Of a stretch of DNA of 64,000 nucleotides, positions 1 through 64,000 are shown in pieces. The stretch comes from Saccharospirillaceae bacterium (GTDB lineage Bacteria > Pseudomonadota > Gammaproteobacteria > Pseudomonadales > Oceanobacteraceae): assembly GCA_021208685.1 (NCBI GenBank), contig JAJOJJ010000027.1, positions 114,802-178,801 on the forward strand. Direction: 5' to 3'. Below the pieces are notes generated by a model. That model was not told the origin of the DNA and ran no database searches. It saw only the letters and a program-made list of their open reading frames with translations. The translations under genes and the position numbers were made by a program. Every line of letters starts with the position of its first letter. Position 1 is the stretch's first letter.

Positions 1-254
1 GCATCCGCCCGACCGTTATTATGGTGCAGAGCAACGAGCAGCAAACCCTCGGTCTGCGCGTGGATGATGTCGGTGAGGTCTTCAGCTGTCATGCGACGCA
101 GCAGGAAAATGAACAGCAGGACTATATGCCGCCCTTTGCCCGTGGCTGGCTGAAAGGCATCCGTATTGCCGGTCAGGAGGTCACCATCATGGAAATTAAT
201 CCCCAACGGCTGCTATCATCCATCGCCACTAACGAGGGTCAGTTGCTGGCCTGA
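1..254 (+). CDS. CheW-like domain protein, 3' end only (partial)
   Basis: The reading frame is open from the left edge (codons in phase from base 3) and ends with TGA at 252-254, so only the last 83 or so residues are present. The segment reads IRPTVIMVQSNEQQTLGLRVDDVGEVF and later WLKGIRIAGQEVTIMEINPQRLL. This looks like the final beta-strands of a CheW fold: a hydrophobic strand, a V-D-x-V turn, then a strand pair ending in the I-L-x-I-N-P/D-x-L-L pattern. CheW-like domains couple chemoreceptors to CheA or act in related signalling proteins. Whether this is a single-domain CheW or the tail of a longer protein cannot be told. The ORF-track start at 21 is an internal methionine. pgpA follows 22 bases later on the same strand. 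Confidence 0.6.
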   Translation, partial: IRPTVIMVQSNEQQTLGLRVDDVGEVFSCHATQQENEQQDYMPPFARGWLKGIRIAGQEVTIMEINPQRLLSSIATNEGQLLA

Positions 255-276
255 AACAGGTCAGCCGGAGATCCCC

Positions 277-789
277 GTGAGTCACTCTGTTAAGCAGTCT
301 GCTGTTCGCCCCAACCTGAAAAACCCCATTCACTTACTCGCCTTCGGTCTGGGCTCCGGTCTGGCACGAAAAGCACCGGGCACCTTCGGTACGCTGGCCG
401 CCTTACCGTTCTGGTATTTTTTATTACAGGGAGTCCCTACGCTGCCGTATCTGGGCATTCTGATTGCCGGTTTTACCTTAGGGGTGGTGCTGTGTGACAT
501 TACCTCGCGTGATCTTGGCGTGCATGATCATGGCGGTATTGTCTGGGATGAATGGATTGGCGTGTGGATTACCCTGCTGTGGCTGCCGCACAGCGGTGAT
601 GTGCTCACCGACATGGGCTGGCTGCTGTACGGTTTTGTGCTGTTCCGCTTTTTCGACATTGTGAAACCCTGGCCAATCCGGTGGCTGGATACCAGAGTGC
701 ACGGCGGCTTCGGAATTATGATTGACGACGTGATTGCCGGTATTTTCGCCTGGCTGGTCCTGCAAGGCAGTGTGCTGGCTCTGGCCTGA
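277..789 (+). CDS. pgpA: Phosphatidylglycerophosphatase A
   Basis: PgpA removes phosphate from phosphatidylglycerophosphate to give phosphatidylglycerol in the inner membrane. The 170-residue product has the family pattern: a start rich in L-A-x-G-L-G-S-G with APGTFGTLAALPF, then the acidic stretch WDEWIGVWITLLWLP, then FRFFDIVKPWPIRWLD, and finally GIMIDDVIAGIFAWLVL. Three or four hydrophobic membrane segments are visible. Length is normal for PgpA (about 165-172). The GTG at 277 was chosen over the ATG at 166. A GGAG sits six bases before it, it gives the family N-terminus, and the 166 start would overlap the CheW-like gene. It converges with hmuV, with only 10 bases between the stops. In many gammaproteobacteria pgpA follows thiL; that linkage is absent here. 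Confidence 0.93.
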   Translation: MSHSVKQSAVRPNLKNPIHLLAFGLGSGLARKAPGTFGTLAALPFWYFLLQGVPTLPYLGILIAGFTLGVVLCDITSRDLGVHDHGGIVWDEWIGVWITLLWLPHSGDVLTDMGWLLYGFVLFRFFDIVKPWPIRWLDTRVHGGFGIMIDDVIAGIFAWLVLQGSVLALA

Positions 790-799
790 CCGGCGGATA

Positions 800-1624
800 T
801 CAGCCGCTCGCTGCGTGAGCCGCACTCTGCAGCCACCCCAGATTCTGCTCTGCATAACGCTGTGCCAGGCTCAGATCCAGTGCATAAGCCGCCGCCAGTA
901 ATTGCGCATCGGCCAGTAACCCGACCCCGCCGCAGGCCAGCACTTCGCCATGGCGCAGGATCAGAACGTTATCTGCCCAGGATGCCGCCAGACTGATATC
1001 GTGCATCACCGCCAGCACCGCGACACCGCGTCCGGCAAACTCGCCAACCCGCTGCATAATGCTGTGCTGATGAGCCGGATCAAGCGCGGAGGTGCATTCA
1101 TCCAGCAATAAATAACGCGGTAATTCCTGCCCCTGTTCGTTGATTTCAGCCTGCCAGATCTGCGCCAGCACCCGCGCCAGCTGCACCCGCTGCTGCTCGC
1201 CGCCGGAAAGCCCGGAATAATTGCGCTGACGCAGATGCCATACATCCGCGCACTGCATGGCCGCGCGTTGTAATAAGGTGCTTTGATTTTCGTCACCATG
1301 GGGCGCACGTCCCAGAGCCACGACCTGATCAACCCGGAATGGAAATGCCAGTTCAACCTTTTGCGGCATCACCGCCATCTGCCGCGCGCGCTCGGCACCG
1401 TTCCAGAATTTAAGCGATAAGTGATCCAGAATAATATCGCCCTGATAGCCATTAATTTCTCCGCACAGACATTTTAATAACGTCGATTTTCCCGCACCGT
1501 TGGCTCCCAGAACGGCCAGCTTTTCTCCGTGGCCGAGGTGCAGGTTAATATTATTCAGCAGCTTTTTTCCGGGACGGTTAAGGCTGCCGCCCACATGAAC
1601 GGTAAGCTGTTTAACATTCAGCAT
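800..1624 (-). CDS. hmuV: Heme ABC transporter ATP-binding protein HmuV
   Basis: This is the ATPase of the periplasm-to-cytoplasm heme importer. The 274-residue protein has Walker A GANGAGKST (about residues 40-48), a Q-loop near MPQKVELAF, the signature [17 protein letters not shown], and Walker B LLLDECTSALD. An H-loop follows in AVMHDISLAA. The proline usual in the D-loop region (LDEPTSALD) is cysteine here, which is unusual. The ATG at 1624 is preferred over the ORF-track start at 1651 because AGGGA lies eight bases before it and MLNVKQLTV is a normal family start. It is the last gene of the heme operon, downstream of hmuU. Heme rather than siderophore as substrate is inferred from the neighbours hmuS, hmuT and the HmuY-like protein. 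Confidence 0.92.
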   Translation of the reverse strand: MLNVKQLTVHVGGSLNRPGKKLLNNINLHLGHGEKLAVLGANGAGKSTLLKCLCGEINGYQGDIILDHLSLKFWNGAERARQMAVMPQKVELAFPFRVDQVVALGRAPHGDENQSTLLQRAAMQCADVWHLRQRNYSGLSGGEQQRVQLARVLAQIWQAEINEQGQELPRYLLLDECTSALDPAHQHSIMQRVGEFAGRGVAVLAVMHDISLAASWADNVLILRHGEVLACGGVGLLADAQLLAAAYALDLSLAQRYAEQNLGWLQSAAHAASG

Positions 1625-1661
1625 GGTAATTCCCTGTCTGGCCCTGTTCATTAAGCGCGGT

Positions 1662-2753
1662 TTATCCGCGACTGTGTTTTACCTGTTGCAACAGCAGGCT
1701 TAAAAAAACCGGCCCGCCAATGATCGCCATAACCAGCCCCACCGGTAAATCTGCCGGGGCCAGCCAGGTTCGCGCGATCATATCGGCAATCAGCAATAAG
1801 GCGGCACCAAGCAAAACGGAAGCCGGTAATAAGGCACGGTGATCCGGCCCGATTAACAGGCGTAATACATGCGGTACAACCAGACCAATAAATCCGATCA
1901 TACCGGCCACCGCCACACCGGCGCCCACCATCAGAGCCGCCGCGGTAATTAACCAAAGTTTGGCCTGTTGCACGGAATAGCCGAGATGGGTTGCCACCGA
2001 CTCGCCCAGCAGTAACGCATTTAACAACCGCGCAAACCGTGGCAGAAAACACAGTGGCAACAGAATGCACAGACTGAGCGCTGCAATTTCCGGCCACCGC
2101 CCATGCGCCAGACTGCCCATTGACCAGAACGTCATAGAACGCAACGCCTGATCGTCGGCCATGTACGTCAGAATTCCGGTCAGAGCACCGGTTAATACGT
2201 TAATGGCCACACCCGCCAGCAATAACGTCGCCACCTGCGTCTGGCCATTGCGGGTGCCTAACCGATAAATGAGTAATGTCACCAGCAAGCCACCGGTAAA
2301 TGCCGCAATGGGTAACGCCAGCGGTCCCATCAGCGTCACCCAAAAAGCCAGCAGCGAATCTTTTAAAACAATCACCGCGACCGCCGCCAGAGCCGCACCG
2401 CTGGCCACGCCAATTAAGCCCGGATCCGCCAGCGGGTTACGGAAAACGCCCTGGGTAACCGCGCCTGCTGCCGCCAGACCGGCACCGATAAGAATCGCCA
2501 GCAAGGTGCGCGGCAACCGTAATTCACGCACCACCCAGTCACTTTGTCCCTGAATATCCGCGAAGGTAATGGCATTCCAGAGCGACTGAATAACCTGCGC
2601 AGTGCTCAGCTCCACCGGGCCGGTTCGCAGTGACCATAAAATCAGCATCACCAGCAATCCGGCAGCAGAAACCAATAACGCCAGCTGCCGTACAACCGCC
2701 GCCTGCAACAGCACCGGTCGCGGTCCGGCGAGCGGCAGCGCTGCGCCAGACAT
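1662..2753 (-). CDS. hmuU: Heme ABC transporter permease HmuU (FecCD family)
   Basis: This is the inner-membrane channel subunit of the heme importer. The 363-residue protein has about ten hydrophobic segments and typical FecCD landmarks: LRLPRTLLAILIGAGLAAAGAVTQGVFRNPLADPGLIGVASGAAL near the first third, and GMIGFIGLVVPHVLRLLIGPDHRALLPAS near the C-terminus, which carries the contact loop for HmuV. The start codon shares one base with the hmuT stop (TGATG), indicating translational coupling. The stop lies 37 bases before the chosen hmuV start. Confidence 0.94.
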   Translation of the reverse strand: MSGAALPLAGPRPVLLQAAVVRQLALLVSAAGLLVMLILWSLRTGPVELSTAQVIQSLWNAITFADIQGQSDWVVRELRLPRTLLAILIGAGLAAAGAVTQGVFRNPLADPGLIGVASGAALAAVAVIVLKDSLLAFWVTLMGPLALPIAAFTGGLLVTLLIYRLGTRNGQTQVATLLLAGVAINVLTGALTGILTYMADDQALRSMTFWSMGSLAHGRWPEIAALSLCILLPLCFLPRFARLLNALLLGESVATHLGYSVQQAKLWLITAAALMVGAGVAVAGMIGFIGLVVPHVLRLLIGPDHRALLPASVLLGAALLLIADMIARTWLAPADLPVGLVMAIIGGPVFLSLLLQQVKHSRG

Positions 2754-3649
2754 CAGGGTTGCTCCGCAGAAGAAACCGTCTGCACGGCAGAGGGATACAG
2801 CAGCGCCGCCAACTGCTCTAAAGCACTGCCGATCCGGGGCCCGAAACCTAATATCAGCGAGGTATCCAGAGTATGAATGCGCTGTTGCCGGAAGGCCTGA
2901 GTCATCGCCAGCTGCGTGCTTAACAGCGCACTCTGCGACTGCGAATGATGGGCTGCCGACTCGGTATTGGCGATGAATACAACCTCTGGCCCGGCCTGCA
3001 TAACGGCCTCAGCGCTGACCGGTTTATAACCGTCATACGCCATAACGTTACGTGCATTTAATAATGCCAGCATGGCATCGGCCTGAGTTTTATGCCCGGC
3101 CGCCATCAATCCGCGATGACCGGCACCAAGAATAAATAACGTTGACGGCGGCACTGCATCGGCAGGAATACTGGCCAGTACCGCATCCGCCTGTTGTTTT
3201 ATACGGCCCGCCAGTGTGCGTCCTGCATCCGCTTTATTTAATGCCCCGGCAACGCGGTGAATTTTATTCAGCACGCCATCGATGGAATAATCATTACGGA
3301 TGCGCTCAACGCGCACACCGGCTTGCTGCAATTGTTCAAACACAGTATCAGGGCCCGCATCGGTGCTGGCCAATACCAGCGTCGGTGACAAAGCCAGAAT
3401 CCCTTCTGCTGATAACTGGCGCATATAACCGACATCCGGCAATTGGGTTGCCGCCTGCGGATAACGACTGGTGGTATCAACCGCAACCAATGAACCGTCA
3501 GCGCCAAGTGCGTAAATAATTTCGGTCAGCGAACCATCAATACTGACCACACGCTCTGCTGACAATACGCTGCTGCTGAATACAATCAGCGGCAATAATA
3601 TGGCTGATAACAACGCTGAGCGGCTCCATAACTGACGCAGATTACGCAT
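2753..3649 (-). CDS. hmuT: Periplasmic heme-binding protein HmuT
   Basis: This protein captures heme in the periplasm and delivers it to HmuUV. The 298-residue sequence starts with a signal peptide (LLSAILLPLIVFSSSVLSA, cleavage near residue 30) followed by ERVVSIDGSLTEIIYALGADGSLVAVDTTSRYPQAA. This is the TroA/BtuF-type two-lobe fold, with the strand-helix opening typical of HmuT. The motif LPDVGYMRQLSAEGILALSPTLVLAS is strongly family-like. It sits two bases after the hmuS stop and overlaps the hmuU start by one base, so the three genes are probably coupled. Confidence 0.93.
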   Translation of the reverse strand: MRNLRQLWSRSALLSAILLPLIVFSSSVLSAERVVSIDGSLTEIIYALGADGSLVAVDTTSRYPQAATQLPDVGYMRQLSAEGILALSPTLVLASTDAGPDTVFEQLQQAGVRVERIRNDYSIDGVLNKIHRVAGALNKADAGRTLAGRIKQQADAVLASIPADAVPPSTLFILGAGHRGLMAAGHKTQADAMLALLNARNVMAYDGYKPVSAEAVMQAGPEVVFIANTESAAHHSQSQSALLSTQLAMTQAFRQQRIHTLDTSLILGFGPRIGSALEQLAALLYPSAVQTVSSAEQP

Positions 3650-3651
3650 GA

Positions 3652-4815
3652 TTATTCTCCGTCCGCAATGGGCGGAAGAATGGCAGAATCCGCAACCAGC
3701 GCATGCTTGGCCAATAATTGCTGCAACAGCTCACGCCAGCCTTCAAGCTCTGGTTTTCCTGGCTTACGCTCACCGAACAGCAACGCAACCTGCCGGCCTT
3801 CGGCATCAAACATTTCCAGAGCACTGACAATGCCATCGGTGGTTGGTTTGCGCACCAGCCAGACCTGATCCAATAATTGGGTATTGGCATGCAGATTAAA
3901 ATCCGGATCAAGCACATTAAACCAGGGGCCGGTTCGCAACAGGGTTTTAACCGGCCCGGTATGAATCTGCACCATCCCGTCGTTGCCGACGAATACCATA
4001 ATCGGTAATTCCGTCGCGGCGGCGTTCAGCAGTGCATCTTCAAACGCCTGTTTATCCAGCGGCTGGGCATAATCCGCGCCGATGGCCCGGTAGGCAGGAA
4101 TACGTTCAAGATGATGTTTTTTCAGCATTGCCTGAAAGTGGTGAACGTCTTTCAGCTCGCTCCAGTCCTGTCGCAACTGCTGCACATCCAGATCGGATGG
4201 CGCCTGCAGTAACGCCTTACTTTCTTCTTGCGCAGACTCTTGCTCCGGACGTTCATTCAAAACAATGAATGCATCCTGTTCTGTGGCACGATAGCGCTCA
4301 ACCAGCTGCTGAAATGCCTGCATATCGGTATTGCTGTTGGCATAAATTTTATGGACGGCTTCTCCTTTGCCGTTAAAAAACTGCAGACTTTCACGCGCAC
4401 GGTTACCCGAGCCTTCCTGTACCGCAAAACCATAGACAAAGCGGTTAAAGAAAATGCGCAGATCAATAACACCCAGCGCCAATCCCATATTGCCGTGAAT
4501 GCTCAGGTCTTTATATTGGCCGGTTTTTTCATGCACCATGGCATCATTACGCGTCAGCGCCATCACGGATCCGAGGCTTTCTGCTTCGGTGAACAGTTTT
4601 TTAAAATCATTATTCAGACGCGTAACACCCTGACCAACGCTTGTGGCCAGTAATTCCGCTTCACTGACACCCAGTTGCTCGGCGGCATTACGGATACGCA
4701 GTGTGTCATTTTCTTCACGCAGTGCCTGCCAGCGCCGGGCAAGATCAGAAAAGAACTGAACAATATCCGCCGCAGTGCTGCTGGCCGATACAGAATGAAT
4801 CGTTGCTGTAGTCAT
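3652..4815 (-). CDS. hmuS: Hemin-degrading or heme-trafficking factor HmuS/HemS
   Basis: HemS/ChuS/HmuS proteins bind heme in the cytoplasm and release its iron or pass it on. The 387-residue product shows the duplicated HemS architecture. The first copy holds RWQALREENDTLRIRNAAEQLGVSEAELLAT and GSVMALTRNDAMVHEKTGQYKD. The second holds HHFQAMLKKHHLERIPAYRAIG, VFVGNDGMVQIHTGPVKTLLRTGPWFNVLDPDFNLH and VWLVRKPTTDGIVSALEMFD. The ATG at 4815 was chosen over 4992 because GGAG lies nine bases upstream and the extra 59 residues overlap the lipoprotein gene and match nothing. It lies between the HmuY-like gene and hmuT in one operon. Confidence 0.93.
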   Translation of the reverse strand: MTTATIHSVSASSTAADIVQFFSDLARRWQALREENDTLRIRNAAEQLGVSEAELLATSVGQGVTRLNNDFKKLFTEAESLGSVMALTRNDAMVHEKTGQYKDLSIHGNMGLALGVIDLRIFFNRFVYGFAVQEGSGNRARESLQFFNGKGEAVHKIYANSNTDMQAFQQLVERYRATEQDAFIVLNERPEQESAQEESKALLQAPSDLDVQQLRQDWSELKDVHHFQAMLKKHHLERIPAYRAIGADYAQPLDKQAFEDALLNAAATELPIMVFVGNDGMVQIHTGPVKTLLRTGPWFNVLDPDFNLHANTQLLDQVWLVRKPTTDGIVSALEMFDAEGRQVALLFGERKPGKPELEGWRELLQQLLAKHALVADSAILPPIADGE

Positions 4816-4834
4816 AATGGATCTCCGGTCAGAT

Positions 4835-5986
4835 TTATTGGGTGACGTTTCTGAAGCGGATTTCCGGACTACCGGAACTGCCCAGACTGTAATAGCTGCT
4901 GATTTGTACCGCGAATTTTTCGCTGCTCTCAGCGCTGCTGTCGGTATCGATGATGTAGGTGCGGAAATTTGGCCAGAGTTTATGTGCGCCATTCAGATTG
5001 TAGGCGTACCAGCTGGAATCACTGAAGATACTGCTGGCAGAATCGGCACGGTAATGAGCGGCAATACTGGTATTGTTGACCAGAGTAGCACTGGTATACT
5101 CCGCTAATTCCGTCGCCGGAATTGCACCAAATACGGCGCCCTGTCCGTCACCATAAACACCGCCGTTACTCCATAAATTAATGGCCCGTGCGGCGGGATT
5201 CACTTCGTAGCGCAATTCCCAATCGCTGCCAGCGCAATCAGCGGCTGTTTGGTTATCAAAATCCAGGCACAGTTCTGTACTGCCGTCAGCGACCGTTGCT
5301 GTCAGTTGCTTTTCACCGCCAGCGAACTGTGTGGTATCCGCTGCCTGCGTTTCATAGGTCAGCGTAATCGCGCCGTAGCTCACGGCATCAAGAACGAACT
5401 TGCTGTACGTTGCACCATCGGCATGGCGTATTAACCAGCCATTGGCAGTATTGGCAGAAATCTGATGCGTCGCTCCGTTATAAATATACCAATCGGCTCC
5501 CTGTATGACCGGAACGTAGCTATCGGCTTTAAACGTAAGACCGGAAAGATCGTATTCCGCACGTAAAGCCTGAGCCTGAATATCGGCATCGGCATTGGTA
5601 AAAACAGAAACGACCGCATTACCTTCAGCGTCGTAAAAACCATCCGGAGTGGCTGCCAGCGCACCTTTACCTTTACCAGCACCAGAGACACCGCCGTTTA
5701 TTTTTATTTCCGTGCGGCGCAGGGCGAGGTGCCAGTCGGTTGACGTTTTGGCTTCTTCTGCAGTTAATATGACTTTTTCGCCACGGCTCAGATTGACGTA
5801 CTGCCAGTCGGTGTAACTGGCCGCATTAATCGCCAGTTTAGTAAAATCTTTATTGCCGGCATCGTCACTGGCACTGTTTTTATCATGGCCGTCATCATCA
5901 CCGCCGCAACCGCTCAGCAACAATGCACTGCCCGTCGCCAGTGGCAGTAGAAAACGTTTAAATGATATTAATCCTGACATATTCAT
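4835..5986 (-). CDS. HmuY-family heme-binding lipoprotein
   Basis: The 383-residue protein begins with a lipoprotein signal (FLLPLATGSALLLSGCGGDDD; lipobox cysteine near residue 27). The mature part contains SYTDWQYVNLSRGEKV, STDWHLALRRTEIKINGGVSGAGKGKGALA and, near the end, SSWYAYNLNGAHKLWPNFRTYIIDTDSS with FAVQISSYYSLGSSGSPEIRFRNV. These match the HmuY pattern: W-Y plus a structured strand, T-D-W-x-L-A-x-R-x-x-x-I-x-x-N-G-G-x-S, then an L-W-P-x-R-x-Y-I-I region. HmuY is best known as a Bacteroidetes hemophore (Porphyromonas). At this length two HmuY-like units may be present. It probably sits on the outer membrane and hands heme to the TonB receptor encoded just upstream (21 bases away). 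Assignment is by motif memory, not a search. Confidence 0.75.
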   Translation of the reverse strand: MNMSGLISFKRFLLPLATGSALLLSGCGGDDDGHDKNSASDDAGNKDFTKLAINAASYTDWQYVNLSRGEKVILTAEEAKTSTDWHLALRRTEIKINGGVSGAGKGKGALAATPDGFYDAEGNAVVSVFTNADADIQAQALRAEYDLSGLTFKADSYVPVIQGADWYIYNGATHQISANTANGWLIRHADGATYSKFVLDAVSYGAITLTYETQAADTTQFAGGEKQLTATVADGSTELCLDFDNQTAADCAGSDWELRYEVNPAARAINLWSNGGVYGDGQGAVFGAIPATELAEYTSATLVNNTSIAAHYRADSASSIFSDSSWYAYNLNGAHKLWPNFRTYIIDTDSSAESSEKFAVQISSYYSLGSSGSPEIRFRNVTQ

Positions 5987-6007
5987 ATTGTTCCTTATTC
6001 GGGATGG

Positions 6008-8140
6008 TTAAAACTGATAAGAGAGACCGGCATACGGCATACGGCCAAATACCGGACGCCGGTCATAGGCGTCGGCACTGTCACGCACCGTATCGAACAG
6101 ATTATTCACACCGCCATAAAGGCTGGTGCGCGGATTTAAGCGCCAGCCACCTTTAATATCCCAGCGGCTGTACGCCGGGCTGACATTGAGCCGATGACTG
6201 CCGTTGTCCGACTCACTGATGCTGCTGATATGTTCACCCTGATATTCACCGCTCAGCGTTAATTGCACACGATGACTGATGTCCCACAACCACAACGCTT
6301 TGGCATGATGACGGGCACGGTTGATCAGCGGCGTATCCAGATCCAGATCACGGGCATCGAGATAACCGAACGAAAGGCGCTGTTGCAGCCCCGGCAATAA
6401 TTGCCATTGCAGACTGAGGTCATATCCACGGGTCAGGGCGTTGGCAAAATTGGTGTAGCGGTAGATGGCGACGCGGCCATCATCTTCACTTTCGCCCGAG
6501 TCCTGCGCTTCGATCAGATCCTGAATCCGGTTGTTAAACAGTGCCAGCTCGGCATGAAAATGTTCATTGTCGGTCAGCGAAATGGATGTCTGAAGACTGC
6601 GGGATTTTTCCGGGGTTAAATGTTCATTCCCCAGAACTTTGTAGCCATTGACGCTGTGATCAAAAATAAAATAGCGGTTTTTTAAATTCGGTACGCGATA
6701 GCCAATCCCGACCGATTGACGCCACTGGAACTGCAGTCCCTGCCACTGAAATAGTTGTCTGGCACTGATGGTCGGAGAGATAAAATTGCCAAAGTCACTG
6801 TCGTGCTGCCAGCGGGCTCCGGAAGAAATATCACCATTAATGCCAAGCGGAATAATCAGCTGGGTAAATAAATCGCCGCTGTTACGCCGGGCATAGGGGA
6901 CTTCATTCGTGCTGATGTAATACGTACCATCCGGACGCTGACTGACCTTGTCGTTGTCACCCACTCCCTCGTCGGTCAGTTTGATTTCGTATTTATCCTG
7001 CTCCATGGATTCACGGAATCCTTCCATACCGGCGACGATTTCTGCGCCATAACCCAGTACAGATTCCAGACTGCGCTGCCATTGCAACGCCGCTTTTTGT
7101 TGCTGGTACTGGGTGTCACGCCATAAATTTCCGGCCGGTACATCCGTGTCGTTGTTCAGCTGGTCAGACTGGTCATCCTGCTGCTCGTGCAGTGCCTGCA
7201 ACTGCCATTGACCGACAGGGCTTTGCCATTCCCCCTGCAGGGTCAGACGGTTGCGCTGTAATAATTCGCGCTTGACACCATCACCACCGCTGCTGCCGAC
7301 ACGCCGGGTCTCACTGTCCTCCTCAAAGCGCTCAGCATTGAATCGCCACTGGCTGTCACCCAAACGCCGTGCCAGCATGGCACTGAGATTGCTCTTTGAG
7401 CCGCTGAATCCGTCACTGCTCCAGCTGTCAGGATTCAGGTCATAGCCAGAGGAATAGCGCTGATCGATCCCCAGACGTAACTCACTCAGCTCCAGCCGTT
7501 GCGTGATGCTGGCATTAAGATGCTGTTCTCCGGATACCCTGCTTTCATCCAGCTGGCGCGAACCATAAGTGCCTGAATCCAGGGAAGCATGGCCACTTAC
7601 ACGCCGCTCTGAATGCTGGCTTTTACGGGTAATCACATTGATGACGCCCCCCATCGCCGCACTGCCATACAGCGCCGAAGCCGCACCGGGCACAATTTCA
7701 ATATGCTCAATATCCAGCATTGCCAGCTGTGAGATATCCACCGTCGAACCGGTACTGGCGGATACCGGTAACCCATCCACCAGAATTAAAACGCGGTCGC
7801 CGTTAAAGCCCTGCAGATACACCTCCTCGCCGCTTTTGCCGTGTATTTCACGCAGCTGTACACCGGGCAGGATGCGCAATGCATCACGCAGATCGCGGCT
7901 GTGCAACCGCTGAATGGTGGCCTGATCGAGAATCTGAGTGCGTACCGGGGTATCGGCCAGCAAGCGCTCGCTGCGACTGGCAGATACGACCACATCGCTG
8001 AGATTAAAAACGCCACCGCCCTCCGCGGCGACGGTGCCGCTTACCGGCGGAAGCAGCAACAGGCCGCAGAAAAGCAAAGCAAAATGCTTCCGCGACTGGC
8101 ATCCCCCCGACCCCGCTCCGGCGACCATACAGCGCAACAT
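6008..8140 (-). CDS. TonB-dependent outer-membrane receptor, probably for heme or hemoproteins
   Basis: The 710-residue protein has a signal peptide ending near VSGTVAA. A plug domain follows: DVVVSASRSERLLADTPVRTQILD, then RDLRDALRILPGVQLREIHGKSGEEVYLQGFNGDRVLILVDGLPVSASTG, then IEIVPGAASALYGSAAMGGVINVITRK. A 22-strand-type barrel ends with PVFGRMPYAGLSYQF (terminal aromatic). In the barrel, YRVPNLKNRYFIFDHSVNGYKVLGNEHLTPEKSRS resembles the FRAP/NPNL region of heme receptors. It is the first gene of the heme operon, and GGAG lies six bases before the ATG. Fur-like sites lie directly upstream. Substrate is inferred from operon partners; an iron-siderophore or cobalamin receptor is less likely. 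Confidence 0.85.
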   Translation of the reverse strand: MLRCMVAGAGSGGCQSRKHFALLFCGLLLLPPVSGTVAAEGGGVFNLSDVVVSASRSERLLADTPVRTQILDQATIQRLHSRDLRDALRILPGVQLREIHGKSGEEVYLQGFNGDRVLILVDGLPVSASTGSTVDISQLAMLDIEHIEIVPGAASALYGSAAMGGVINVITRKSQHSERRVSGHASLDSGTYGSRQLDESRVSGEQHLNASITQRLELSELRLGIDQRYSSGYDLNPDSWSSDGFSGSKSNLSAMLARRLGDSQWRFNAERFEEDSETRRVGSSGGDGVKRELLQRNRLTLQGEWQSPVGQWQLQALHEQQDDQSDQLNNDTDVPAGNLWRDTQYQQQKAALQWQRSLESVLGYGAEIVAGMEGFRESMEQDKYEIKLTDEGVGDNDKVSQRPDGTYYISTNEVPYARRNSGDLFTQLIIPLGINGDISSGARWQHDSDFGNFISPTISARQLFQWQGLQFQWRQSVGIGYRVPNLKNRYFIFDHSVNGYKVLGNEHLTPEKSRSLQTSISLTDNEHFHAELALFNNRIQDLIEAQDSGESEDDGRVAIYRYTNFANALTRGYDLSLQWQLLPGLQQRLSFGYLDARDLDLDTPLINRARHHAKALWLWDISHRVQLTLSGEYQGEHISSISESDNGSHRLNVSPAYSRWDIKGGWRLNPRTSLYGGVNNLFDTVRDSADAYDRRPVFGRMPYAGLSYQF

Positions 8141-8152
8141 ATCGACTCCAGT

Positions 8153-8194
8153 TGAGAATAATTATCTTTTAGATGATAATCACAAATGATATTT
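8153..8194 (-). promoter_or_regulatory. Fur-box-like cluster upstream of the heme operon
   Basis: The 42 bases just upstream of the receptor gene contain GAGAATAATTATC and GATGATAATCACAAATGATAT. These are overlapping arrays of the NATWAT hexamers that make up Fur sites (consensus GATAATGATAATCATTATC). The sites lie 12-55 bases before the start codon, where bound Fur would block transcription. Seen in sequence; Fur binding is inferred. Confidence 0.7.
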
Positions 8195-8282
8195 ATTCGC
8201 AACAACGAATTTGCAACGTCATGTCCCCTCTCATCTCTCAGAGGGTTTTGCTATGCTCAGCAACTCAGACCGGAGTGGGCGT

Positions 8283-8561
8283 ATGACGGAAAAAACAGGA
8301 ACAGCCCTGCTGCGCTGGCTGCAGCAAAGGGCGGAACAGGATCGCGCGAACCTGCGGTTGTTTGTACTGGGCGCTGCGCTTTTTTTTGCCGGGCTGGGCA
8401 TAATTCTGCTGGCACAGAAACACCTGCTGCCTTCACTGGGGCAGGAAATTATCAGCCTGACAGGACTGATATTGGCCGCAGTGGGTGCTCTGTTTGCGGC
8501 TCTCGGTTATATTGCGCTGAGCATACTGCGAATCATAAGGCTGACCCGGAAAAATGACTGA
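8283..8561 (+). CDS. Small two-helix membrane protein of unknown function
   Basis: The 92-residue product (MTEKTGTALLRWLQQRAEQDRANLRL...) has a basic, amphipathic N-terminus and two clear membrane segments, LFVLGAALFFAGLGIILLA and LTGLILAAVGALFAALGYIALSIL. It ends in a positively charged tail RIIRLTRKND. I do not recognise a family. The ATG at 8283 has GGAG seven bases upstream; the ATG at 8253 also has a usable site (GAGGG) and would add ten residues. The end overlaps the next gene by eight bases, so the two are likely co-translated. It is transcribed away from the heme operon, so the Fur-like region at 8153-8194 may influence it too. Confidence 0.6.
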   Translation: MTEKTGTALLRWLQQRAEQDRANLRLFVLGAALFFAGLGIILLAQKHLLPSLGQEIISLTGLILAAVGALFAALGYIALSILRIIRLTRKND

Positions 8562-8937
8562 ACACTTCCCCGATATTGAAATTTACATCATGAAAGCTGA
8601 ACCATCGGCCGTTCGCCAATGGTTGCAGGATGCTCTGCAGCAACCGCTGCACACTCGGAAGGAACATGCCGGAAGCCACCACTGGCAGGTAGCGCTGAAA
8701 GGCAGCAGCATGGATATTTTTCTCAATGAAAATGCCGAAAAAAATTTTGCCAGCCTGTGGTTTAAACAGAATCTCACGCCATGGGCGACCGACCTCGACT
8801 GCGCCCGTGCGGCCCATGCAGCCCTGAGCAGCGAAGTTCGCTGTTCAGACAGTGGCTGGCAGGAAGAACATGATGGTGATACATCAGGCTGGATAAAATT
8901 AATCCGTGGTGAAGAAAAACCCTTCGACTGGATTTAA
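8554..8937 (+). CDS. Conserved-looking hypothetical protein, 127 aa
   Basis: A soluble, acidic 127-residue protein (start MTEHFPDIEIYIMKAEPSAVRQWLQDAL; end EEKPFDWI) with no signal peptide or membrane segment. The compact alpha/beta pattern (IEIYIMKA, helix, HWQVALKGSSMDIFLNENA, SLWFKQNLTPWATDLDCARAAHAAL, GWIKLIRGEEKPFDW) suggests one small folded domain. No function can be assigned. It overlaps the preceding membrane-protein gene by eight bases. Its TAA stop codon is the first three bases of the MITE-like element at 8935-9100, so the original C-terminus may have been altered by insertion. Confidence 0.65.
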   Translation: MTEHFPDIEIYIMKAEPSAVRQWLQDALQQPLHTRKEHAGSHHWQVALKGSSMDIFLNENAEKNFASLWFKQNLTPWATDLDCARAAHAALSSEVRCSDSGWQEEHDGDTSGWIKLIRGEEKPFDWI

Positions 8938-9100
8938 GGCACCTCTGAATAATGCTGCACAGCTTCGCGTGAGTGCTGCAGAGTGCTTTTGACAAGGCGT
9001 CGATTGCAGTGAATGGCGAGTCCTTTATAAAATCGAAAAACCGTCAAAACGCTCTGCAGCCGACGCCCTTCGGGGCACTGAATTATTCAGAGGCGCCTTA
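8935..9100. mobile_element. MITE-like inverted-repeat element, 166 bp
   Basis: The ends are a 19-bp inverted repeat with one mismatch: TAAGGCACCTCTGAATAAT at 8935 and ATTATTCAGAGGCGCCTTA ending at 9100. Internal segments also pair: GCTGCAGAGTGCTTTTGAC with GTCAAAACGCTCTGCAGC, and AAGGCGTCG with CGACGCCCTT. The whole element could therefore fold into a long imperfect hairpin. It encodes no protein. The architecture is that of a non-autonomous transposable element whose ends resemble those of DDE-type insertion sequences. It lies between two convergent genes, supplies the stop codon of the left one, and could act as a bidirectional terminator. No parent transposase is in the window. Confidence 0.72.
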
Positions 9101-9109
9101 AAATCTGAC

Positions 9110-10717
9110 TTACTCCAGATATTGTTGTGCTTCAACATTGCCCAGATCAACGGATTTCTGGGCATAAAAGCGCATTTTCTCTTTGTTTTTCATATGAAAA
9201 TACGTCCCGGCGATTTCCAGCAGAGCCTTACTGTCGTTTGGTTTTAATTCAAGATACTGCAACCAGTATCTGGCGATCTGGGCAAAATCCTTGTTCTTGC
9301 GGATCAGGGCGTAATCCAGCTGGTAATAATTGTCAAAATCTTCGGGGTCCAGTTCAATAGCCTTTTTAAGATCAATCTCGGCATTGCGCCAGTCTCCCTG
9401 ATGACCATAATACAGTGCACGATAGTAATACACCTCGTCATTATCGGGGGCTAACTGCAGCGCTTGTTCATAGGCCGCAACCTGTGCACCGGGTAACATC
9501 TCTGAGCGCTTTTGATAGGTTTTCCGCGCCAGGCTTAATGCAATATCTTTACGCAGACTCTGATATTTTTCGTTCTCCGGATTCAGCAGGCAGGCCTGAC
9601 GTATTGCTTTACCGGCAGCACTGTATTCCTCGCGTTTATAGTCACTCCAGGCCAGTTGCTGGTAATAACTGCTTTCATACGGATACAGACTGATTGCCTG
9701 CTGATGAGCTCTGGCTGCGGCGGAATACTCTTTTTTTTCATACAGTGTACGACCCTTGCCATCGAGCGCTTCATCGTTATCCCCCAGCTGCAGCGCAGCA
9801 TCATAATATTGCAGTGAATCGTTATAATGATTCGCGATGCGTGAATCCTTGCCTGCTTCCTGCAGTATAAATCCGGGAATCTGCGCCAGCAGTGAGTTGC
9901 TGCTGAGCGCTGACATTGCGGCTTCAGCAACGGCTTTCATATTTTCATAGGAGCCACCCCAGCGCGGAGCCTGGGTGATAATAAAATTACGATACAGCGT
10001 ATAGCTGTCCGGTTGAAATTTCAGTCCGTTAACAAAGGCCTGCTGACTGCCCTCATTATTGCCCAATAATTTCTCGGTCCAGATTAATAAGGCGTAGGCC
10101 GGCAACATATCAGCCTTACGCTGAATAACCCGCTGTAAATCAGCCTGGGCCAGTTTTGCATAAGACGCCATTCCCTGAATTTGCTGATCACTGGTTTCGG
10201 AGCTGACGTTGCCGCCACGACTGGCCCAGGCCATGGCGTAATAATAATTTGCTCTTGCCATATAGGGTTGCACATTAACCGGACTGCTGTTGACCCAGTG
10301 ATTCAGTTGCTGCAGATAATCCTGACGTATTACGCGAAAGGCACTATAAGCGGCAACTTCGCTCCGTTCACTGCGGATGTCTTTTTCGCGCAACTGGCTC
10401 AGCGCCTGAAGACGCAGATTCAGGCCGGTGTAATTTTTCTCGGCCAGCATCTGGCGTAAAGAAACAATGAACTGAATCGCATCAGAAGGGGATGAAGAAA
10501 CAAACTGTTCAGCGGCAGTATCAGGGTCCGTCGACGAATGACCATTACGCTTCTGAGTTGTGGGATGAACGGTTTCGACGTTAGCAGGTGTTTGACTGGC
10601 TGCCGGAGGCTTGTCGCTGAAATGCACCCGACCATGTTCATCGGTCCACTTATAAACCTGAGCCTGCACACTGGCGACCCAACATGAAAACAGCAGTAAC
10701 GACACCGTTATGCGCAT
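9110..10717 (-). CDS. Secreted TPR-repeat protein with N-terminal DUF4124 domain
   Basis: A 535-residue protein. A signal peptide (MRITVSLLLFSCWVASVQA) is followed by VYKWTDEHGRVHFSDKPP, the signature of the short DUF4124 domain found on envelope proteins. After a Thr/Ser/Pro-rich linker, most of the sequence is helical TPR-like repeats. Clear units include YYDAALQLGDNDEALDGKGRTLYEKKEYSAAARAHQQAISLYPYESSYY and VYYYRALYYGHQGDWRNAEIDLKKAIELDPEDFDNYYQLDYAL. Such proteins usually scaffold protein contacts in the periplasm; the partner is unknown. The ATG at 10717 was chosen over 10741 because GGAGAGG lies just upstream. Its 3' end is ten bases from the MITE-like element. Confidence 0.82.
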   Translation of the reverse strand: MRITVSLLLFSCWVASVQAQVYKWTDEHGRVHFSDKPPAASQTPANVETVHPTTQKRNGHSSTDPDTAAEQFVSSSPSDAIQFIVSLRQMLAEKNYTGLNLRLQALSQLREKDIRSERSEVAAYSAFRVIRQDYLQQLNHWVNSSPVNVQPYMARANYYYAMAWASRGGNVSSETSDQQIQGMASYAKLAQADLQRVIQRKADMLPAYALLIWTEKLLGNNEGSQQAFVNGLKFQPDSYTLYRNFIITQAPRWGGSYENMKAVAEAAMSALSSNSLLAQIPGFILQEAGKDSRIANHYNDSLQYYDAALQLGDNDEALDGKGRTLYEKKEYSAAARAHQQAISLYPYESSYYQQLAWSDYKREEYSAAGKAIRQACLLNPENEKYQSLRKDIALSLARKTYQKRSEMLPGAQVAAYEQALQLAPDNDEVYYYRALYYGHQGDWRNAEIDLKKAIELDPEDFDNYYQLDYALIRKNKDFAQIARYWLQYLELKPNDSKALLEIAGTYFHMKNKEKMRFYAQKSVDLGNVEAQQYLE

Positions 10718-10802
10718 AACCCTCTCCTTGTTATCCTTCATCCGTTAGCGTTAAGAATAACCGTTTGAGGAGCATATGTAACCGCTGTCTGTAGATGAAT
10801 CA

Positions 10803-10847
10803 GGGCCCGAATTAAACAGGCCCAAATTAAACAGGCCCTAATTAAAC
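10803..10847. repeat. Three tandem 15-bp repeats
   Basis: Three head-to-tail copies of (A/G)GGCCCNAATTAAAC, differing only at the first and seventh positions. They lie in the 133-base gap between the TPR gene and the lipid-kinase gene, ending three bases before the kinase stop codon. The array looks like a small polymorphic intergenic repeat. No role is apparent. Confidence 0.85.
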
Positions 10848-10850
10848 AGC

Positions 10851-11741
10851 TTAAGGAATCAGCAGGCGTACCGGGCTGTCTTCCATATTCAGATTAAGCG
10901 GCAGTGCCGCCAGCGAATCGCCATCAGCCTGAACGGGTTCTGACTCAGCACTGGAATTCAGCAGCTGAATCTGCACACTGCGTGCCGCAATGGATTTCAT
11001 ACCGGGCATTTTTTCCATAATGCCCAACGGAAGGCCGAGTAAAATAAGCAGAAACTTCAGCGGGCTTCTGCCGGAAATCATTAATACCTGAGTGGTGGGT
11101 TTGCTTAAATCCGCCTGACGCGAAATAACAAACGAGCCGCCATAATAACGGCCATTGGTTATCACCACAGAGTTGGCCTGATAGCGTTCACCATCCACCA
11201 TCAGCTGATAGGTTTTTTTACCAAAATATCTCAGCTGTTTAAGCATCGACAATACATAAGCCAGCTTGCCGACTTTCTTTTTTAACGCCAGATCAACGTT
11301 ATCGACCACCCAGGCGTCGTAGCCAACGCCTGCCATCAACACAAAGCGGCGACCGTTAATATCGCCCAGATAAATCGGCTTTTCGCGGCCATTAATAATA
11401 ATATCGGCAAGACGTTCCGGCGCCGTTCCTATCCCCAGCTCGGCGGCCAGCACGTTCGTTGTACCGGTTGGAATCAGCGCCAGTCGATAGCTTTGGTTAT
11501 CGCGCTGGCGCAGGCCATTAACCACTTCATTCACGGTGCCATCACCACCGGCCACGGCCACAACGTCCAGAGGTCCTGAGTATGCCGCCAGAAAGCGGGT
11601 GGCATCGCCAGCACTCTGTGTCGGATACAGTCTGACCTCACAACCACGAAGGCTCAGAGCCTGTTGAACAGCCTCAACGATGCGGCGGTTACCCGAACCG
11701 GAAACCGGATTAAAAACAATCAGAACCTGTGTTGCGGCCAC
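10851..11741 (-). CDS. Diacylglycerol/lipid kinase family protein (YegS/DagK-like)
   Basis: These enzymes phosphorylate a lipid hydroxyl with ATP at the inner face of the membrane. The 296-residue protein opens with VLIVFNPVSGSGNRR and has the nucleotide-binding motif VVAVAGGDGTVNEVVNGL (near residue 60-77), then ALIPTGTTNVLAAELGIG. These are the signature blocks of the DAGK catalytic fold shared by YegS, DgkB and eukaryotic DAG and sphingosine kinases. The C-terminal lobe is present with EPVQADGDSLAALPL. Start is GTG at 11741 with AAGGAG eight bases upstream. It diverges from the Fur-box gene at 11946, so both may share the 204-base region. The actual lipid substrate is unknown. Confidence 0.85.
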   Translation of the reverse strand: MAATQVLIVFNPVSGSGNRRIVEAVQQALSLRGCEVRLYPTQSAGDATRFLAAYSGPLDVVAVAGGDGTVNEVVNGLRQRDNQSYRLALIPTGTTNVLAAELGIGTAPERLADIIINGREKPIYLGDINGRRFVLMAGVGYDAWVVDNVDLALKKKVGKLAYVLSMLKQLRYFGKKTYQLMVDGERYQANSVVITNGRYYGGSFVISRQADLSKPTTQVLMISGRSPLKFLLILLGLPLGIMEKMPGMKSIAARSVQIQLLNSSAESEPVQADGDSLAALPLNLNMEDSPVRLLIP

Positions 11742-11891
11742 TCAGCATACTCCTTATCGGCACGCTGACGGCATTGAACAAGGGGGGGTGGCCAGCGCGG
11801 CGCGGATTATAACGGAATGATGACAGCCATCCTATGGATGCGTCTGATTGCAGACGACGGGCAAGATCCGGGGCTCCATGAAAAGCTTGCA

Positions 11892-11910
11892 AATGATAAT
11901 TATTATCATT
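11892..11910. promoter_or_regulatory. Perfect Fur-box-type palindrome
   Basis: AATGATAATTATTATCATT is a perfect 9-1-9 palindrome that closely fits the Fur consensus GATAATGATAATCATTATC. It lies 35 bases before the ATG of the 158-residue gene at 11946, in a position to overlap its promoter. It also lies about 150 bases from the divergent lipid-kinase start. Fur control is inferred from sequence alone. Confidence 0.85.
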
Positions 11911-11945
11911 AGATTGGTAGGCCTGCACTCCACAAGGAATCCGCC

Positions 11946-12422
11946 ATGCCTCATTCATACTGCGAATCCGTCTTCTGCCAGATGCAGGCCTTACCCGGCG
12001 GAAGGGTTATCCGTCCCCGCCAGTTTCGCTCAGCCCAGACGTCACAGGGTGGCAGTCTGGTGCCCATACATGAGCAGCAACGCCTGGCTCAGCTGGAGAA
12101 GCAGATCCGCTCACATAAAGGATGCGAGCTGCACCCGGAATGGCTGAATGAATATCTGGATTTAGGGCTGGAACTGGCCTGTCGCGCCGGAGAACGACGC
12201 CTCCAGCCTCTGCAGGAAAGCTGGCTGACGCGGCTTTACAACACGTTGCGTGATGCAACATTCAACACCGATGCCAGCAACCACTGGCGCCGCCAGTGTC
12301 TGGATTATTTATACCAGCCGTTTTTTGCGTTGCAGCATCTGTACCGCGCCAAACCGGAACGCAGAACGCATCTGGGATTAATTGTGCATGAATTTACGCT
12401 CGCCAGTCGTTACCTGAGCTGA
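11946..12422 (+). CDS. Unknown protein behind a Fur box, 158 aa (possibly FagA-like)
   Basis: The 158-residue protein has no signal peptide or membrane segment. After a variable N-terminus (MPHSYCESVFCQMQALPGG) it is helical: QQRLAQLEKQIRSHKGCELHPEWLNEYLDLGLELACRAGERRLQPLQESWLTRLYNTLRDATFN, then HWRRQCLDYLYQPFFALQHLYRAKPERRT. The helical block with C-R-x-G-E and W-R-R-x-C-L-D-x-L recalls the Fur-associated protein FagA of pseudomonads, which is of unknown function. I offer that only as a weak resemblance. AAGGA lies nine bases before the ATG. The near-perfect Fur palindrome upstream predicts expression under iron starvation. No fumC or sodA neighbour, as at fagA loci, is present. Confidence 0.6.
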   Translation: MPHSYCESVFCQMQALPGGRVIRPRQFRSAQTSQGGSLVPIHEQQRLAQLEKQIRSHKGCELHPEWLNEYLDLGLELACRAGERRLQPLQESWLTRLYNTLRDATFNTDASNHWRRQCLDYLYQPFFALQHLYRAKPERRTHLGLIVHEFTLASRYLS

Positions 12423-12562
12423 TCATCAAAACGGGCGCAGGAGTGCCCGTACCGAAATGGACTGAGGGTAAGCAGGGACGCACTTACTCAGAAGTCACCT
12501 TAACGCTGATGCGCGCATAAGCATTTTCGCCATTTTTTGCTAGGCTGAAGCCATCCAAGAAG

Positions 12563-13039
12563 ATGTTTATGCTTATGCCGGTTATTGCCCATATTGATCT
12601 CAGCCCTGCCGAGCGGGAAAAATTCCTGCAGCAGATTGGCCGCGCCAAAACCGCTCATCTGCGCTGGCGGGCGTACGCTCAGGCGCTGCTTTCCGGCCAT
12701 GACATTGAAGAAGGTCACTTGCCACTGGAGCATGATGAATGCCAGTTTGGCCGCTGGTATTACGGCGCTGGTCAGGCCCTGCGCACCTTGCCGGAATTCC
12801 GCGCAATCGATGCTCCGCACCAACAGCTGCATCAGGTTTGCATGGATTTATTCAACCTGCTGAAGCGCAGTGAAACCCCATCCTTGTGGCAGCGGATAAT
12901 AGACCTGGCAGGCAAAGGAGACCGAAAAAAAACCGCTGAAATACAATCAAAAGCCGCATTGTTAACCCGCGTATCCGGTGAATTATTACGCGCGCTGGAA
13001 ACGCTGGAACGACAACTTCAGGATACAAAGAACCTGTAA
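12563..13039 (+). CDS. Stand-alone CZB-domain (chemoreceptor zinc-binding) protein
   Basis: The 158-residue protein carries the CZB pattern: AHLRWRAYAQALLSG (zinc His near residue 30), then LEHDECQFGRWYYGAG (Cys plus G-x-W-Y), then PEFRAIDAPHQQLHQ with two more histidines. CZB domains bind zinc through a 3His/1Cys site and usually sit at the C-terminus of chemoreceptors or diguanylate cyclases (for example E. coli DgcZ), sensing zinc or hypochlorite. Here the domain is alone, followed by a helical tail (AEIQSKAALLTRVSGELLRALETLERQLQ). It presumably acts on a partner encoded elsewhere. ATGs at 12569 and 12575 are equally plausible starts. A strong terminator follows. Confidence 0.8.
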   Translation: MFMLMPVIAHIDLSPAEREKFLQQIGRAKTAHLRWRAYAQALLSGHDIEEGHLPLEHDECQFGRWYYGAGQALRTLPEFRAIDAPHQQLHQVCMDLFNLLKRSETPSLWQRIIDLAGKGDRKKTAEIQSKAALLTRVSGELLRALETLERQLQDTKNL

Positions 13040-13050
13040 CCCTTATGCAC

Positions 13051-13090
13051 AAAAAAGCCCCGCCAGTATTGTCTGGCGGGGCTGATTTTA
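13051..13090. terminator. Bidirectional rho-independent terminator
   Basis: AGCCCCGCCAG and CTGGCGGGGCT form an 11-bp GC-rich stem (13056-13083). GATTTT follows on the plus strand and a run of six A precedes it, giving U6 on the minus strand. It can end both the CZB gene and, more distally, the convergent nuclease gene. Confidence 0.85.
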
Positions 13091-13130
13091 CCCTGAGGCC
13101 TGTTAGGGCCTGTTTATTTCATCTATTCCT

Positions 13131-15779
13131 TCAGAAACGACGACGCAATGCTGCAATCAATGCCAGCACCAGCAAACTTAACGGGTGCAAAGGGCCACCG
13201 TTATTATCGTCTTTATTATTATCTGCATTGTTATCCGTATTACCCGGTGCAGGCTGCGGCTCTGGTTGCGGCTCTGGTTGCGGCTCTGGTTGCGGCTCTG
13301 GTTGCGGCTCCGGTAATTTTTCATCAATACGCAGGGCAACAACAATCGGATCATGATCCGATGAGCGGTAAGCATCCGCATTGGCATAGTTATCCACGGA
13401 GTCATAGCGCTGACCTGTTGCTTCGGTTTCATAATCCATCAGGCTGTCTTCCACCGAATTGATATGCCATGCATCAACACTGACGACGTAGTCATAAAAA
13501 TCCGTACTGGCCAGAGCATGATCCAGACTGCCGAGAAAACCGCTGAACGAATACGAATACGGCTGGGTTTCGGTTGATTTATCCGTGTATTTCAGATTGA
13601 TGAATCCGGCATTTATGAAGGTCGTGATCGGATCTTCTTTACTGTAAGCATTCAGATCACCCAACACCAACTGAGCATTGCTGCTGACGCCGGTAGGCTG
13701 GGTTGCCAGATACTGAACCAATGCCTGTGCTGCACGGTTACGGGTCTGATTACAGTTACCCTGACCATCGGCACCTTCATTGTCTTCATTACAGGCAGAG
13801 CCTTTGGATTTCAGGTGATTAACAGCAACGGTAAATATTTCGTCATTCATGCTGAACGACTGAATTAATGCCGGACGATTTTTGCTGTCGAGGAATAATG
13901 GCTGATCGTTTTCATCTTTGGCTGAGTTGCTGCTGTCAAGAATCGCCGTTGTACCTACCGCCGTTACTTTCCCGGCGCGGTAAATCAGGCCGACCGTAAT
14001 TTCATCGCTGCCAACAGCACTGATACCCGGATTAATCAGACTGTACTCATTACCTGCTGTCTGCTGTTTATTCAGATCATTAACCAGTGTCTGAATGGCG
14101 CTGTACTCACCGAAACCGTCATTCTCGATTTCCATCAGACCAATAATATCGGCATTCATGGCGGTTAAGGCCGCGACAATTTTATCGCTCTGCATGGTAA
14201 ATGCATCGTAAGTCTTCGCACCGCGACTGGTCGGAAAACCACTGCCCTGACCATCACCATTAAAGTAATTCAGCACGTTCATTCCGACGATGACCAGATT
14301 CGCATCATCAGCAATCACCGGTGCCGCAGTACGCGGATGAGTCGGGTCAATCGTTAATGCTGACGGAATGACGGTGTAATTATTTTTATATGCATGCATA
14401 ACACCATCGAAGGCGGTGACACTGTCACCGATACGCAACGGATTCAGTGCACTGAAACCACTGTCATCAGGAAACGGAATAAAGGCCGGATACGCTGCCG
14501 ATACACCATCATCGATTAATAACACATCCAGTGCGCGGGCAGCGATGGCCGCCTGCGCCTCTGCCGACTGTGGCGCGGCAATTTCAGTTCCCTGAAAATG
14601 CAGGGCCGACGACACAACAAACTGACCGTAATTGCCGAAGCCATAGCCAGTACCAAATAAATCGCTGACCATCAGTCCCTGAGAACTGTTAATGCGCATC
14701 CCTTCCAGCGCTTCCAGTTGCTGCAGATTTTCAACCGGCAGCGTCACCGTTACGGCAGATGGCAAAATATTATCGGATGAACAAACCACCAGTTCCTGAA
14801 CGTTTTTCAGCTGTGTAACCTGCTGATACTCAGCGACCTTTGCCATGAGACGGACTTTGTCTCCGGCATTGACGGCGTTTTTATAGTCATAAATAAAAAC
14901 ACCTTCTGATGTCATCGCATCATTATCGGCATCCGCATCTTCTTCCTGCAGCCAGAAGCCGCTGTACTGGTAAGAATTTTCACCATTCGCCAGCAATCCA
15001 CCCTGTTTATCCAAGGTAACAATTCCCTCAACAATCACGGTTTCACCCAGTAATGGGCTGGCATCGGCATTAACGTCTGAAATATTGCCCTGTACCGCGC
15101 TGATTAAACGAAATTCCGCCTGACTGCTTTCACCACAGAGACCAAGTACCGGTTCAACCACGACATTACAGGCCGATGCAGCACCCGGAGTAGGAACAGC
15201 GGCGATAAAATCGGCGGTATTGCGTGCACCACCGGCACCATTCTCACAGCGCTGCAGTGACTCGTTGTCTTTATCGCTGTTGGCATTTTCGTTGATCTGC
15301 GGCTGACCGGCATTCAGTAATGCCAGCAAACCAGCATCATCATTATCATCGGTATCGTATACCAGTGCATCGATCAGGTTGGTGGTGGTTACCGCCGTAT
15401 TATTTGGAAAATCGGTCGCGACGGCCTGATACAAAGCCACGGCATCAGCGCCGTTCTGTATCAGATTACTGTCCGGAGAAATATCCAGATCACAGTTGGC
15501 AACGTTGGCATCATTACCACAAATAACAAAATAGCCCTGAGCGTCGGTACTGTGGCCGCTGAGATCGATCGTCAGATAGCTTTGATCATTCGAGCCGTTA
15601 AATAACACCACAATATGGCCATTCAGAGTGGTATTGCCAGAACCACCATCGTAAAGCTCGATAAATTCTGCGGTATCCGTACCGACAGAATCAGAATCAA
15701 CTTCGTTAATCAGCAGCGCAGTGTCAGCCCAGCTACTCAGACTGAGCCCCAGAAGACTAATGGTAAACAGTGTTTTCAT
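13131..15779 (-). CDS. Secreted ExeM/NucH-type nuclease with C-terminal sorting tail
   Basis: An 882-residue exported protein. After the signal peptide (MKTLFTISLLGLSLSSWA) comes a lamin-tail-like domain, LLINEVDSDSVGTDTAEFIELYDGG (residues about 20-150), then an OB-like region with VIVEGIVTLDKQGG. An endonuclease/exonuclease/phosphatase domain spans about residues 490-825. It shows IVGMNVLNYFNGDGQGSGFPTSRGAKT, ADIIGLMEIENDGFGEYSAIQ, AVNHLKSKGSACNED, QLVLGDLNAYSKEDPI and SSDHDPIVVAL. This layout matches ExeM/NucH extracellular DNases. The C-terminus has a PEPQ repeat, then an N/D-rich linker and GGPLHPLSLLVLALIAALRRRF. That end (Gly-Gly, hydrophobic helix, basic end) resembles GlyGly-CTERM tails cut by rhombosortase. 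No rhombosortase gene is in the window. The role is likely degradation of extracellular DNA for nutrients or biofilm matrix. Confidence 0.88.
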   Translation of the reverse strand: MKTLFTISLLGLSLSSWADTALLINEVDSDSVGTDTAEFIELYDGGSGNTTLNGHIVVLFNGSNDQSYLTIDLSGHSTDAQGYFVICGNDANVANCDLDISPDSNLIQNGADAVALYQAVATDFPNNTAVTTTNLIDALVYDTDDNDDAGLLALLNAGQPQINENANSDKDNESLQRCENGAGGARNTADFIAAVPTPGAASACNVVVEPVLGLCGESSQAEFRLISAVQGNISDVNADASPLLGETVIVEGIVTLDKQGGLLANGENSYQYSGFWLQEEDADADNDAMTSEGVFIYDYKNAVNAGDKVRLMAKVAEYQQVTQLKNVQELVVCSSDNILPSAVTVTLPVENLQQLEALEGMRINSSQGLMVSDLFGTGYGFGNYGQFVVSSALHFQGTEIAAPQSAEAQAAIAARALDVLLIDDGVSAAYPAFIPFPDDSGFSALNPLRIGDSVTAFDGVMHAYKNNYTVIPSALTIDPTHPRTAAPVIADDANLVIVGMNVLNYFNGDGQGSGFPTSRGAKTYDAFTMQSDKIVAALTAMNADIIGLMEIENDGFGEYSAIQTLVNDLNKQQTAGNEYSLINPGISAVGSDEITVGLIYRAGKVTAVGTTAILDSSNSAKDENDQPLFLDSKNRPALIQSFSMNDEIFTVAVNHLKSKGSACNEDNEGADGQGNCNQTRNRAAQALVQYLATQPTGVSSNAQLVLGDLNAYSKEDPITTFINAGFINLKYTDKSTETQPYSYSFSGFLGSLDHALASTDFYDYVVSVDAWHINSVEDSLMDYETEATGQRYDSVDNYANADAYRSSDHDPIVVALRIDEKLPEPQPEPQPEPQPEPQPEPQPAPGNTDNNADNNKDDNNGGPLHPLSLLVLALIAALRRRF
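13252..13314. repeat. 12-bp tandem repeat encoding PEPQ
   Basis: About five near-identical copies of GGTTGCGGCTCT encode (PEPQ)n on the minus strand just before the C-terminal sorting tail of the nuclease. The copies are almost identical in DNA, so copy number may vary by slippage without shifting the frame. The segment probably acts as an extended spacer. Confidence 0.9.
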
Positions 15780-15897
15780 TGCTTTTCCCGGCCAAAATAA
15801 TTGTATTCAGCGGGGCATTAAAAAGCAGGAGTGTTGCAGATAGGATACGGATTATTGACAGATTTATGTGCGTTATATGACAACGCCAATATTCTGT

Positions 15898-16647
15898 TCA
15901 GCGATCATACTGGTTGTTCATGATCCGTTGATACTCGCCATTGGATTTTAATATTTTCAGACCTTCGTCAAGCTGTTTTGCATATTCCGCAGATGCCGGA
16001 TTAAGGCGGCTGAAGGCAATGTAAATATCACTGGTGTGATTTTGCTGACCACGACGAATCAGCGAACGGTCAAAATGACTGCCAGCCATGGTGTCATCAA
16101 ATACCCGGTCGAAAAAAATTGCCCCGGCCACACGCTCGCTGATCAGCATGGCTATCATCTGCTGTTGTTTAGACACCTCGATCAGTTTCAGCCGGTGACG
16201 GTGTTTTTCAAATTCAGCACCGTATTCATAGCCATTAATAACCGCCAGAACCGTTCCGTCGGGAATATCGGCAGGGCTTTGCCAGTTTTTTTCTTTTCCG
16301 GTTTTAAAATAATAAGAGGCCGAAGCCGTAAACAGTGGTTCATCACCAAACAGATAATGTTCTTCCGTACTTGGCTGACGGGTAACATTCCAGCAACCAT
16401 CCACCTGCCCTGCCAGAGTCATATTCAATGCGCGGGCATAAGGCACGGGATGAATCTCCAGACTGACACCGCTGAGCGCAAAAGCAGCCAAGGCCAGATC
16501 CCGGGAATACCCATTGCCCTGTGCATCGGAAAACGGCGGCCAGGCATCCTCTGCAGCAAGATTCAGTGTCAGTGCATGACTGTCAGCGCTGAATAACGGC
16601 GCAAACACAGCCGCTGCCCAAAGACACATATAAAGCACAGGACGCAC
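15898..16647 (-). CDS. Orphan periplasmic solute-binding protein (family 3-like)
   Basis: The 249-residue product has a signal peptide (VLYMCLWAAAVFAPLFSADSHA) and a mature part starting LTLNLAAEDAWPPFSDAQGNGYSRDLALAAFALSGVSLEIHPVPYARALNMTLAGQVDGCWNVTRQ. This is the SBP_bac_3 opening. A typical second lobe follows (GTVLAVINGYEYGAEF and EYAKQLDEGLKILKSNGEYQRIMN). The GTG at 16647 was chosen: GGAGGG lies seven bases before it, while the ORF-track start at 16668 is a TTG without such a site. No permease or ATPase lies beside it, so it may serve a distant transporter or a sensor. A 15-bp dyad lies 43 bases upstream. Ligand unknown. Confidence 0.82.
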   Translation of the reverse strand: MRPVLYMCLWAAAVFAPLFSADSHALTLNLAAEDAWPPFSDAQGNGYSRDLALAAFALSGVSLEIHPVPYARALNMTLAGQVDGCWNVTRQPSTEEHYLFGDEPLFTASASYYFKTGKEKNWQSPADIPDGTVLAVINGYEYGAEFEKHRHRLKLIEVSKQQQMIAMLISERVAGAIFFDRVFDDTMAGSHFDRSLIRRGQQNHTSDIYIAFSRLNPASAEYAKQLDEGLKILKSNGEYQRIMNNQYDR

Positions 16648-16689
16648 GATGGACCCTCCGTTCAACAACAGGCAGTAAGCGCCTGCGAT

Positions 16690-16704
16690 GATGTTTATAA
16701 CATC
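16690..16704. promoter_or_regulatory. 15-bp dyad upstream of the solute-binding protein gene
   Basis: GATGTT-TAT-AACATC is a perfect 6-3-6 palindrome. It lies between the CobW-family gene end and the solute-binding protein start, 43 bases before the latter. The TGTT...AACA outer bases resemble Zur half-sites, but the spacing is shorter than the Zur consensus, so the identity of any binding protein is open. Confidence 0.4.
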
Positions 16705-16711
16705 GTTATTA

Positions 16712-17692
16712 TTATACCCGGCAAGCCAACAGCACCTGTTGCAGACCTGCCGCCGCCAACGGCTGTGTGTGCAGTAATTCCAGCCGGCTTTCGTCCGGCA
16801 AACGCGTTGGCATTTCGGTTAAGATGCCATCGCGCATATTCAGCACCAGCGGCCCTTCGTCAGTCAGTATAATACCTTTGGCACGTTGCACATCGAGGCT
16901 GTTGAGCCAGCCGCGCAAAGCCCGCGCCGAAAATACCCAGCCAGCGGTCATTAACCAACCAACGGAATAATAGCCCTGGCCCTGATTCTCCAGCAGACGC
17001 AGATCTTCGCCATCCGCCAGAGCCGCCTGCGGCGCCAGATCGTCACGGGCATGCTGGTGAGCATGGGCATGAGGGTGCAGTGCCAGACGTTGCGGTAAGC
17101 GCCCCTCACCACCCGCCAGTAATTCCAGCGGTATTTCGCCATTCATCACCCAGGCACTGGCTGTTTTGGCCGGTTCGGCGCGTTGCAGTAATTGTTCAAA
17201 GGCCATGCGGTCAGCGTCTGTTGCCAGATCGGTTTTATTCGCCACCAGCACATCCGCGAGCTGAATCTGATCCGCGAAGACGTCATTATCCAGATAGCGC
17301 GGATCGCTGAGATGACGCGGATCAAGCACGCACAGGCTGACGCCCGGTTGCAGAATATCGCGGTAATGTTCATTACTCAGGGTTTGCAGAATATTGCGCG
17401 GATGGCCCAGCCCGGTGGGTTCTATGATCAGCACATCCGGCTTTTCCCGTGCGATCAGCATATTCAGCCCAATCTGAAACGGCAGGCCGGAGACACAGCA
17501 TAAACAACCGCCAGGCACTTCTTTCACCACCGCACCCTGGCTGGCAAGAATGGCGCCGTCGACCCCGACTTCGCCAAACTCATTCACCAGCACCGCCCAC
17601 TTTTCATCGACCGGCTTTTGTTTCAGCAGGTGCAGAATGGCCGTTGTTTTACCAACGCCAAGGAAACCGGTAATCAGGTGGGTGCGGATCAT
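16712..17692 (-). CDS. CobW/COG0523-family metal chaperone GTPase (YjiA/ZigA-like)
   Basis: COG0523 GTPases insert or deliver metals to client proteins; several are induced by zinc starvation. The 326-residue protein has Walker A GFLGVGKTT (residues 9-17), the metal-binding GGCLCCVSG motif (Cys63 and Cys65-66), Walker B-like DVLIIEPTGLGHP, and the NKTD base-recognition motif (VANKTDLA). A histidine-rich run HPHAHAHQHARDD (about residue 207) could bind zinc. The C-terminal CobW domain includes GYYSVGWLMTAGWVFSARALRGWLNSLD. The 15-bp Zur-like palindrome 23 bases upstream supports a zinc-related role; the client protein is unknown. Confidence 0.88.
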   Translation of the reverse strand: MIRTHLITGFLGVGKTTAILHLLKQKPVDEKWAVLVNEFGEVGVDGAILASQGAVVKEVPGGCLCCVSGLPFQIGLNMLIAREKPDVLIIEPTGLGHPRNILQTLSNEHYRDILQPGVSLCVLDPRHLSDPRYLDNDVFADQIQLADVLVANKTDLATDADRMAFEQLLQRAEPAKTASAWVMNGEIPLELLAGGEGRLPQRLALHPHAHAHQHARDDLAPQAALADGEDLRLLENQGQGYYSVGWLMTAGWVFSARALRGWLNSLDVQRAKGIILTDEGPLVLNMRDGILTEMPTRLPDESRLELLHTQPLAAAGLQQVLLACRV

Positions 17693-17714
17693 GACAGACT
17701 CTCAGCTATAAATT

Positions 17715-17729
17715 TGTTACATAGTAACA
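17715..17729. promoter_or_regulatory. Zur-box-like palindrome upstream of the CobW-family gene
   Basis: TGTTACATAGTAACA is a perfect 6-3-6 dyad that matches 10 of the 14 defined positions of the TGTTATANTATAACA core of gammaproteobacterial Zur sites. It begins 23 bases before the ATG of the CobW-family gene. Zur repression under zinc sufficiency is the natural reading, by inference. Confidence 0.65.
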
Positions 17730-17747
17730 CTAACTCACACCGATTCG

Positions 17748-20246
17748 TCACTCCACCAATTCACGCAGCACCGTCAGCGGTGCGACCTTAACCGTGCGCC
17801 GCATCAGCCACATGCCCGGCAGCGCCAGCATGATTGCGGCCAGCGGAGGTAACCCTAACCACACCCAGCCCAGGCCACTGTATGGCAGCGACAACAATCC
17901 GCGATACAGGCCAAAACAAATCGCCTCCGCGCCAATCAGCGCCAGCAGCGAGGAAATAAAGCCAAGCAAAGCGAACTCGGCTAAATGCCCTCGACGCAGC
18001 ATCGCACGACCCGCGCCCAGAGTGCGCAATACCGCCCCTTCGCGCAGACGCTCCGGCAACGCGGCCACCAAGGACGACAACATCACCAGCAAGGCCGCTA
18101 CCAACACAAACAGAAGAATCAGCTCGACCGCCAGACTGACCTGCTCCAGCAAAGTCTGCACCTGCCCCAGCACCACCTGCATATCCAGCAGGGTAATGCC
18201 CGGGTACTGACGAATCAGCGCGGTCAGCTGTGCCTGCGACTCCGGCGGAACATAAAAGCTGGTGAGATAATTCGCCGGTAGCTGAGCCAGAACATCGGCA
18301 GAAAACATCATGTAGAAATTGGGCGTCATCGACCCCCAGTCAACACTGCGGATACTGCTGACCACGGCACTGAATTCCACCCCGCCAGCACTGAAAGTCA
18401 GGGTATCCCCCAGTCCAACACCCAGCCGCCCGGCCAGACGCTGCTCCAGCGATACCTGACCGCTTTCATCCAACAGTGCCTGCCAGCGGCCTTCTTCAAT
18501 GACATTGGAAGCGGGCAGCTGCTGATCCGACGTCAGCGCCAGATCGCGGTTAATCGCCGGATCATCGGCCACCGCCAGTTCCTGCACACTGACATCATTA
18601 ATACGCAGCAGTCGCCCCGGCACCATCGGGTACAGTTTCTGGCTTTCCAGTCCGGCGTCTTTCAGGGACTGACGGAACTCATCCACTTCATAAGGCTGAA
18701 TATTAATGGCGAACACATTGGGCGCATCGTCCGGCAGGCTCGCCTGCCAGTCGGCCAGCAGATCATTGCGCAGCGCGCCAATGACCAGCATCACCATCAT
18801 GGTCAGGGCAAAAGCGAGAATCTGCCCGGCACTCTGACGGCTGTTACGGCTCAGATGCTGCCAGGCAAAACGCCACATCAGCGGTAAATCACGCTGAGCC
18901 AGCAAGCGGCGCAGAGACTGAATCAGACCGTTCAGCGCCAGCAGCATAATCACCACCAGCAGGCTGCCACCGCCCATCATGCCCAGCGTCATGGGCAGAT
19001 CGCGGGTAAACAAAAACAGCAGCAGGGTCAGCGCCATTAACGCCAGAGAGGTAATCAGCCAGCCCGATAACGGCACCGGCTGCAGTTCACGGCGCAGCAC
19101 CCGCAGCGGCGTCACCCGCGCCAGCGGCAGCAAATAGGGCAACGCAAATCCCAGCAGGGTCAGCACACCGCTGCTGGCCCCCAGCAGCCAGGCCGACCAG
19201 GGCGCCGCCGGTAACGGCTGCGGCACCAGTTCACCCAGCACCGCCAGTAAGCCCGCCTGCAACAAGGCCGCCAGCGCCAGACCGGCCAGCGTTGCCACCA
19301 GCCCCAGCTGCAACAACTGCAAGGCGTAGATATTCCACACCTGCGCCCGCGCCAGACCAAAGGTGCGCATCAGCGCACTGATATCAAAATGGCGGCTGGC
19401 ATAACGCTGGGCACTGATCGCGACCGCAACACTGGCCAGCACGACGGCCAGCATGGCCGCTAAACCCAGATAACGCCGCGCCTTATCGAGGGCATTCGCC
19501 ATCGCCTGATTGCTGTCGGCCAGTGATTCAAATGTCTGATTGGGTGCCAGATCGCGAAACGTCCGCAGCTGCGCCAGCGCCTGTTCATCGCCGAGCAGCA
19601 ACAAGCGCCAGTTCAGACGACTGCCGGCGGCGGTTAACCCACTGCGGTCCAGATCGGCCCAGTTCATCATCAGGCGTGGCGACAGGTTATAAAAATTACC
19701 GCCGCGATCGCTCTCTTCAACGATGACCGCACTGAGGCGCAGGCGGGTCGTGCCCAGCTCCACCTCATCACCCAGCCGGGCATTAAGCAGCGCCAGCAGG
19801 CGCGGCTCCACCCAGGCTTCACCGGCCGCCGGACCTTGTGTCGCATCCAGTGTGACGGCGCTGTCGTCGGCTTGCTCCCGGATGCGCAGAATGCCGCGCA
19901 GCGGATAGCCTTTATCCACCGCTTTGATCGCCGCCAGTGACATATCATCGCCCTTCAGCACGACTGAGGGGAAGGTCAGCGTCTGGCTGGTGCTAAGCCC
20001 CAGCCGCTGCGCCTCTTCCTGCCAGGCCGGGTCAATTTTGCTGGTTGACTGCAGGCGCAGGTCAGCACCCAGCAAGTCGTTGGAACGCGACTGCATCGCC
20101 AGATCGAGACGGGCGCTGAACAGGGCGATTGCGGTGGTGGAGGTGACGGCAATCAGCAGGGCCGCAAGAATCAGCGTCAGCTCACCGCTGCGCGCTTCAC
20201 GCAGCAGCAGGCGCAGCGCCAGCAGCCATTGACGGTACAGCGTCAT
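17748..20246 (-). CDS. ybbP: FtsX-like ABC permease YbbP
   Basis: The 832-residue inner-membrane protein is the permease partner of YbbA. An N-terminal membrane helix (LTLILAALLIAVTSTTAIALFSARLDLAM) precedes a large periplasmic domain. Two FtsX-type blocks of membrane segments follow: LAAMLAVVLASVAVAISAQRYASRHFDISALMRTFG and, near the C-terminus, ILLFVLVAALLVMLSSLVAALPERLREGAVLRTLGAGRAMLRRG. About ten helices in all is the YbbP/MacB-class mechanotransmission topology. The ATG at 20246 overlaps the ybbA stop (ATGA), giving coupling; the ORF-track start at 20291 lies inside ybbA. The ybbA-ybbP pair divergent from tesA is the same arrangement as in E. coli. Substrate not established. Confidence 0.9.
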   Translation of the reverse strand: MTLYRQWLLALRLLLREARSGELTLILAALLIAVTSTTAIALFSARLDLAMQSRSNDLLGADLRLQSTSKIDPAWQEEAQRLGLSTSQTLTFPSVVLKGDDMSLAAIKAVDKGYPLRGILRIREQADDSAVTLDATQGPAAGEAWVEPRLLALLNARLGDEVELGTTRLRLSAVIVEESDRGGNFYNLSPRLMMNWADLDRSGLTAAGSRLNWRLLLLGDEQALAQLRTFRDLAPNQTFESLADSNQAMANALDKARRYLGLAAMLAVVLASVAVAISAQRYASRHFDISALMRTFGLARAQVWNIYALQLLQLGLVATLAGLALAALLQAGLLAVLGELVPQPLPAAPWSAWLLGASSGVLTLLGFALPYLLPLARVTPLRVLRRELQPVPLSGWLITSLALMALTLLLFLFTRDLPMTLGMMGGGSLLVVIMLLALNGLIQSLRRLLAQRDLPLMWRFAWQHLSRNSRQSAGQILAFALTMMVMLVIGALRNDLLADWQASLPDDAPNVFAINIQPYEVDEFRQSLKDAGLESQKLYPMVPGRLLRINDVSVQELAVADDPAINRDLALTSDQQLPASNVIEEGRWQALLDESGQVSLEQRLAGRLGVGLGDTLTFSAGGVEFSAVVSSIRSVDWGSMTPNFYMMFSADVLAQLPANYLTSFYVPPESQAQLTALIRQYPGITLLDMQVVLGQVQTLLEQVSLAVELILLFVLVAALLVMLSSLVAALPERLREGAVLRTLGAGRAMLRRGHLAEFALLGFISSLLALIGAEAICFGLYRGLLSLPYSGLGWVWLGLPPLAAIMLALPGMWLMRRTVKVAPLTVLRELVE

Positions 20247-20956
20247 AACGCCTCCAGCCGACCGGCGTTCATGTGCACCCGACGCTGGCAACGTTGCGCC
20301 AGACGTTCATCATGAGTCACCAGCACCAGCGTGGTGCCACCGGCCTGATTCAGCTCAAACAACAGATCTTCGATCTGCGCGCCGGTTGTGCGGTCGAGAT
20401 TACCGGTGGGTTCATCGGCAAACAGAATCGCAGGCTTACCGGCAAAGGCGCGGGCAATGGCAACCCGTTGCTGCTCGCCGCCGGACAATTGCGCCGGGTA
20501 GTGCAGCTGCCGCTCGCCCAGCCCCACCTGCGTCAGCAGTTGCCGGGCTTCGTCACGGGCGTTACGCACACCACGGATCTCCAGCGGCAGCATCACGTTT
20601 TCCAATGCGGTCAGGCCCGGCAGCAGCTGAAAGTTCTGGAACACAAAGCTGACACCCTGCGCACGCACCGCCGCACGCTGGTCTTCGTCCAGCGCCCCCA
20701 GCTCATGTCCGAGCAGCTCAACACGGCCTGTGGTGGGTAAATCCAGCCCGGCCATAATCCCCAGCAGGGTTGATTTGCCGCTGCCGGAAGCGCCGACAAT
20801 GGCCACACTCTCACCCGACTTGATCTCAATATTCACAGCCTGCAAGATGGTCAGCCGCTGGGCGCCGGTATCCACCACTTTGCCCAGCTGCTGAATACGG
20901 AGAGAGAAACCGGTGTCTGCTTTTTTACTGTCTGCTTCAGTTATCTGCCGAGCCAT
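20243..20956 (-). CDS. ybbA: ABC transporter ATP-binding protein YbbA (LolD/MacB type)
   Basis: The ATPase of the YbbAP complex. The 237-residue form has Walker [10 protein letters not shown], the Q-loop [26 protein letters not shown], signature [19 protein letters not shown], Walker [14 protein letters not shown] and H-loop LVTHDERLA. The FQ-x-F-x-L-L-P block and TGNLD are typical of the MacB/LolD/YbbA group. The ATG at 20956 overlaps, on the opposite strand, the ATG proposed for tesA. No strong ribosome-binding site is visible for it, and an ATG at 21034 would run deep into tesA, so the start is uncertain. Confidence 0.88.
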
Positions 20957-21617
20957 GCTCAGGCTGCTTACGCCATTGTTGGTCAAAGTACGTCTTCCTT
21001 TGCCGCTGTTAATACTGTTGGCTCTGCCCGTCATTGCTCAGGCAGAGCCGAAGATTCTGATTGTCGGAGACAGCATTAGTGCCGGATTTGGCGTGCCGGT
21101 GCAACAGGGGTGGGTCGCTTTATTACAGGATACCCTGCAACAACGCGTTCCCGGCGTACAGGTGGTGAATGCCAGCATCAGCGGCGACACCACGGGCGGT
21201 GGCCTGACCCGCCTGCCTGCACTGCTGCAGCAACATCAGCCGGATCTGACCATTATCGAGCTGGGGGGCAATGATGGTCTGCGGGGGATTCCGGTAGGCG
21301 TCATCGAACAGAACCTGCAGCGCATGATCATACTTTCCAATCAGGCAAACAGCGACGTTCTCTTACTCGGCATGCAGATTCCGCCTAACTATGGTGCGCG
21401 ATATGCCAGTGCTTTCCATGGCGTATTTGCAACGCTGGCAACGCGACACAACACTCTGCTGCTGCCATTTCTGCTCGATGGCATCGCCACCAGACCAGAA
21501 CTGATGCAGGCCGATGGCATTCACCCGACCAGCGCCGCACAACCGCTGATGCGCGATGCGGTGCTGGAGGTACTGAACGCCTGGCTGGAACCGCGCCTGA
21601 GCAACAACGCCGACTGA
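20955..21617 (+). CDS. tesA: Periplasmic multifunctional esterase/acyl-CoA thioesterase TesA
   Basis: TesA is an SGNH-fold hydrolase acting on acyl thioesters, lysophospholipids and esters in the periplasm. The 220-residue form has a signal peptide (LPLPLLILLALPVIAQA, cleavage near residue 30). It is followed by block I ILIVGDSISAGFG (Ser40), block III ELGGNDGLRG (Gly/Asn oxyanion) and block V ADGIHPTSAAQPLM (Asp-His of the triad). The ATG at 20955 gives a normal signal peptide; the ORF-track start at 20913 adds 14 residues that overlap ybbA. The start codons of tesA and ybbA overlap on opposite strands, so their promoters probably lie within each other's coding regions. Confidence 0.92.
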   Translation: MLRLLTPLLVKVRLPLPLLILLALPVIAQAEPKILIVGDSISAGFGVPVQQGWVALLQDTLQQRVPGVQVVNASISGDTTGGGLTRLPALLQQHQPDLTIIELGGNDGLRGIPVGVIEQNLQRMIILSNQANSDVLLLGMQIPPNYGARYASAFHGVFATLATRHNTLLLPFLLDGIATRPELMQADGIHPTSAAQPLMRDAVLEVLNAWLEPRLSNNAD

Positions 21618-21683
21618 CTTCTATACTCCACTCCTGAGGGGTCAGCCTGCATTTTCAGGCGCTCCGGGTAGCAGGGATAGAGT

Positions 21684-24365
21684 ATGTTCAACCGTATCAG
21701 GCACACACTGAAGGCCATACCGCTGCATCATATCCGCTTGATGTCGGGCGCTTTGCTGTTTGCCGCACTGCTTCTGCTTTACCTGTTTGGCAGCTGGGAG
21801 ACCAACCGCCAGCGAACCCTGACTCAGCTCGAAGCACTGGTTGCCTTAGCCCAAAGCAATACCCGGCTGCTGCAACAGCAACTTCAGCACCAGCTCGCGG
21901 ATCTGCAAACCGATCTGCAGAATCAGCCAGCAGCCGTCGATGGCTTGCAGTGGTTACGCCAGACTCAACAGCCAGGGCCAGCGTTCAGCCATATTGCAAT
22001 GTACGACATCAGCGGCAAGCGGCTTGCCAGTTCCTTTGACAATAACAGCCTGCAGCAAGCCCCACCCGATCTCAGTACCGCAGACCTGGCCCTGTTACGG
22101 GCCCATCAGCCGCGTTTTGTCAGCACCGCTGAAATCAACAAGGGACATTATCTGCCTTACTGCATGCTGATGAAGCAGCAACAGAACAGCCTGATCGTCT
22201 GTCTGCTGACCTCAACCAGCAGCAATGGTTTGCAATGGCAGGCTGCCGGCAGTCTGGAGCATTCCGCGCAGCGCATTATCAACAGCGATGGCGTACTACT
22301 GCTGGCCTCACCACTGCCGGTCAGCCGCCAGCCGATTCTGGGAAAGCGCATCAGTCCGCGGCAGTTCGAAAACCTGAATCTGAACACAGCGGCCTATCGC
22401 GACAACACCATCCGCCATTTCTCCAACCAGACGGAGTTTGATGGTGTTAAGCGCCTGGGGGTTGTCAGTTTTGATGCTCAACTGCAATTACTGCAAATTG
22501 TTTCTCTGCCCATGGCTGCCCTGCTGCGCCTGTGGCTGGAGGATATTATCTGGCCCATGGTGTTTCTGCTGGTGTTGCTGGCTGGTAACTGGCAACTCTA
22601 CCGATACTTACGCAGCAATGCGCAGCAAAAAGAAGCTCGTTACTCGCAGGAAACACGGGCATTAAGCGAAAAAGAGAACATCATCAATATGCTGATGAGC
22701 AATATTCCGGGCAGCATCTATCAGATAAGTCTGCCGGAGCATTTGCTGAATTTTATTACCCATGGTGACCTGCAGATCACCGCAGGTGACGACAACAATC
22801 ACAGCGGACGTCAAAGTCTGCTTACTTATATTCATCCCGATGACCAGGAGCGATATCTGCAGGAAATTGATATCCACAGCAAAAGCAGAACGCCCTATAA
22901 AATCACCTACCGGGTGCGCACCCGGCGACACGAGTTAAAATGGGTTATGGACCGGGGTCAGGTGTTATTTAAGGAACAACAACCCTGCCGTCTTGAAGGT
23001 CTGCTGATTGACATCACAGACCATACATTATCGCAACAGCATGTCGAATATCTGGCTACGCGGGACCCATTAACCGAACTGATTAATCGCTATTATTTTA
23101 ACGACGAATTAATTAACAGCATTGAACGTCTGCAGTCCGGACATGGCAGAATTGCCCTGCTGTTTATTGACCTTGATCGCTTTAAAACCGTCAATGATTC
23201 GCTTGGTCATCAGGTCGGAGACCGTTTACTGAAACTGGTCGCTGACCGCCTGCGCCACCTGATTGATCCACAGCATATGATCGCCCGGCTGGGTGGCGAT
23301 GAATTTATCGTGATGATGAACGATCCGGAAAGTTCGCAGGAGATTGAGCAGCTGGCGGAAAAAATCATCAACAAAGTAAGCCAGACGTTTACACTGGATC
23401 ACTACAAATTATCCACCAGCTGCAGCATTGGTATCAGCGTCTGTCCGGATGATTCCAAAGAATCTTACATATTAATGCGTAATGCCGATACCGCGATGTA
23501 TCAGGCCAAATCCCGCGGCGGAAATTGCTATCAGTTTTATACCGAAGAAATGAACCAGAAAGCCAACTCACGCCTGACGCTGGAAAACGAACTGCGCCGT
23601 GCGGTAAAAAATCAGGAATTTGCGCTGTACTATCAGCCTCAGGTCAGCACCTCTGATAACAAACTGCTGGGGGCAGAAGCATTAATCCGCTGGATACATC
23701 CAACCGCAGGCATCGTATCTCCTGCTGATTTTATTCCTGTCGCAGAAGAAACAGGACTGATACGGGAAATTGGTGACTGGGCCTTAATGGAAGCCTGTAA
23801 ACAATTCCACGAATGGAATAAAGCCTTCTCGCGCGAGCTGACTATTTCCGTGAACGTATCCGTGCGCCAGCTGGATGATGCATTTGTACTGCGCACTCAG
23901 GAAATATTAAATATCAGCGGTCTTGATCCAAAACATCTGGAACTGGAAATCACCGAAAGCCTGCTGCTGGATAATGTTCAGGAAAATCTGAGAATTCTCG
24001 ACAACATCGACAAACTGGGAGTGCGCTTTGCCATGGATGATTTCGGTACCGGTTATTCATCCCTGAGCTATCTGAAACAATTTCCCATCAGCAAGCTGAA
24101 AATTGACCGGGCCTTTATCAACGAAATTAATAATGATCCGGAAGACGAAGCCATTGTCCGCGCCATTATTGCCCTGGCGAAAACACTGAGACTGGATCTG
24201 GTGGCTGAAGGCGTGGAAAACCATCAGCAACTGGCATTACTGCAAGCACTGGCGTGTGACAGTTATCAGGGATACTATTTCAGCAAACCGGTTCCGGCAG
24301 ATGTTTTCCGTGAGTGTTATCTGCAACAGAACCCGCCACAGCAGAAATCCCTGCCGCAACCATAA
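21684..24365 (+). CDS. Membrane PAS-GGDEF-EAL cyclic-di-GMP protein
   Basis: An 893-residue protein. A membrane helix (about residues 17-37), a periplasmic sensor region and a second helix (IIWPMVFLLVLLAGNWQLY, near 288-306) precede a PAS domain (SNIPGSIYQISLPEHLLNFITHGDL...HELKWVMDRGQVLFKEQQPCRLEGLLIDITD). A GGDEF domain with intact active site RLGGDEFIVMM (about residue 534) and an EAL domain with AEALIRWIHP (about 662) follow. Downstream EAL residues are present: ELEITESLLL, MDDFGTGYSSLSYLKQFPISKLKIDRAFI and LVAEGVENHQQLALLQ. Both diguanylate cyclase and phosphodiesterase sites look intact, so net activity cannot be predicted. RBS-like GGGATAGAG precedes the ATG. Confidence 0.9.
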   Translation: MFNRIRHTLKAIPLHHIRLMSGALLFAALLLLYLFGSWETNRQRTLTQLEALVALAQSNTRLLQQQLQHQLADLQTDLQNQPAAVDGLQWLRQTQQPGPAFSHIAMYDISGKRLASSFDNNSLQQAPPDLSTADLALLRAHQPRFVSTAEINKGHYLPYCMLMKQQQNSLIVCLLTSTSSNGLQWQAAGSLEHSAQRIINSDGVLLLASPLPVSRQPILGKRISPRQFENLNLNTAAYRDNTIRHFSNQTEFDGVKRLGVVSFDAQLQLLQIVSLPMAALLRLWLEDIIWPMVFLLVLLAGNWQLYRYLRSNAQQKEARYSQETRALSEKENIINMLMSNIPGSIYQISLPEHLLNFITHGDLQITAGDDNNHSGRQSLLTYIHPDDQERYLQEIDIHSKSRTPYKITYRVRTRRHELKWVMDRGQVLFKEQQPCRLEGLLIDITDHTLSQQHVEYLATRDPLTELINRYYFNDELINSIERLQSGHGRIALLFIDLDRFKTVNDSLGHQVGDRLLKLVADRLRHLIDPQHMIARLGGDEFIVMMNDPESSQEIEQLAEKIINKVSQTFTLDHYKLSTSCSIGISVCPDDSKESYILMRNADTAMYQAKSRGGNCYQFYTEEMNQKANSRLTLENELRRAVKNQEFALYYQPQVSTSDNKLLGAEALIRWIHPTAGIVSPADFIPVAEETGLIREIGDWALMEACKQFHEWNKAFSRELTISVNVSVRQLDDAFVLRTQEILNISGLDPKHLELEITESLLLDNVQENLRILDNIDKLGVRFAMDDFGTGYSSLSYLKQFPISKLKIDRAFINEINNDPEDEAIVRAIIALAKTLRLDLVAEGVENHQQLALLQALACDSYQGYYFSKPVPADVFRECYLQQNPPQQKSLPQP

Positions 24366-24433
24366 ATACTCCCTGCCGGATACAATGTCCGTCAGCGGCA
24401 AGCCGTTTCAGTCATCACGATGAGAATTCCTGT

Positions 24434-25261
24434 ATGGATCAGCACCAGATCAGCAACCAGAGGCTGTACGATACGGCCCTGCAACTCGCGCGTCAGGCCG
24501 GGGAAGCCATTTCCCGGCAGCGGCATCAGCTGGATATTCAGTTTAAACAGGGAACCGAGCTGGTGACGCAAGCCGATGTCGCCGCGGATCAGATCATACG
24601 TGATGGCATTCTCGCCCGCTTTCCGCACCATCAGATTCTGTCTGAAGAACTGAGCCCGGATCATCCGACCGACAGCGAGCATCTGTGGATTATCGACCCG
24701 ATTGATGGCACCGTAAATTACGCTCACCTGCACCCACAGGTGGCGATTTCGATTGCCTACTATCACCACGGCGAAGCGCAGGTGGCCGTCGTGCACAATC
24801 CGTTTATGGGCGAAACATTCAGTGCGATTCACGGTCTCGGAGCCAGGCTGAATGAACGCCCCATTCACTGTGCCGCAACACAGGATATGCGCCGCGCCTT
24901 AATCGCCACCGGCTTTCCTTATGAAAAGCACGACATTCCCAGACTCATGCAACGTCTGCAGGCAGTACTGACACAATGCGCGGATATGCGCCGTCTCGGT
25001 TCGGCCGCGCTCGATATTTGCTGGGTAGCCTGTGGTCGTCTGGATGGTTATTACGAAACGGTCAAACCCTGGGATTTTGCCGCCGCGCAATTAATTGCCC
25101 GCGAAGCCGGCGTGCAGTTTGGGCACATTCATCCACTGGCAGAAGGGTTGAACCCACAACTGATCGGGGAAAATATTCTTCTGGCGGTACCCGCATTATT
25201 CAGCCCATTGCAGCAATTACTGCAACAGGCCGATGCCTTATTCGACCGCCAGAAGGGTTAA
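24434..25261 (+). CDS. Inositol monophosphatase family protein
   Basis: The 275-residue protein belongs to the Mg2+-dependent IMPase family (SuhB, HisN, CysQ). It shows GTELVTQADVAADQIIRDGI, ILSEELSP (metal-binding Glu), the central motif WIIDPIDGTVNYAHLHPQVAISIAYY (DPIDGT metal site), and RRLGSAALDICWVACGRLDGYYE...PWDFAAAQLIAREAGV (C-terminal W-D metal ligand). All catalytic acids appear present. The ATG at 24434 begins a normal-length family protein; the ORF-track start at 24314 lies within the GGDEF gene. SuhB-like inositol phosphatase and histidinol-phosphatase are both possible. The 3' end overlaps the convergent foldase gene by 24 bases. Confidence 0.88.
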   Translation: MDQHQISNQRLYDTALQLARQAGEAISRQRHQLDIQFKQGTELVTQADVAADQIIRDGILARFPHHQILSEELSPDHPTDSEHLWIIDPIDGTVNYAHLHPQVAISIAYYHHGEAQVAVVHNPFMGETFSAIHGLGARLNERPIHCAATQDMRRALIATGFPYEKHDIPRLMQRLQAVLTQCADMRRLGSAALDICWVACGRLDGYYETVKPWDFAAAQLIAREAGVQFGHIHPLAEGLNPQLIGENILLAVPALFSPLQQLLQQADALFDRQKG

Positions 25262-26233
25262 GGCAGCGCTCAGGCGCTTTTGCTCGGCTTCGGAAAAATG
25301 CCGGCTGCGGTAGGTATTCAGCAGTAACTCACGGTCCTGATTCGCCAATCCCTGTAGGGCCAGAGAATCACGGTATTGCTGGTAATCGTGCAGTCTTTGC
25401 TGCCATTGCTGTTGCTGCTGATCGGCTTTTGCCAGCCGCTCTGCGGCCTCTTTGCCAAACTGCTGTTCACGCCAATGCTGAAGATCGGCCACGGATGAGC
25501 CCTGCTCACGCAGTTGCTGTTCCCGCTGTTGCAACGTCAGTATCTGCCGCGTTTCTGCCCGCATCTGCTGCAATTCTTGCGGCAGGCTGCTGTCGAGCGC
25601 TGCCAGCTGCGCCTCATCTGCGCCCTGTGCGCGCAATTGCTGACGCGCCAGTGTGTAGTTATCCATGACCTCATCTGCGTGAAAAAACGCTTCAACCACC
25701 GGCGGCTCAAGCCATTCACGACGCAAACGCTGCTGCCAGGCAACCCGTGCGGCCAGTTCATCCATTCCGGACTGTCCGATCCGCTTTTCGGCCTCACGGT
25801 CGTAATCGCCCAATGCCGCCAGATAGCCCAGATAGTTATCCAGAAGGTTCCCGGCCTGCGAGCGCCCGGGTTCTGTCAAACCGGCAATCTGACTGCGCAT
25901 GATCAGCAGCAGTTCATCAAGCGGCACTTCACCCTGCGCCGACAGATAAAAATCCATCCAGTGACGCAGCTGTATATCAATAACCAGCTGTCCACGGTGA
26001 TCGGTGCGCAGATAACCATCCACACTGGCACCGCGGAAGGTCATCAGCGTTGTGACATCTGGATGCCCCGCCGGCGTTGCCGCACGCGGCTCATTGACGG
26101 AAGACTCCGGGGCGGAAACAGCGGGCTGGTCATGCGCCCGCTGCACCAGATCACCGCCCTGCCAGAAAGACGCCAGCAGGACGACAGCCACTGCCGACAG
26201 TGTTAAGCCTGATACACCGTGACGCGGCTTCAT
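25238..26233 (-). CDS. lif: Lipase-specific foldase (lipase chaperone) LifO
   Basis: Lif is a membrane-anchored steric chaperone that folds the neighbouring secreted lipase in the periplasm. The 331-residue protein has an N-terminal anchor (LTLSAVAVVLLASFWQGGDLV), a variable linker, then TTLMTFRGASVDGYLRTDHRGQLVIDIQLRHWMDFYLSAQGEVPLDELL. RHWMDFYLSA matches the foldase motif R-x-x-F/M-D-Y/F-F/L-L-S-A. The rest is long Gln- and Glu-rich helices (QILTLQQREQQLREQGSSVADLQHWREQQFGKEAAERL), as in the headphone-shaped Lif fold. It starts three bases after the lipase stop. Length fits the family (about 320-350). Confidence 0.93.
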   Translation of the reverse strand: MKPRHGVSGLTLSAVAVVLLASFWQGGDLVQRAHDQPAVSAPESSVNEPRAATPAGHPDVTTLMTFRGASVDGYLRTDHRGQLVIDIQLRHWMDFYLSAQGEVPLDELLLIMRSQIAGLTEPGRSQAGNLLDNYLGYLAALGDYDREAEKRIGQSGMDELAARVAWQQRLRREWLEPPVVEAFFHADEVMDNYTLARQQLRAQGADEAQLAALDSSLPQELQQMRAETRQILTLQQREQQLREQGSSVADLQHWREQQFGKEAAERLAKADQQQQQWQQRLHDYQQYRDSLALQGLANQDRELLLNTYRSRHFSEAEQKRLSAALTLLAVE

Positions 26234-26236
26234 GAT

Positions 26237-27178
26237 TTACAACCCAATGTTTTTCAGACGATTGGCGTGGGTACGGAATACCGTCAGCGGATCGGTTTCC
26301 GTCAGATCGTGCAGACCCAGAGTCTGGTTTACTTCATCCAGATGGTTCATGCGGAAATCATCGCGGATGACCATACCCAGACGGCTGGCGCAGGAACCCA
26401 CCAGACCATCGTTTTTCTCCCCGGCCGGGAAGAACAGGCTGGTTGTGCCGGTCAGCAGATCCAGCGGGTCCAGCACATTGGTCAGCGGCTTGGCACCACT
26501 CCAGGAGTAGTAACGCACCCCGTTGTACTGATAAGCCCCTTCGCCACAGGCGGTGGTCGGAATCCCGCCGGGATGCTGCTGATTGAAGGCTGCGGTTTCA
26601 GCAAAGGTCATGGAACGCATGGAGGCCAGAATGTCCTGATCGTAATCACCACCGGACAGGAAGTTAATGGCAACGGCCAGCGCGTTACCCAGTGTTTTGA
26701 TCAGGCCTTCAAATTCTTTCGAACCGTTCGACCAGTCATTAAGGGTTTCAGCCACCGGCGTACCCCGGTTAACGCCGGCAATGGTGGTTACCGAGGCAAT
26801 CAGATCCGGGCGCACAGACGCCACATACCGGGTGGTCGGGCCGCCATGGCTGTGACCAATCAGGTTCACCTTTTCGGCACCGGTAATGGCCAGAATCTGT
26901 TCAATTTGCGGAATCAGCTGCTCGCCACGGATTTCCGGCGAGTTGGAGTTGGAGACGGTGGTAACAAACACCCGCGCGCCATCTTTCTGCAGGGTTTCCG
27001 GAACCTTGTACCAGTAATCAACCCCCAGCAGACTGTCAAAGCCGTACAGACCGTGAGTCAGAACAATGGGGTATTTGGTGGCGGTATAACCACTTTCCGG
27101 CGTTGCCGACATCGCCGACACCTGAGCCGAAAACAGCACGGCAGACAGCGCTGCCACAGAGAGTAATTTGCTTAGCAT
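26237..27178 (-). CDS. lipA: Secreted triacylglycerol lipase (family I, LipA type)
   Basis: The 313-residue precursor has a signal peptide (MLSKLLSVAALSAVLFSAQVSA) and starts YTATKYPIVLTHGLYGFDSLLGVDYWYKVPETL. The nucleophile elbow is GHSHGG with Ser110. The conserved SVTTIAGVNRGTPVAET, ACGEGAYQYNGVRYYSWSGAKPLTNVLDPLD and DGLVGSCASRLG blocks hold the catalytic Asp, one likely disulfide (ACGEG to GSCAS) and the calcium-site region. Near the end, MNHLDEVNQTLG carries the catalytic His. It matches Pseudomonas/Burkholderia foldase-dependent lipases secreted by the type II system, and the foldase gene follows directly. Confidence 0.95.
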   Translation of the reverse strand: MLSKLLSVAALSAVLFSAQVSAMSATPESGYTATKYPIVLTHGLYGFDSLLGVDYWYKVPETLQKDGARVFVTTVSNSNSPEIRGEQLIPQIEQILAITGAEKVNLIGHSHGGPTTRYVASVRPDLIASVTTIAGVNRGTPVAETLNDWSNGSKEFEGLIKTLGNALAVAINFLSGGDYDQDILASMRSMTFAETAAFNQQHPGGIPTTACGEGAYQYNGVRYYSWSGAKPLTNVLDPLDLLTGTTSLFFPAGEKNDGLVGSCASRLGMVIRDDFRMNHLDEVNQTLGLHDLTETDPLTVFRTHANRLKNIGL

Positions 27179-27499
27179 GAGCGTTCCTTGAATTTGTTAT
27201 TGTTGTTGGAAACCGAACGTTCACCCGTAATGCCCGACCGGGAAGGTTCCCTGATACTGCAAAAGCGAACTCAGTGTAGGCCAGCATCACCGGAGCGGTA
27301 GGACTTGACGGGTCAGGCGTGCAAGCCGCGATGATGGTCGAAGACGCCCCTCGCCACACACGACACAATACGCCACCAAAGCTGTTCTTCCGTACCACAA
27401 AGAATGGGCCGAAAACAAAAAGAGAAAACCAAGACCGTTTTTACGATCCGGTTAGCACAGGAAGGCCGGGCTGCGCACAACACGCAACCCGCACAACGA
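27179..27499. other. Intergenic region between lipA and the nitronate monooxygenase gene
   Basis: A 321-base stretch without a convincing gene. It is the upstream region of the lipase gene and the downstream region of the same-strand gene at 27500. ORF-track entries here (27036-27398, 27313-27576, 27319-27564) lack ribosome-binding sites and family-like sequence. No clear terminator hairpin, operator palindrome or sigma-54 element stands out. Confidence 0.5.
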
Positions 27500-28534
27500 T
27501 CAGCGCCAGTAACGCTGCTGCTGCTGATGCAGCTCTTCCGCTTCGCGCAATACGCGCTGAATGATATCCCCGACACTGGGCATATCGTGAATCAGCCCCT
27601 GAGTCTGACCGATAAACTGTACGCCCTGCTGTAAATCGCCATCAAGGGTCGCGGCTTTCAGGCGCGGCACACTGGCACCGAAATAAGCCAGCAATTTAAC
27701 CTTATCCATCATCGCCAGCATGCCGATCATCACTTTCCACACCGGCTGTTTGACCATGCGTGCCGCCCGTGTTGCCTGCCAGCAGGCGAGCAGAAAATTC
27801 ATCGGTTTACGGGTGGCTTTTACTGAGCGTGGCGTGCGCATGACACGGGCGGGAATGCCATCAAAGTTTTTCGAATAAATCGTATCCTGCTCACTGCGGG
27901 CAATAACGGCCTCTTTGGTCGTTTTATGCAGTGGACTTTCTGCGCTGGTAGCAAAGCGCGAGCCCATCGCCACCGCGTCAGCCCCTAACGATAAAGCCGC
28001 CAGCAATCCACGGCCATCAGCAAAGCCACCGGTAGCAATCAACGGAATACGCACTTTATCTGCAATCGCCGGGACCAGTACCAGCGAGGTCACATCGCCG
28101 CCATGGGCTGCCGCTTCATGGCCGGTAACCAGCAACGCATCAGCGCCGATCGCCTGCGCCGACAGCGCATGCTTTTCACTGACCACCGTGGCAATGACTT
28201 TGCCGCCATATTCATGAGCACGTTTCACCAGCCAGTCACCTTTTCCCAGCGAAAAGTTGATGACCGGAACCTTCTCATCCAGCGCCACCTCGGCATTTTC
28301 TTTTGCGCCCGGCATCAGCAGGGTTACGCCGATACCAAACGGCTTGTCGGTCAGCTCACGGATGCGCTGAATAGCCGCACGGGTTTCACTGACCGTCAGC
28401 GGACCACTGGCCAGAATGCCCAAACCACCGGCATTGGATACCGCCGCCACCAGCTCCGGGGTAGAAATCCAGCTCATGCCCGGCAGCAACAAAGGATGTT
28501 CAATACCCAGCAGTTCTGTAATACGCGTTTTCAT
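27500..28534 (-). CDS. Nitronate monooxygenase family flavoprotein (2-nitropropane dioxygenase-like)
   Basis: The family uses FMN in a TIM barrel, typically to oxidise nitronates; FabK-type enoyl reductases are related. The 344-residue protein opens MKTRITELLGIEHPLLLPGMSWISTPELVAAVSNAGGLGILASG. It continues with LTDKPFGIGVTLLMPGAKENAEVALDEKVPVINFSLG, ALLVTGHEAAAHGGDVTSLVLVPAIAD (catalytic His region and phosphate loop) and PLIATGGFADGRGLLAALSLGADAVAMGSRFATSAES (FMN phosphate binding). The ATG at 28534 gives the normal N-terminus; the ORF-track start at 28615 adds 27 unlikely residues. Precise substrate is not determined. Confidence 0.85.
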   Translation of the reverse strand: MKTRITELLGIEHPLLLPGMSWISTPELVAAVSNAGGLGILASGPLTVSETRAAIQRIRELTDKPFGIGVTLLMPGAKENAEVALDEKVPVINFSLGKGDWLVKRAHEYGGKVIATVVSEKHALSAQAIGADALLVTGHEAAAHGGDVTSLVLVPAIADKVRIPLIATGGFADGRGLLAALSLGADAVAMGSRFATSAESPLHKTTKEAVIARSEQDTIYSKNFDGIPARVMRTPRSVKATRKPMNFLLACWQATRAARMVKQPVWKVMIGMLAMMDKVKLLAYFGASVPRLKAATLDGDLQQGVQFIGQTQGLIHDMPSVGDIIQRVLREAEELHQQQQRYWR

Positions 28535-28633
28535 AACCAGATCCGGAAATATAAAAACACGCATTCTAATGCCAGACCCGCCAACTGGCGACCGGCACAG
28601 AAAAGCCAATAACATGATCGGAAGAAAGAAAAT

Positions 28634-29020
28634 TCAGCGTCCGGGCGCAAGCTGCTGTTGCTGAACGAAATCAAGAAACTGCTGCTGGCGCTGCTCGGGC
28701 GACATTCCCCGCAGCTGTTCGATGCGTTGCTGACGCTCCATGCGCTGCAGAGCCTGCTCCTGCATCTGCATGTTCTGCAGCGAACGATAAAAATTATCCA
28801 GCGCCTGACGCTGTTCGGGACGATTGTTATTCCATTCCAGCTGCAATCCGGGATGTTGCACAGAGAGCGGAACGGGAGCAGGTTCTGCGGGCAATATGTG
28901 CACATCAGGCCCGGCATGAACCGTCCAGACGCAGCAACATAACAATAAGCCCGATAACCTCACAGACAAACCCCGCAACAAGAATTCAGGGATTTTAACG
29001 GCAGCGGGCAATAAATACAC
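28634..29020 (-). CDS. Small secreted Gln-rich helical protein of unknown function
   Basis: A 128-residue frame with a signal-like hydrophobic stretch (LSGLLLCCCVWTVHA) followed by DVHILPAEPAPVPL and a helical Q/R/E-rich half: QRQALDNFYRSLQNMQMQEQALQRMERQQRIEQLRGMSPEQRQQQFLDFVQQQQLAPGR. The annotated start at 29020 is GTG without a clear ribosome-binding site; a TTG further in is possible. Position just downstream of cpxA and the M-S-P-E-Q-R segment faintly recall CpxP/Spy-type periplasmic adaptors (LTxxQ motifs), but the match is too weak to name it. It is on the same strand as cpxRA with a 35-base gap. Confidence 0.5.
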   Translation of the reverse strand: MYLLPAAVKIPEFLLRGLSVRLSGLLLCCCVWTVHAGPDVHILPAEPAPVPLSVQHPGLQLEWNNNRPEQRQALDNFYRSLQNMQMQEQALQRMERQQRIEQLRGMSPEQRQQQFLDFVQQQQLAPGR

Positions 29021-29055
29021 AGCCCCACCGGCGTAAAAGAGAGGTAAAGGCCCGG

Positions 29056-30432
29056 TCAGTCATCATCAGCCCCTTCCAGCGGCAGCCGAATGGTCACCAT
29101 CAGCCCGCCCTGCTCATGATTCCTGAGCTGTAATTCGCCACGATGATGACGAACAACCCGGTCAGCAATCGCCAGTCCCAGACCAAAACCACGATGACCA
29201 CTGCCCAGACTTTCCGGGCTGCGCTCCCGAGCCTGTTCACTGCGAACAAAAGGCCGCAATAAGTCCGCCAGTAAATGCTCCGGCACCCCCGGTCCGTGGT
29301 CACGGACTGATATCTGAACACAACCATGACTGCAGCTCAGATCAATATCAACCGATGTGGCTTCGGCCGTATGCAGCAATGCATTACGAATAATATTTTC
29401 AACCGCGGACAGCAGCAGCCGTGCATCGCCCTGCACCCGGGCAGCCGCAGCAGGCAGATTCAGCTGCAGCCTGTTTTGTGGCCGCTCAAAACGGGCATCA
29501 GCAACCACTTCCTGTAACAGGGCAGCACAGTCAACAGTCTGCCAATGACGGTGATCCTGCAGCGTTTCCAGTCGTGCCATGCCCAGCAGATCTTCAATCA
29601 GTTCATCCAGACGCCGGGTTTCCAGTTCTATCCGGTCGAGGTACTCCTGTTGCTCAGGAACCGCATCCAGGCGGGCCAGTTCAAGGGCAACCGCCGTCCG
29701 CGCCAAAGGCGAGCGCAATTCATGAGATACATCACGCAGCAACTGGCGCTGATCGGATATAAGCCGCTGCAGACGTTCGGCCATTTGCCCGAATTCGCGT
29801 CCGAGTTCGCCAATTTCATCCCGCCGCCGCAATAACGCAGGCGCAATCCGCACCGGCCAGCGGCCATCAGCAAACGCCCGTACGCTGCGCTGCAGGGACA
29901 GCAGGGGCTGCGCCATGTAACGCGACAGTACAAACCCCCAGATGGCAAACAGCAGTAACGACGCCAGAAATCCCCAACCGAGATAAGCCGGTAAGTTAAA
30001 CACCGCCAGCGGATGCAGAAATTCGACCACCAACAGATAGACCCGGCCATCGTGACTCTGTAACGGTGCTTTCACCAGAATTTCGGTTTGCCCGAGCGGA
30101 CTGACGCGCGCCTGATAGGAATCCGAAGCGAAGGCGTATTCCAGCACATCGGCCGGAACATGAGGCAGCAGACTGATGCCCTGATCATCAAAGACATAGG
30201 CATTGACGCTGGGATGGCGCTCAAAGGTCAGCAGCCATTCGAGCAAAAGAGGTTCGCCGCCGCGTTGCAGAATCAGCTCAGCCGCCGAGATATAACCACC
30301 CGTAGGTGCAATCAGGTTAACAGAGTCGTTCGACCACTGGCGGTAATACATCGCCAGTAATAAGGTCACCAGCGTGGCCACCAGGCTGGTGACCATAAAG
30401 GCGAGATAAATCCGGATAAAAATGCCGCGCAC
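29056..30432 (-). CDS. cpxA: Sensor histidine kinase, CpxA-like
   Basis: A 458-residue inner-membrane kinase. Helix 1 spans about residues 9-29, a periplasmic loop spans about 30-150, and helix 2 (GWGFLASLLLFAIWGFVLS) spans about 152-170. Then come a HAMP domain (RSVRAFADGRWPVRI...RRRDEIGELGREFGQMAERLQ), the phospho-acceptor DVSHELRSPLARTAVALELAR (His237) and an ATPase domain with N-box NIIRNALLHT, DHGPGVPEHLL and GFGLGLAIADRVVRHH. It lies three bases after the response-regulator gene. Assignment to the CpxA/RstB group is based on the partner and domain layout; the sensed signal is likely envelope stress but is unproven here. Confidence 0.82.
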   Translation of the reverse strand: MRGIFIRIYLAFMVTSLVATLVTLLLAMYYRQWSNDSVNLIAPTGGYISAAELILQRGGEPLLLEWLLTFERHPSVNAYVFDDQGISLLPHVPADVLEYAFASDSYQARVSPLGQTEILVKAPLQSHDGRVYLLVVEFLHPLAVFNLPAYLGWGFLASLLLFAIWGFVLSRYMAQPLLSLQRSVRAFADGRWPVRIAPALLRRRDEIGELGREFGQMAERLQRLISDQRQLLRDVSHELRSPLARTAVALELARLDAVPEQQEYLDRIELETRRLDELIEDLLGMARLETLQDHRHWQTVDCAALLQEVVADARFERPQNRLQLNLPAAAARVQGDARLLLSAVENIIRNALLHTAEATSVDIDLSCSHGCVQISVRDHGPGVPEHLLADLLRPFVRSEQARERSPESLGSGHRGFGLGLAIADRVVRHHRGELQLRNHEQGGLMVTIRLPLEGADDD

Positions 30433-30435
30433 AAA

Positions 30436-31131
30436 TCAGGCCTGAGCCATCTCCTGTTCAGGAGCGTACATGTAGCCAACGCCACGAATGGTGCGGATGC
30501 GGGCATCGCCATTGCGGTTAGGGCCGAGTTTTTTACGCAGATTACTCAGATGCATGTCCAGACTGCGGTCAAACAGCGTCAGGGAACGTTGCATGGATTG
30601 CTCCGCAAGACGGTTTTTTTCCACCACCTTGCCTGCGTCACGCGCCAGCACACTGAGGATATTAAACTCCGTCACCGTTAATTCCAGCGCTTCGTTATCG
30701 CGCAATACCTGATGCTGGTCGAGATCGATCACCAGCTCATCCAGCTCAATACAGGCCGAGGCAACACCGGCTGAACGGTTGCGGCGCAGTACCGAACGCA
30801 GACGGGCCGACAGTTCGCGGGGGTTGCAGGGTTTTGGCAGATAATCATCTGCGCCGATTTCCAGACCTTCAATACGATCCAGTTCATCCCCCTTGGCGGT
30901 CAGCATAACCACTGGCAGATCACTGCGCTGACGGATACTGCGCAGAATGTCGAGGCCGTTGCCACCCGGCAGCATAATATCCAGAATAACCGCCTGATAT
31001 TTGCCGGTCAGCGCCTCGCTGAGTCCTTCATCAGCCGTATGAACCGTTGTTACTTTAAATAACTCACGCTCAAGGTAGCGGCGCAGCAGGGCACACAATT
31101 CCTGATCGTCATCAACCAATAACAAATTCAT
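30436..31131 (-). CDS. cpxR: OmpR-family response regulator, CpxR-like
   Basis: A 231-residue two-domain regulator. The receiver has the acid pocket LLVDDDQEL, the phospho-acceptor in AVILDIMLPGGNGLDILR (Asp51), the Thr in VVMLTAKGDELDRIEGLEIGADDYLPKPCNPRELSARLRSVLRR, and Lys in YLPKP. The winged-helix domain includes LTVTEFNILSVLARDAGKVVEKNRL, RSLTLFDRSLDMHLSNLRKKLG and IRTIRGVGYMY. The sequence pattern is close to E. coli CpxR. It is first in the cpxR-cpxA operon. A 23-bp palindrome 66 bases upstream with TTTAC-N5-GTAAA arms may be an autoregulatory site. Confidence 0.86.
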   Translation of the reverse strand: MNLLLVDDDQELCALLRRYLERELFKVTTVHTADEGLSEALTGKYQAVILDIMLPGGNGLDILRSIRQRSDLPVVMLTAKGDELDRIEGLEIGADDYLPKPCNPRELSARLRSVLRRNRSAGVASACIELDELVIDLDQHQVLRDNEALELTVTEFNILSVLARDAGKVVEKNRLAEQSMQRSLTLFDRSLDMHLSNLRKKLGPNRNGDARIRTIRGVGYMYAPEQEMAQA

Positions 31132-31196
31132 AAATTCCCCCGGTTATGGGGCCCAGTGTCAGAGAAAAAGCGTCGTAATTTCAAGCGGCTGAAGGA

Positions 31197-31219
31197 TTTC
31201 TTTACATTATGTAAAGAAA
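31197..31219. promoter_or_regulatory. 23-bp perfect palindrome upstream of cpxR
   Basis: TTTCTTTACATTATGTAAAGAAA is a perfect 11-1-11 palindrome 66 bases upstream of the cpxR start and seven bases after the ComFB-like stop codon. It contains TTTAC-N5-GTAAA, an inverted arrangement of the GTAAA half-site with the five-base spacing of CpxR boxes (which are direct repeats). It may be an operator for CpxR autoregulation. A weak terminator for the ComFB-like gene is the alternative, but the stem is AT-rich. Confidence 0.55.
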
Positions 31220-31225
31220 AATCCG

Positions 31226-31507
31226 CTACTCGTTTTCTTCACGGCGGTGCTGCTCGACGAAAGCAATGGCCTCCGTGACCGCGTGGATAACACGATTATT
31301 GGTTTGCACCAGTTCATCCGGTGTCATAAAAAACGCCATATCCACTTCAAAGCGGATATATCGCGGCGGAAGACGATTAAGAGCGACGCAGGCAATATCG
31401 GCCATATGCTCAATAGCGACTGTCGGTGTCTGCCCATGCAGGCGGCGCAGAATTTCCTCGGCGACCAGCTGTTCATAGTAATTACGAATGTGATTATTAA
31501 TACTCAT
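31226..31507 (-). CDS. ComFB-like small protein
   Basis: The 93-residue protein reads MSINNHIRNYYEQLVAEEILRRLHG...DIACVALNRLPPRYIRFEVDMAFFMTPDELVQ. The D-I-A-C-x-A-L-N-x-L-P-P-R-Y core after an N-terminal helix is the ComFB (late competence development) pattern. Related proteins in cyanobacteria have been described as cyclic-dinucleotide receptors; whether that holds here is not known. The usual CxxC zinc pair is not apparent (one Cys only). It is followed by the cpxR upstream region and diverges from the CBS gene. A role in c-di-GMP signalling would fit the many GGDEF, EAL, HD-GYP and PilZ genes nearby, as inference. Confidence 0.72.
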   Translation of the reverse strand: MSINNHIRNYYEQLVAEEILRRLHGQTPTVAIEHMADIACVALNRLPPRYIRFEVDMAFFMTPDELVQTNNRVIHAVTEAIAFVEQHRREENE

Positions 31508-31633
31508 GCCACCCTCCTCTGATTATGTCCAGCATAGCACTCCGGCTATTTCCTGCTTTACTGATAGACAGAGTACAACCCTACCGGAACAGACACTTAC
31601 ACCGTCCATCCGGATCTGCAACAGGAATATGCT

Positions 31634-32062
31634 ATGAAATTGGTCAGCGACCTGATGACCCGCGAGCTGCTTACCCACCTCCCCGACGATACGCTGCAGG
31701 ATGCGGAGCAAACCATGGGACGGCATCAGATCCGTCACATTCCGGTGGTCGATGAAGAAGGCAAAATCGTTGGCCTGCTCAGTCAGAAAGAATTTCTGAC
31801 CGAAGCCTTCCGGATTACTGACAAATTCGGTGCACACAACCTGCAGAGCTATCTGGCCAAAACAACCCTGCGCTCCTGCATAAAAACCGATGTGCAAACC
31901 ATCCCGGCCGATATGCCGCTGACCCTTGCCGGGCAGCAACTGCGCAGCAGTCGTCAGGGCTGTTTACTGGTTGCCGACAGTGACCATCGTCTGATTGGCC
32001 TGCTCAGCTCCAAAGACTTTGTCCGTCTGGCGATTGAATTACTGGAACGTCAGGACGGATAG
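31634..32062 (+). CDS. CBS-domain pair protein
   Basis: The 142-residue protein consists of two CBS motifs: VSDLMTRELLTHLPDDTLQDAEQTMGRHQIRHIPVVDEEGKIVGLLSQKEFLTEAF and LRSCIKTDVQTIPADMPLTLAGQQLRSSRQGCLLVADSDHRLIGLLSSKDFVRLAIELL. CBS pairs form a Bateman module that usually binds adenosine nucleotides and modulates other proteins. There is no other domain, so its target is unknown. GGAATATGCT gives a fair ribosome-binding site. Its end overlaps the convergent HD-GYP gene by 13 bases. Confidence 0.85.
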   Translation: MKLVSDLMTRELLTHLPDDTLQDAEQTMGRHQIRHIPVVDEEGKIVGLLSQKEFLTEAFRITDKFGAHNLQSYLAKTTLRSCIKTDVQTIPADMPLTLAGQQLRSSRQGCLLVADSDHRLIGLLSSKDFVRLAIELLERQDG

Positions 32063-33177
32063 CGTCGCTGAATATCATCAATCTGTTGTGGGTGCTGTAA
32101 TACAGCCTCCACACACGCCTGATCGAGTTCGTGAGCTGCCGCCATTCTCTGTAACTCGGCAAAAACCTGTTCCTGCGGCCAGGCTTCTTTATAGCTGCGA
32201 CGATTCAGTAATGCATCGAGAATATCGGCCACGGCAATAATACGTGCCTCCAGCGGAATAGCATCACCCGTCACCCCGAGATAACCGCTGCCATTCAGTT
32301 TTTCGTGATGATACTGAACGATATTTTGCAGCATTTCCGTATGCTCCATATCCCCCAAAGAAAAGTGGGCCAGTGCCTGATCGACAATATCGCGCCCGAC
32401 ACTGACATGCAGTTTCATGCGTTCAAATTCTTCATACGTCAACGGGCCAGCCTTGTGCAGTATGCTGTCCGGAATCGCAATTTTGCCGATATCGTGCAGC
32501 GGAGCGAATAATGCCAGATATTCAATAAAGGCATCATTTAATTGCAGTTTCTTCTGCAACGAACGGGCAATCATGCGGGCATAAGCCGCCATTCGCCGCA
32601 CATGCGCATCGGTTTCAACCGAGCGCCGGCCACTGACATCGGTGGCAAATTTCACCAGCGCCTGCAGACGGCCCACGGCATCCTGTTCACGTACCAGCAA
32701 CTGACCAACCAGATGCGCCCAAAGATTGCAGTAAGCGATTTTTTGCCCGGAAAAATAATCGCGCTCCACCGAGTTGAGGAACAAAAATCCCAACAATTCT
32801 CCGTCATGGAATACTGGCATGGTCAGACTGGCGCGATACCCCTGCGCCAGCAAAGCTTCGGTATGGGCCGACCAGCGCTTGTTGCGGAACCAGCGCATAT
32901 CATTCACCACACGCACCGCAGGCTTCTCGGCCAATTCACGCAATGACGGGACATCATCCAGTCCGACGCTGTAACCCAATAAGGGGGAGGCATCATCACT
33001 TTCATAAACAAAGGTCGACAGCAACCCATCATCGGCGTTGTACAGCACCAGGGCAAAGCGCTGAATGCCCTCATACTGCTCGCGCAGCACGCGGTAAAGC
33101 CGTTCCAGACGCTGCATAAAATGCATTTTATGACCCAGAATCTGATACGGATCATTCAGAAACAGAGGTTTTTCCAT
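32050..33177 (-). CDS. GAF-like plus HD-GYP domain protein (probable c-di-GMP phosphodiesterase)
   Basis: The 375-residue protein has an N-terminal GAF-like sensor domain (LYRVLREQYEGIQRFALVLYNADDGLLSTFVYESDDASPLLGYS...RASLTMPVFHDGELLGFLFLNSVERDYFSGQ). It is followed by an HD-GYP domain: FAPLHDIGKIAIPDSILHKAGPLTYEEFERMKLHVSVGRDIVD, then NIVQYHHEKLNGSGYLGVTGDAIPLEARIIAVADILDALLNRRSYKEAW. The HD pair and the HHE are intact, while the signature DGxGYP is NGSGYL, a mild deviation that could affect c-di-GMP turnover. ATG at 33177 is preferred over the GTG at 33189. Confidence 0.85.
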   Translation of the reverse strand: MEKPLFLNDPYQILGHKMHFMQRLERLYRVLREQYEGIQRFALVLYNADDGLLSTFVYESDDASPLLGYSVGLDDVPSLRELAEKPAVRVVNDMRWFRNKRWSAHTEALLAQGYRASLTMPVFHDGELLGFLFLNSVERDYFSGQKIAYCNLWAHLVGQLLVREQDAVGRLQALVKFATDVSGRRSVETDAHVRRMAAYARMIARSLQKKLQLNDAFIEYLALFAPLHDIGKIAIPDSILHKAGPLTYEEFERMKLHVSVGRDIVDQALAHFSLGDMEHTEMLQNIVQYHHEKLNGSGYLGVTGDAIPLEARIIAVADILDALLNRRSYKEAWPQEQVFAELQRMAAAHELDQACVEAVLQHPQQIDDIQRRYPS

Positions 33178-33321
33178 GCCCGTTCTCACTGCAATTCAAC
33201 AGCCACAGTGTAGGTCAGTAGACGCCCCGCCGGAGCACAGAATCGTCACATCCTGATGCACATCAAGGTGGAAAAATAACCGCTGACATAGCCTGAAACA
33301 AAGCCAACGAAGGAAAGAAAT

Positions 33322-33654
33322 ATGGATACCAGAGCCATCAGACAGGTCTTAACCGAACGCAAAACCATGCTGGAAAACCGCGCCAGCCGGGTGGAAAGGG
33401 ACGCCAGCCATCGTGATGAGCCATTATCAGCCGATTTTGCCGAGCAGGCCGTAGAGCGGGAAAATGATGATGTTCTGCACGCCATTGCCGGTGAATCGCT
33501 GCATGAAATCAGCATGATCAATCAGGCACTGTTGCGTCTGGACGCGGGAACCTACGGAGAATGCAGCGAATGCGGTAACAGCATCGGCGAACAACGCCTG
33601 CAGGCTGTGCCTTACACCACACACTGCATCCAGTGTGCAGAGCAGACGGATTAG
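33322..33654 (+). CDS. DksA/TraR-family C4 zinc-finger protein
   Basis: A 110-residue protein with an N-terminal coiled-coil (VLTERKTMLENRASRVERDASHRDEPLSADFAEQAVERENDDVLHAIAGESLHEISMINQALLRLDAGTYGEC). A C4 finger follows: CSECGNSIGEQRLQAVPYTTHCIQCAEQ. DksA proteins insert the coiled-coil tip into RNA polymerase. At this length it is a short paralog like those in many proteobacteria, not the main 150-residue DksA. Acidic residues at the tip (DEPLSAD) suggest possible RNAP action, but YbiI- or YocK-like housekeeping roles cannot be excluded. It overlaps the convergent channel gene by four bases. Confidence 0.86.
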   Translation: MDTRAIRQVLTERKTMLENRASRVERDASHRDEPLSADFAEQAVERENDDVLHAIAGESLHEISMINQALLRLDAGTYGECSECGNSIGEQRLQAVPYTTHCIQCAEQTD

Positions 33655-34493
33655 CGCTCTCCGCCATCCAGGTCACGCCCCGGCTCCCGGCGTTGCTGTT
33701 CAGCGTCCAGGGCAATGGTCAGCAGCTGATCCAGTTTGGTTTCCAGCTGCTCCATACGACTTTCCATTTTAGCCAGCCGGTCGGCATTCGCGGTTTCTTT
33801 GGCAATCAGGTCTTCTTCTTCCTGCTGCATAAAAAACGCTGAGAAGCTGGCGGTCATCATTGAAAATAAACCAATCCCCATCAGAATCAGCACCGATCCG
33901 AATAAACGCCCGGCGGTACTGCCCGGCACAATATCGCCATAACCGACCGTCGTTACCGTCACCCAGGCCCACCAGATGCCGTCCATCGGCGTCTGCACAT
34001 TGGGATCAATCACCGCCATTAAAGTACCGGCCATGATAATGATGATAAAACTCACCATCAGCGTCGGGCCCAGATGATTTCGCCCCATAATTTTCTGGAA
34101 CGAGCCGGACATATTCATCAGCATCGTGAACATGGCCAGCAGTCGCAGCGCGCGTAAACCACCGGCGTGAGGAAACGCCTCCCAAAGCAACGGCATGCCC
34201 GCAATCACAATCACCAGATTGCTCCAGTTATTGCGTAAATAACGGGCTTTATCATCAACGACGGAGGTCAGCACCAGTGTTTCAACCAGAAAAAATGCCC
34301 ACAGAAACCAGTCGGTAACGTAGGTGTACGGCAGCGGCCCTTCAGCACGGGCTTCAAGATACCACTCGAACACAATCCAGAAGGCGATCAGAATCATCGG
34401 CCATTCAAACAGGCGGCCGATGCGCCGGGCGCGGGCATTTTCGTGGTTATCGACGCCGGAAAGGCCGACCATTTTAGAAAAAGAGAGAATCAT
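33651..34493 (-). CDS. Voltage-gated-type potassium channel family protein
   Basis: The 280-residue membrane protein has six membrane segments and the selectivity filter TVTTVGYGDIVP near residue 185. It follows FIIIIMAGTLMAVIDPNVQTPMDGIWWAWVTVTTVGYGDI. A voltage-sensor-like S4 stretch HAGGLRALRLLAMFTMLMNMSG is present with only a few positive residues. The C-terminus is a cytosolic coiled-coil (IAKETANADRLAKMESRMEQLETKLDQLL), likely a tetramerisation helix. ATG at 34493 is used; the ORF-track start at 34496 is a TTG. It is on the same strand as, and 130 bases after, the OsmC gene. Confidence 0.88.
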   Translation of the reverse strand: MILSFSKMVGLSGVDNHENARARRIGRLFEWPMILIAFWIVFEWYLEARAEGPLPYTYVTDWFLWAFFLVETLVLTSVVDDKARYLRNNWSNLVIVIAGMPLLWEAFPHAGGLRALRLLAMFTMLMNMSGSFQKIMGRNHLGPTLMVSFIIIIMAGTLMAVIDPNVQTPMDGIWWAWVTVTTVGYGDIVPGSTAGRLFGSVLILMGIGLFSMMTASFSAFFMQQEEEDLIAKETANADRLAKMESRMEQLETKLDQLLTIALDAEQQRREPGRDLDGGER

Positions 34494-34623
34494 CAACGCT
34501 CAGTTCAGCAGTATCGGGGAGCCGTTTCATAAAAACGGTCAGGTTAAAGAGTAGCCGAATATTAACGCTGAAACACGACGCAGATCATCCGTTACAGAAA
34601 AATCTGCGTCTTGCTCTCCGTCG

Positions 34624-35061
34624 TCAGAACTGCGGATTAACCAGAACCTGACTGGTCGTGGAATTAGCAATAAAACAATGCTGATGCGCTTTATCATGCA
34701 TCGCCAGCACCGCAGCCTCATCCGGTTGCTTATCACCGCCGAATACCGCTTTCGGATTCAGGCGGATGCAGGACACCCAGAACTTGCCATCGTCGCGCTG
34801 TGCCATTTCTGCCACCGCTGAATCGTCATACGACAGCACCTGCAGACGCTTTTTAGCCGCCAAGGCGAGAAAAGTCTGCATGTGACAGCTGGCCATTGCG
34901 GCAGCCAGCATCTGTTCCGGATCAGCACCAAAATCATTTCCGGCACCGCCTGCAGCGAGACTGACCTGCGGTAAAAACTGAATATTGTGGCGGCGTTCAA
35001 ACCCTTCATGGGAAAACTCACCCTGTTTTTCCCAACGAATATTTATGCGGTGTTCCGACAC
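34624..35061 (-). CDS. OsmC-family protein
   Basis: OsmC/Ohr proteins reduce organic peroxides through paired cysteines. The 145-residue product has HRINIRWEKQGEFSHEGFERRHNIQFLPQVSLAAGG, DPEQMLAAAMASCHMQTFLALAAKKRLQVLSYDDSAVAEM and AHQHCFIANSTTSQVLVNPQF. The first cysteine (ASCHMQTF) and a later one (HQHCFIANS) are at the usual OsmC positions. The start is GTG at 35061: GGAG lies eight bases before it, and it begins one base after the cytochrome gene stop. The ORF-track start would overlap that gene. Its neighbours suggest oxidative or sulfur-stress defence; the true substrate is unknown. Confidence 0.85.
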   Translation of the reverse strand: MSEHRINIRWEKQGEFSHEGFERRHNIQFLPQVSLAAGGAGNDFGADPEQMLAAAMASCHMQTFLALAAKKRLQVLSYDDSAVAEMAQRDDGKFWVSCIRLNPKAVFGGDKQPDEAAVLAMHDKAHQHCFIANSTTSQVLVNPQF

Positions 35062-35062
35062 G

Positions 35063-35620
35063 TTATTGCTCCAGTGTTTTGCGTAATGTGAAAGCGCCGC
35101 GCAGATCACCGACGTTAAATCCGCGCGCCTGATCCGCCGGGTATAACTCATCCAGTTTGGCCGTTACCGAGGGGGCCAGTTGCGAGCCATGACAGGTCAG
35201 ACACAGCGGCGCCGTCGGAATGGCTTTCATATAGCGAAATTCACCATCGGCAATGGTGGTGACTTCAATACCCATAGGATCTTCACCGGCCTGCAGTCGC
35301 TGTGCAAACTCGGCCAGCGTCTGTTGTTCCCAGGCGTCGGCAACATTATCCGGGTTACGGATTTTTGTTGAAGTACGCGCCAGCTGCCAGCCATTCTGAC
35401 TCAGACCAGCGGCAATGGCCGGTGCTTCGGTGTTGCACAAGTGAATGGCCGCATCCGGTCCGCTCGACTGAATGCCCTGTTTGAGCGTTTTCTGCAATGC
35501 CTGAGCAAAGGCTTTGGTCTGGGCCCGCGCGTCCTGTGTCAGTTGCGCGTCGTCTGCCAGCGCCGGCGGCGTCAGACTGAGCATGGCGGCCAGAAACACG
35601 CTGCGTTTTAACATTCCCAT
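35063..35620 (-). CDS. Periplasmic Tll0287-like (DUF3365) heme protein with one CxxCH
   Basis: The 185-residue precursor has a signal peptide (MLKRSVFLAAMLSLTPPALA) and a helical domain with DAAIHLCNTEAPAIAAGLSQNGWQLARTSTKIRNPDNVADAWEQQTLAEFAQRL. Then come DGEFRYMKAIPTAPLCLTCHGSQLAPSVTAKLDELYPADQARGFNVGDLRGAFTL. CLTCH is a c-type heme attachment site. R-N-P-x-N-x-x-D and the closing L-R-G-A block match the Tll0287-like family of heme-binding sensor or redox proteins. ATG at 35620 has GAGGAG eight bases upstream. It lies between rhodanese and OsmC genes in a tight run. Electron partner unknown. Confidence 0.82.
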   Translation of the reverse strand: MGMLKRSVFLAAMLSLTPPALADDAQLTQDARAQTKAFAQALQKTLKQGIQSSGPDAAIHLCNTEAPAIAAGLSQNGWQLARTSTKIRNPDNVADAWEQQTLAEFAQRLQAGEDPMGIEVTTIADGEFRYMKAIPTAPLCLTCHGSQLAPSVTAKLDELYPADQARGFNVGDLRGAFTLRKTLEQ

Positions 35621-35632
35621 ACCCGTCACTCC

Positions 35633-36013
35633 TCAGCGATACACGCTTGGGTCAACTTCCACTTTATGCACGGTACCGCTCCAGCCATCGAAGCCTCCCA
35701 CCAGCATTTTGACCTGCTCAAACCCCATACGCTTCAGCGTATGAGCTGCCAGCGTGCTGCGTCCGCCATTTTTGCAGTAGAGCAGAATATCAGCCTGCGG
35801 ATTGGTCAATGCCGGGTGATCCCCCACACGGAATTCGAGCACGCCGCGCGGTACGTTAACCGCACCGGGTAAGTGCCCCATGTCGAATTCCGCCGGTTCG
35901 CGCACATCCAGAACCACGGCACCCTGCGCCAGCAGCGCTTCAGCCTCAGCGGCATCCACCGGATTGACGGCGGCACGCGCTTCGGCCAATAAATCATCTT
36001 TGCTTAAAGCCAT
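35633..36013 (-). CDS. Rhodanese-like sulfurtransferase
   Basis: The 126-residue single-domain protein has AQGAVVLDVREPAEFDMGHLPGAVNVPRGVLEFRV (CH2A motif) and the active-site loop LLYCKNGGRSTLAAHTLKRMGF with the catalytic cysteine. A C-terminal block (VKMLVGGFDGWSG) completes the fold. Rhodaneses move sulfane sulfur between donors and acceptors. The ATG at 36013 has GAGGAG upstream; the ORF-track start at 36208 adds 65 unrelated residues. It follows ybgE by 59 bases on the same strand and precedes the Tll0287-like gene by 12, so it may be co-transcribed with the cytochrome bd genes. Confidence 0.88.
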   Translation of the reverse strand: MALSKDDLLAEARAAVNPVDAAEAEALLAQGAVVLDVREPAEFDMGHLPGAVNVPRGVLEFRVGDHPALTNPQADILLYCKNGGRSTLAAHTLKRMGFEQVKMLVGGFDGWSGTVHKVEVDPSVYR

Positions 36014-36072
36014 GTGTTCTCTCCTCTGCATTTCCGGATAAGCATACAGAAATATACTGCTACTGACAGCCG

Positions 36073-36369
36073 TCAGCCAATCCACCACCAGCCGCAGACC
36101 AGCATCAGCGGCCAGCCAATATACGGACTGAACAGCAATCGCCAGATGGTCATTTCCGGGACATAGCCCACACCATGCACAAATCCGGCGCTGATTCCCC
36201 ATAAACACAGAGACAGCAGACCGTGATCAATGCTCATGGTGTCACTGGCGACAACATGCGGCACCGCCAGCAATAATCCCGATAAGCCCAGCGCCGCCAG
36301 TAATGACAGCGCCCGCGCCCACCCCGCATACAGCGGGCCGTAAGCCTGATAATCCACCGGTGTGCTCAT
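36073..36369 (-). CDS. ybgE: Cytochrome bd operon-associated protein YbgE
   Basis: The 98-residue membrane protein has three hydrophobic segments (SLLAALGLSGLLLAVPHVVA, LLSLCLWGISAGFVHGVGYV, LLFSPYIGWPLMLVCGWWWIG). The C-terminal G-F-V-H-G-V-G-Y-x-P...P-Y-I-G-W-P-L pattern is characteristic of YbgE, encoded downstream of cydAB and cydX in many proteobacteria. Its exact role in the bd oxidase is not settled. It starts three bases after the cydX stop. Confidence 0.88.
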   Translation of the reverse strand: MSTPVDYQAYGPLYAGWARALSLLAALGLSGLLLAVPHVVASDTMSIDHGLLSLCLWGISAGFVHGVGYVPEMTIWRLLFSPYIGWPLMLVCGWWWIG

Positions 36370-36372
36370 GAC

Positions 36373-36489
36373 TTACTCTTTAAGGTCGGCGTCGCGGTCA
36401 AAGTTTTCGTTCATTTCCAGCCACATGGCGTTAATCAGACCAAAAGAACAGGCCAGCAACACCCCTAAAATCCAGGCGAAATACCACAT
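36373..36489 (-). CDS. cydX: Cytochrome bd-I small subunit CydX
   Basis: CydX is a single-helix subunit that stabilises CydAB heme insertion and activity. The 38-residue product MWYFAWILGVLLACSFGLINAMWLEMNENFD has the family start (M-W-Y-F-A-W-I-L-G) and the acidic end. The ATG at 36489 has AAAGGAG just upstream; the ORF-track start at 36561 adds a meaningless N-terminus inside the cydB end. Confidence 0.93.
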   Translation of the reverse strand: MWYFAWILGVLLACSFGLINAMWLEMNENFDRDADLKE

Positions 36490-36532
36490 AAATAATCTCC
36501 TTTGTGGCCGCGCTGCAGCCACACATTCTGCA

Positions 36533-37669
36533 TCAGTAAGTGCTGTATTTATTGTCTTCAATAAAGGCGGTGGTTAAACGTCCGCGCATTTTGTAATAAC
36601 CCCAGGTGGTATACAGCAGAATGATGGGTACAAATATCATCGCCACCCAGAACATAATGCCCAGCGTTTTATGACTGGAGACCACATCCCAGACGGTCAG
36701 GCTGTACGCCGGATTCAGACTCGACGGCATAATAAACGGGAACAAACTGAAACCCGCGGTACAGATAATACCGGTCACCGCCAGTGAGCTGCCGATAAAG
36801 GCCAGTGCACCCCGATTGGCGGCCGACATCAGCACCGTCAGCAACAGCCCGGCAAAGGCGATCACCGGTGCGGCAATCATGACCGGGTAGCGCGAATAAT
36901 TTTCCAGCCAGCCGCCCGCTGCGACTTCCACGGTTTTATCCAGCGGCGTCATGGCTGCTGCACCATTAATGCTGCTGGTGATCACCAGGCCATCAATACC
37001 GGCGTAAATCCACAGACCCGCCACGGCAAACAGCACAGCCACAACGATGGCCAGCAGAATCGATATTTTCCGCGCCCGTTCATGCAGGTCACCATCGGTA
37101 CGCATCTGCAGATAGGTTGCACCATGCATGGCCAGCATGCCCAGACTCACCAGTCCGGCCACCAATGCAAAGGGATTCAGCAGCGCCCAGAACGAACCTG
37201 TGTAGTTGGAGCGCATAAATTCATCGAGGGTAAACGGCACACCAAGGAATAAATTACCGAAGGCAACACCAAAGACTAACGCCGGTACCGCGCCACCAAT
37301 GGTCAGGCCCCAGTCCCAGGCATTACGCCAGCGCGGGTCTTCCATTTTTGAACGGTATTCAAAGCCGACTGGGCGGAAAAACATGGCGAACAGCACCAGC
37401 AGCAATGCCCAGTAAAAGCCGGAAAAAGCCACCGCATACACCACCGGCCAGGCGGCAAAAATGGCACCGCCAGCGGTAATAAACCATACCTGATTACCAT
37501 CCCAGTGCGGGCCGACGGTGTTCAGCATCACGCGGCGCTCACTGTCGGTTTTACCGATAACGCGCAGCAAAGCGCCGACTCCCATGTCGAAACCATCGGT
37601 TACCGCAAAACCGATCAGCAGGACGCCGATCAATACCCACCAGATTAATTTAAGGCTTTCGTAATCCAT
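36533..37669 (-). CDS. cydB: Cytochrome bd ubiquinol oxidase subunit II CydB
   Basis: CydB partners CydA in the bd terminal oxidase, which reduces oxygen with ubiquinol. The 378-residue protein starts MDYESLKLIWWVLIGVLLIGFAVTDGFDMGVGALL and contains RRVMLNTVGPHWDGNQVWFITAGGAIFAAWPVVYAVAFSGFYWALLLVLF. Eight or nine membrane helices follow, ending MRGRLTTAFIEDNKYSTY. The length and blocks (GPHWDGNQVWF) are normal for the CydB subfamily close to E. coli. It begins nine bases after the cydA stop. Confidence 0.96.
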   Translation of the reverse strand: MDYESLKLIWWVLIGVLLIGFAVTDGFDMGVGALLRVIGKTDSERRVMLNTVGPHWDGNQVWFITAGGAIFAAWPVVYAVAFSGFYWALLLVLFAMFFRPVGFEYRSKMEDPRWRNAWDWGLTIGGAVPALVFGVAFGNLFLGVPFTLDEFMRSNYTGSFWALLNPFALVAGLVSLGMLAMHGATYLQMRTDGDLHERARKISILLAIVVAVLFAVAGLWIYAGIDGLVITSSINGAAAMTPLDKTVEVAAGGWLENYSRYPVMIAAPVIAFAGLLLTVLMSAANRGALAFIGSSLAVTGIICTAGFSLFPFIMPSSLNPAYSLTVWDVVSSHKTLGIMFWVAMIFVPIILLYTTWGYYKMRGRLTTAFIEDNKYSTY

Positions 37670-37678
37670 ATTCTGCTC

Positions 37679-39283
37679 CTATGCCTGATCTTTTATGGCT
37701 TGCTGAGGCTGAGCAACCGCCGCGCCAGCACTGTGAGTCTGTTCAAAATGATAGCGGCCGGTATGCAGACTGGATGGCCCCAGGCGTGAAAAGCGGATCA
37801 TCAGATACATTTCGACGATTAACAGCAGCGTATAAAAACCAATAAAACCAGCCAGACTCATGTACAGATCGTCTACCGAACGGGTTGAGACGGATAAATG
37901 CGTTGGCAACACCTCAGCAATCGACCACGGCTGACGACCAAATTCAGCCACAAACCAACCGACTTCACTGGCAATCCAAGGAGCGGGCAATGCAATGATT
38001 AACGCTTTTAATAACCAGGTTTTGGTTTCGACGCTGTGCTGCGTACTGTAGTAGAACGACAATGAAATAAGAATCAGCATCAAAAAGCCAAGGCCAACCA
38101 TAATACGGAATGCCCAGAACATCGGTGCGACTTTCGGGATGGTATCCTGCGCCGCCTGCTTAATGTGTTCTTCAGTCGCGTCCACAACATTATTGGTGTA
38201 TTTCTTTAACAACAGGCCATAACCAAGGTCATCTTTTAATGCATCAAAAGCAGCGATGGTCGGATCGGATTTATCGCCGCGACGCATTTTTTCCAACAAT
38301 GCATAAGCTTCAATACCACGACGGATACGCAGCTCATGCTCCTGCAGCAAATCTTTAATACCCACCACTTCCTCATCCAGAGAACGGGTAGCAATCAACC
38401 CCAGAGCGCCCGGAATTTTAACCGCATAGTCGGTTTCCATGGTTTCCTGATTCGGCAGGCCAATCAGGGTAAAATCTGCCGGTGGTTCCTGGGTATGCCA
38501 TTCAGCCTCAATGGCAGCCAGCTTGGTTTTCTGCACATCACCAATTTCATAACCGGATTCATCCCCCAGAATAATCACGCTGATAATCGAGGCAAAACCG
38601 AAGCTTGCAGCAATGGCAAATGAGCGGCGGGCAAACGGCAAATCACGCTTTTTCAACATGTAATACGCAGAAATCGCCAGCACAAACATGGCACCGGTAA
38701 CGTAACCGGCTGAAACCGTATGAACGAATTTAACCTGCGCAACGGGGTTAAAAATAACCTCTGAAAAATTGGTCATTTCCATGCGCATGGTTTCGTAATT
38801 AAATTCTGCCCCCACCGGATTCTGCATCCAGCCATTGGCAATCAGAATCCACAGTGCCGACATATTAGAGCCAATCGCCACCAGCCAGGTCACCATTAAA
38901 TGCTGAACACGGGTCAGGCGATCCCAGCCGAAAAAGAACAGGCCAATAAACGTTGATTCCAGAAAGAACGCCATCAGCCCTTCAATGGCCAGCGGAGCAC
39001 CAAAAATATCACCCACATAATGCGAGTAGTAAGCCCAGTTCGTTCCGAACTGGAACTCCATGGTCAGACCGGTGGTAACCCCCAGAGCGAAGTTAATACC
39101 GAACAGTTTGCCCCAGAATTTCACCATATCCTGATAGACCTGCTTGCCGGTCATGACATAGGCAGATTCCATAATCGCCAGAATAAACGACAATCCCAGC
39201 GTTAATGGTACAAACAAAAAGTGATACATCGCGGTGATGGCAAATTGCAGCCGCGATAAATCGACAAGACTCTCACTGATCAT
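37679..39283 (-). CDS. cydA: Cytochrome bd ubiquinol oxidase subunit I CydA
   Basis: CydA carries hemes b558, b595 and d and the quinol-oxidising Q-loop. The 534-residue protein begins [40 protein letters not shown] and includes a heme-ligand region with [47 protein letters not shown] long Q-loop follows (about residues 255-390), so this is the long-Q-loop E. coli-type bd-I class. It ends with [23 protein letters not shown]. It starts four bases inside the cydP end. Bd oxidases have very high oxygen affinity and resist sulfide and nitric oxide (family knowledge). Confidence 0.97.
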
Positions 39284-39477
39284 TGCTGATCCTCCGATTG
39301 CGAGGGGGTAATAGTTGATAAACCAAATTGTTGCGAAACAGCATCCTGCGGATTGGTCATATCCACAGGTTCAGAAAACCAGATCACTTTGATGGTAAAG
39401 ACCAGCATCAGCTTGATCAGCAGAACCACCGTCAGCTCACGCACCAGGGGAATCGAAAACACGGATTTTTTTGCCAT
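39280..39477 (-). CDS. cydP: Cytochrome oxidase putative small subunit CydP
   Basis: The 65-residue protein [44 protein letters not shown] has one membrane helix flanked by charged residues. It resembles the small CydP protein found immediately upstream of cydAB in many gammaproteobacteria (P-L-V-R-E-L-x-x-V-L-x-I-K-L...W-F-S-x-P). ATG at 39477 has GAGGGT upstream; the ORF-track start at 39519 adds 14 residues without support. Its TGA overlaps the cydA ATG. It is the first gene after the sigma-54 promoter at 39652-39667. Confidence 0.82.
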
Positions 39478-39651
39478 AAACACCCTCGGTATGAGCCATT
39501 CATTTGCTGCGGGGGACACCTGATCAAACCCTTCCCGTCAACAAGACCAGAGCATAACAGTATCAACATACAGCAATATTCAGATGACAGCGCTGCGATG
39601 CTTTGTCGCAGGGGGGTTCCGGATCATTTAAAGCCCTGCGGCACATGACAC

Positions 39652-39667
39652 AGCAAAGAGCAGGCCA
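39652..39667 (-). promoter_or_regulatory. Sigma-54 (-24/-12) promoter for the cyd operon
   Basis: On the minus strand the sequence TGGCCTGCTCTTTGCT fits the sigma-54 consensus TGGCACGNNNNTTGCW at all but two of the defined positions. The GG and GC elements are at the exact 10-base spacing. The start site would be about 12 bases beyond, giving a leader of roughly 160 bases before cydP. It lies directly beside a gene for a sigma-54 activator. Seen in sequence; activity is inferred. Confidence 0.75.
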
Positions 39668-39748
39668 ACCCGTATGAGGCGAATAAGGGGCAGAGAACAC
39701 ACATCAATGCGCGGCCTGCACTTTACAATCAGGCGACTGACTGCCAGA

Positions 39749-39769
39749 TTTGACAGATATCATGTCAAA
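39749..39769. promoter_or_regulatory. 21-bp dyad, candidate binding site of the sigma-54 activator
   Basis: TTTGACAGATATCATGTCAAA has perfect 7-base arms (TTTGACA/TGTCAAA) around a 7-base spacer. Its centre lies about 105 bases upstream of the -12 element of the cyd promoter, a normal enhancer distance. It ends 11 bases before the ATG of the divergent activator gene, so binding could also repress the activator's own expression. Sequence seen; role inferred. Confidence 0.6.
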
Positions 39770-39780
39770 GGCGTCAGACC

Positions 39781-41145
39781 ATGTTCAGCAATCCGCATTA
39801 TCGTTCACTGCCTGCCATTGCCTCGCTGCTCGACGCGATTGCCGCACCGGCTGTACTGCTCAACCCGGACTATGAAATCTGCGCCGCCAACGAAGCCTAC
39901 CGCCACACCTTTGCCAGCAACGACAACGTGGTGGGCCGCCACTGTTACGAGGTGTCGCATGGCTATAAGGTGCCCTGCGATCAGGCCGGGGAAACCTGCC
40001 CTCTGCGCCAGTGTTTTGAAAGCGGACAACGTCAGCGCATTCTGCACATTCACAACACCGCCCGTGGGCGCGAGCATGTTGATGTCGAGATAAGCCCGAT
40101 ACGCGACGAGACCGGCGAGATCCGGTTTTTCGTCGAAATCATGCATCCGGTGCAACATGGAGACTGCCCGTTTGAGCAGCAAATGGTCGGCTACAGCCCG
40201 GCCTATACACACATGCTGGAATTACTCAGCCGCGCAGCACCCAGTGATATCAGCGTCCTGTTGCTGGGAGAATCGGGTACCGGTAAAGAACTGGCTGCAC
40301 AGTATCTGCACGGTCACAGCCCGCGGCACAACAGCCCTTTTGTCACCGTGGAATGCTCAGGACTGACGGAAAGTCTGTTTGAAAGTGAGCTGTTCGGTCA
40401 TGAAAAAGGCGCCTTTACCGGCGCCACCCACCGCAAACCGGGACTGGTCGAAGCCGCGCGGGGCGGTACACTGTTTCTCGATGAAATCGGCGATATCCCC
40501 ATGCCAATGCAGGTTAAGCTGTTGCGCCTGATTGAATCCGGCAGTTACCGTCCGGTGGGCAGCATTACCCCAAAACAGGCCGATTTCCGCCTGATCTGCG
40601 CCACCCACCGGCAACTTGGCGATATGGTCGCAGCCGGTACTTTCCGTCAGGATCTGTACTACCGCATCAGCCCTTTTCCGGTTGTATTACCGTCCCTGCG
40701 CGAACGGCCGGAAGACATCATCCCGCTGGCAACTCACCTGTTGCAGCAACTCAGCCAGCACCGCCTGCTGCAACTGTCGGAAGAAACCTGCGACTGGCTG
40801 ATACAACAGGACTTTCCCGGCAACATCCGCGAACTGCGCAACCGCATTGAACGCGCCATCCTGTTATGTGATGGTTCACAGATTGAGCCGGAACACCTGC
40901 GCATGGATCTGCACCAGTTCAGTCAGCATCAGGAATCACCACCAACGCCAGCCAACCAGCAGACGCTACCGGACATTATGCCGCTGGATCAGCTCGAACA
41001 TGCCTACCTGACCCAGCTTGCAGCCCGGTTTGCAGGCGACAATGCCAATCTGGCCAATAAACTCGGCATCAGCGAACGCACGCTCTACCGCAAACTGAAA
41101 CAGGCGCGCAGCGGTATCCGCACGCCCCCGGGCGCGCAGGAATAG
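39781..41145 (+). CDS. Sigma-54-dependent activator with Cys-rich PAS domain, divergent to cyd
   Basis: The 454-residue protein has a PAS domain (residues about 10-125), an AAA+ domain and a C-terminal Fis-type helix-turn-helix. The PAS contains [28 protein letters not shown] with Cys55, 66, 73 and 78, which could bind a redox cofactor or metal. The AAA+ domain has Walker A GESGTGKE (163-170), the sigma-54 contact GAFTGA (210-215) and Walker B LFLDEIGD. The HTH is [21 protein letters not shown]. There is no receiver domain, so control is probably through the PAS. Its natural target is the cydPABX operon, given the sigma-54 promoter and dyad in the shared intergenic region. The precise signal is unknown. 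Confidence 0.9.
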
Positions 41146-41320
41146 CCCCGTACTTTGGTCATAAATAACAGTAGGCGCAGAGCCTGTTTTAGATAAGAAT
41201 ATACGCCTCCAGATATATAGAGACTTCGATGTATAACCGGTCAGGCTTAAATCTGATTGCTGCACAGCGCGGGAAGGGAACAGAGACCAGACTATACTCA
41301 CCGTCCGGGCTCCAAAACTG

Positions 41321-41340
41321 GGTGTAACCAGGGTTACACC
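41321..41340. promoter_or_regulatory. 20-bp perfect palindrome before the DUF1631 gene
   Basis: GGTGTAACCAGGGTTACACC is a 9-2-9 perfect palindrome ending 17 bases before the ATG at 41358. It could be an operator or an RNA stem-loop controlling translation. No trailing U-run is present, so it is not a terminator for the activator gene. The GTGTAAC half resembles no site I can name with confidence. Confidence 0.55.
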
Positions 41341-41357
41341 GTATTAACGGATGAATT

Positions 41358-44300
41358 ATGGCTGTCGAACTGAGAGAACACCCCCGATTTTCCACCTACG
41401 TTAACGCCCGTTTGTTATTGTCCGACGGCACTGCGCTGGATTGCCAGGTTCTGGATTATTCACAAAGCGGTATGCATCTGCTCTGGCCTCACGGCAAACC
41501 GCAGAATACGGCGGGCATCCTGACACTGCAGCTGACACTGGATCAGCAACCGACTGAGATCCGGGTGGAGTGGGTATTCTGCAATGAACAGCATGCCGGA
41601 GTTCGCCTGCATCAGCCGGATGATCGTCTGTTTCTGCGCCTGCAGGAGTTTAACCAGAGTCATCGCAACATAAAAAAGATCAACCCGGAACAACGCCAGC
41701 GATACCTTGAGCTCTTTCGCCAGGAGGCCGGCTCACTGATTGAACGGTTGCTCAAACTCTGGCTGCCGGAGTTTCTCGAAGGCACTTTCAGCAAAGCCAA
41801 TATGGCGCGCAATACGGCCGAGCAACAACAGTGGCTGCGACTGGAAAAACAGTCCAAAGAAAAAGCGGCGGCCATGCATCAGCGCTTCAGCCAGACCCTC
41901 CAACGCCAGCTCGAACGGTGGTTTGCGGGTGAACCGGAATACATTGCCGAACATCAGCACGCCAGCGGCGATATGCGGTTATCCCTGATACAGCAGGCGG
42001 AGTTTGAAGATTGGCTGCTGGCCAAAGTAACCTCGTCGCACCTGCAATCACGACTGGCGCACATGACCTTTGAGCTGCGCCAGCTGCTCGATACCCTGTC
42101 CGACGCCAGCATTGAAAACGGCTTCAACCCGATTGGTCCCGGCACCATCACCGAAGCTTTCCGTGACAGCTTGGAAAAACTGCAACTGCCGCAGGAAGCG
42201 AGGGCACTGGCGTTTGAAACCTTCGAGCAGATCGCGGGCGGCAACCTGCAAACCACCTATCAGAATCTGGTCAGACAGATCGATATTCCGCTCACATTCC
42301 GTTACCGCAAACCCGCAGCAGAACCGCAATCCAGCCGCCGGAACGACAGCGACGCAGCGACCCCTCTGCCCGCCGGCAGCGACTCGGCAACAAACACGGA
42401 ATACAAGACCAACGCGGCCGCCGGCAACACTCAACCGGCAAGCGCCCAACCGGCACCGGACAGTGAGCAGCCCCTGCAGAATTTTCAGCGTCATCAGGCA
42501 GAAGCCCGTCAGGCCTATGCCAACATCCAGAATCTGTTGCGGCTGCGCTATCAGCGTTTTGAACAGCCAGGCCTTTCCCAGGAAACCCTGCCCGTCGCGG
42601 CTCCGGAGCTGATCAGTGATGTCGTCAGTCACGTTGCCCAACAGCAGAGCCTGGCTCAGGGGCATGTCCGTGAACAGGTAGAAAAAGTTCTGGCCGAAAA
42701 AGACGTGAGTCTGCCAGCAGAATCCCGTGACGCCATCGACACACTGGAGCACGTCACCCAGCACCTGCTGTCCAGTGATCAGGTTGCCGGATTTATCAAG
42801 CCGTTTATTGAGCGCCTGGGGTGGCCATTACTGCAATTAATGCTGAAAGACGCCAGCCTGCTGTTCAATCCCGATCATCCCGGTCGTCAGGTGCTGAATC
42901 AGCTCGCCAAACTGGGGCAACTGACCACCAGCGGCGAAGCTCAGGTAGCCAGCCGCCTGCAGGGCATGATTGATCCGGTCGTGCAGAACATCAGCCATGA
43001 TGAGAACACTCTGGACGAATTACTCGAAAGCCTGCAGGGGCTGGTTACAGGTGCCGAACGCAAAGCCCGGCAGAACGCCGAGCGCGTGGCTCAGGCGGCT
43101 GAAGGTGAGCACAAACTGCAGAAAGTCCGCCGCCAGATCGAACATCTGGTCGGCAAAGACAGCTCTGACAGAACCCTGCCGTCCTGCGTGGTTGAATGGC
43201 TGCAGCAGGGCTGGCAACAAATGCTGTGCCTGCTGTTGCTGCGCGAAGGCCCGGACAGCAAACGCTTCCAGGGGGCCGTCAAACTCTACCGTCAGGTTCT
43301 GGCACTGTTCCGGCCAGAAAACAGTGGCCGGCGTGAGTTATTAAACCGTTTTCAGCCGATGATGGACCTTGCCCGCGCAGAACTGGATCGCCTTAACGGC
43401 AGCCTGCCGGAACATCAGCGCTGGCATGACGAAATCATAGCGGCAGCAGAAATCCACCTGAACCAGGGTGAAATCCGCGAAGCCATTGATCTGCCAACCT
43501 TTGTCGCCAGACCCGCCGAAGTCGTACCGGAAGGCCGTGGTATGCGCCGCGCCATGAACTTACAGGTCGGAGACTGGCTGTTACTGGTTGAACAGGATCA
43601 GTCCGCCTCGATTGTCTGGATCGCCCAGGATGCCTCCAAATTCGCCTGCGTTAATCACAGCGGCATGAAGGTTATCGACTTCACCCTCGCTGAACTGGCG
43701 CGGGCGTTTGACGAAGGCCGGGTTAAACGCATGTACGAACAGGATGAATCCGCCGTCGATCAGGGCGTCGACAAGCTGGTACAGCAGATCTATCGCGACC
43801 TGTCAGAGCAGGCCAATATCGATGCTCTGACCGGACTGACGAACCGCCAGCACTTCCTGCGCCTGCTGCAGGAACGCTTTCAGGCCAGTCTGCGTAACCC
43901 GGCACCCTGCACTCTCGCCATGATTGATATCGATCAGTTCAAACTGATCAACAAGAACTACGGCGTAGACGGCGGCGATGCCTGCCTGCAGGCCGTCGCA
44001 ACGATGCTTGAAGACCAGTGTCCGGATGCCTTGTGTGCACGAATCGGCAGCAATGAATTCGCCGTCCTGATGAATCATGCCGATATGGAACAGGCTGAAG
44101 CCCGCGCCAAGCTCCTGAAAAAAACGGTAGAAGAAACCGCCATCAGCAGCGCAGATGACCGTTTTCACATCCACATCAGTGTCGGCCTCGCGGCCATGAA
44201 CGCCGATATAACGGATGCCTCCGACCTGATAGAACAGGCCGAATCCGCCTGCCTGATTGCCAAAGAAAAAGGCGGTTCGCGCATCGTTCAGTACGAGTTC

Positions 44301-45080
44301 GATGACGCCGGACGTCTGCGCCATGATGAATTTATGGCCTGGGGGAATAAGCTCAATCAGGCTCTGGCCAACAACCAGTTGCAGGTATTGTGCGTACCGA
44401 TCACCGCGATTCAGGAGCGGCATAAAGGCACCCGCCAGTATGAAATCCTCATCAGCATTCGGGATAAGCATGGCGCTCAGATACCGCCACTGGAATATCT
44501 GCAGGCTGCCGAAAACTACAATCGTATGTATATGCTCGACCGCTGGACGCTGGAGCAACTGGTACAGTGGCTGCGTGACCACCCCGATACGGCGCAGAGC
44601 ATCAGCCGCTTTGTGCTGCGCCTGTCGGGTCACGCCATCAACGATGAAAGCCTGCTGGCCTATATTTTTGAACAGGCGCGCGAAAAAGACGTTCCGGTGA
44701 AGAAACTCTGTTTTGAGCTGAACGAGACATCCGCCATCCGCAATCTGGAAGATGCCGCCGATTTTATGCATGAAATGCGCAGTCTCGGCTGCCAGTTTGT
44801 GCTGTCGGATTTCGGTACCGGGCAATCATCGTTCGAATACCTGAAAGCCCTGCCAGTCGACTACGTGAAGATCGACCACAGCTTTATTGACGGGCTTCAT
44901 ACCAGCTCTGCCGACTACGCGCTGGTCAAGTCCATTCAGGAAATCACCCACTTCATGGCCAAGAAAACCATCGCCGAATACAGCGCGAATAATAATGCCT
45001 GGGAAATACTGCGTTCCATTGGGATCGACTTTGTCGTCGGCGCGCCGGACGAATACCAGCCGCTGGAAAAACTTGGCTGA
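41358..45080 (+). CDS. PilZ-DUF1631-degenerate GGDEF-EAL protein, 1240 aa
   Basis: An N-terminal PilZ domain has both c-di-GMP motifs: R6-E-H-P-R10 (RxxxR) and DYSQSGMHL (D/NxSxxG). A long helical region (about residues 110-800) has DUF1631-like blocks including QLARQIDIPLTF-type, VAPELISDVVSHVAQQQSL and VDKLVQQIYRDLSEQANIDALTGLTNRQHF. The GGDEF domain has RIGSNEFAVLM instead of GGDEF (about 894), and the EAL domain has QYEILISI instead of EAL (about 1027) but retains SDFGTGQSSFEYLKALPVDYVKIDHSFI. Both catalytic sites look dead. The protein is therefore more likely a c-di-GMP receptor or scaffold, binding through PilZ and possibly the EAL fold. No signal or membrane helix is seen. Output unknown. 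Confidence 0.82.
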   Translation: MAVELREHPRFSTYVNARLLLSDGTALDCQVLDYSQSGMHLLWPHGKPQNTAGILTLQLTLDQQPTEIRVEWVFCNEQHAGVRLHQPDDRLFLRLQEFNQSHRNIKKINPEQRQRYLELFRQEAGSLIERLLKLWLPEFLEGTFSKANMARNTAEQQQWLRLEKQSKEKAAAMHQRFSQTLQRQLERWFAGEPEYIAEHQHASGDMRLSLIQQAEFEDWLLAKVTSSHLQSRLAHMTFELRQLLDTLSDASIENGFNPIGPGTITEAFRDSLEKLQLPQEARALAFETFEQIAGGNLQTTYQNLVRQIDIPLTFRYRKPAAEPQSSRRNDSDAATPLPAGSDSATNTEYKTNAAAGNTQPASAQPAPDSEQPLQNFQRHQAEARQAYANIQNLLRLRYQRFEQPGLSQETLPVAAPELISDVVSHVAQQQSLAQGHVREQVEKVLAEKDVSLPAESRDAIDTLEHVTQHLLSSDQVAGFIKPFIERLGWPLLQLMLKDASLLFNPDHPGRQVLNQLAKLGQLTTSGEAQVASRLQGMIDPVVQNISHDENTLDELLESLQGLVTGAERKARQNAERVAQAAEGEHKLQKVRRQIEHLVGKDSSDRTLPSCVVEWLQQGWQQMLCLLLLREGPDSKRFQGAVKLYRQVLALFRPENSGRRELLNRFQPMMDLARAELDRLNGSLPEHQRWHDEIIAAAEIHLNQGEIREAIDLPTFVARPAEVVPEGRGMRRAMNLQVGDWLLLVEQDQSASIVWIAQDASKFACVNHSGMKVIDFTLAELARAFDEGRVKRMYEQDESAVDQGVDKLVQQIYRDLSEQANIDALTGLTNRQHFLRLLQERFQASLRNPAPCTLAMIDIDQFKLINKNYGVDGGDACLQAVATMLEDQCPDALCARIGSNEFAVLMNHADMEQAEARAKLLKKTVEETAISSADDRFHIHISVGLAAMNADITDASDLIEQAESACLIAKEKGGSRIVQYEFDDAGRLRHDEFMAWGNKLNQALANNQLQVLCVPITAIQERHKGTRQYEILISIRDKHGAQIPPLEYLQAAENYNRMYMLDRWTLEQLVQWLRDHPDTAQSISRFVLRLSGHAINDESLLAYIFEQAREKDVPVKKLCFELNETSAIRNLEDAADFMHEMRSLGCQFVLSDFGTGQSSFEYLKALPVDYVKIDHSFIDGLHTSSADYALVKSIQEITHFMAKKTIAEYSANNNAWEILRSIGIDFVVGAPDEYQPLEKLG

Positions 45081-45178
45081 TACATCGGTAGCAGATGGCC
45101 TGAGCAGGTAATGAAACCGCAAGGATAACCAGTGTACAATCCGCGCTCCTTAAAGCAGCGCTCTGGTTCTGAAGCGGT

Positions 45179-46012
45179 ATGAAAACGATTGTCAGTCTAA
45201 TGTTATTCGGGTTGCTCAGCGCCTGTTCGGTCAGCAACCTGCCCGGCAACCTGTCGCGCTCAATGATGAATCAGGATGACCCTGCCATTGTTGCTGCCGG
45301 TGCTCCGGCCTACCTGTTACTGCTCGACGCTTTAATCCTTACTTACCCCGACAACGAAGATTTCCTGCTCGCCGGCTCGCGCCTGTACGGCGCCTATGCC
45401 GGCGTCTTTGCTCAGGATCCGGATCAGGCCAAACGCATGGCCGATAAAGCCATTGGCTATGCCCGCCGTGCACTGTGCGAATACGATGAAGATGCCTGCA
45501 CCCTGATCGATGGACCGCAGGATAAGATCCTGCCTGGTCTGCAGGATGATTATGATGCCGACGATATCGCCGTGTTCTACGCCATGGCAGCCGCCTGGGC
45601 TGGCTGGATTCAGGCCAACAGCGATGACTGGAATGCCATCGCTCAGCTCGGCAAAGTCAAAACCCTGATGCAATGGGTTGCCAGCCAAAACCCCGGTTAC
45701 GACCACGCCACCGTTCAGGTGTACCTCGGCGTACTGGAAACCCAGCTGCCGCCATCACTGGGCGGCAAACCGGAACTGGGACGGGAATATTTCGAACGCG
45801 CCATCCAGATGACCAACGGTGAGAACCTGATGGCTAAGGTACTGTACGCCAAGCAATACGCCCGTCTGATGTTTGAGCAGGAATTGCACGACCGTTTATT
45901 ACAGGAAGCTCTGGACGCCGATCCTCACAGCGAAGGGCTTACCCTGATCAACCGCCTGGCTCAACGTCAGGCCGCTGCTTTATTAGCCGAATCCCCTGAC
46001 TATTTTGAGTGA
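45179..46012 (+). CDS. tatT: TRAP-associated TPR lipoprotein TatT
   Basis: The 277-residue lipoprotein starts MKTIVSLMLFGLLSACSVSNLPGN (lipobox LSAC). It continues with a helical region: DDPAIVAAGAPAYLLLLDALILTYPDNEDFLLAGSRLYGAYAGVFAQDPDQAKRMADKAIGYARRALCEYDEDAC, then WASQNPGYDHATVQVYLGVLETQLPPSLGGKPELGREYFERAIQMTNGENLMAKVLYAKQYARLMFEQELHDRLLQEAL. This is the TatT pattern first characterised in Treponema pallidum (Tp0956), where TatT forms a complex with the TRAP binding protein. A -10-like TACAAT lies about 39 bases upstream. It precedes dctP by six bases, so one operon encodes the full TatT-P-Q-M system. Confidence 0.85.
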   Translation: MKTIVSLMLFGLLSACSVSNLPGNLSRSMMNQDDPAIVAAGAPAYLLLLDALILTYPDNEDFLLAGSRLYGAYAGVFAQDPDQAKRMADKAIGYARRALCEYDEDACTLIDGPQDKILPGLQDDYDADDIAVFYAMAAAWAGWIQANSDDWNAIAQLGKVKTLMQWVASQNPGYDHATVQVYLGVLETQLPPSLGGKPELGREYFERAIQMTNGENLMAKVLYAKQYARLMFEQELHDRLLQEALDADPHSEGLTLINRLAQRQAAALLAESPDYFE

Positions 46013-46018
46013 GATCCT

Positions 46019-47020
46019 ATGAAACTGATCACCGCCGTGGCGCTGACCCTGAGCTTGCTGAGTCCGTTTTCTCAGGCCGCCACCACCCTGAAAATTGCCA
46101 CCCTTGCTCCGGATGGCACCGGCTGGATGAAGCTGATGCGTCAGGCCGCTGACGAGATCAATACCGAAACCGAAGGCCGGGTCAAAATTAAATATTTCCC
46201 CGGTGGTGTGCAGGGCAGCGACAAAAGCGTACTGCGCAAAATGCAGATCCGTCAGTTACAGGGCGGCGCCGTATCCTCCGGCGCCATGGCCCACATTACC
46301 AACGTAACGCAAATCTACAGCCTGCCATTTACCTTCCGCAATCTGGATGAAGTTCGTGCCGTACGCGCCGAATACGATCACCACATTGCTGCCGCCCTGC
46401 AGGAGAAAGGCTATGTACTGCTGGGACTGTCGGAAGGTGGCTTCGCTTACCTGATGTCCAACCAACCCATCAAAACCTCCGTCGATGCCCGCAGCCAGAA
46501 AGTATGGGTTCCGGAAGGCGACATCATCAGCCAGACGACCTTCGAGAACGGCCAGGTCGAGCCGATTTCCCTGCCGGTATCCGATGTGTACACCAGCCTG
46601 CAAACCGGCCTGATTGATACTGTCGCCGTCAATGCCACCTCCGCCATCGCCATGCAATGGCACACCAAACTGAGCTATGCCACCGACTTCCCGCTGGTGT
46701 TTCTGTTCGGCATGCTGGTAGTCGATGAACGCGCCTTCAGTAAAATCGATGCCGCCGACCAGGCCGCCGTCAAACGCCTGATGGCAGCCGCTTTCCGTGC
46801 CATGGATGTGCAGAACGAAAAAGATGAAAAAAGCGCACGCGAAGCCCTCATCAACAATGGCATGCAGTTTGTCGAGCTGAGCGAAGAAGACAAAACGGCC
46901 TGGCGCAAAATGGCTCAGGACAGTATCGATGCCCTGCGTGAAAAATCCGTCTACCCGGCCGATCTCTACAATCAGCTGAAACAAAGCCTGGAAAACAAAC
47001 GTCAGGCGGCTGCACTCTGA
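46019..47020 (+). CDS. dctP: TRAP transporter substrate-binding protein (DctP family)
   Basis: The 333-residue periplasmic protein has a signal peptide (MKLITAVALTLSLLSPFSQA) and a mature start TTLKIATLAPDGTGWMKLMRQAADEINTETEGRVKIKYFPGGVQGSDKSVLRKMQIRQLQGGAVSSGAMAHI. Later VYTSLQTGLIDTVAVNATSAIAMQWHTKLSYATDFP matches the TRAP conserved G-x-I-D-x-x and Asn/Trp region. Such proteins bind organic acids or other anions by an Arg-carboxylate contact. The TatT association suggests a possibly lipid-like or hydrophobic ligand (family knowledge), but the substrate is unknown. It overlaps dctQ at 47020. Confidence 0.93.
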   Translation: MKLITAVALTLSLLSPFSQAATTLKIATLAPDGTGWMKLMRQAADEINTETEGRVKIKYFPGGVQGSDKSVLRKMQIRQLQGGAVSSGAMAHITNVTQIYSLPFTFRNLDEVRAVRAEYDHHIAAALQEKGYVLLGLSEGGFAYLMSNQPIKTSVDARSQKVWVPEGDIISQTTFENGQVEPISLPVSDVYTSLQTGLIDTVAVNATSAIAMQWHTKLSYATDFPLVFLFGMLVVDERAFSKIDAADQAAVKRLMAAAFRAMDVQNEKDEKSAREALINNGMQFVELSEEDKTAWRKMAQDSIDALREKSVYPADLYNQLKQSLENKRQAAAL

Positions 47021-47505
47021 TGAAACAATGGCTGCATACCCTGCATCGCATCGAAGACGGTGTGCTGGTGCTGCTACTGCTGGCAATGATCATACTCGCC
47101 GGCGTTGATATTCTCGCCCGCTCCCTGTTTGGCGGCGGCATCGTCTGGGTGCAGCCACTGCTGCGTGTCATGGTTCTGTGGCTGGGCCTGCTGGGCGCCT
47201 TGCTGGCAACCCGCTCACGTGAACACATTGCCATCGATCTGATTAACCGGCTGGCCGGTGAGCAAACCCGGCGCTGGCTGGCCGTACTGACGTCAGCCTT
47301 TGCAGCCTTCATCTGTCTGCTGATCGCCTGGCATTCCCAGGCCTTTGTGCGCTTTGCGTTTGAGTTCGGCGATATAGCGTTCGGACGCATACCCGCCTGG
47401 CCGCTGCAACTGGTGATACCGCTCAGCTTCACGCTTATGGGTCTGCGATTCGCCCTGCAGTGCATTGGCGAGCTGCTGGGTAAATCACAGGAGGCCAGCG
47501 CATGA
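47020..47505 (+). CDS. dctQ: TRAP transporter small permease DctQ
   Basis: The 161-residue protein has the four-helix DctQ topology: VLLLLAMIILAGVDILARS, LLRVMVLWLGLLGALLATRSREHIAIDLINRL, AVLTSAFAAFICLLIAWHSQAF and WPLQLVIPLSFTLMGLRFALQCIG. The R-S-R-E-H-I-A-I-D block is typical. It overlaps dctP by one base and dctM by four, consistent with coupled translation. Confidence 0.92.
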   Translation: MKQWLHTLHRIEDGVLVLLLLAMIILAGVDILARSLFGGGIVWVQPLLRVMVLWLGLLGALLATRSREHIAIDLINRLAGEQTRRWLAVLTSAFAAFICLLIAWHSQAFVRFAFEFGDIAFGRIPAWPLQLVIPLSFTLMGLRFALQCIGELLGKSQEASA

Positions 47506-48779
47506 GCATTCTGGTTCCGCTGGTATTATTGCTGCTGGCGTTAGCTGGCGCACCGTTGTTTACGGTAATCGCTGCCAGTGCAATGTGGGGGTTCTGGCAG
47601 ACCGATGTGGATCTGCAAACCATGGCCATCAGCATCTATCAGATTGCTGAAATGCCAGTATTGATTGCCATTCCACTGTTTACCTTCGCCGGTTATCTGT
47701 TAGGTGAAAGCAAGGCACCGCAACGCCTGGTGCGCATTACCGATGCCTTCCTCGGCTGGATGCCCGGAGGGCTGGCCATTGTTGCACTCGCCGCCTGCGC
47801 GCTGTTCACCGCATTTACCGGCGCGTCCGGTGTCACCATTGTTGCGCTTGGCGCGCTGCTGGTACCGGCGCTGCAAAAGGCTGGCTACAAAGAATCCTTC
47901 AACCTTGGACTGGTCACGACATCGGGCAGTCTGGGGCTGTTATTTGCGCCCTCCCTGCCATTGATTCTCTACGGTGTCGTAGCCCAGCAAATGGCCCTGG
48001 AAACCCCCGTCAGCATTGACGATTTGTTCCTCGCCGGCCTGCTGCCCGGTCTGCTGATGCTGTTTGCCCTGTCGCTGTACAGCGCCTGGCAGTCACGGGG
48101 TAATGAACGCAATCATCATCCGTTTGATAAAGCCGAAGCCTGGGCCGCCATCAAAGACAGCGCCTGGGAAATTCCTCTGCCGTTTGTTGTGCTTGGCGGG
48201 ATTTACAGCGGCTTCTTCGCCGTGTCGGAAGCAGCCGCCCTGACAGCCTTTTATGTGCTGATTGTCAGCGTCATTATCCGCCGTGAAATCAGCCTCACCC
48301 AGCTGCCGCTGGTGATGCGCGATTCGATGAAACTGGTCGGTGCTATTTTGCTGATTCTGGCCGTTTCCATGGCATCCACCAATTACATGATTGATGCGGG
48401 CGTACCGGAACAGATTTTTGGTTTTATCCAGCAACACGTCAGCGATGCTTTCACCTTCCTGCTGCTGCTGACCATCTTCCTGCTGATTCTGGGCATGATG
48501 CTCGACATCTTCTCTGCCATCGTCATTATGATTCCGATCATCCTGCCAATCGCCATTGAATACGGTATTCACCCAATTCATCTCGGTATTCTGTTTCTGG
48601 CCAATATGCAGCTCGGTTACTTCACCCCCCCCGTTGGAATGAACCTGTTTATTGCCAGCTTCCGCTTCAATAAACCCGTGATGACGCTGTACCGTGCGAC
48701 CATCCCGTTCTTCTTTATTCTGTTGGCCTGTGTGCTGGTGATTACTTACTGGCCCGGCCTCAGCCTTGCCCTGCTGTAA
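47502..48779 (+). CDS. dctM: TRAP transporter large permease DctM
   Basis: The 425-residue protein has about twelve membrane helices and the family landmarks FTAFTGASGVTIVALGALLVPALQKAGYKESFNLGLVTTSGSLGLLFAPSLPLILYGVV. It also has ILGMMLDIFSAIVIMIPIILPIAIEYGIHPIHLGILFLANMQLGYFTPPVGMNLFIASF. It forms the Na+- or H+-driven channel with DctQ. A hairpin terminator follows at 48784. Confidence 0.95.
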   Translation: MSILVPLVLLLLALAGAPLFTVIAASAMWGFWQTDVDLQTMAISIYQIAEMPVLIAIPLFTFAGYLLGESKAPQRLVRITDAFLGWMPGGLAIVALAACALFTAFTGASGVTIVALGALLVPALQKAGYKESFNLGLVTTSGSLGLLFAPSLPLILYGVVAQQMALETPVSIDDLFLAGLLPGLLMLFALSLYSAWQSRGNERNHHPFDKAEAWAAIKDSAWEIPLPFVVLGGIYSGFFAVSEAAALTAFYVLIVSVIIRREISLTQLPLVMRDSMKLVGAILLILAVSMASTNYMIDAGVPEQIFGFIQQHVSDAFTFLLLLTIFLLILGMMLDIFSAIVIMIPIILPIAIEYGIHPIHLGILFLANMQLGYFTPPVGMNLFIASFRFNKPVMTLYRATIPFFFILLACVLVITYWPGLSLALL

Positions 48780-48783
48780 TAGC

Positions 48784-48812
48784 GCAGACGCCCTGAGACG
48801 GGCGTCTGACCC
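48784..48812 (+). terminator. Terminator of the TRAP operon
   Basis: CAGACGCCC and GGGCGTCTG form a 9-bp GC-rich stem around TGAGAC. The tract after it (ACCCTTCTTT) is only partly U-rich, so termination strength is moderate. Confidence 0.6.
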
Positions 48813-48873
48813 TTCTTTACAGCCACTTGCCCAATCTGACATGGCGAAGGGTTATTGTAGCGCTTCATGATCG

Positions 48874-48935
48874 TGCTCAGGGATGAGCATTCTTCCTAAA
48901 GCGTTGTTTGCGGGTTAATCTTGACCCGCTTTTTT
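48874..48935 (+). ncRNA. Two stem-loops plus U-run: candidate small RNA or leader attenuator
   Basis: TGCTCA-GGGA-TGAGCA (48874-48889) is a tight hairpin. GCGGGT...ACCCGC (48910-48929) is followed by six T, which has the form of a rho-independent terminator. It ends 40 bases before the start of the hydrolase gene and well after the TRAP operon's own terminator. The arrangement suits either a short RNA encoded in the gap or a leader that attenuates the hydrolase gene. No convincing promoter can be named. Confidence 0.4.
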
Positions 48936-48975
48936 ACTGATCTCACCAGAATTAATAATAATTACAGGAATACTT

Positions 48976-49881
48976 ATGGCCAGCCTGACTGCTCGCCTGA
49001 CGCGTGCCGTATTGCGCTCTCAGGTACAACCAACATTCACCCCCGGCTTCGGCCTGGAACGTCAGCGCCGGCGTTTAAATACCTTGCAACAGCTGATGCC
49101 CATGCCGTTTGGCGTACGCAGACAGATCACCCCCTGCGGCGGCGTTCCCGCCTGGCGACTGACGCCCACATCCGTCCAGGATGCAGGGCACGCTCAGCAC
49201 GCGGAAACAAGCGTAATGCTGTATCTGCACGGTGGTGGCTATATCGTCGGCTCACCGACCAGCCATGGCGAAATGGTCGCCCGTATCGCCCGCCAGTGCG
49301 GTCTCGATTCCTGGCTGATTGACTACCGTCTGGCGCCCGAACATCCTGCACCAGCTGCGCTTGAAGATGCGCTGAGTGCTTACCGCACGCTCTGTACACA
49401 AGGTCCTGTCATCATCGCTGGCGATTCAGCTGGCGGAGGTCTCAGCCTTGCTTTAACGGCTGCAATTATCAGACTGCAACTACCCCGTCCCAAAGCTCTG
49501 GTCCTCTTCTCACCCTGGGCTGATCTGAGTTGCAGTGGTGCGTCAATCTGCGAAAGGGAACAGCGTGAAGTGATGCTGAAAACGGATTGGCTGCGCTTTG
49601 CGGCTGAACACTATGCCGGAGATCAGGATCTGGACAGTCCGCATGTATCCCCCCTCCATGCTGACTTCAGTGGCTTTCCACCAACACTGATCCAGGTTGG
49701 CAGCGAAGAAATCCTGTACGATGACAGTGTCCGCCTCGCTCAGCGCATGCGGCATGCAGGCGTTGACGTAACACTGAGCGAATATCCGCACATGTGGCAT
49801 GTATTCCAACTGCATGCCGCCTATATGCCTGAAGCGCGCAAGGCGCTGAATGAAATGGCCGCCTTCACCAGCAAGTGTTAA
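48976..49881 (+). CDS. Alpha/beta hydrolase, HSL-like (esterase/lipase)
   Basis: The 301-residue protein has the oxyanion-hole motif LYLHGGGYIVGSP (about residue 90), the nucleophile elbow GDSAGGGLS, the Asp-loop region and a C-terminal His in YPHMWHVFQ. The HGGG and GDSAGG motifs and length place it in the hormone-sensitive-lipase (family IV) esterases, which hydrolyse short-chain esters. The N-terminus is poorly conserved and may anchor peripherally (no signal peptide). GGAATACTT before the ATG is a fair ribosome-binding site. Confidence 0.9.
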   Translation: MASLTARLTRAVLRSQVQPTFTPGFGLERQRRRLNTLQQLMPMPFGVRRQITPCGGVPAWRLTPTSVQDAGHAQHAETSVMLYLHGGGYIVGSPTSHGEMVARIARQCGLDSWLIDYRLAPEHPAPAALEDALSAYRTLCTQGPVIIAGDSAGGGLSLALTAAIIRLQLPRPKALVLFSPWADLSCSGASICEREQREVMLKTDWLRFAAEHYAGDQDLDSPHVSPLHADFSGFPPTLIQVGSEEILYDDSVRLAQRMRHAGVDVTLSEYPHMWHVFQLHAAYMPEARKALNEMAAFTSKC

Positions 49882-49902
49882 CGCGGTGGAAAAGAGCCAA
49901 TA

Positions 49903-49937
49903 AAAAGGCCCGCAGTCTTACGACGGCGGGCCCTTTT
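49903..49937. terminator. Bidirectional terminator after the ribosomal operon and hydrolase gene
   Basis: GGCCCGC and GCGGGCC form a strong stem with A-rich and T-rich flanks (AAAAA before, TTTT after). It can end the minus-strand rplQ transcript and the plus-strand hydrolase transcript. Confidence 0.85.
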
Positions 49938-49952
49938 ATCTAACGGCCGAAA

Positions 49953-50363
49953 TTACTCAGCAGCTTCATCCTGAACTTCAACAACATCCGCTTCTGCTAC
50001 TGCAACCGGACGGTCTACCAGTTCAACATATGCCATTGGAGCGTTATCACCAGCACGGAAGCCACATTTCAGAATACGAATGTAACCACCTGGGCGGGTT
50101 TGATAACGGGGACCCAAATCGCTGAACAACTTACCAACTGCTTCTTTGCTACGTGTACGAGCAAAAGCCAGACGACGGTTAGCAACTGAATCTTCTTTCG
50201 CAAGAGTAATCAGTGGCTCAGCTACGCGACGCAGCTCTTTCGCCTTTGGCAGGGTAGTCTTGATAATTTCATGCTCGAACAGGCTCACCGCCATGTTTTT
50301 AAACATGGCTTGACGGTGTGCGCTGGTACGATTGAAGTGACGACCACTTTTACGATGACGCAT
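49953..50363 (-). CDS. rplQ: Large-subunit ribosomal protein L17 (bL17)
   Basis: The 136-residue protein begins [57 protein letters not shown], the invariant bL17 opening. It ends with the acidic tail [14 protein letters not shown], which is longer than the E. coli form. It is the last gene of the alpha operon, downstream of rpoA, with the strong terminator 16 bases beyond. Confidence 0.97.
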
Positions 50364-50395
50364 GGTTTTATTCCTTAACTAACTGAACGCTCTGC

Positions 50396-51397
50396 TCAGG
50401 CTAATACTTTGTCGTCGTTACGGAGGCTGGCAGGTGGCCAGTTCTCCAGGTGCATACCCAACGACAGTCCGCGTGAGGCGAGAACGTCTTTGATTTCAGT
50501 CAGAGACTTCTTACCTAAATTAGGAGTCTTCAACAGCTCAACTTCTGTACGCTGGATCAGATCACCGATGTAGTAAATGTTTTCTGCTTTCAGACAGTTG
50601 GCAGAGCGAACGGTCAGTTCCAGATCGTCCACAGGACGAAGCAGAATCGGATCGATCTCTTCTTCTTCACGAATCTGCTCAACAACTTCGTCGTTTTCCA
50701 GATTCACAAAAATAGCCAACTGTTGCTGCAAGATGGTCGCGGAACGACGGATCGCTTCTTCCGGATCAATGGTACCGTTGGTTTCGAGATCGATAACCAA
50801 TTTGTCCAGATCGGTACGTTGTTCAACACGAGCGCTTTCAACGCTGTAAGAAACACGTTTAACCGGGCTGTAGGTAGCATCAAGCTGCAGTTTACCAATC
50901 GCCTTGGTCTCTTCATCGCTCTGATTACGCGACTCAACAGTCTCGTAACCACGACCGGAAGCAACCTTCAGGTTCATTTTCAGCTCAGCGCCTTCACCCA
51001 GATGGGCAATAACGTGAGCCGGGTTAGCAACTTCAACACCATGATCCAGTTGAATGTCAGCAGCTGTTACTGTCGCCGGGCCAACTTTCGCCAGGCTCAG
51101 AAACGCTTCGTCACGTTCATGTAATTTGACCGCAACACCTTTCAGGTTCAGCAGGATTTCAATTACGTCTTCCTGTACACCTTCGATCGCGCTGTACTCA
51201 TGCAGAACGCCATCGATTTCGCATTCAACGATTGCAGCACCCGGCATAGAGGAAAGCAGGATACGACGCAATGCGTTGCCTAAAGTGTGGCCAAAACCGC
51301 GCTCAAGCGGCTCCAGAGTCACCTTAGCGTGGGTATTGTTTACCTCATCCACCTGAATGTGACGAGGTGTCAAAAATTCATTAACTGCACGCTGCAT
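50396..51397 (-). CDS. rpoA: RNA polymerase alpha subunit
   Basis: The 333-residue protein has the N-terminal assembly domain ([38 protein letters not shown]) and the C-terminal domain. The latter holds [59 protein letters not shown], which binds UP elements and activators. A flexible linker joins them. Length is close to E. coli (329). It lies between rpsD and rplQ. Confidence 0.98.
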
Positions 51398-51419
51398 AGC
51401 TGCCCCTTAAGTTCCTCTA

Positions 51420-52040
51420 TTACTTAGAGTAAAGTTCCACGATCAGGTTTTCGTTGATCTCTGCTGGGAGATCAGCGCGCTCAGGAACGGCTTTGAAAGT
51501 TCCTTCCATCTTACCTGCATTGACATCAATCCACGCACAATCAGTGCGCTGTGCTGCCAGCTCAAGAGCAGTTTTAATACGATCCTGATTTTTCGCTTTC
51601 TCACGAATCGTAACCACATCGCCGCTCTTAACGTTGAACGAAGGAACGTTCACAGTCTGACCATTCACAGCAACTGCTTTGTGAGTGACCAGCTGACGTG
51701 ATTCAGCGCGGGTAGAGCCGAAGCCCATGCGGTATACAACGTTATCCAGACGGGATTCCAGCAGTTGCAGCAGGTTTTCACCAGTTGCGCCTTTACGACG
51801 CGCTGCTTCTTTGTAGTAGCTGCGGAATTGCTTTTCCAGGATACCGTACAAGCGACGTACTTTTTGCTTTTCGCGCAGCTGCAGACCGTAGTCAGACAGA
51901 CGACCGCGACCAGCACCGTGTACGCCAGGTTTGGTTTCCATTTTGCATTTAGTGTCTAATGCACGAACGCCGCTCTTCAGGAACAGGTCAGTTCCTTCAC
52001 GACGAGACAGCTTACACTTAGGACCAATATAACGTGCCAT
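51420..52040 (-). CDS. rpsD: Small-subunit ribosomal protein S4 (uS4)
   Basis: The 206-residue protein starts [39 protein letters not shown] and has the S4 RNA-binding core [46 protein letters not shown]. In E. coli S4 represses the alpha operon by binding its leader; whether this holds here is not shown. It follows rpsK by 12 bases. Confidence 0.98.
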
Positions 52041-52052
52041 ATTTCTGCCTCC

Positions 52053-52442
52053 TTATACGCGACGCTTCTTAGGTGGACGACAGCCGTTATGTGGGATCGG
52101 AGTAACATCAGTAATGTTAGCGATCTTATATCCACATGCGTTCAGAGCGCGGACTGCTGATTCACGACCTGGACCTGGACCTTTAACTTCCACGTCGAGG
52201 TTTTTCAGACCGTACTCTTTTGCTGCTTCACCAGCACGCTCTGCTGCTACCTGAGCGGCGAAAGGAGTGCTCTTACGAGAACCACGGAAACCTGAACCAC
52301 CGGCGGTTGCCCACGACAGAGCATTACCCTGACGGTCGGTGATGGTAACAATGGTGTTGTTAAAAGAGGCGTGGATGTGCGCAATGCCATCGACTACCGT
52401 CTTTTTAACCTTTTTCTTGGTTGATCTTTGTGGCTTAGCCAT
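52053..52442 (-). CDS. rpsK: Small-subunit ribosomal protein S11 (uS11)
   Basis: The 129-residue protein has [53 protein letters not shown] and the conserved end [15 protein letters not shown]. It belongs to the 30S platform. Located between rpsM and rpsD. Confidence 0.98.
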
Positions 52443-52514
52443 TTTTAAATCCTGCTTTTAATATCAACACTGCAACAAGTCGAATGCAGCTACACTAAAA
52501 GACCGACCGTAAGA

Positions 52515-52871
52515 TTACTTACGGATCGGTTTGCGCGGACCCTTGCGAGTACGAGCATTCGTTTTAGTACGCTGACCACGAAGTGGCAGACTGCGACGGT
52601 GGCGAATACCACGGTAGCAAGCCATATCCATAAGACGTTTGATGTTCATTTGCACTTCACGGCGCAAATCACCTTCAACCGTATGTTTAGCTACTTCGTT
52701 ACGAACAACATCCAGCAACTCTTCGCTCAGATCACCGATTTTGGTGGTCTCTGCAATGCCAGTAGCGGCACAGATCTGCTGGGCAGTAGTACGACCAATG
52801 CCATAGACATAGGTCAGAGAAATCACTGCATGCTTGTTGTCAGGAATATTGACACCGGCAATACGGGCCAT
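52515..52871 (-). CDS. rpsM: Small-subunit ribosomal protein S13 (uS13)
   Basis: The 118-residue protein begins [39 protein letters not shown] and ends [18 protein letters not shown], the tail that contacts tRNA in the P site. It is the first gene of the alpha group; the 106-base gap to rpmJ may hold an internal promoter. Confidence 0.98.
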
Positions 52872-52977
52872 GTCTAACTCCGTTACACTTTACTTGATGA
52901 AAGGGCGCGAGATACTACAGTCAGCTCTGAAATAAATCAAGCCATCTGTAATATTCACACCCGACCTTGTCCGGGGA

Positions 52978-53091
52978 TTAACCCTGACGTTGCTTGTGCT
53001 TTGGATCTGAACAGATCACGCGCACACTACCGTTACGGCGAATAATTTTGCATTCACGGCAGATTTTTTTAACAGACGCACGTACTTTCAT
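52978..53091 (-). CDS. rpmJ: Large-subunit ribosomal protein L36 (bL36), zinc-type
   Basis: Too short for the ORF track. The 37-residue product reads [20 protein letters not shown] then [17 protein letters not shown]. It has Cys11, Cys14, Cys27 and His32, the zinc ligands of the C+ form. It is one residue shorter than E. coli L36. It follows secY by 20 bases and precedes rpsM, the usual spc-operon position. Confidence 0.96.
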
Positions 53092-53111
53092 GACAGTCTC
53101 CTAAATCTGGC

Positions 53112-54431
53112 TCAGCGGGCTGAGCCAAAATTCTTCAGATTTGCTTTCTTCATCAGCGATTCGTACTGGTGTGACATCAGGTGCGATTGAACCTGAGCCA
53201 TGAAATCCATTACGACCACAACCACGATCAATAACGATGTGCCACCGAAGTAGAAAGGTACATCTGCAGCAACCACCAGGAACTGAGGCATCAGACACAC
53301 TGCGGCAATGTACAGCGAACCGAACAGAGTCAGGCGTCCTAAGACAGTATCAATATACTTGGCGGTCTGTATGCCCGGGCGGATACCCGGAATGAAAGCA
53401 CCAGACTTTTTCAGATTTTCGGCAACATCTTTCGGGTTGAACATCAACGCCGTATAGAAGTAGCAGAAGAAAATAATACCGGCAGCAAACAGTACGATGT
53501 ACAGCGGCTGGCTTGGTGCCAGAGCCATACTTACATCCTGAAGCCACTCCATGCCTTCACCCTGACCAAACCATGTTCCCAGCGACGCAGGGAACAACAG
53601 CAGGCTTGAAGCAAAGATCGCTGGAATTACACCGGCCATATTAAGTTTCAGCGGTAAATGACTGGTCTGTGCCGCAAACATCTGACGCCCCTGCTGACGC
53701 TTTGCATAGTTAATGGTGATGCGACGCTGGCCGCGCTCAACAAAGACTACGAAACCGATCACCACGACTGCCAGGACAGCAATAACCAGCAATACCAGAA
53801 TATTCAGGTCACCCTGACGCGCAGACTCGAAAGCCTGACCAATTGCACTCGGCAAACCAGCAACAATACCGGCGAAGATCAGGATGGAAATACCGTTACC
53901 GATACCACGCTCGGTAACCTGTTCCCCCAGCCACATCATGAACACTGCTCCTGCCACGAAGGAAGGTACAGCGGCGATGTAGAAATCAATGCCTGAAGAG
54001 AAAGTAACGCCCTGGCCGGCAAGACCGGCCGAGACGCCAAAGGCCTGAATCGTTGCAAGCAGCACGGTCCCATAACGGGTGTACTGGGTAATCTTGCGAC
54101 GACCGGCTTCGCCTTCTTTCTTCAACTGTTCCAGCTGCGGACTCACCGCCGTCAGCAATTGCATGATAATGGAAGCAGAGATATAGGGCATGATGCCCAG
54201 CGCAAGAATACTCATGCGCTCCAGTGCACCACCGGAGAACATATTGAACATCTCCAGGATAGTGCCCTGATTCTGCTCGAATAAACGTGCCAATGCTTCC
54301 GGATTAATACCTGGCACCGGGATATGGGTGCCAATCCGATATACTACAATCGCCAGGAGCACGAAGCGGATACGTGACCAGAGTTCAGTCAATCCGCTTT
54401 GCATGCCCTGTGGGAGTCCTTGCCTAGCCAT
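53112..54431 (-). CDS. secY: Preprotein translocase channel subunit SecY
   Basis: The 439-residue protein has ten membrane helices and forms the channel for exported proteins with SecE and SecG. It starts [42 protein letters not shown] and contains the plug region and [80 protein letters not shown] and [43 protein letters not shown]. Its start overlaps the rplO stop. Confidence 0.98.
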
Positions 54432-54865
54432 TAGTCTTCGACCTTTCCACCAGCTGCTTCAATAGCAGCTTTTGCGCCTTGAGTGACTTTCAGACCTTTG
54501 ATGGTCAAAGCCTTCTTGACTTCACCGGACAGAATCACGCGAGCTTCTTTAATCTTCTCGCCGATTACGTCAGCCGCTTTCAGAGCTGCCAGATCAACAA
54601 CATCGCCTTCAACCAGAGCCAGTTCGTTCAGACGGATCTCTGCAACGTACTGTGCTTTGCGTGAAGTAAAGCCAAATTTTGGCAGACGACGGTGGATTGG
54701 CATCTGACCGCCTTCAAAGCCCGGAGCCACTTTACCACCTGAGCGTGATTTCTGACCTTTGTGACCACGACCACCAGTCTTACCCAGACCAGAACCGATA
54801 CCACGGCCAACACGCTTAGGGGCAGGCTTCGAACCAGGAGCTGGGCTCAATTCGTTGAGACGCAT
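54431..54865 (-). CDS. rplO: Large-subunit ribosomal protein L15 (uL15)
   Basis: The 144-residue protein has the glycine-rich N-terminal half [64 protein letters not shown] and the C-terminal [21 protein letters not shown]. It starts immediately after rpmD and overlaps secY by one base. Confidence 0.98.
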
Positions 54866-54866
54866 A

Positions 54867-55052
54867 TTACTCCCCTTCTACCTTAACCATGTATTGAACT
54901 TGGTTGATCATGCCGCGTACAGATGGAGTATCTTCCAGCTCAACGGTATGACCAATACGACGCAGACCCAGGCCTTGCATGGTTGCACGGTGCTTTGGCA
55001 GCTTGCCAATGGTGCTCCGTGTCTGGGTCACTTTTACGGTTTTCTTAGCCAT
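54867..55052 (-). CDS. rpmD: Large-subunit ribosomal protein L30 (uL30)
   Basis: The 61-residue protein reads [58 protein letters not shown], the complete short bacterial L30. It sits between rpsE and rplO. Confidence 0.97.
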
Positions 55053-55058
55053 AACGTA

Positions 55059-55568
55059 TTACCCCAGGATCTCTTCTACGGACTTACCGCGCTTGGCTGC
55101 TACTTCTTCCGGAGACTTCATTTGTGCCAGACCATTGAAGGTTGCACGAACGACGTTTACCGGGTTGGTAGAGCCATAGCACTTAGCCAATACGTTTTTA
55201 ACACCAACCATTTCCAGAACGGCGCGCATTGCACCACCGGCGATAATGCCGGTACCTTCAGAAGCAGGCTGCATGTAAATCTGTGCACCAGAGTGACGGG
55301 CACGGACAGGATACTGCAGAGTGTTGCCGTCCAGCTGAACGGTGACCATGTTGCGCTTAGCCTGTTCCATCGCCTTTTGAATTGCCAGAGGCACTTCACG
55401 GGACTTACCACGACCAAAACCAACACGACCATTGCCGTCGCCAACCACAGTCAGAGCGGTGAAGGCGAAAATACGACCACCTTTTACCACTTTGGCTACG
55501 CGGTTAACCTGAACCAGCTTTTCTTGCAGTTCACTTTCGTTACGTTCTACACGTTCATTATTTGCCAT
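55059..55568 (-). CDS. rpsE: Small-subunit ribosomal protein S5 (uS5)
   Basis: The 169-residue protein has [61 protein letters not shown], the double-stranded-RNA-binding-like N-terminal domain with GxGKxxEVP. It then has [34 protein letters not shown]. It takes part in decoding fidelity. Confidence 0.98.
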
Positions 55569-55579
55569 GATCTTTACCC

Positions 55580-55930
55580 TTAGAATTCCAGGCCGCTTTC
55601 ACGAGCCGCGTCAGCCAGAGCTTTAACACGACCATGGTATTTAAAACCGGAACGATCGAACGCAACTTTAGTGATACCAGCGGCTTTCGCACGCTCAGCA
55701 ATCAACTGACCAACTTTGGTCGCTGCATTAACGTTACCAGTAATGTCACTACGCAGATCCGCTTCAACGGTTGAAGCTGTCGCCAAGACGGTAGCGCCAT
55801 TGGCAGAGATGATCTGTGCGTAAATGTGTCTGGGCGTACGATGAACGCACAGACGAACCGCGCTTTTCTCACGGATGTTCATCCGTGTTTTGGTGGCACG
55901 GCGTAAACGAGCTTTTTTCTTCTCATTCAT
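55580..55930 (-). CDS. rplR: Large-subunit ribosomal protein L18 (uL18)
   Basis: The 116-residue protein starts [41 protein letters not shown] and ends [26 protein letters not shown], the conserved 5S rRNA-binding fold. It lies 10 bases after rplF and 11 before rpsE. Confidence 0.98.
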
Positions 55931-55940
55931 GGCCTAGACC

Positions 55941-56474
55941 TTACTTTTTCTTGGCTTCTTTACGACGCACATTTTCATCAGCATAGCGAACACCCTTACC
56001 TTTATAAGGTTCTGGTGGACGGTAGCCACGGATCTCAGCAGCAACCTGACCTACTTTCTGCTTATCAATACCTTTGATAACCACTTCGGTCTGGCTTGGC
56101 GTCTCGACAGAAATGCCTTCCGGCAGTTCATAGTCGATTGGGTGAGAGAAGCCCAGGGTCAAATTTAATGAATTGCCGGATGCTTTGGCACGATAACCAA
56201 CACCCTGCAGAATCAGTTTCTTTTCAAAACCAACATTCACACCGGTAACCATGTTGTTTACCAGGGCACGGAAAGTACCGGCCAGAGCGTTGGCTTGCTT
56301 GTCACCAGTTTTAGGGGCGAAGGTGAGTACGTTTTCTTCCTGTTTGATTTCAACAGAAGAATGTACGTCCAGCTCAAGCTGGCCTTGCTTGCCTTTGATG
56401 GCGATTTTGTCTGCAGCCAGTTTAACTTCTACACCGGCTGGGATTTGTACAGGAGCTTTTGCTACGCGAGACAT
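55941..56474 (-). CDS. rplF: Large-subunit ribosomal protein L6 (uL6)
   Basis: The 177-residue protein has two similar halves ([38 protein letters not shown] and [37 protein letters not shown]). It ends [34 protein letters not shown], the 23S-binding C-terminus. Confidence 0.98.
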
Positions 56475-56485
56475 CGTAATTCCCC

Positions 56486-56878
56486 TTAGAATACGGTCGC
56501 AATAACTTCACCGCCCACGCCCGCAGCACGAGCAGCGCGATCAGTCATAACGCCTTTAGAGGTGGATACGATAGCCACACCCAGACCTGCTTCAACTTTA
56601 GGCAGATCTGCGGTGCCACGATACTGACGCAGACCAGGGCGGCTAACGCGCTGGATACGTTCAATAACTGGCTTACCTTCGTAGTATTTCAGGTCGATGG
56701 TCATGGTCGGTTTAACCGCTTCATCGATAGAAAAACTGTTGATGTAACCTTCAGCTTCGAGAACCTGGGCTACAGACTTCTTAATTTTTGAAGACGGCAT
56801 GCTTACATTCTTATGACCAGCTTGCTGGGCATTACGAATGCGGGTGAACATATCCGCCAACGTATCTTGCATACTCAT
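56486..56878 (-). CDS. rpsH: Small-subunit ribosomal protein S8 (uS8)
   Basis: The 130-residue protein starts [40 protein letters not shown] and ends [28 protein letters not shown]. In E. coli S8 is the translational repressor of the spc operon (family knowledge). The M-S-M start matches E. coli. Confidence 0.98.
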
Positions 56879-56938
56879 TAATAGTTACCTCTGTTGTACA
56901 GCGCCCCCCTTCCGGTTCTACCCGAAAGAGGGAATTGC

Positions 56939-57244
56939 TTACCAACTAGCTTTTTTCAGGCCTGGCACATTACCCTTCATGCCTTCTTCGCGCAACTTAA
57001 TACGTGAAAGCTTGAATTTGCGGTATACACCGTGTGGACGACCAGTCATTTGACAACGACGCTGCAAACGGCTCGCAGATGAATCGCGAGGCAGTTTTTG
57101 CAGAGCTTGTTGTGCATTCCAACGCTCTTCGTCAGAAGAGTTAACGTTGCTCACGATCGCTTTCAGTTCAGCGCGCTTGGCGGCAAACTTGGCAACCAGT
57201 GCTTCACGCTTCAGTTCACGATTCTTCATGCTAATCTTAGCCAT
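56939..57244 (-). CDS. rpsN: Small-subunit ribosomal protein S14 (uS14), zinc-free type
   Basis: The 101-residue protein ([31 protein letters not shown]...RQLPRDSS region...[38 protein letters not shown]) has a single cysteine and no CxxC pairs. It is the long zinc-independent form usual in gammaproteobacteria. Confidence 0.97.
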
Positions 57245-57254
57245 GCTTAACTCC

Positions 57255-57794
57255 TTAGTTACGGAACGGGAACTGCAGCGCTTTCAGCAGAGCGCGGCCT
57301 TCTTCGTTGGTTTTTGCGGTAGTTGTGATGGTCACATCCATGCCACGAACCTTGTCTACTTTATCGTATTCAATTTCCGGGAAGATGATCTGTTCCTTCA
57401 CACCCATGCTGTAGTTACCGCGACCATCGAAAGATTTAGGGTTGATACCACGGAAGTCACGAACTCGTGGCAGAGCCACGTCGATCAGACGATCCATGAA
57501 TTCCCACATACGCTCACGACGCAGGGTAACTTTACAGCCAATCGGCCAGCCTTCACGCAGTTTAAAAGCTGCGACTGACTTGCGTGCCTTGGTGACAACA
57601 ACTTTCTGACCACTGATGGCTTCCATTTCGGCCACCGCGTTGTCCAGCAGTTTTTTGTCGCCCAGTGCTTCACCAACACCCATATTCAGGGTGATCTTGG
57701 TGACTTTAGGCACTTCCATAATATTTTTGTAACCAAACTCTTCTTGCAGCTTGGCTACTACTTCGTTTTTATACAGTTCTTGTAAACGTGACAT
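57255..57794 (-). CDS. rplE: Large-subunit ribosomal protein L5 (uL5)
   Basis: The 179-residue protein starts [57 protein letters not shown] and ends [34 protein letters not shown]. The ATG at 57794 gives exactly the usual 179 residues; the ORF-track start at 57812 adds six. It binds 5S rRNA and the P-site tRNA. Confidence 0.98.
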
Positions 57795-57812
57795 AGTAGT
57801 ATCCAACTCCAA

Positions 57813-58127
57813 TTAGGCGTCGACTTGTTCGCCTGTGGATTTGAAGATACGTACCTTGCTTTCACCTTCAACTTTGAAGCCAATGCGGTCAGCTTTTCCA
57901 GTTTTCGGGTTCCAGATTGCAACGTTGGAAACCTGAATACCGGTTTCTTTCTCAACGATGCCACCTGGCTGCTGCAGGTACGGGTTTGGTTTCTGGTGTT
58001 TTTTCACCACGTTAATGCCTGATACCAGCACCCGGCCATCCTGCAGAACTTTCTGCACTTTGCCACGTTTGCCTTTATCTTTACCGGCAATAACAACTAC
58101 TTCGTCATTTTTGCGAATCTTTAACAT
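57813..58127 (-). CDS. rplX: Large-subunit ribosomal protein L24 (uL24)
   Basis: The 104-residue protein has the KOW motif in [49 protein letters not shown] and initiates 50S assembly in E. coli. Located between rplN and rplE. Confidence 0.98.
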
Positions 58128-58142
58128 ATCGAGTCCCCTCCC

Positions 58143-58511
58143 TTAGAGCACTTCTGGTGCCAGGGAAATGATTTTCATGAACTGCTCAGAGCGCAGCTCA
58201 CGAGTCACAGGGCCAAAGATACGCGTACCGATTGGCGCCAATGAAGCATTCAGCAGAACGGCAGAGTTTACATCAAAACGGATAATAGATCCGTCCGGAC
58301 GACGCACACCTTTACGGGTACGCACTACCACGGCGTTCATTACCTGACCTTTTTTCACTTTTCCGCGAGGAATTGCTTCCTTAACGGATACTTTAATCAA
58401 ATCACCGATACCGGCATAACGACGATGAGAACCGCCCAGTACTTTGATGCACTGTACGCGCTTCGCGCCGCTGTTGTCGGCAACGTCGAGCATTGATTGA
58501 GTTTGAATCAT
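58143..58511 (-). CDS. rplN: Large-subunit ribosomal protein L14 (uL14)
   Basis: The 122-residue protein [55 protein letters not shown] matches the invariant bacterial L14, ending [14 protein letters not shown]. It is the first gene of the spc group. Confidence 0.98.
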
Positions 58512-58543
58512 GCCTCTCGCTCCTAACTAACTGCGCCCGGTCT

Positions 58544-58810
58544 TCAGACCTTGGCGGCGCGCTCGTCGATATTTACCAGCGCCCAGGTCTTGTTTTTAGA
58601 CATTGGGCGTGACTCTTTTACTGTAACGATATCGCCAATCTGGCATTCGTTATTTTCATCGTGGGCCATCACTTTAGTAGAGCGTTTCACGAACTTTTTG
58701 TAGATCGGATGCTTTACAAAGCGTTCAACCAGAACAGTGACGGACTTATCCATCTTGTTGCTCACGACACGACCACTCAGGGTACGAACGGTTTTTGTGT
58801 TCTCAGTCAT
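58544..58810 (-). CDS. rpsQ: Small-subunit ribosomal protein S17 (uS17)
   Basis: The 88-residue protein has the OB fold with [70 protein letters not shown]. It begins two bases after the rpmC stop and ends the S10 group. Confidence 0.98.
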
Positions 58811-58812
58811 GA

Positions 58813-59004
58813 TTATTCACCTGCCTTGCTAGCCAGCACGGTTTTTACGCGAGCGATATCACGACGGGTCTGGCCGATCAGATGAGTCTGACCCAGCTGA
58901 CCTGTCGCTTTCTGCATACGCAGCTTGAATTGATCGCTCAACAGTTCTTCCAGCTGAGATTGCAGCTCAGCCACTGATTTATTGTTCAGTTCACTTGCTT
59001 TCAT
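58813..59004 (-). CDS. rpmC: Large-subunit ribosomal protein L29 (uL29)
   Basis: The 63-residue protein starts [37 protein letters not shown] and ends [16 protein letters not shown] at 59004 overlaps the rplP stop (ATGA); the ORF-track start at 59007 is a GTG one codon earlier. It sits at the exit tunnel where trigger factor and SRP dock. Confidence 0.97.
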
Positions 59005-59417
59005 CACAGCACCGTCCGTTTAACAAATGCGGTTTCAAAAGGCAGTTTCGCAGCAGCCAGAGCAAAGGCTTCACGAGCCAGCTCTTCGGGTACGCCTTCG
59101 ATTTCGTAAAGAACGCGACCTGGCTGGATCTGACAAACCCAGTATTCAACGTTACCCTTACCTTTACCCATACGAACCTCAAGAGGTTTCGCGGTAACAG
59201 GCTTATCCGGGAAAACGCGGATCCAGATTTTACCACCACGCTTAACTTTACGAGTCAACGCACGACGTGCTGCCTCAATCTGACGAGAAGTCAGACGACC
59301 ACGTCCAGTAGCCTTCAGAGCGTACTCACCGAAGCTCACTTTGGAGCCACGGATCGCCAAACCGCGGTTGCGGCCGGTCTGAACTTTACGGAACTTTGTA
59401 CGTTTTGGTAACAACAT
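59004..59417 (-). CDS. rplP: Large-subunit ribosomal protein L16 (uL16)
   Basis: The 137-residue protein [88 protein letters not shown] is complete and ends [17 protein letters not shown]. It contacts the A-site tRNA region. Confidence 0.98.
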
Positions 59418-59429
59418 AACTAATTCCCC

Positions 59430-60119
59430 TTACGAACGACCGGTTTTCTTTTTGCCCTGGTTCTTAGCGCGGTCGCGTACCTCTTGGATACCACCGAGGA
59501 TCTCGCCTTTGAAGATCCAGACCTTAACGCCAATAACACCATAGGTTGTGTGTGCTTCGTATGTTGCGTAGTCGATATCTGCACGCAGTGTGTGCAGAGG
59601 AACACGACCTTCGCGGTACCACTCGGAACGAGCGATTTCAGCACCACCCAGACGGCCACTCACTTGGATCTTGATACCTTCGGCACCACCACGCATTGCA
59701 TTCTGCACAGCACGCTTCATCGCGCGACGGAACATCACGCGACGCTCCAGCTGACTTGCAACACTCTGGGCTACCAGCTTGGCATCCAGATCCGGTTTAC
59801 GAACTTCTTCGATATTGATGTGTACCGGGATACCCATCAGATCGCTGAGATCTTTACGCAGAACTTCTACGTCTTCACCTTTTTTACCAATCACGATGCC
59901 TGGACGGGCAGTATGAATGGTTACTTTGGCGTTTTGCGCTGGACGCTCGATGACGACCTTGCTCACTGAAGCCTTTTCGAGGCGCTTTTCGATCAGGGAT
60001 CGAACAGCAATGTCAGTCAGCAGGTTGTCGGCGTACTTATCCTTACCGGCATACCAGATCGAGTTATGATCTTTAGTGATACCTAAACGGATACCGGTTG
60101 GATGAACTTTCTGACCCAT
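59430..60119 (-). CDS. rpsC: Small-subunit ribosomal protein S3 (uS3)
   Basis: The 229-residue protein starts [31 protein letters not shown] and has the KH domain [23 protein letters not shown] and the S3 C-terminal domain. The ATG at 60119 gives the universal MGQKVHP start; the ORF-track start at 60164 adds 15 residues that overlap rplV. Confidence 0.98.
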
Positions 60120-60130
60120 CTGACCAACTC

Positions 60131-60466
60131 CTATTTTTCTGAAACTTTCACAGTGATGTGACAAGTGCGTTTGCAGATGCGATCGGCACGGCCTTTCGCA
60201 CGCGGCATAATGCGCTTCATTGTCATACCTTCGTCAACGAACACGGTAGAAACCTTGAGTTCGTCTACGTCGGCACCGTCGTTGTGCTCAGCGTTGGCGA
60301 TGGCAGATTCCAGTACTTTCTTGATGATGTCTGAGCCTTTCTTACCTGAGAAGGTAAGAATGTTCAGTGCTTCATCAATTTTCTTGCCGCGGATCTGATC
60401 CGCAACCAGACGTGCTTTCTGTGCAGACAAGCGAGCACCACGTAATACAGCGGCTACTTCAGACAT
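60131..60466 (-). CDS. rplV: Large-subunit ribosomal protein L22 (uL22)
   Basis: The 111-residue protein has [70 protein letters not shown]. It ends with the tunnel hairpin [24 protein letters not shown], which lines the exit tunnel and carries macrolide-related positions. Confidence 0.98.
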
Positions 60467-60479
60467 GTTTCACCCCTTA

Positions 60480-60755
60480 TTAACGTTTGGCTTTCTTATC
60501 CGCCACATGACCCTTGTAAGTACGGGTCAGCGCGAATTCGCCGAGTTTATGTCCTACCATGTCTTCAGTTACGAAAACCGGCATGTGTTGTTTGCCGTTA
60601 TGAACAGCGATTGTCAGCCCCACGAAATCTGGAAAGATTGTGGAGCGGCGAGACCAGGTCTTGATCGGACGTTTGTCGTTCTTCTCAAGAGCAGCCTCTA
60701 CCTTCTTCATCAAGTGATGGTCAATAAATGGACCTTTTTTCAATGAACGTGGCAC
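60480..60755 (-). CDS. rpsS: Small-subunit ribosomal protein S19 (uS19)
   Basis: The 91-residue protein [83 protein letters not shown] is the complete family member. It follows rplB by 17 bases and lies in the S10 group. Confidence 0.98.
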
Positions 60756-60772
60756 AGTTCTATCCTCTCTAA

Positions 60773-61600
60773 TTATTTCGCAGAACGACGACGTACGATA
60801 AGTTTATCGGTACGCTTATTCTTACGAGTCTTGTAGCCCTTGGTTGGAACGCCCCATGGAGTAACAGGATGACGACCACCAGAGGTACGACCTTCACCAC
60901 CACCGTGTGGGTGATCAACAGGGTTCATTACCACACCGCGAACGGTAGGACGAACACCGCGCCAGCGCGAAGCACCCGCTTTACCCAGTTCACGCAGAGC
61001 GTGCTCATTGTTGCCAACTTCACCGATAGTGGCACGACAATCAGACAGAATCTTGCGCATTTCACCAGAGCGCAGACGCAGGGTGCAGTATGCACCTTCA
61101 CGCGCAACCAGCTGAGCAGAGGTACCTGCAGAACGCGCAATCTGACCACCCTTACCAGGTTTCAGTTCTACGTTGTGAACAACACTACCAACCGGCACGT
61201 TGCGCAGAGACATCGCGCTACCTGCTTTGATTGGTGCATCTTCACCAGACACAATCGCATCACCAGTATTCAGGCCTTTAGGGGCCAGAATGTAACGACG
61301 CTCGCCGTCGGCATACTTCAGCAGTGCAATGTTAGCGCTGCGGTTTGGATCGTATTCCAGACGTTCTACAACAGCCGGGATACCATCTTTGTCACGTTTG
61401 AAGTCGATCAGGCGATAATGCTGCTTATGACCACCACCAATGTGACGGGTAGTAATGTGACCGTTATTGTTACGACCACCGCTTTTTGACTTCTTCTCAA
61501 CCAGAGCTGCGAAAGGCTTGCCTTTGTGCAGTTCGTTGTTGACGACTTTCACCAGATGGCGACGGCCAGGAGAAGTCGGTTTAGTTTTCACCAATGCCAT
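60773..61600 (-). CDS. rplB: Large-subunit ribosomal protein L2 (uL2)
   Basis: The 275-residue protein has [68 protein letters not shown]. It ends with the peptidyl-transferase-near block [48 protein letters not shown]. Confidence 0.98.
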
Positions 61601-61612
61601 GACTTAAACCCC

Positions 61613-61909
61613 TTATTCCGCGTCTGCGAAGTCGATGTCCTGACCTTCAGCCAGGCGAACGTATGCTTTACGCACATCGTTACGTTTGCCTGTACCGCGA
61701 GCAGTACGCTTGGTTTTACCTTTGATGTTGACGGTCTGTACGGAGTCAACTTTCACTTCGAACAGAGCTTCAACTGCCTTTTTGATTTCAGGCTTGGTGG
61801 CATCCGGAGCAACACGGAAAACATATTGGCCGTGTTTTTCAGCAACCAGAGTTGCCTTCTCGGAAATATGCGGAGCTACCAGCACCTTATAGATACGTTC
61901 ACGGTTCAT
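61613..61909 (-). CDS. rplW: Large-subunit ribosomal protein L23 (uL23)
   Basis: The 98-residue protein starts [69 protein letters not shown]. It forms the exit-tunnel docking site. It overlaps the rplD stop by four bases. Confidence 0.98.
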
Positions 61910-62508
61910 GCGTAGGCCTCCTCAAGTTTCTTCAGGGCGGGCACAGTCACCAGTACCTTTTCAAAAGCAATCAGGCTTACAGGATCGATAGCTGAAGCTT
62001 CGGTAATACCAACATGAGGAACGTTACGGGCAGCCAGGTACAGCTTCTCGTCGATCTCATCGGCAACGATCAGGACATTGCTCAGATCCATCTCTTTCAG
62101 CTTGGCAACGAATTCTTTGGTCTTGTGGGACTCCACAGCGAAAGAATCAGCAACAACCAGGCGCTCCTGACGGACCAGCTCAGACAAGATGGACTGCATC
62201 GCCGCGCGATACATTTTCTTGTTTACTTTTTGCTCGTAGTTGCGTGGTTTGGCAGCGAACGTTACACCACCTGAACGCCAGATCGGGCTGTTAGAAGTAC
62301 CGGAACGGGCACGGCCTGTTCCCTTCTGACGCCAAGGCTTGATACCACCACCGCTTACTTCAGAGCGGGTTTTCTGTGCTTTGGTACCCTGACGGCCACC
62401 GGCCATGTAGGCGGTAACGATCTGATGAACCAGAGCTTCATTGAATTCACGACCAAAAGCAGCTTCAGAAACAGCTACTGCGGCACCAGTGTTAGTTTTC
62501 AGTTCCAT
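61906..62508 (-). CDS. rplD: Large-subunit ribosomal protein L4 (uL4)
   Basis: The 200-residue protein has the extended loop [64 protein letters not shown] and the globular end. In E. coli L4 autoregulates the S10 operon by transcription and translation attenuation; an equivalent leader is not evident here. Confidence 0.98.
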
Positions 62509-62511
62509 TGC

Positions 62512-63144
62512 TTACCCCTTAGCCTTAACAGCTGGTTTAACAATCACATCGGAACCAGTAGCACCTGGCACAGCACCTTTGATCAGCAGCAGATTGTTTT
62601 CTGCGTCCACACGAACGACTTCCAGATTCTGAGTAGTAACCTGTTCAGCACCCATGTGACCTGCCATCTTTTTGCCCTTCCACACACGACCAGGAGTCTG
62701 ACACTGACCGATAGAACCAGGAGCACGATGGGACAGGGAGTTACCGTGGGTAGCATCCTGAGTACGGAAATTCCAGCGCTTAACGCCACCCTGGAAGCCT
62801 TTACCCTTAGATGAACCAGTCACGTCAACTTTCTGACCAGCTTCGAATTGCGCAACAGTCAGCTCATCGCCATTGGCCAGAGCTTCTTCGGTGCGGAATT
62901 CCAGTACGCCGCGACCTGCCTGCACGTTTGCTTTCGCAAAGTGGCCTGCCTCAGCTTTTGTTGTGCGAGAAGCTTTCTTCTCACCAAATGTAACCTGCAG
63001 AGCACTGTAGCCGTCAGTTTCAACGGTTTTCACTTGTGCAACACGGTTAGGTGTTACGTGAACTACAGTAACAGCAACAGATTGACCTTCTTCGGTAAAG
63101 ATACGAGTCATGCCCGCTTTCTTACCGACAATACCAATTGCCAT
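62512..63144 (-). CDS. rplC: Large-subunit ribosomal protein L3 (uL3)
   Basis: The 210-residue protein begins [69 protein letters not shown]. It has the long loop [53 protein letters not shown]. It sits 96 bases after rpsJ. Confidence 0.98.
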
Positions 63145-63240
63145 TTTCTAATTACCTCTCGTGTACGGGGCTGTTACCCACTATGGCCGCCTAACAGTAG
63201 GCGTTACACAGAGCACTGTGTATGGTTAAACCCAGCCGGA

Positions 63241-63567
<327 letters not shown>

Positions 63568-63610
63568 TTATGTGCAAGAGCTCACTTTCCCCCGGATTAA
63601 GGGGACGCGA

Positions 63611-63639
63611 ATTGTATGCGGCTGTACAAAAAGTGTCAA
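63611..63639 (-). promoter_or_regulatory. Consensus sigma-70 promoter of the S10 operon
   Basis: On the minus strand, TTGACA (63639-63634) and TACAAT (63616-63611) are separated by exactly 17 bases. The -35 is perfect and the -10 differs by one base from TATAAT. It lies about 60 bases before the rpsJ start codon, downstream of the tuf terminator. Confidence 0.85.
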
Positions 63640-63701
63640 CCACGGAATATCAACCAACCCTTAAAGCCGGAAAAGCAAACGACCAACAGAATTCAGGCCA
63701 C

Positions 63702-63727
63702 AAAAAAGCCCGCACAATGCGGGCTTT
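63702..63727 (-). terminator. Rho-independent terminator after tuf
   Basis: AAAGCCCGCA and TGCGGGCTTT form a 10-bp stem with a 3-base loop (63705-63727), followed on the minus strand by a T-run. It separates tuf from the S10 operon promoter. Confidence 0.9.
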
Positions 63728-63761
63728 CAGGCTGATGATCAGAATGATCAGAGCACCAGAA

Positions 63762-64000
63762 TCACTCGATGATCTTGGCTACAACGCCTGCACCAACAGT
63801 ACGACCGCCTTCACGGATCGCAAAACGCAGACCTTCATCCATCGCAATCGGTGCGATCAGAGTGATGGTCAGTTTAACGTTGTCACCTGGCATTACCATT
63901 TCAACGCCTTCTGGCAGTTCAACGGCACCGGTCACGTCTGTGGTACGGAAGTAGAACTGTGGACGGTAACCTTTGAAGAATGGCGTGTGACGACCACCTT
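63762..64000 (-). CDS. tuf: Translation elongation factor EF-Tu, C-terminal part (runs off the window)
   Basis: The visible last 78 codons encode [70 protein letters not shown] and TGA. This is domain III of EF-Tu, which carries aminoacyl-tRNA to the ribosome as a GTP complex. The gene continues past base 64000. Its place directly before rpsJ is the standard str-to-S10 junction. Whether a second tuf copy exists elsewhere cannot be told. Confidence 0.97.

Follow-up and report, generated by a model that had tools for sequence, protein, structure and literature searches.

A divergent FisR-type sigma-54 activator as the probable regulator of a cytochrome bd operon in a Saccharospirillaceae bacterium

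The cytochrome bd operon in the analysed window, the whole stretch of 64,000 nt of contig JAJOJJ010000027.1 (Saccharospirillaceae bacterium, GCA_021208685.1), is preceded by a sigma-54 -24/-12 element and lies divergent from a gene encoding an intact sigma-54 activator. The arrangement is best read as a FisR-type activator which probably responds to sulfane sulfur and would start transcription of the cyd operon from the sigma-54 promoter, a sequence-based model which, taken as a whole, we hold to be correct with a probability of roughly 0.77. When sulfide is present, the sulfide:quinone oxidoreductase (SQR) of the organism would make sulfane sulfur (polysulfide, persulfides), which would modify the cysteines C55, C66 and C73 in the PAS domain of the activator. 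Positioned on two TGNCA-N4-TGNCA sites, the activator would then hydrolyse ATP and remodel the sigma-54 RNA polymerase at 39652-39667, and transcription would proceed from near 39641 through cydP-cydA-cydB-cydX-ybgE-rhodanese-Tll0287-osmC. The cell would have a sulfide-resistant oxidase ready under conditions that would poison its haem-copper oxidases; cytochrome bd is reported to sustain sulfide-resistant respiration (PMC4815019).

The cyd locus and its sigma-54 promoter

Positions 39478-39780 form the exact intergenic gap between cydP (ATG at 39477, minus strand) and the activator gene (ATG at 39781, plus strand). The features of the locus are as follows:

39781..41145, plus strand: FisR-type sigma-54 activator, 454 aa (Pfam, motifs, cysteine positions, tree)
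39763..39776, minus strand: distal putative activator site TGACGCCTTTGACA (two-site layout recurs in the genus and family)
39742..39755, minus strand: proximal putative activator site TGTCAAATCTGGCA (motif class found across the FisR clade; similar site upstream of the organism's own sqr)
39652..39667, minus strand: sigma-54 -24/-12 element TGGCCTGCTCTTTGCT upstream of cydP, predicted start near 39641 (pattern, scoring, conservation)
39593..39611, minus strand: palindrome CTGCGACAAAGCATCGCAG resembling a RegA/PrrA/RoxR box and possibly a second input (found as well where relatives lack the activator)
39280..39477, minus strand: cydP, small putative oxidase subunit and first gene of the operon (NCBIfam NF045611, above cut-off)
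37679..39283, minus strand: cydA, cytochrome bd subunit I (PF01654)
36533..37669, minus strand: cydB, cytochrome bd subunit II (PF02322, TIGR00203)
36373..36489, minus strand: cydX, small subunit (TIGR02106; start picked by ribosome-binding site)
36073..36369, minus strand: ybgE-like cyd operon protein (PF09600)
35633..36013, minus strand: rhodanese-domain protein, sulfurtransferase-like, probable operon member (PF00581; stays beside cyd in the genus)
35063..35629, minus strand: Tll0287-like protein with one CxxCH haem motif (PF11845)
34624..35061, minus strand: OsmC-family protein, probable last gene of the operon (PF02566; start abuts or overlaps the preceding gene)

Downstream of the activator gene and on the same strand, a large protein with a GGDEF-EAL region is encoded at 41358-45080. 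Proteins of the Tll0287-like CxxCH type recur beside FisR-type genes, with or without cyd (L002, L183, L186, L189, L192 and L204).

The sequence-only reading had placed a -24/-12 element with exact spacing on the cyd strand, and this is borne out by TGGCCTGCTCTTTGCT (39667-39652), in which GG and GC stand in register with 10 bases between them, within the promoter pattern TGGCACG-N4-TTGCW. This element shares the top score among 88 matches in the 64 kb window and is distinguished from order-1 shuffles of the local sequence at p = 0.005. The 4.0 Mb genome contains 20 matches to the pattern TGGCNYRNNNNTTGCT, compared to eight for a reversed-pattern control, and from the genome-wide rate approximately 0.0015 matches would be expected by chance on both strands of this gap. 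A strict sigma-70 consensus scan across 39478-39780 gave no match. RpoN is encoded in the genome.

Homologues of the activator were drawn from the family plus a class-wide sample. In all nine genomes of the genus the activator is divergent from cydA and the element is retained as TGGCCTGCTCYTTGCT or a near variant (9/9), although the length of the gap varies and four of the nine carry an extra gene of approximately 175-184 codons between the promoter and cydA. A cydA of this kind is found in 28/45 genomes of the family. Every cydA locus adjoining the activator carries a site that scores at least 13.5 bits and is no more than 900 bp away (16/16), while the cydA loci of genomes in which no activator was found have none in non-coding DNA (0/12); eleven of the latter show nothing above 7.5 bits and the match at the twelfth (L270) was set aside since, judged by eye on the sequence, it sits inside an upstream coding frame. 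The difference corresponds to p ~3e-8 when the loci are treated as independent, although they are not. Among the 25 cyd-linked loci of the FisR clade, a site occurs on the divergent strand in 20/25, compared to 1/25 on the strand of the activator, with 1.2 expected. Four Alteromonadales-type loci have weaker elements, with TTGT or CTGC at -12.

The motif is short and equal-scoring matches occur inside genes elsewhere in the window, from which it could be argued that the -24/-12 match arose by chance. This is very improbable given the expected count in the gap, the strand-specific enrichment, the presence of the element in every member of the genus and its absence where the activator is absent. 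This conservation and joint presence and absence lend strong support to the proposed control of cyd by sigma-54 through the divergent activator, and the check proposed with it, retention of the element in relatives that keep the activator-cyd pair, came out in its favour. For the promoter and its connection with the divergent activator, the support is as good as can be had from sequence alone.

The activator and its putative binding sites

The divergent gene had been read as encoding a sigma-54 activator with GAFTGA and an intact AAA+ core, with which the Pfam and motif analyses agree. Its domains are PAS_4, Sigma54_activat, an AAA lid and HTH_8 (Fis-type HTH), and the Walker A, GAFTGA, Walker B, arginine finger and FRQDLYYRI motifs expected of an enhancer-binding protein are all intact. 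While the earlier interpretation of the locus is supported, it missed the FisR type of this activator, and a conserved second palindrome hints at inputs besides sigma-54. The architecture of sensor, AAA+ and Fis-type HTH domains is that of FisR. The PAS domain carries the cysteines C55, C66 and C73 (C-x10-C-x6-C), a pattern found in 86/86 sequences examined; most of them also have a serine-histidine lying between these cysteines. FisR of Cupriavidus pinatubonensis JMP134 is alike in domain architecture and divergent layout, and its sensing cysteines C53, C64 and C71 share this spacing, a correspondence that serves as a lead. It differs in its divergent target, which is here the cytochrome bd operon, with sqr and pdo elsewhere in the genome.

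In the 49-row tree set, the window protein groups with L161 (50.6 % identity), a Cupriavidus FisR-type gene beside pdo-sqr. FisR is, in addition, expected to adjoin and control pdo-sqr, whereas the neighbour here is cyd, and sqr and pdo are encoded on contigs other than this one. The term FisR-type is used rather than FisR because the adjacent target is cyd and not pdo-sqr. No NCBIfam model names the activator, with all equivalog scores far below cut-off, and the best matches among solved PAS relatives are weak and unspecific, indicating no ligand. Classification of the activator as FisR-type is well supported and, on sequence grounds, it is a probable sulfane-sulfur sensor. Published work describes FisR as an activator of sulfide-oxidation genes transcribed with sigma-54, with its ATPase activity raised and a tetrasulfide crosslink formed (PMC12170894; PMC8469610).

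The two upstream sites, TGACGCCTTTGACA and TGTCAAATCTGGCA, are imperfect palindromes of the form TGNCA-N4-TGNCA and lie 21 bp, or two helical turns, apart. They are located near the start of the activator gene, about 90-110 bp upstream of -24, with the proximal site beginning at 88 bp, and the same two-site arrangement recurs in the majority of genus and family members. The motif was first noticed in the genus, so that the genus loci provide no independent test of it, whereas distant loci do. Across the FisR clade it is present at 20/25 cyd-linked loci (0.09 expected in shuffles) and 10/17 sulfide-linked loci (0.08 expected). The TGNCA-N4-TGNCA sites are the presumed binding sites of the activator.

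Partner genes in the FisR clade and the unlinked sqr

The divergent partners of the 49 FisR-clade rows comprise cydA (25), SQR and/or persulfide dioxygenase (PDO) genes (17), while neither was seen for the remaining seven. The relative with 50.6 % identity in C. metallidurans CH34 is located beside pdo-sqr, the regulator in annotated Pseudoalteromonas DNA is divergent from cydP-cydAB, and in the Oxalobacteraceae genome L001 the activator gene stands between a divergent pdo-sqr and a downstream cydP-cydAB. The identity of these sulfide-oxidation partners was compared with solved structures. Matches were to metallo-beta-lactamase-family structures and ETHE1 for the PDO of L001, to human SQR for the SQR of L001 and to a sulfide-quinone reductase for the L181-type SQR. 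The tree requires several changes between cyd and sulfide-oxidation partners, gains not being distinguishable from losses; for the cyd label, well-supported branches make at least three of them necessary.

A shortened PDO-like protein is encoded between the sigma-54 promoter and cydP/cydA in L085, L086, L088, L089, L167 and L169-L171, and at the same position in L174, L175, L177 and L179. It aligns with persulfide dioxygenase and lacks the THVHADH metal-binding motif; those tested gave no Pfam match, and the gene is missing from the window organism. A second subfamily (most of L207-L243) has the same three cysteines and occurs mostly without a divergent sigma-54 site or a recognised sulfide partner, with some members linked to SQR, DsrE-like and TusA-like genes. 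We give even odds to the proposal that FisR-type regulators in Gammaproteobacteria repeatedly gained cytochrome bd as a target, by which sulfane sulfur would directly programme the switch to sulfide-resistant respiration, with some lineages adding to the same transcript the shortened PDO-like protein, which is devoid of the metal-binding motif and might serve to bind or sense persulfide.

A human-type SQR query found no sqr in the genome of the window organism, but a bacterial-type query then found one (L294; 65 % identity to that query) on another contig. Upstream of this gene, TGGCCTCTGTTTTGCT is located at -57 and CGACAAATCTGTCA a further 132 bp upstream, the motif match of the latter needing one relaxed base. 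The same promoter arrangement is present in a second genus member (L295) and a related one in a third (L293), with the sigma-54 element 57-67 bp upstream of sqr across the three. This site was found separately from the pattern scan. Among the 20 sigma-54 pattern sites genome-wide, the upstream motif was present no more than 300 bp away at the cyd site alone, the regulon scan having covered pattern matches and selected loci. The unlinked sqr probably belongs to the regulon of the activator. The organism's own pdo (L115) was considered and rejected as a regulon member, its upstream region having neither a sigma-54 element nor an activator site. It adjoins a divergent ArsR-type gene, like the BigR arrangement, and the locus recalls the two-system arrangement of FisR and BigR in A. 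baumannii (PMC7315123).

These neighbourhoods bear on the nature of the signal. With sigma-54 and the activator controlling cyd as described, the PAS cysteines could instead sense redox state, NO, O2, a metal or Fe-S, as PAS domains bind many ligands and the solved PAS matches favour none. Cytochrome bd is useful also under NO, cyanide and low oxygen, and the serine-histidine amid the cysteines of most sequences could form a metal site. We consider such a signal decidedly unlikely, since relatives with the same cysteines adjoin sqr and pdo across the class and a similar promoter precedes the organism's own sqr. Sulfane sulfur is, on this sequence evidence, most likely the signal.

A possible second input and comparison with known systems

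The palindrome CTGCGACAAAGCATCGCAG lies between the sigma-54 site and cydP and fits published degenerate RegA/RegR motifs in part only. Relatives that lack the activator have similar palindromes upstream of cyd, e.g. TGCGACATCATGTCGCA in L260, and those resembling TGCGAC-N5 were observed upstream of cyd in L251, L253, L260, L263, L265, L269 and L270. In relatives of the L258/L259 type the palindrome is located inside the shortened PDO-like reading frame. The genome of the window organism encodes, next to a sensor kinase, a RegA/PrrA-like regulator that scores 163.6 bits against a cut-off of 250 bits.

In Acidithiobacillus ferrooxidans, a sigma-54 promoter of cyd, TGGCACAGAGATTGCT, was mapped by 5'RACE in sulfur-grown cells, the sigma-54 regulator gene AFE_0957 lies upstream, and the cyd region also has a second, sigma-70 promoter and is bound by RegA (PMC5506826). 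The cydAB genes of B. pseudomallei are activated by RegA (PMC8191878). It could be argued from these systems, the regulator gene in the window organism and the TGCGAC-N5-GTCGCA-like palindromes of relatives with and without the activator that cyd is transcribed mainly from another promoter, under a RegA/RoxR-type regulator acting at 39593-39611, with a minor role for the sigma-54 promoter. This appears rather unlikely, as the strict scan of the gap gave no sigma-70 consensus and, throughout the genus and family, loci that retain the activator also retain the -24/-12 element. The two inputs can also coexist, and a second, redox-linked input to cyd is likely from the sequence, alongside the sigma-54 control by the FisR-type activator.

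The At. ferrooxidans locus resembles the present one in having a sigma-54 promoter and a sigma-54 regulator gene beside the operon, and differs in that AFE_0957 is not characterised as a sulfur sensor in PMC5506826. The earlier suggestion that sigma-54 control would be an unusual design for a respiratory oxidase needs correction in that it has this precedent. DNA resembling the At. ferrooxidans cyd promoter was sought in the class sample with no match, in a search that was uninformative. In A. baumannii, cydAB is sulfide-induced and FisR, divergent from the sulfide-oxidation operon with its predicted sigma-54 promoter, has been shown to drive pdo1-sqr; the differences are that no link between FisR and cyd is shown there and that this FisR lacks the sensor cysteines (PMC7315123). 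Dedicated regulators of a cytochrome bd that gives resistance to sulfide are also reported for Alishewanella (CydE, GbsR-type; PMC6096048) and Chromobacterium (CioR, MarR-type; PMC11837568), both belonging to other families and neither being a sigma-54 activator. The cydA2B2 genes of C. necator were rejected as a precedent, as the published study ascribes their gain in expression to a newly arisen sigma-70 promoter, and CO tolerance did not result from rpoN mutations (PMC10164946).

One mapped example of sigma-54 control of cyd, that of At. ferrooxidans, is already known. The pairing of FisR-type activator and cyd, and its breadth, were not found described, in a literature search that revealed no control link from FisR to cyd but was weak, with subscription journals mostly outside its scope. 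Five papers name both FisR and cytochrome bd; among them, an experimental study of both reports that sulfide induces cydAB and does not attribute this to FisR (PMC7315123). What is new is the combination, its parts being known.

The FisR-type identity of the activator gives the sigma-54 design a physiological meaning. Cytochrome bd allows respiration to continue in sulfide, and sulfide induces it in several bacteria. If the proposed model is true, a dedicated FisR-type activator at the cyd promoter would connect the sensing of sulfur directly with the choice of oxidase, an arrangement seen in several gammaproteobacterial families, and would suggest a reason for the sigma-54 promoter at the cyd operon of At. 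ferrooxidans.
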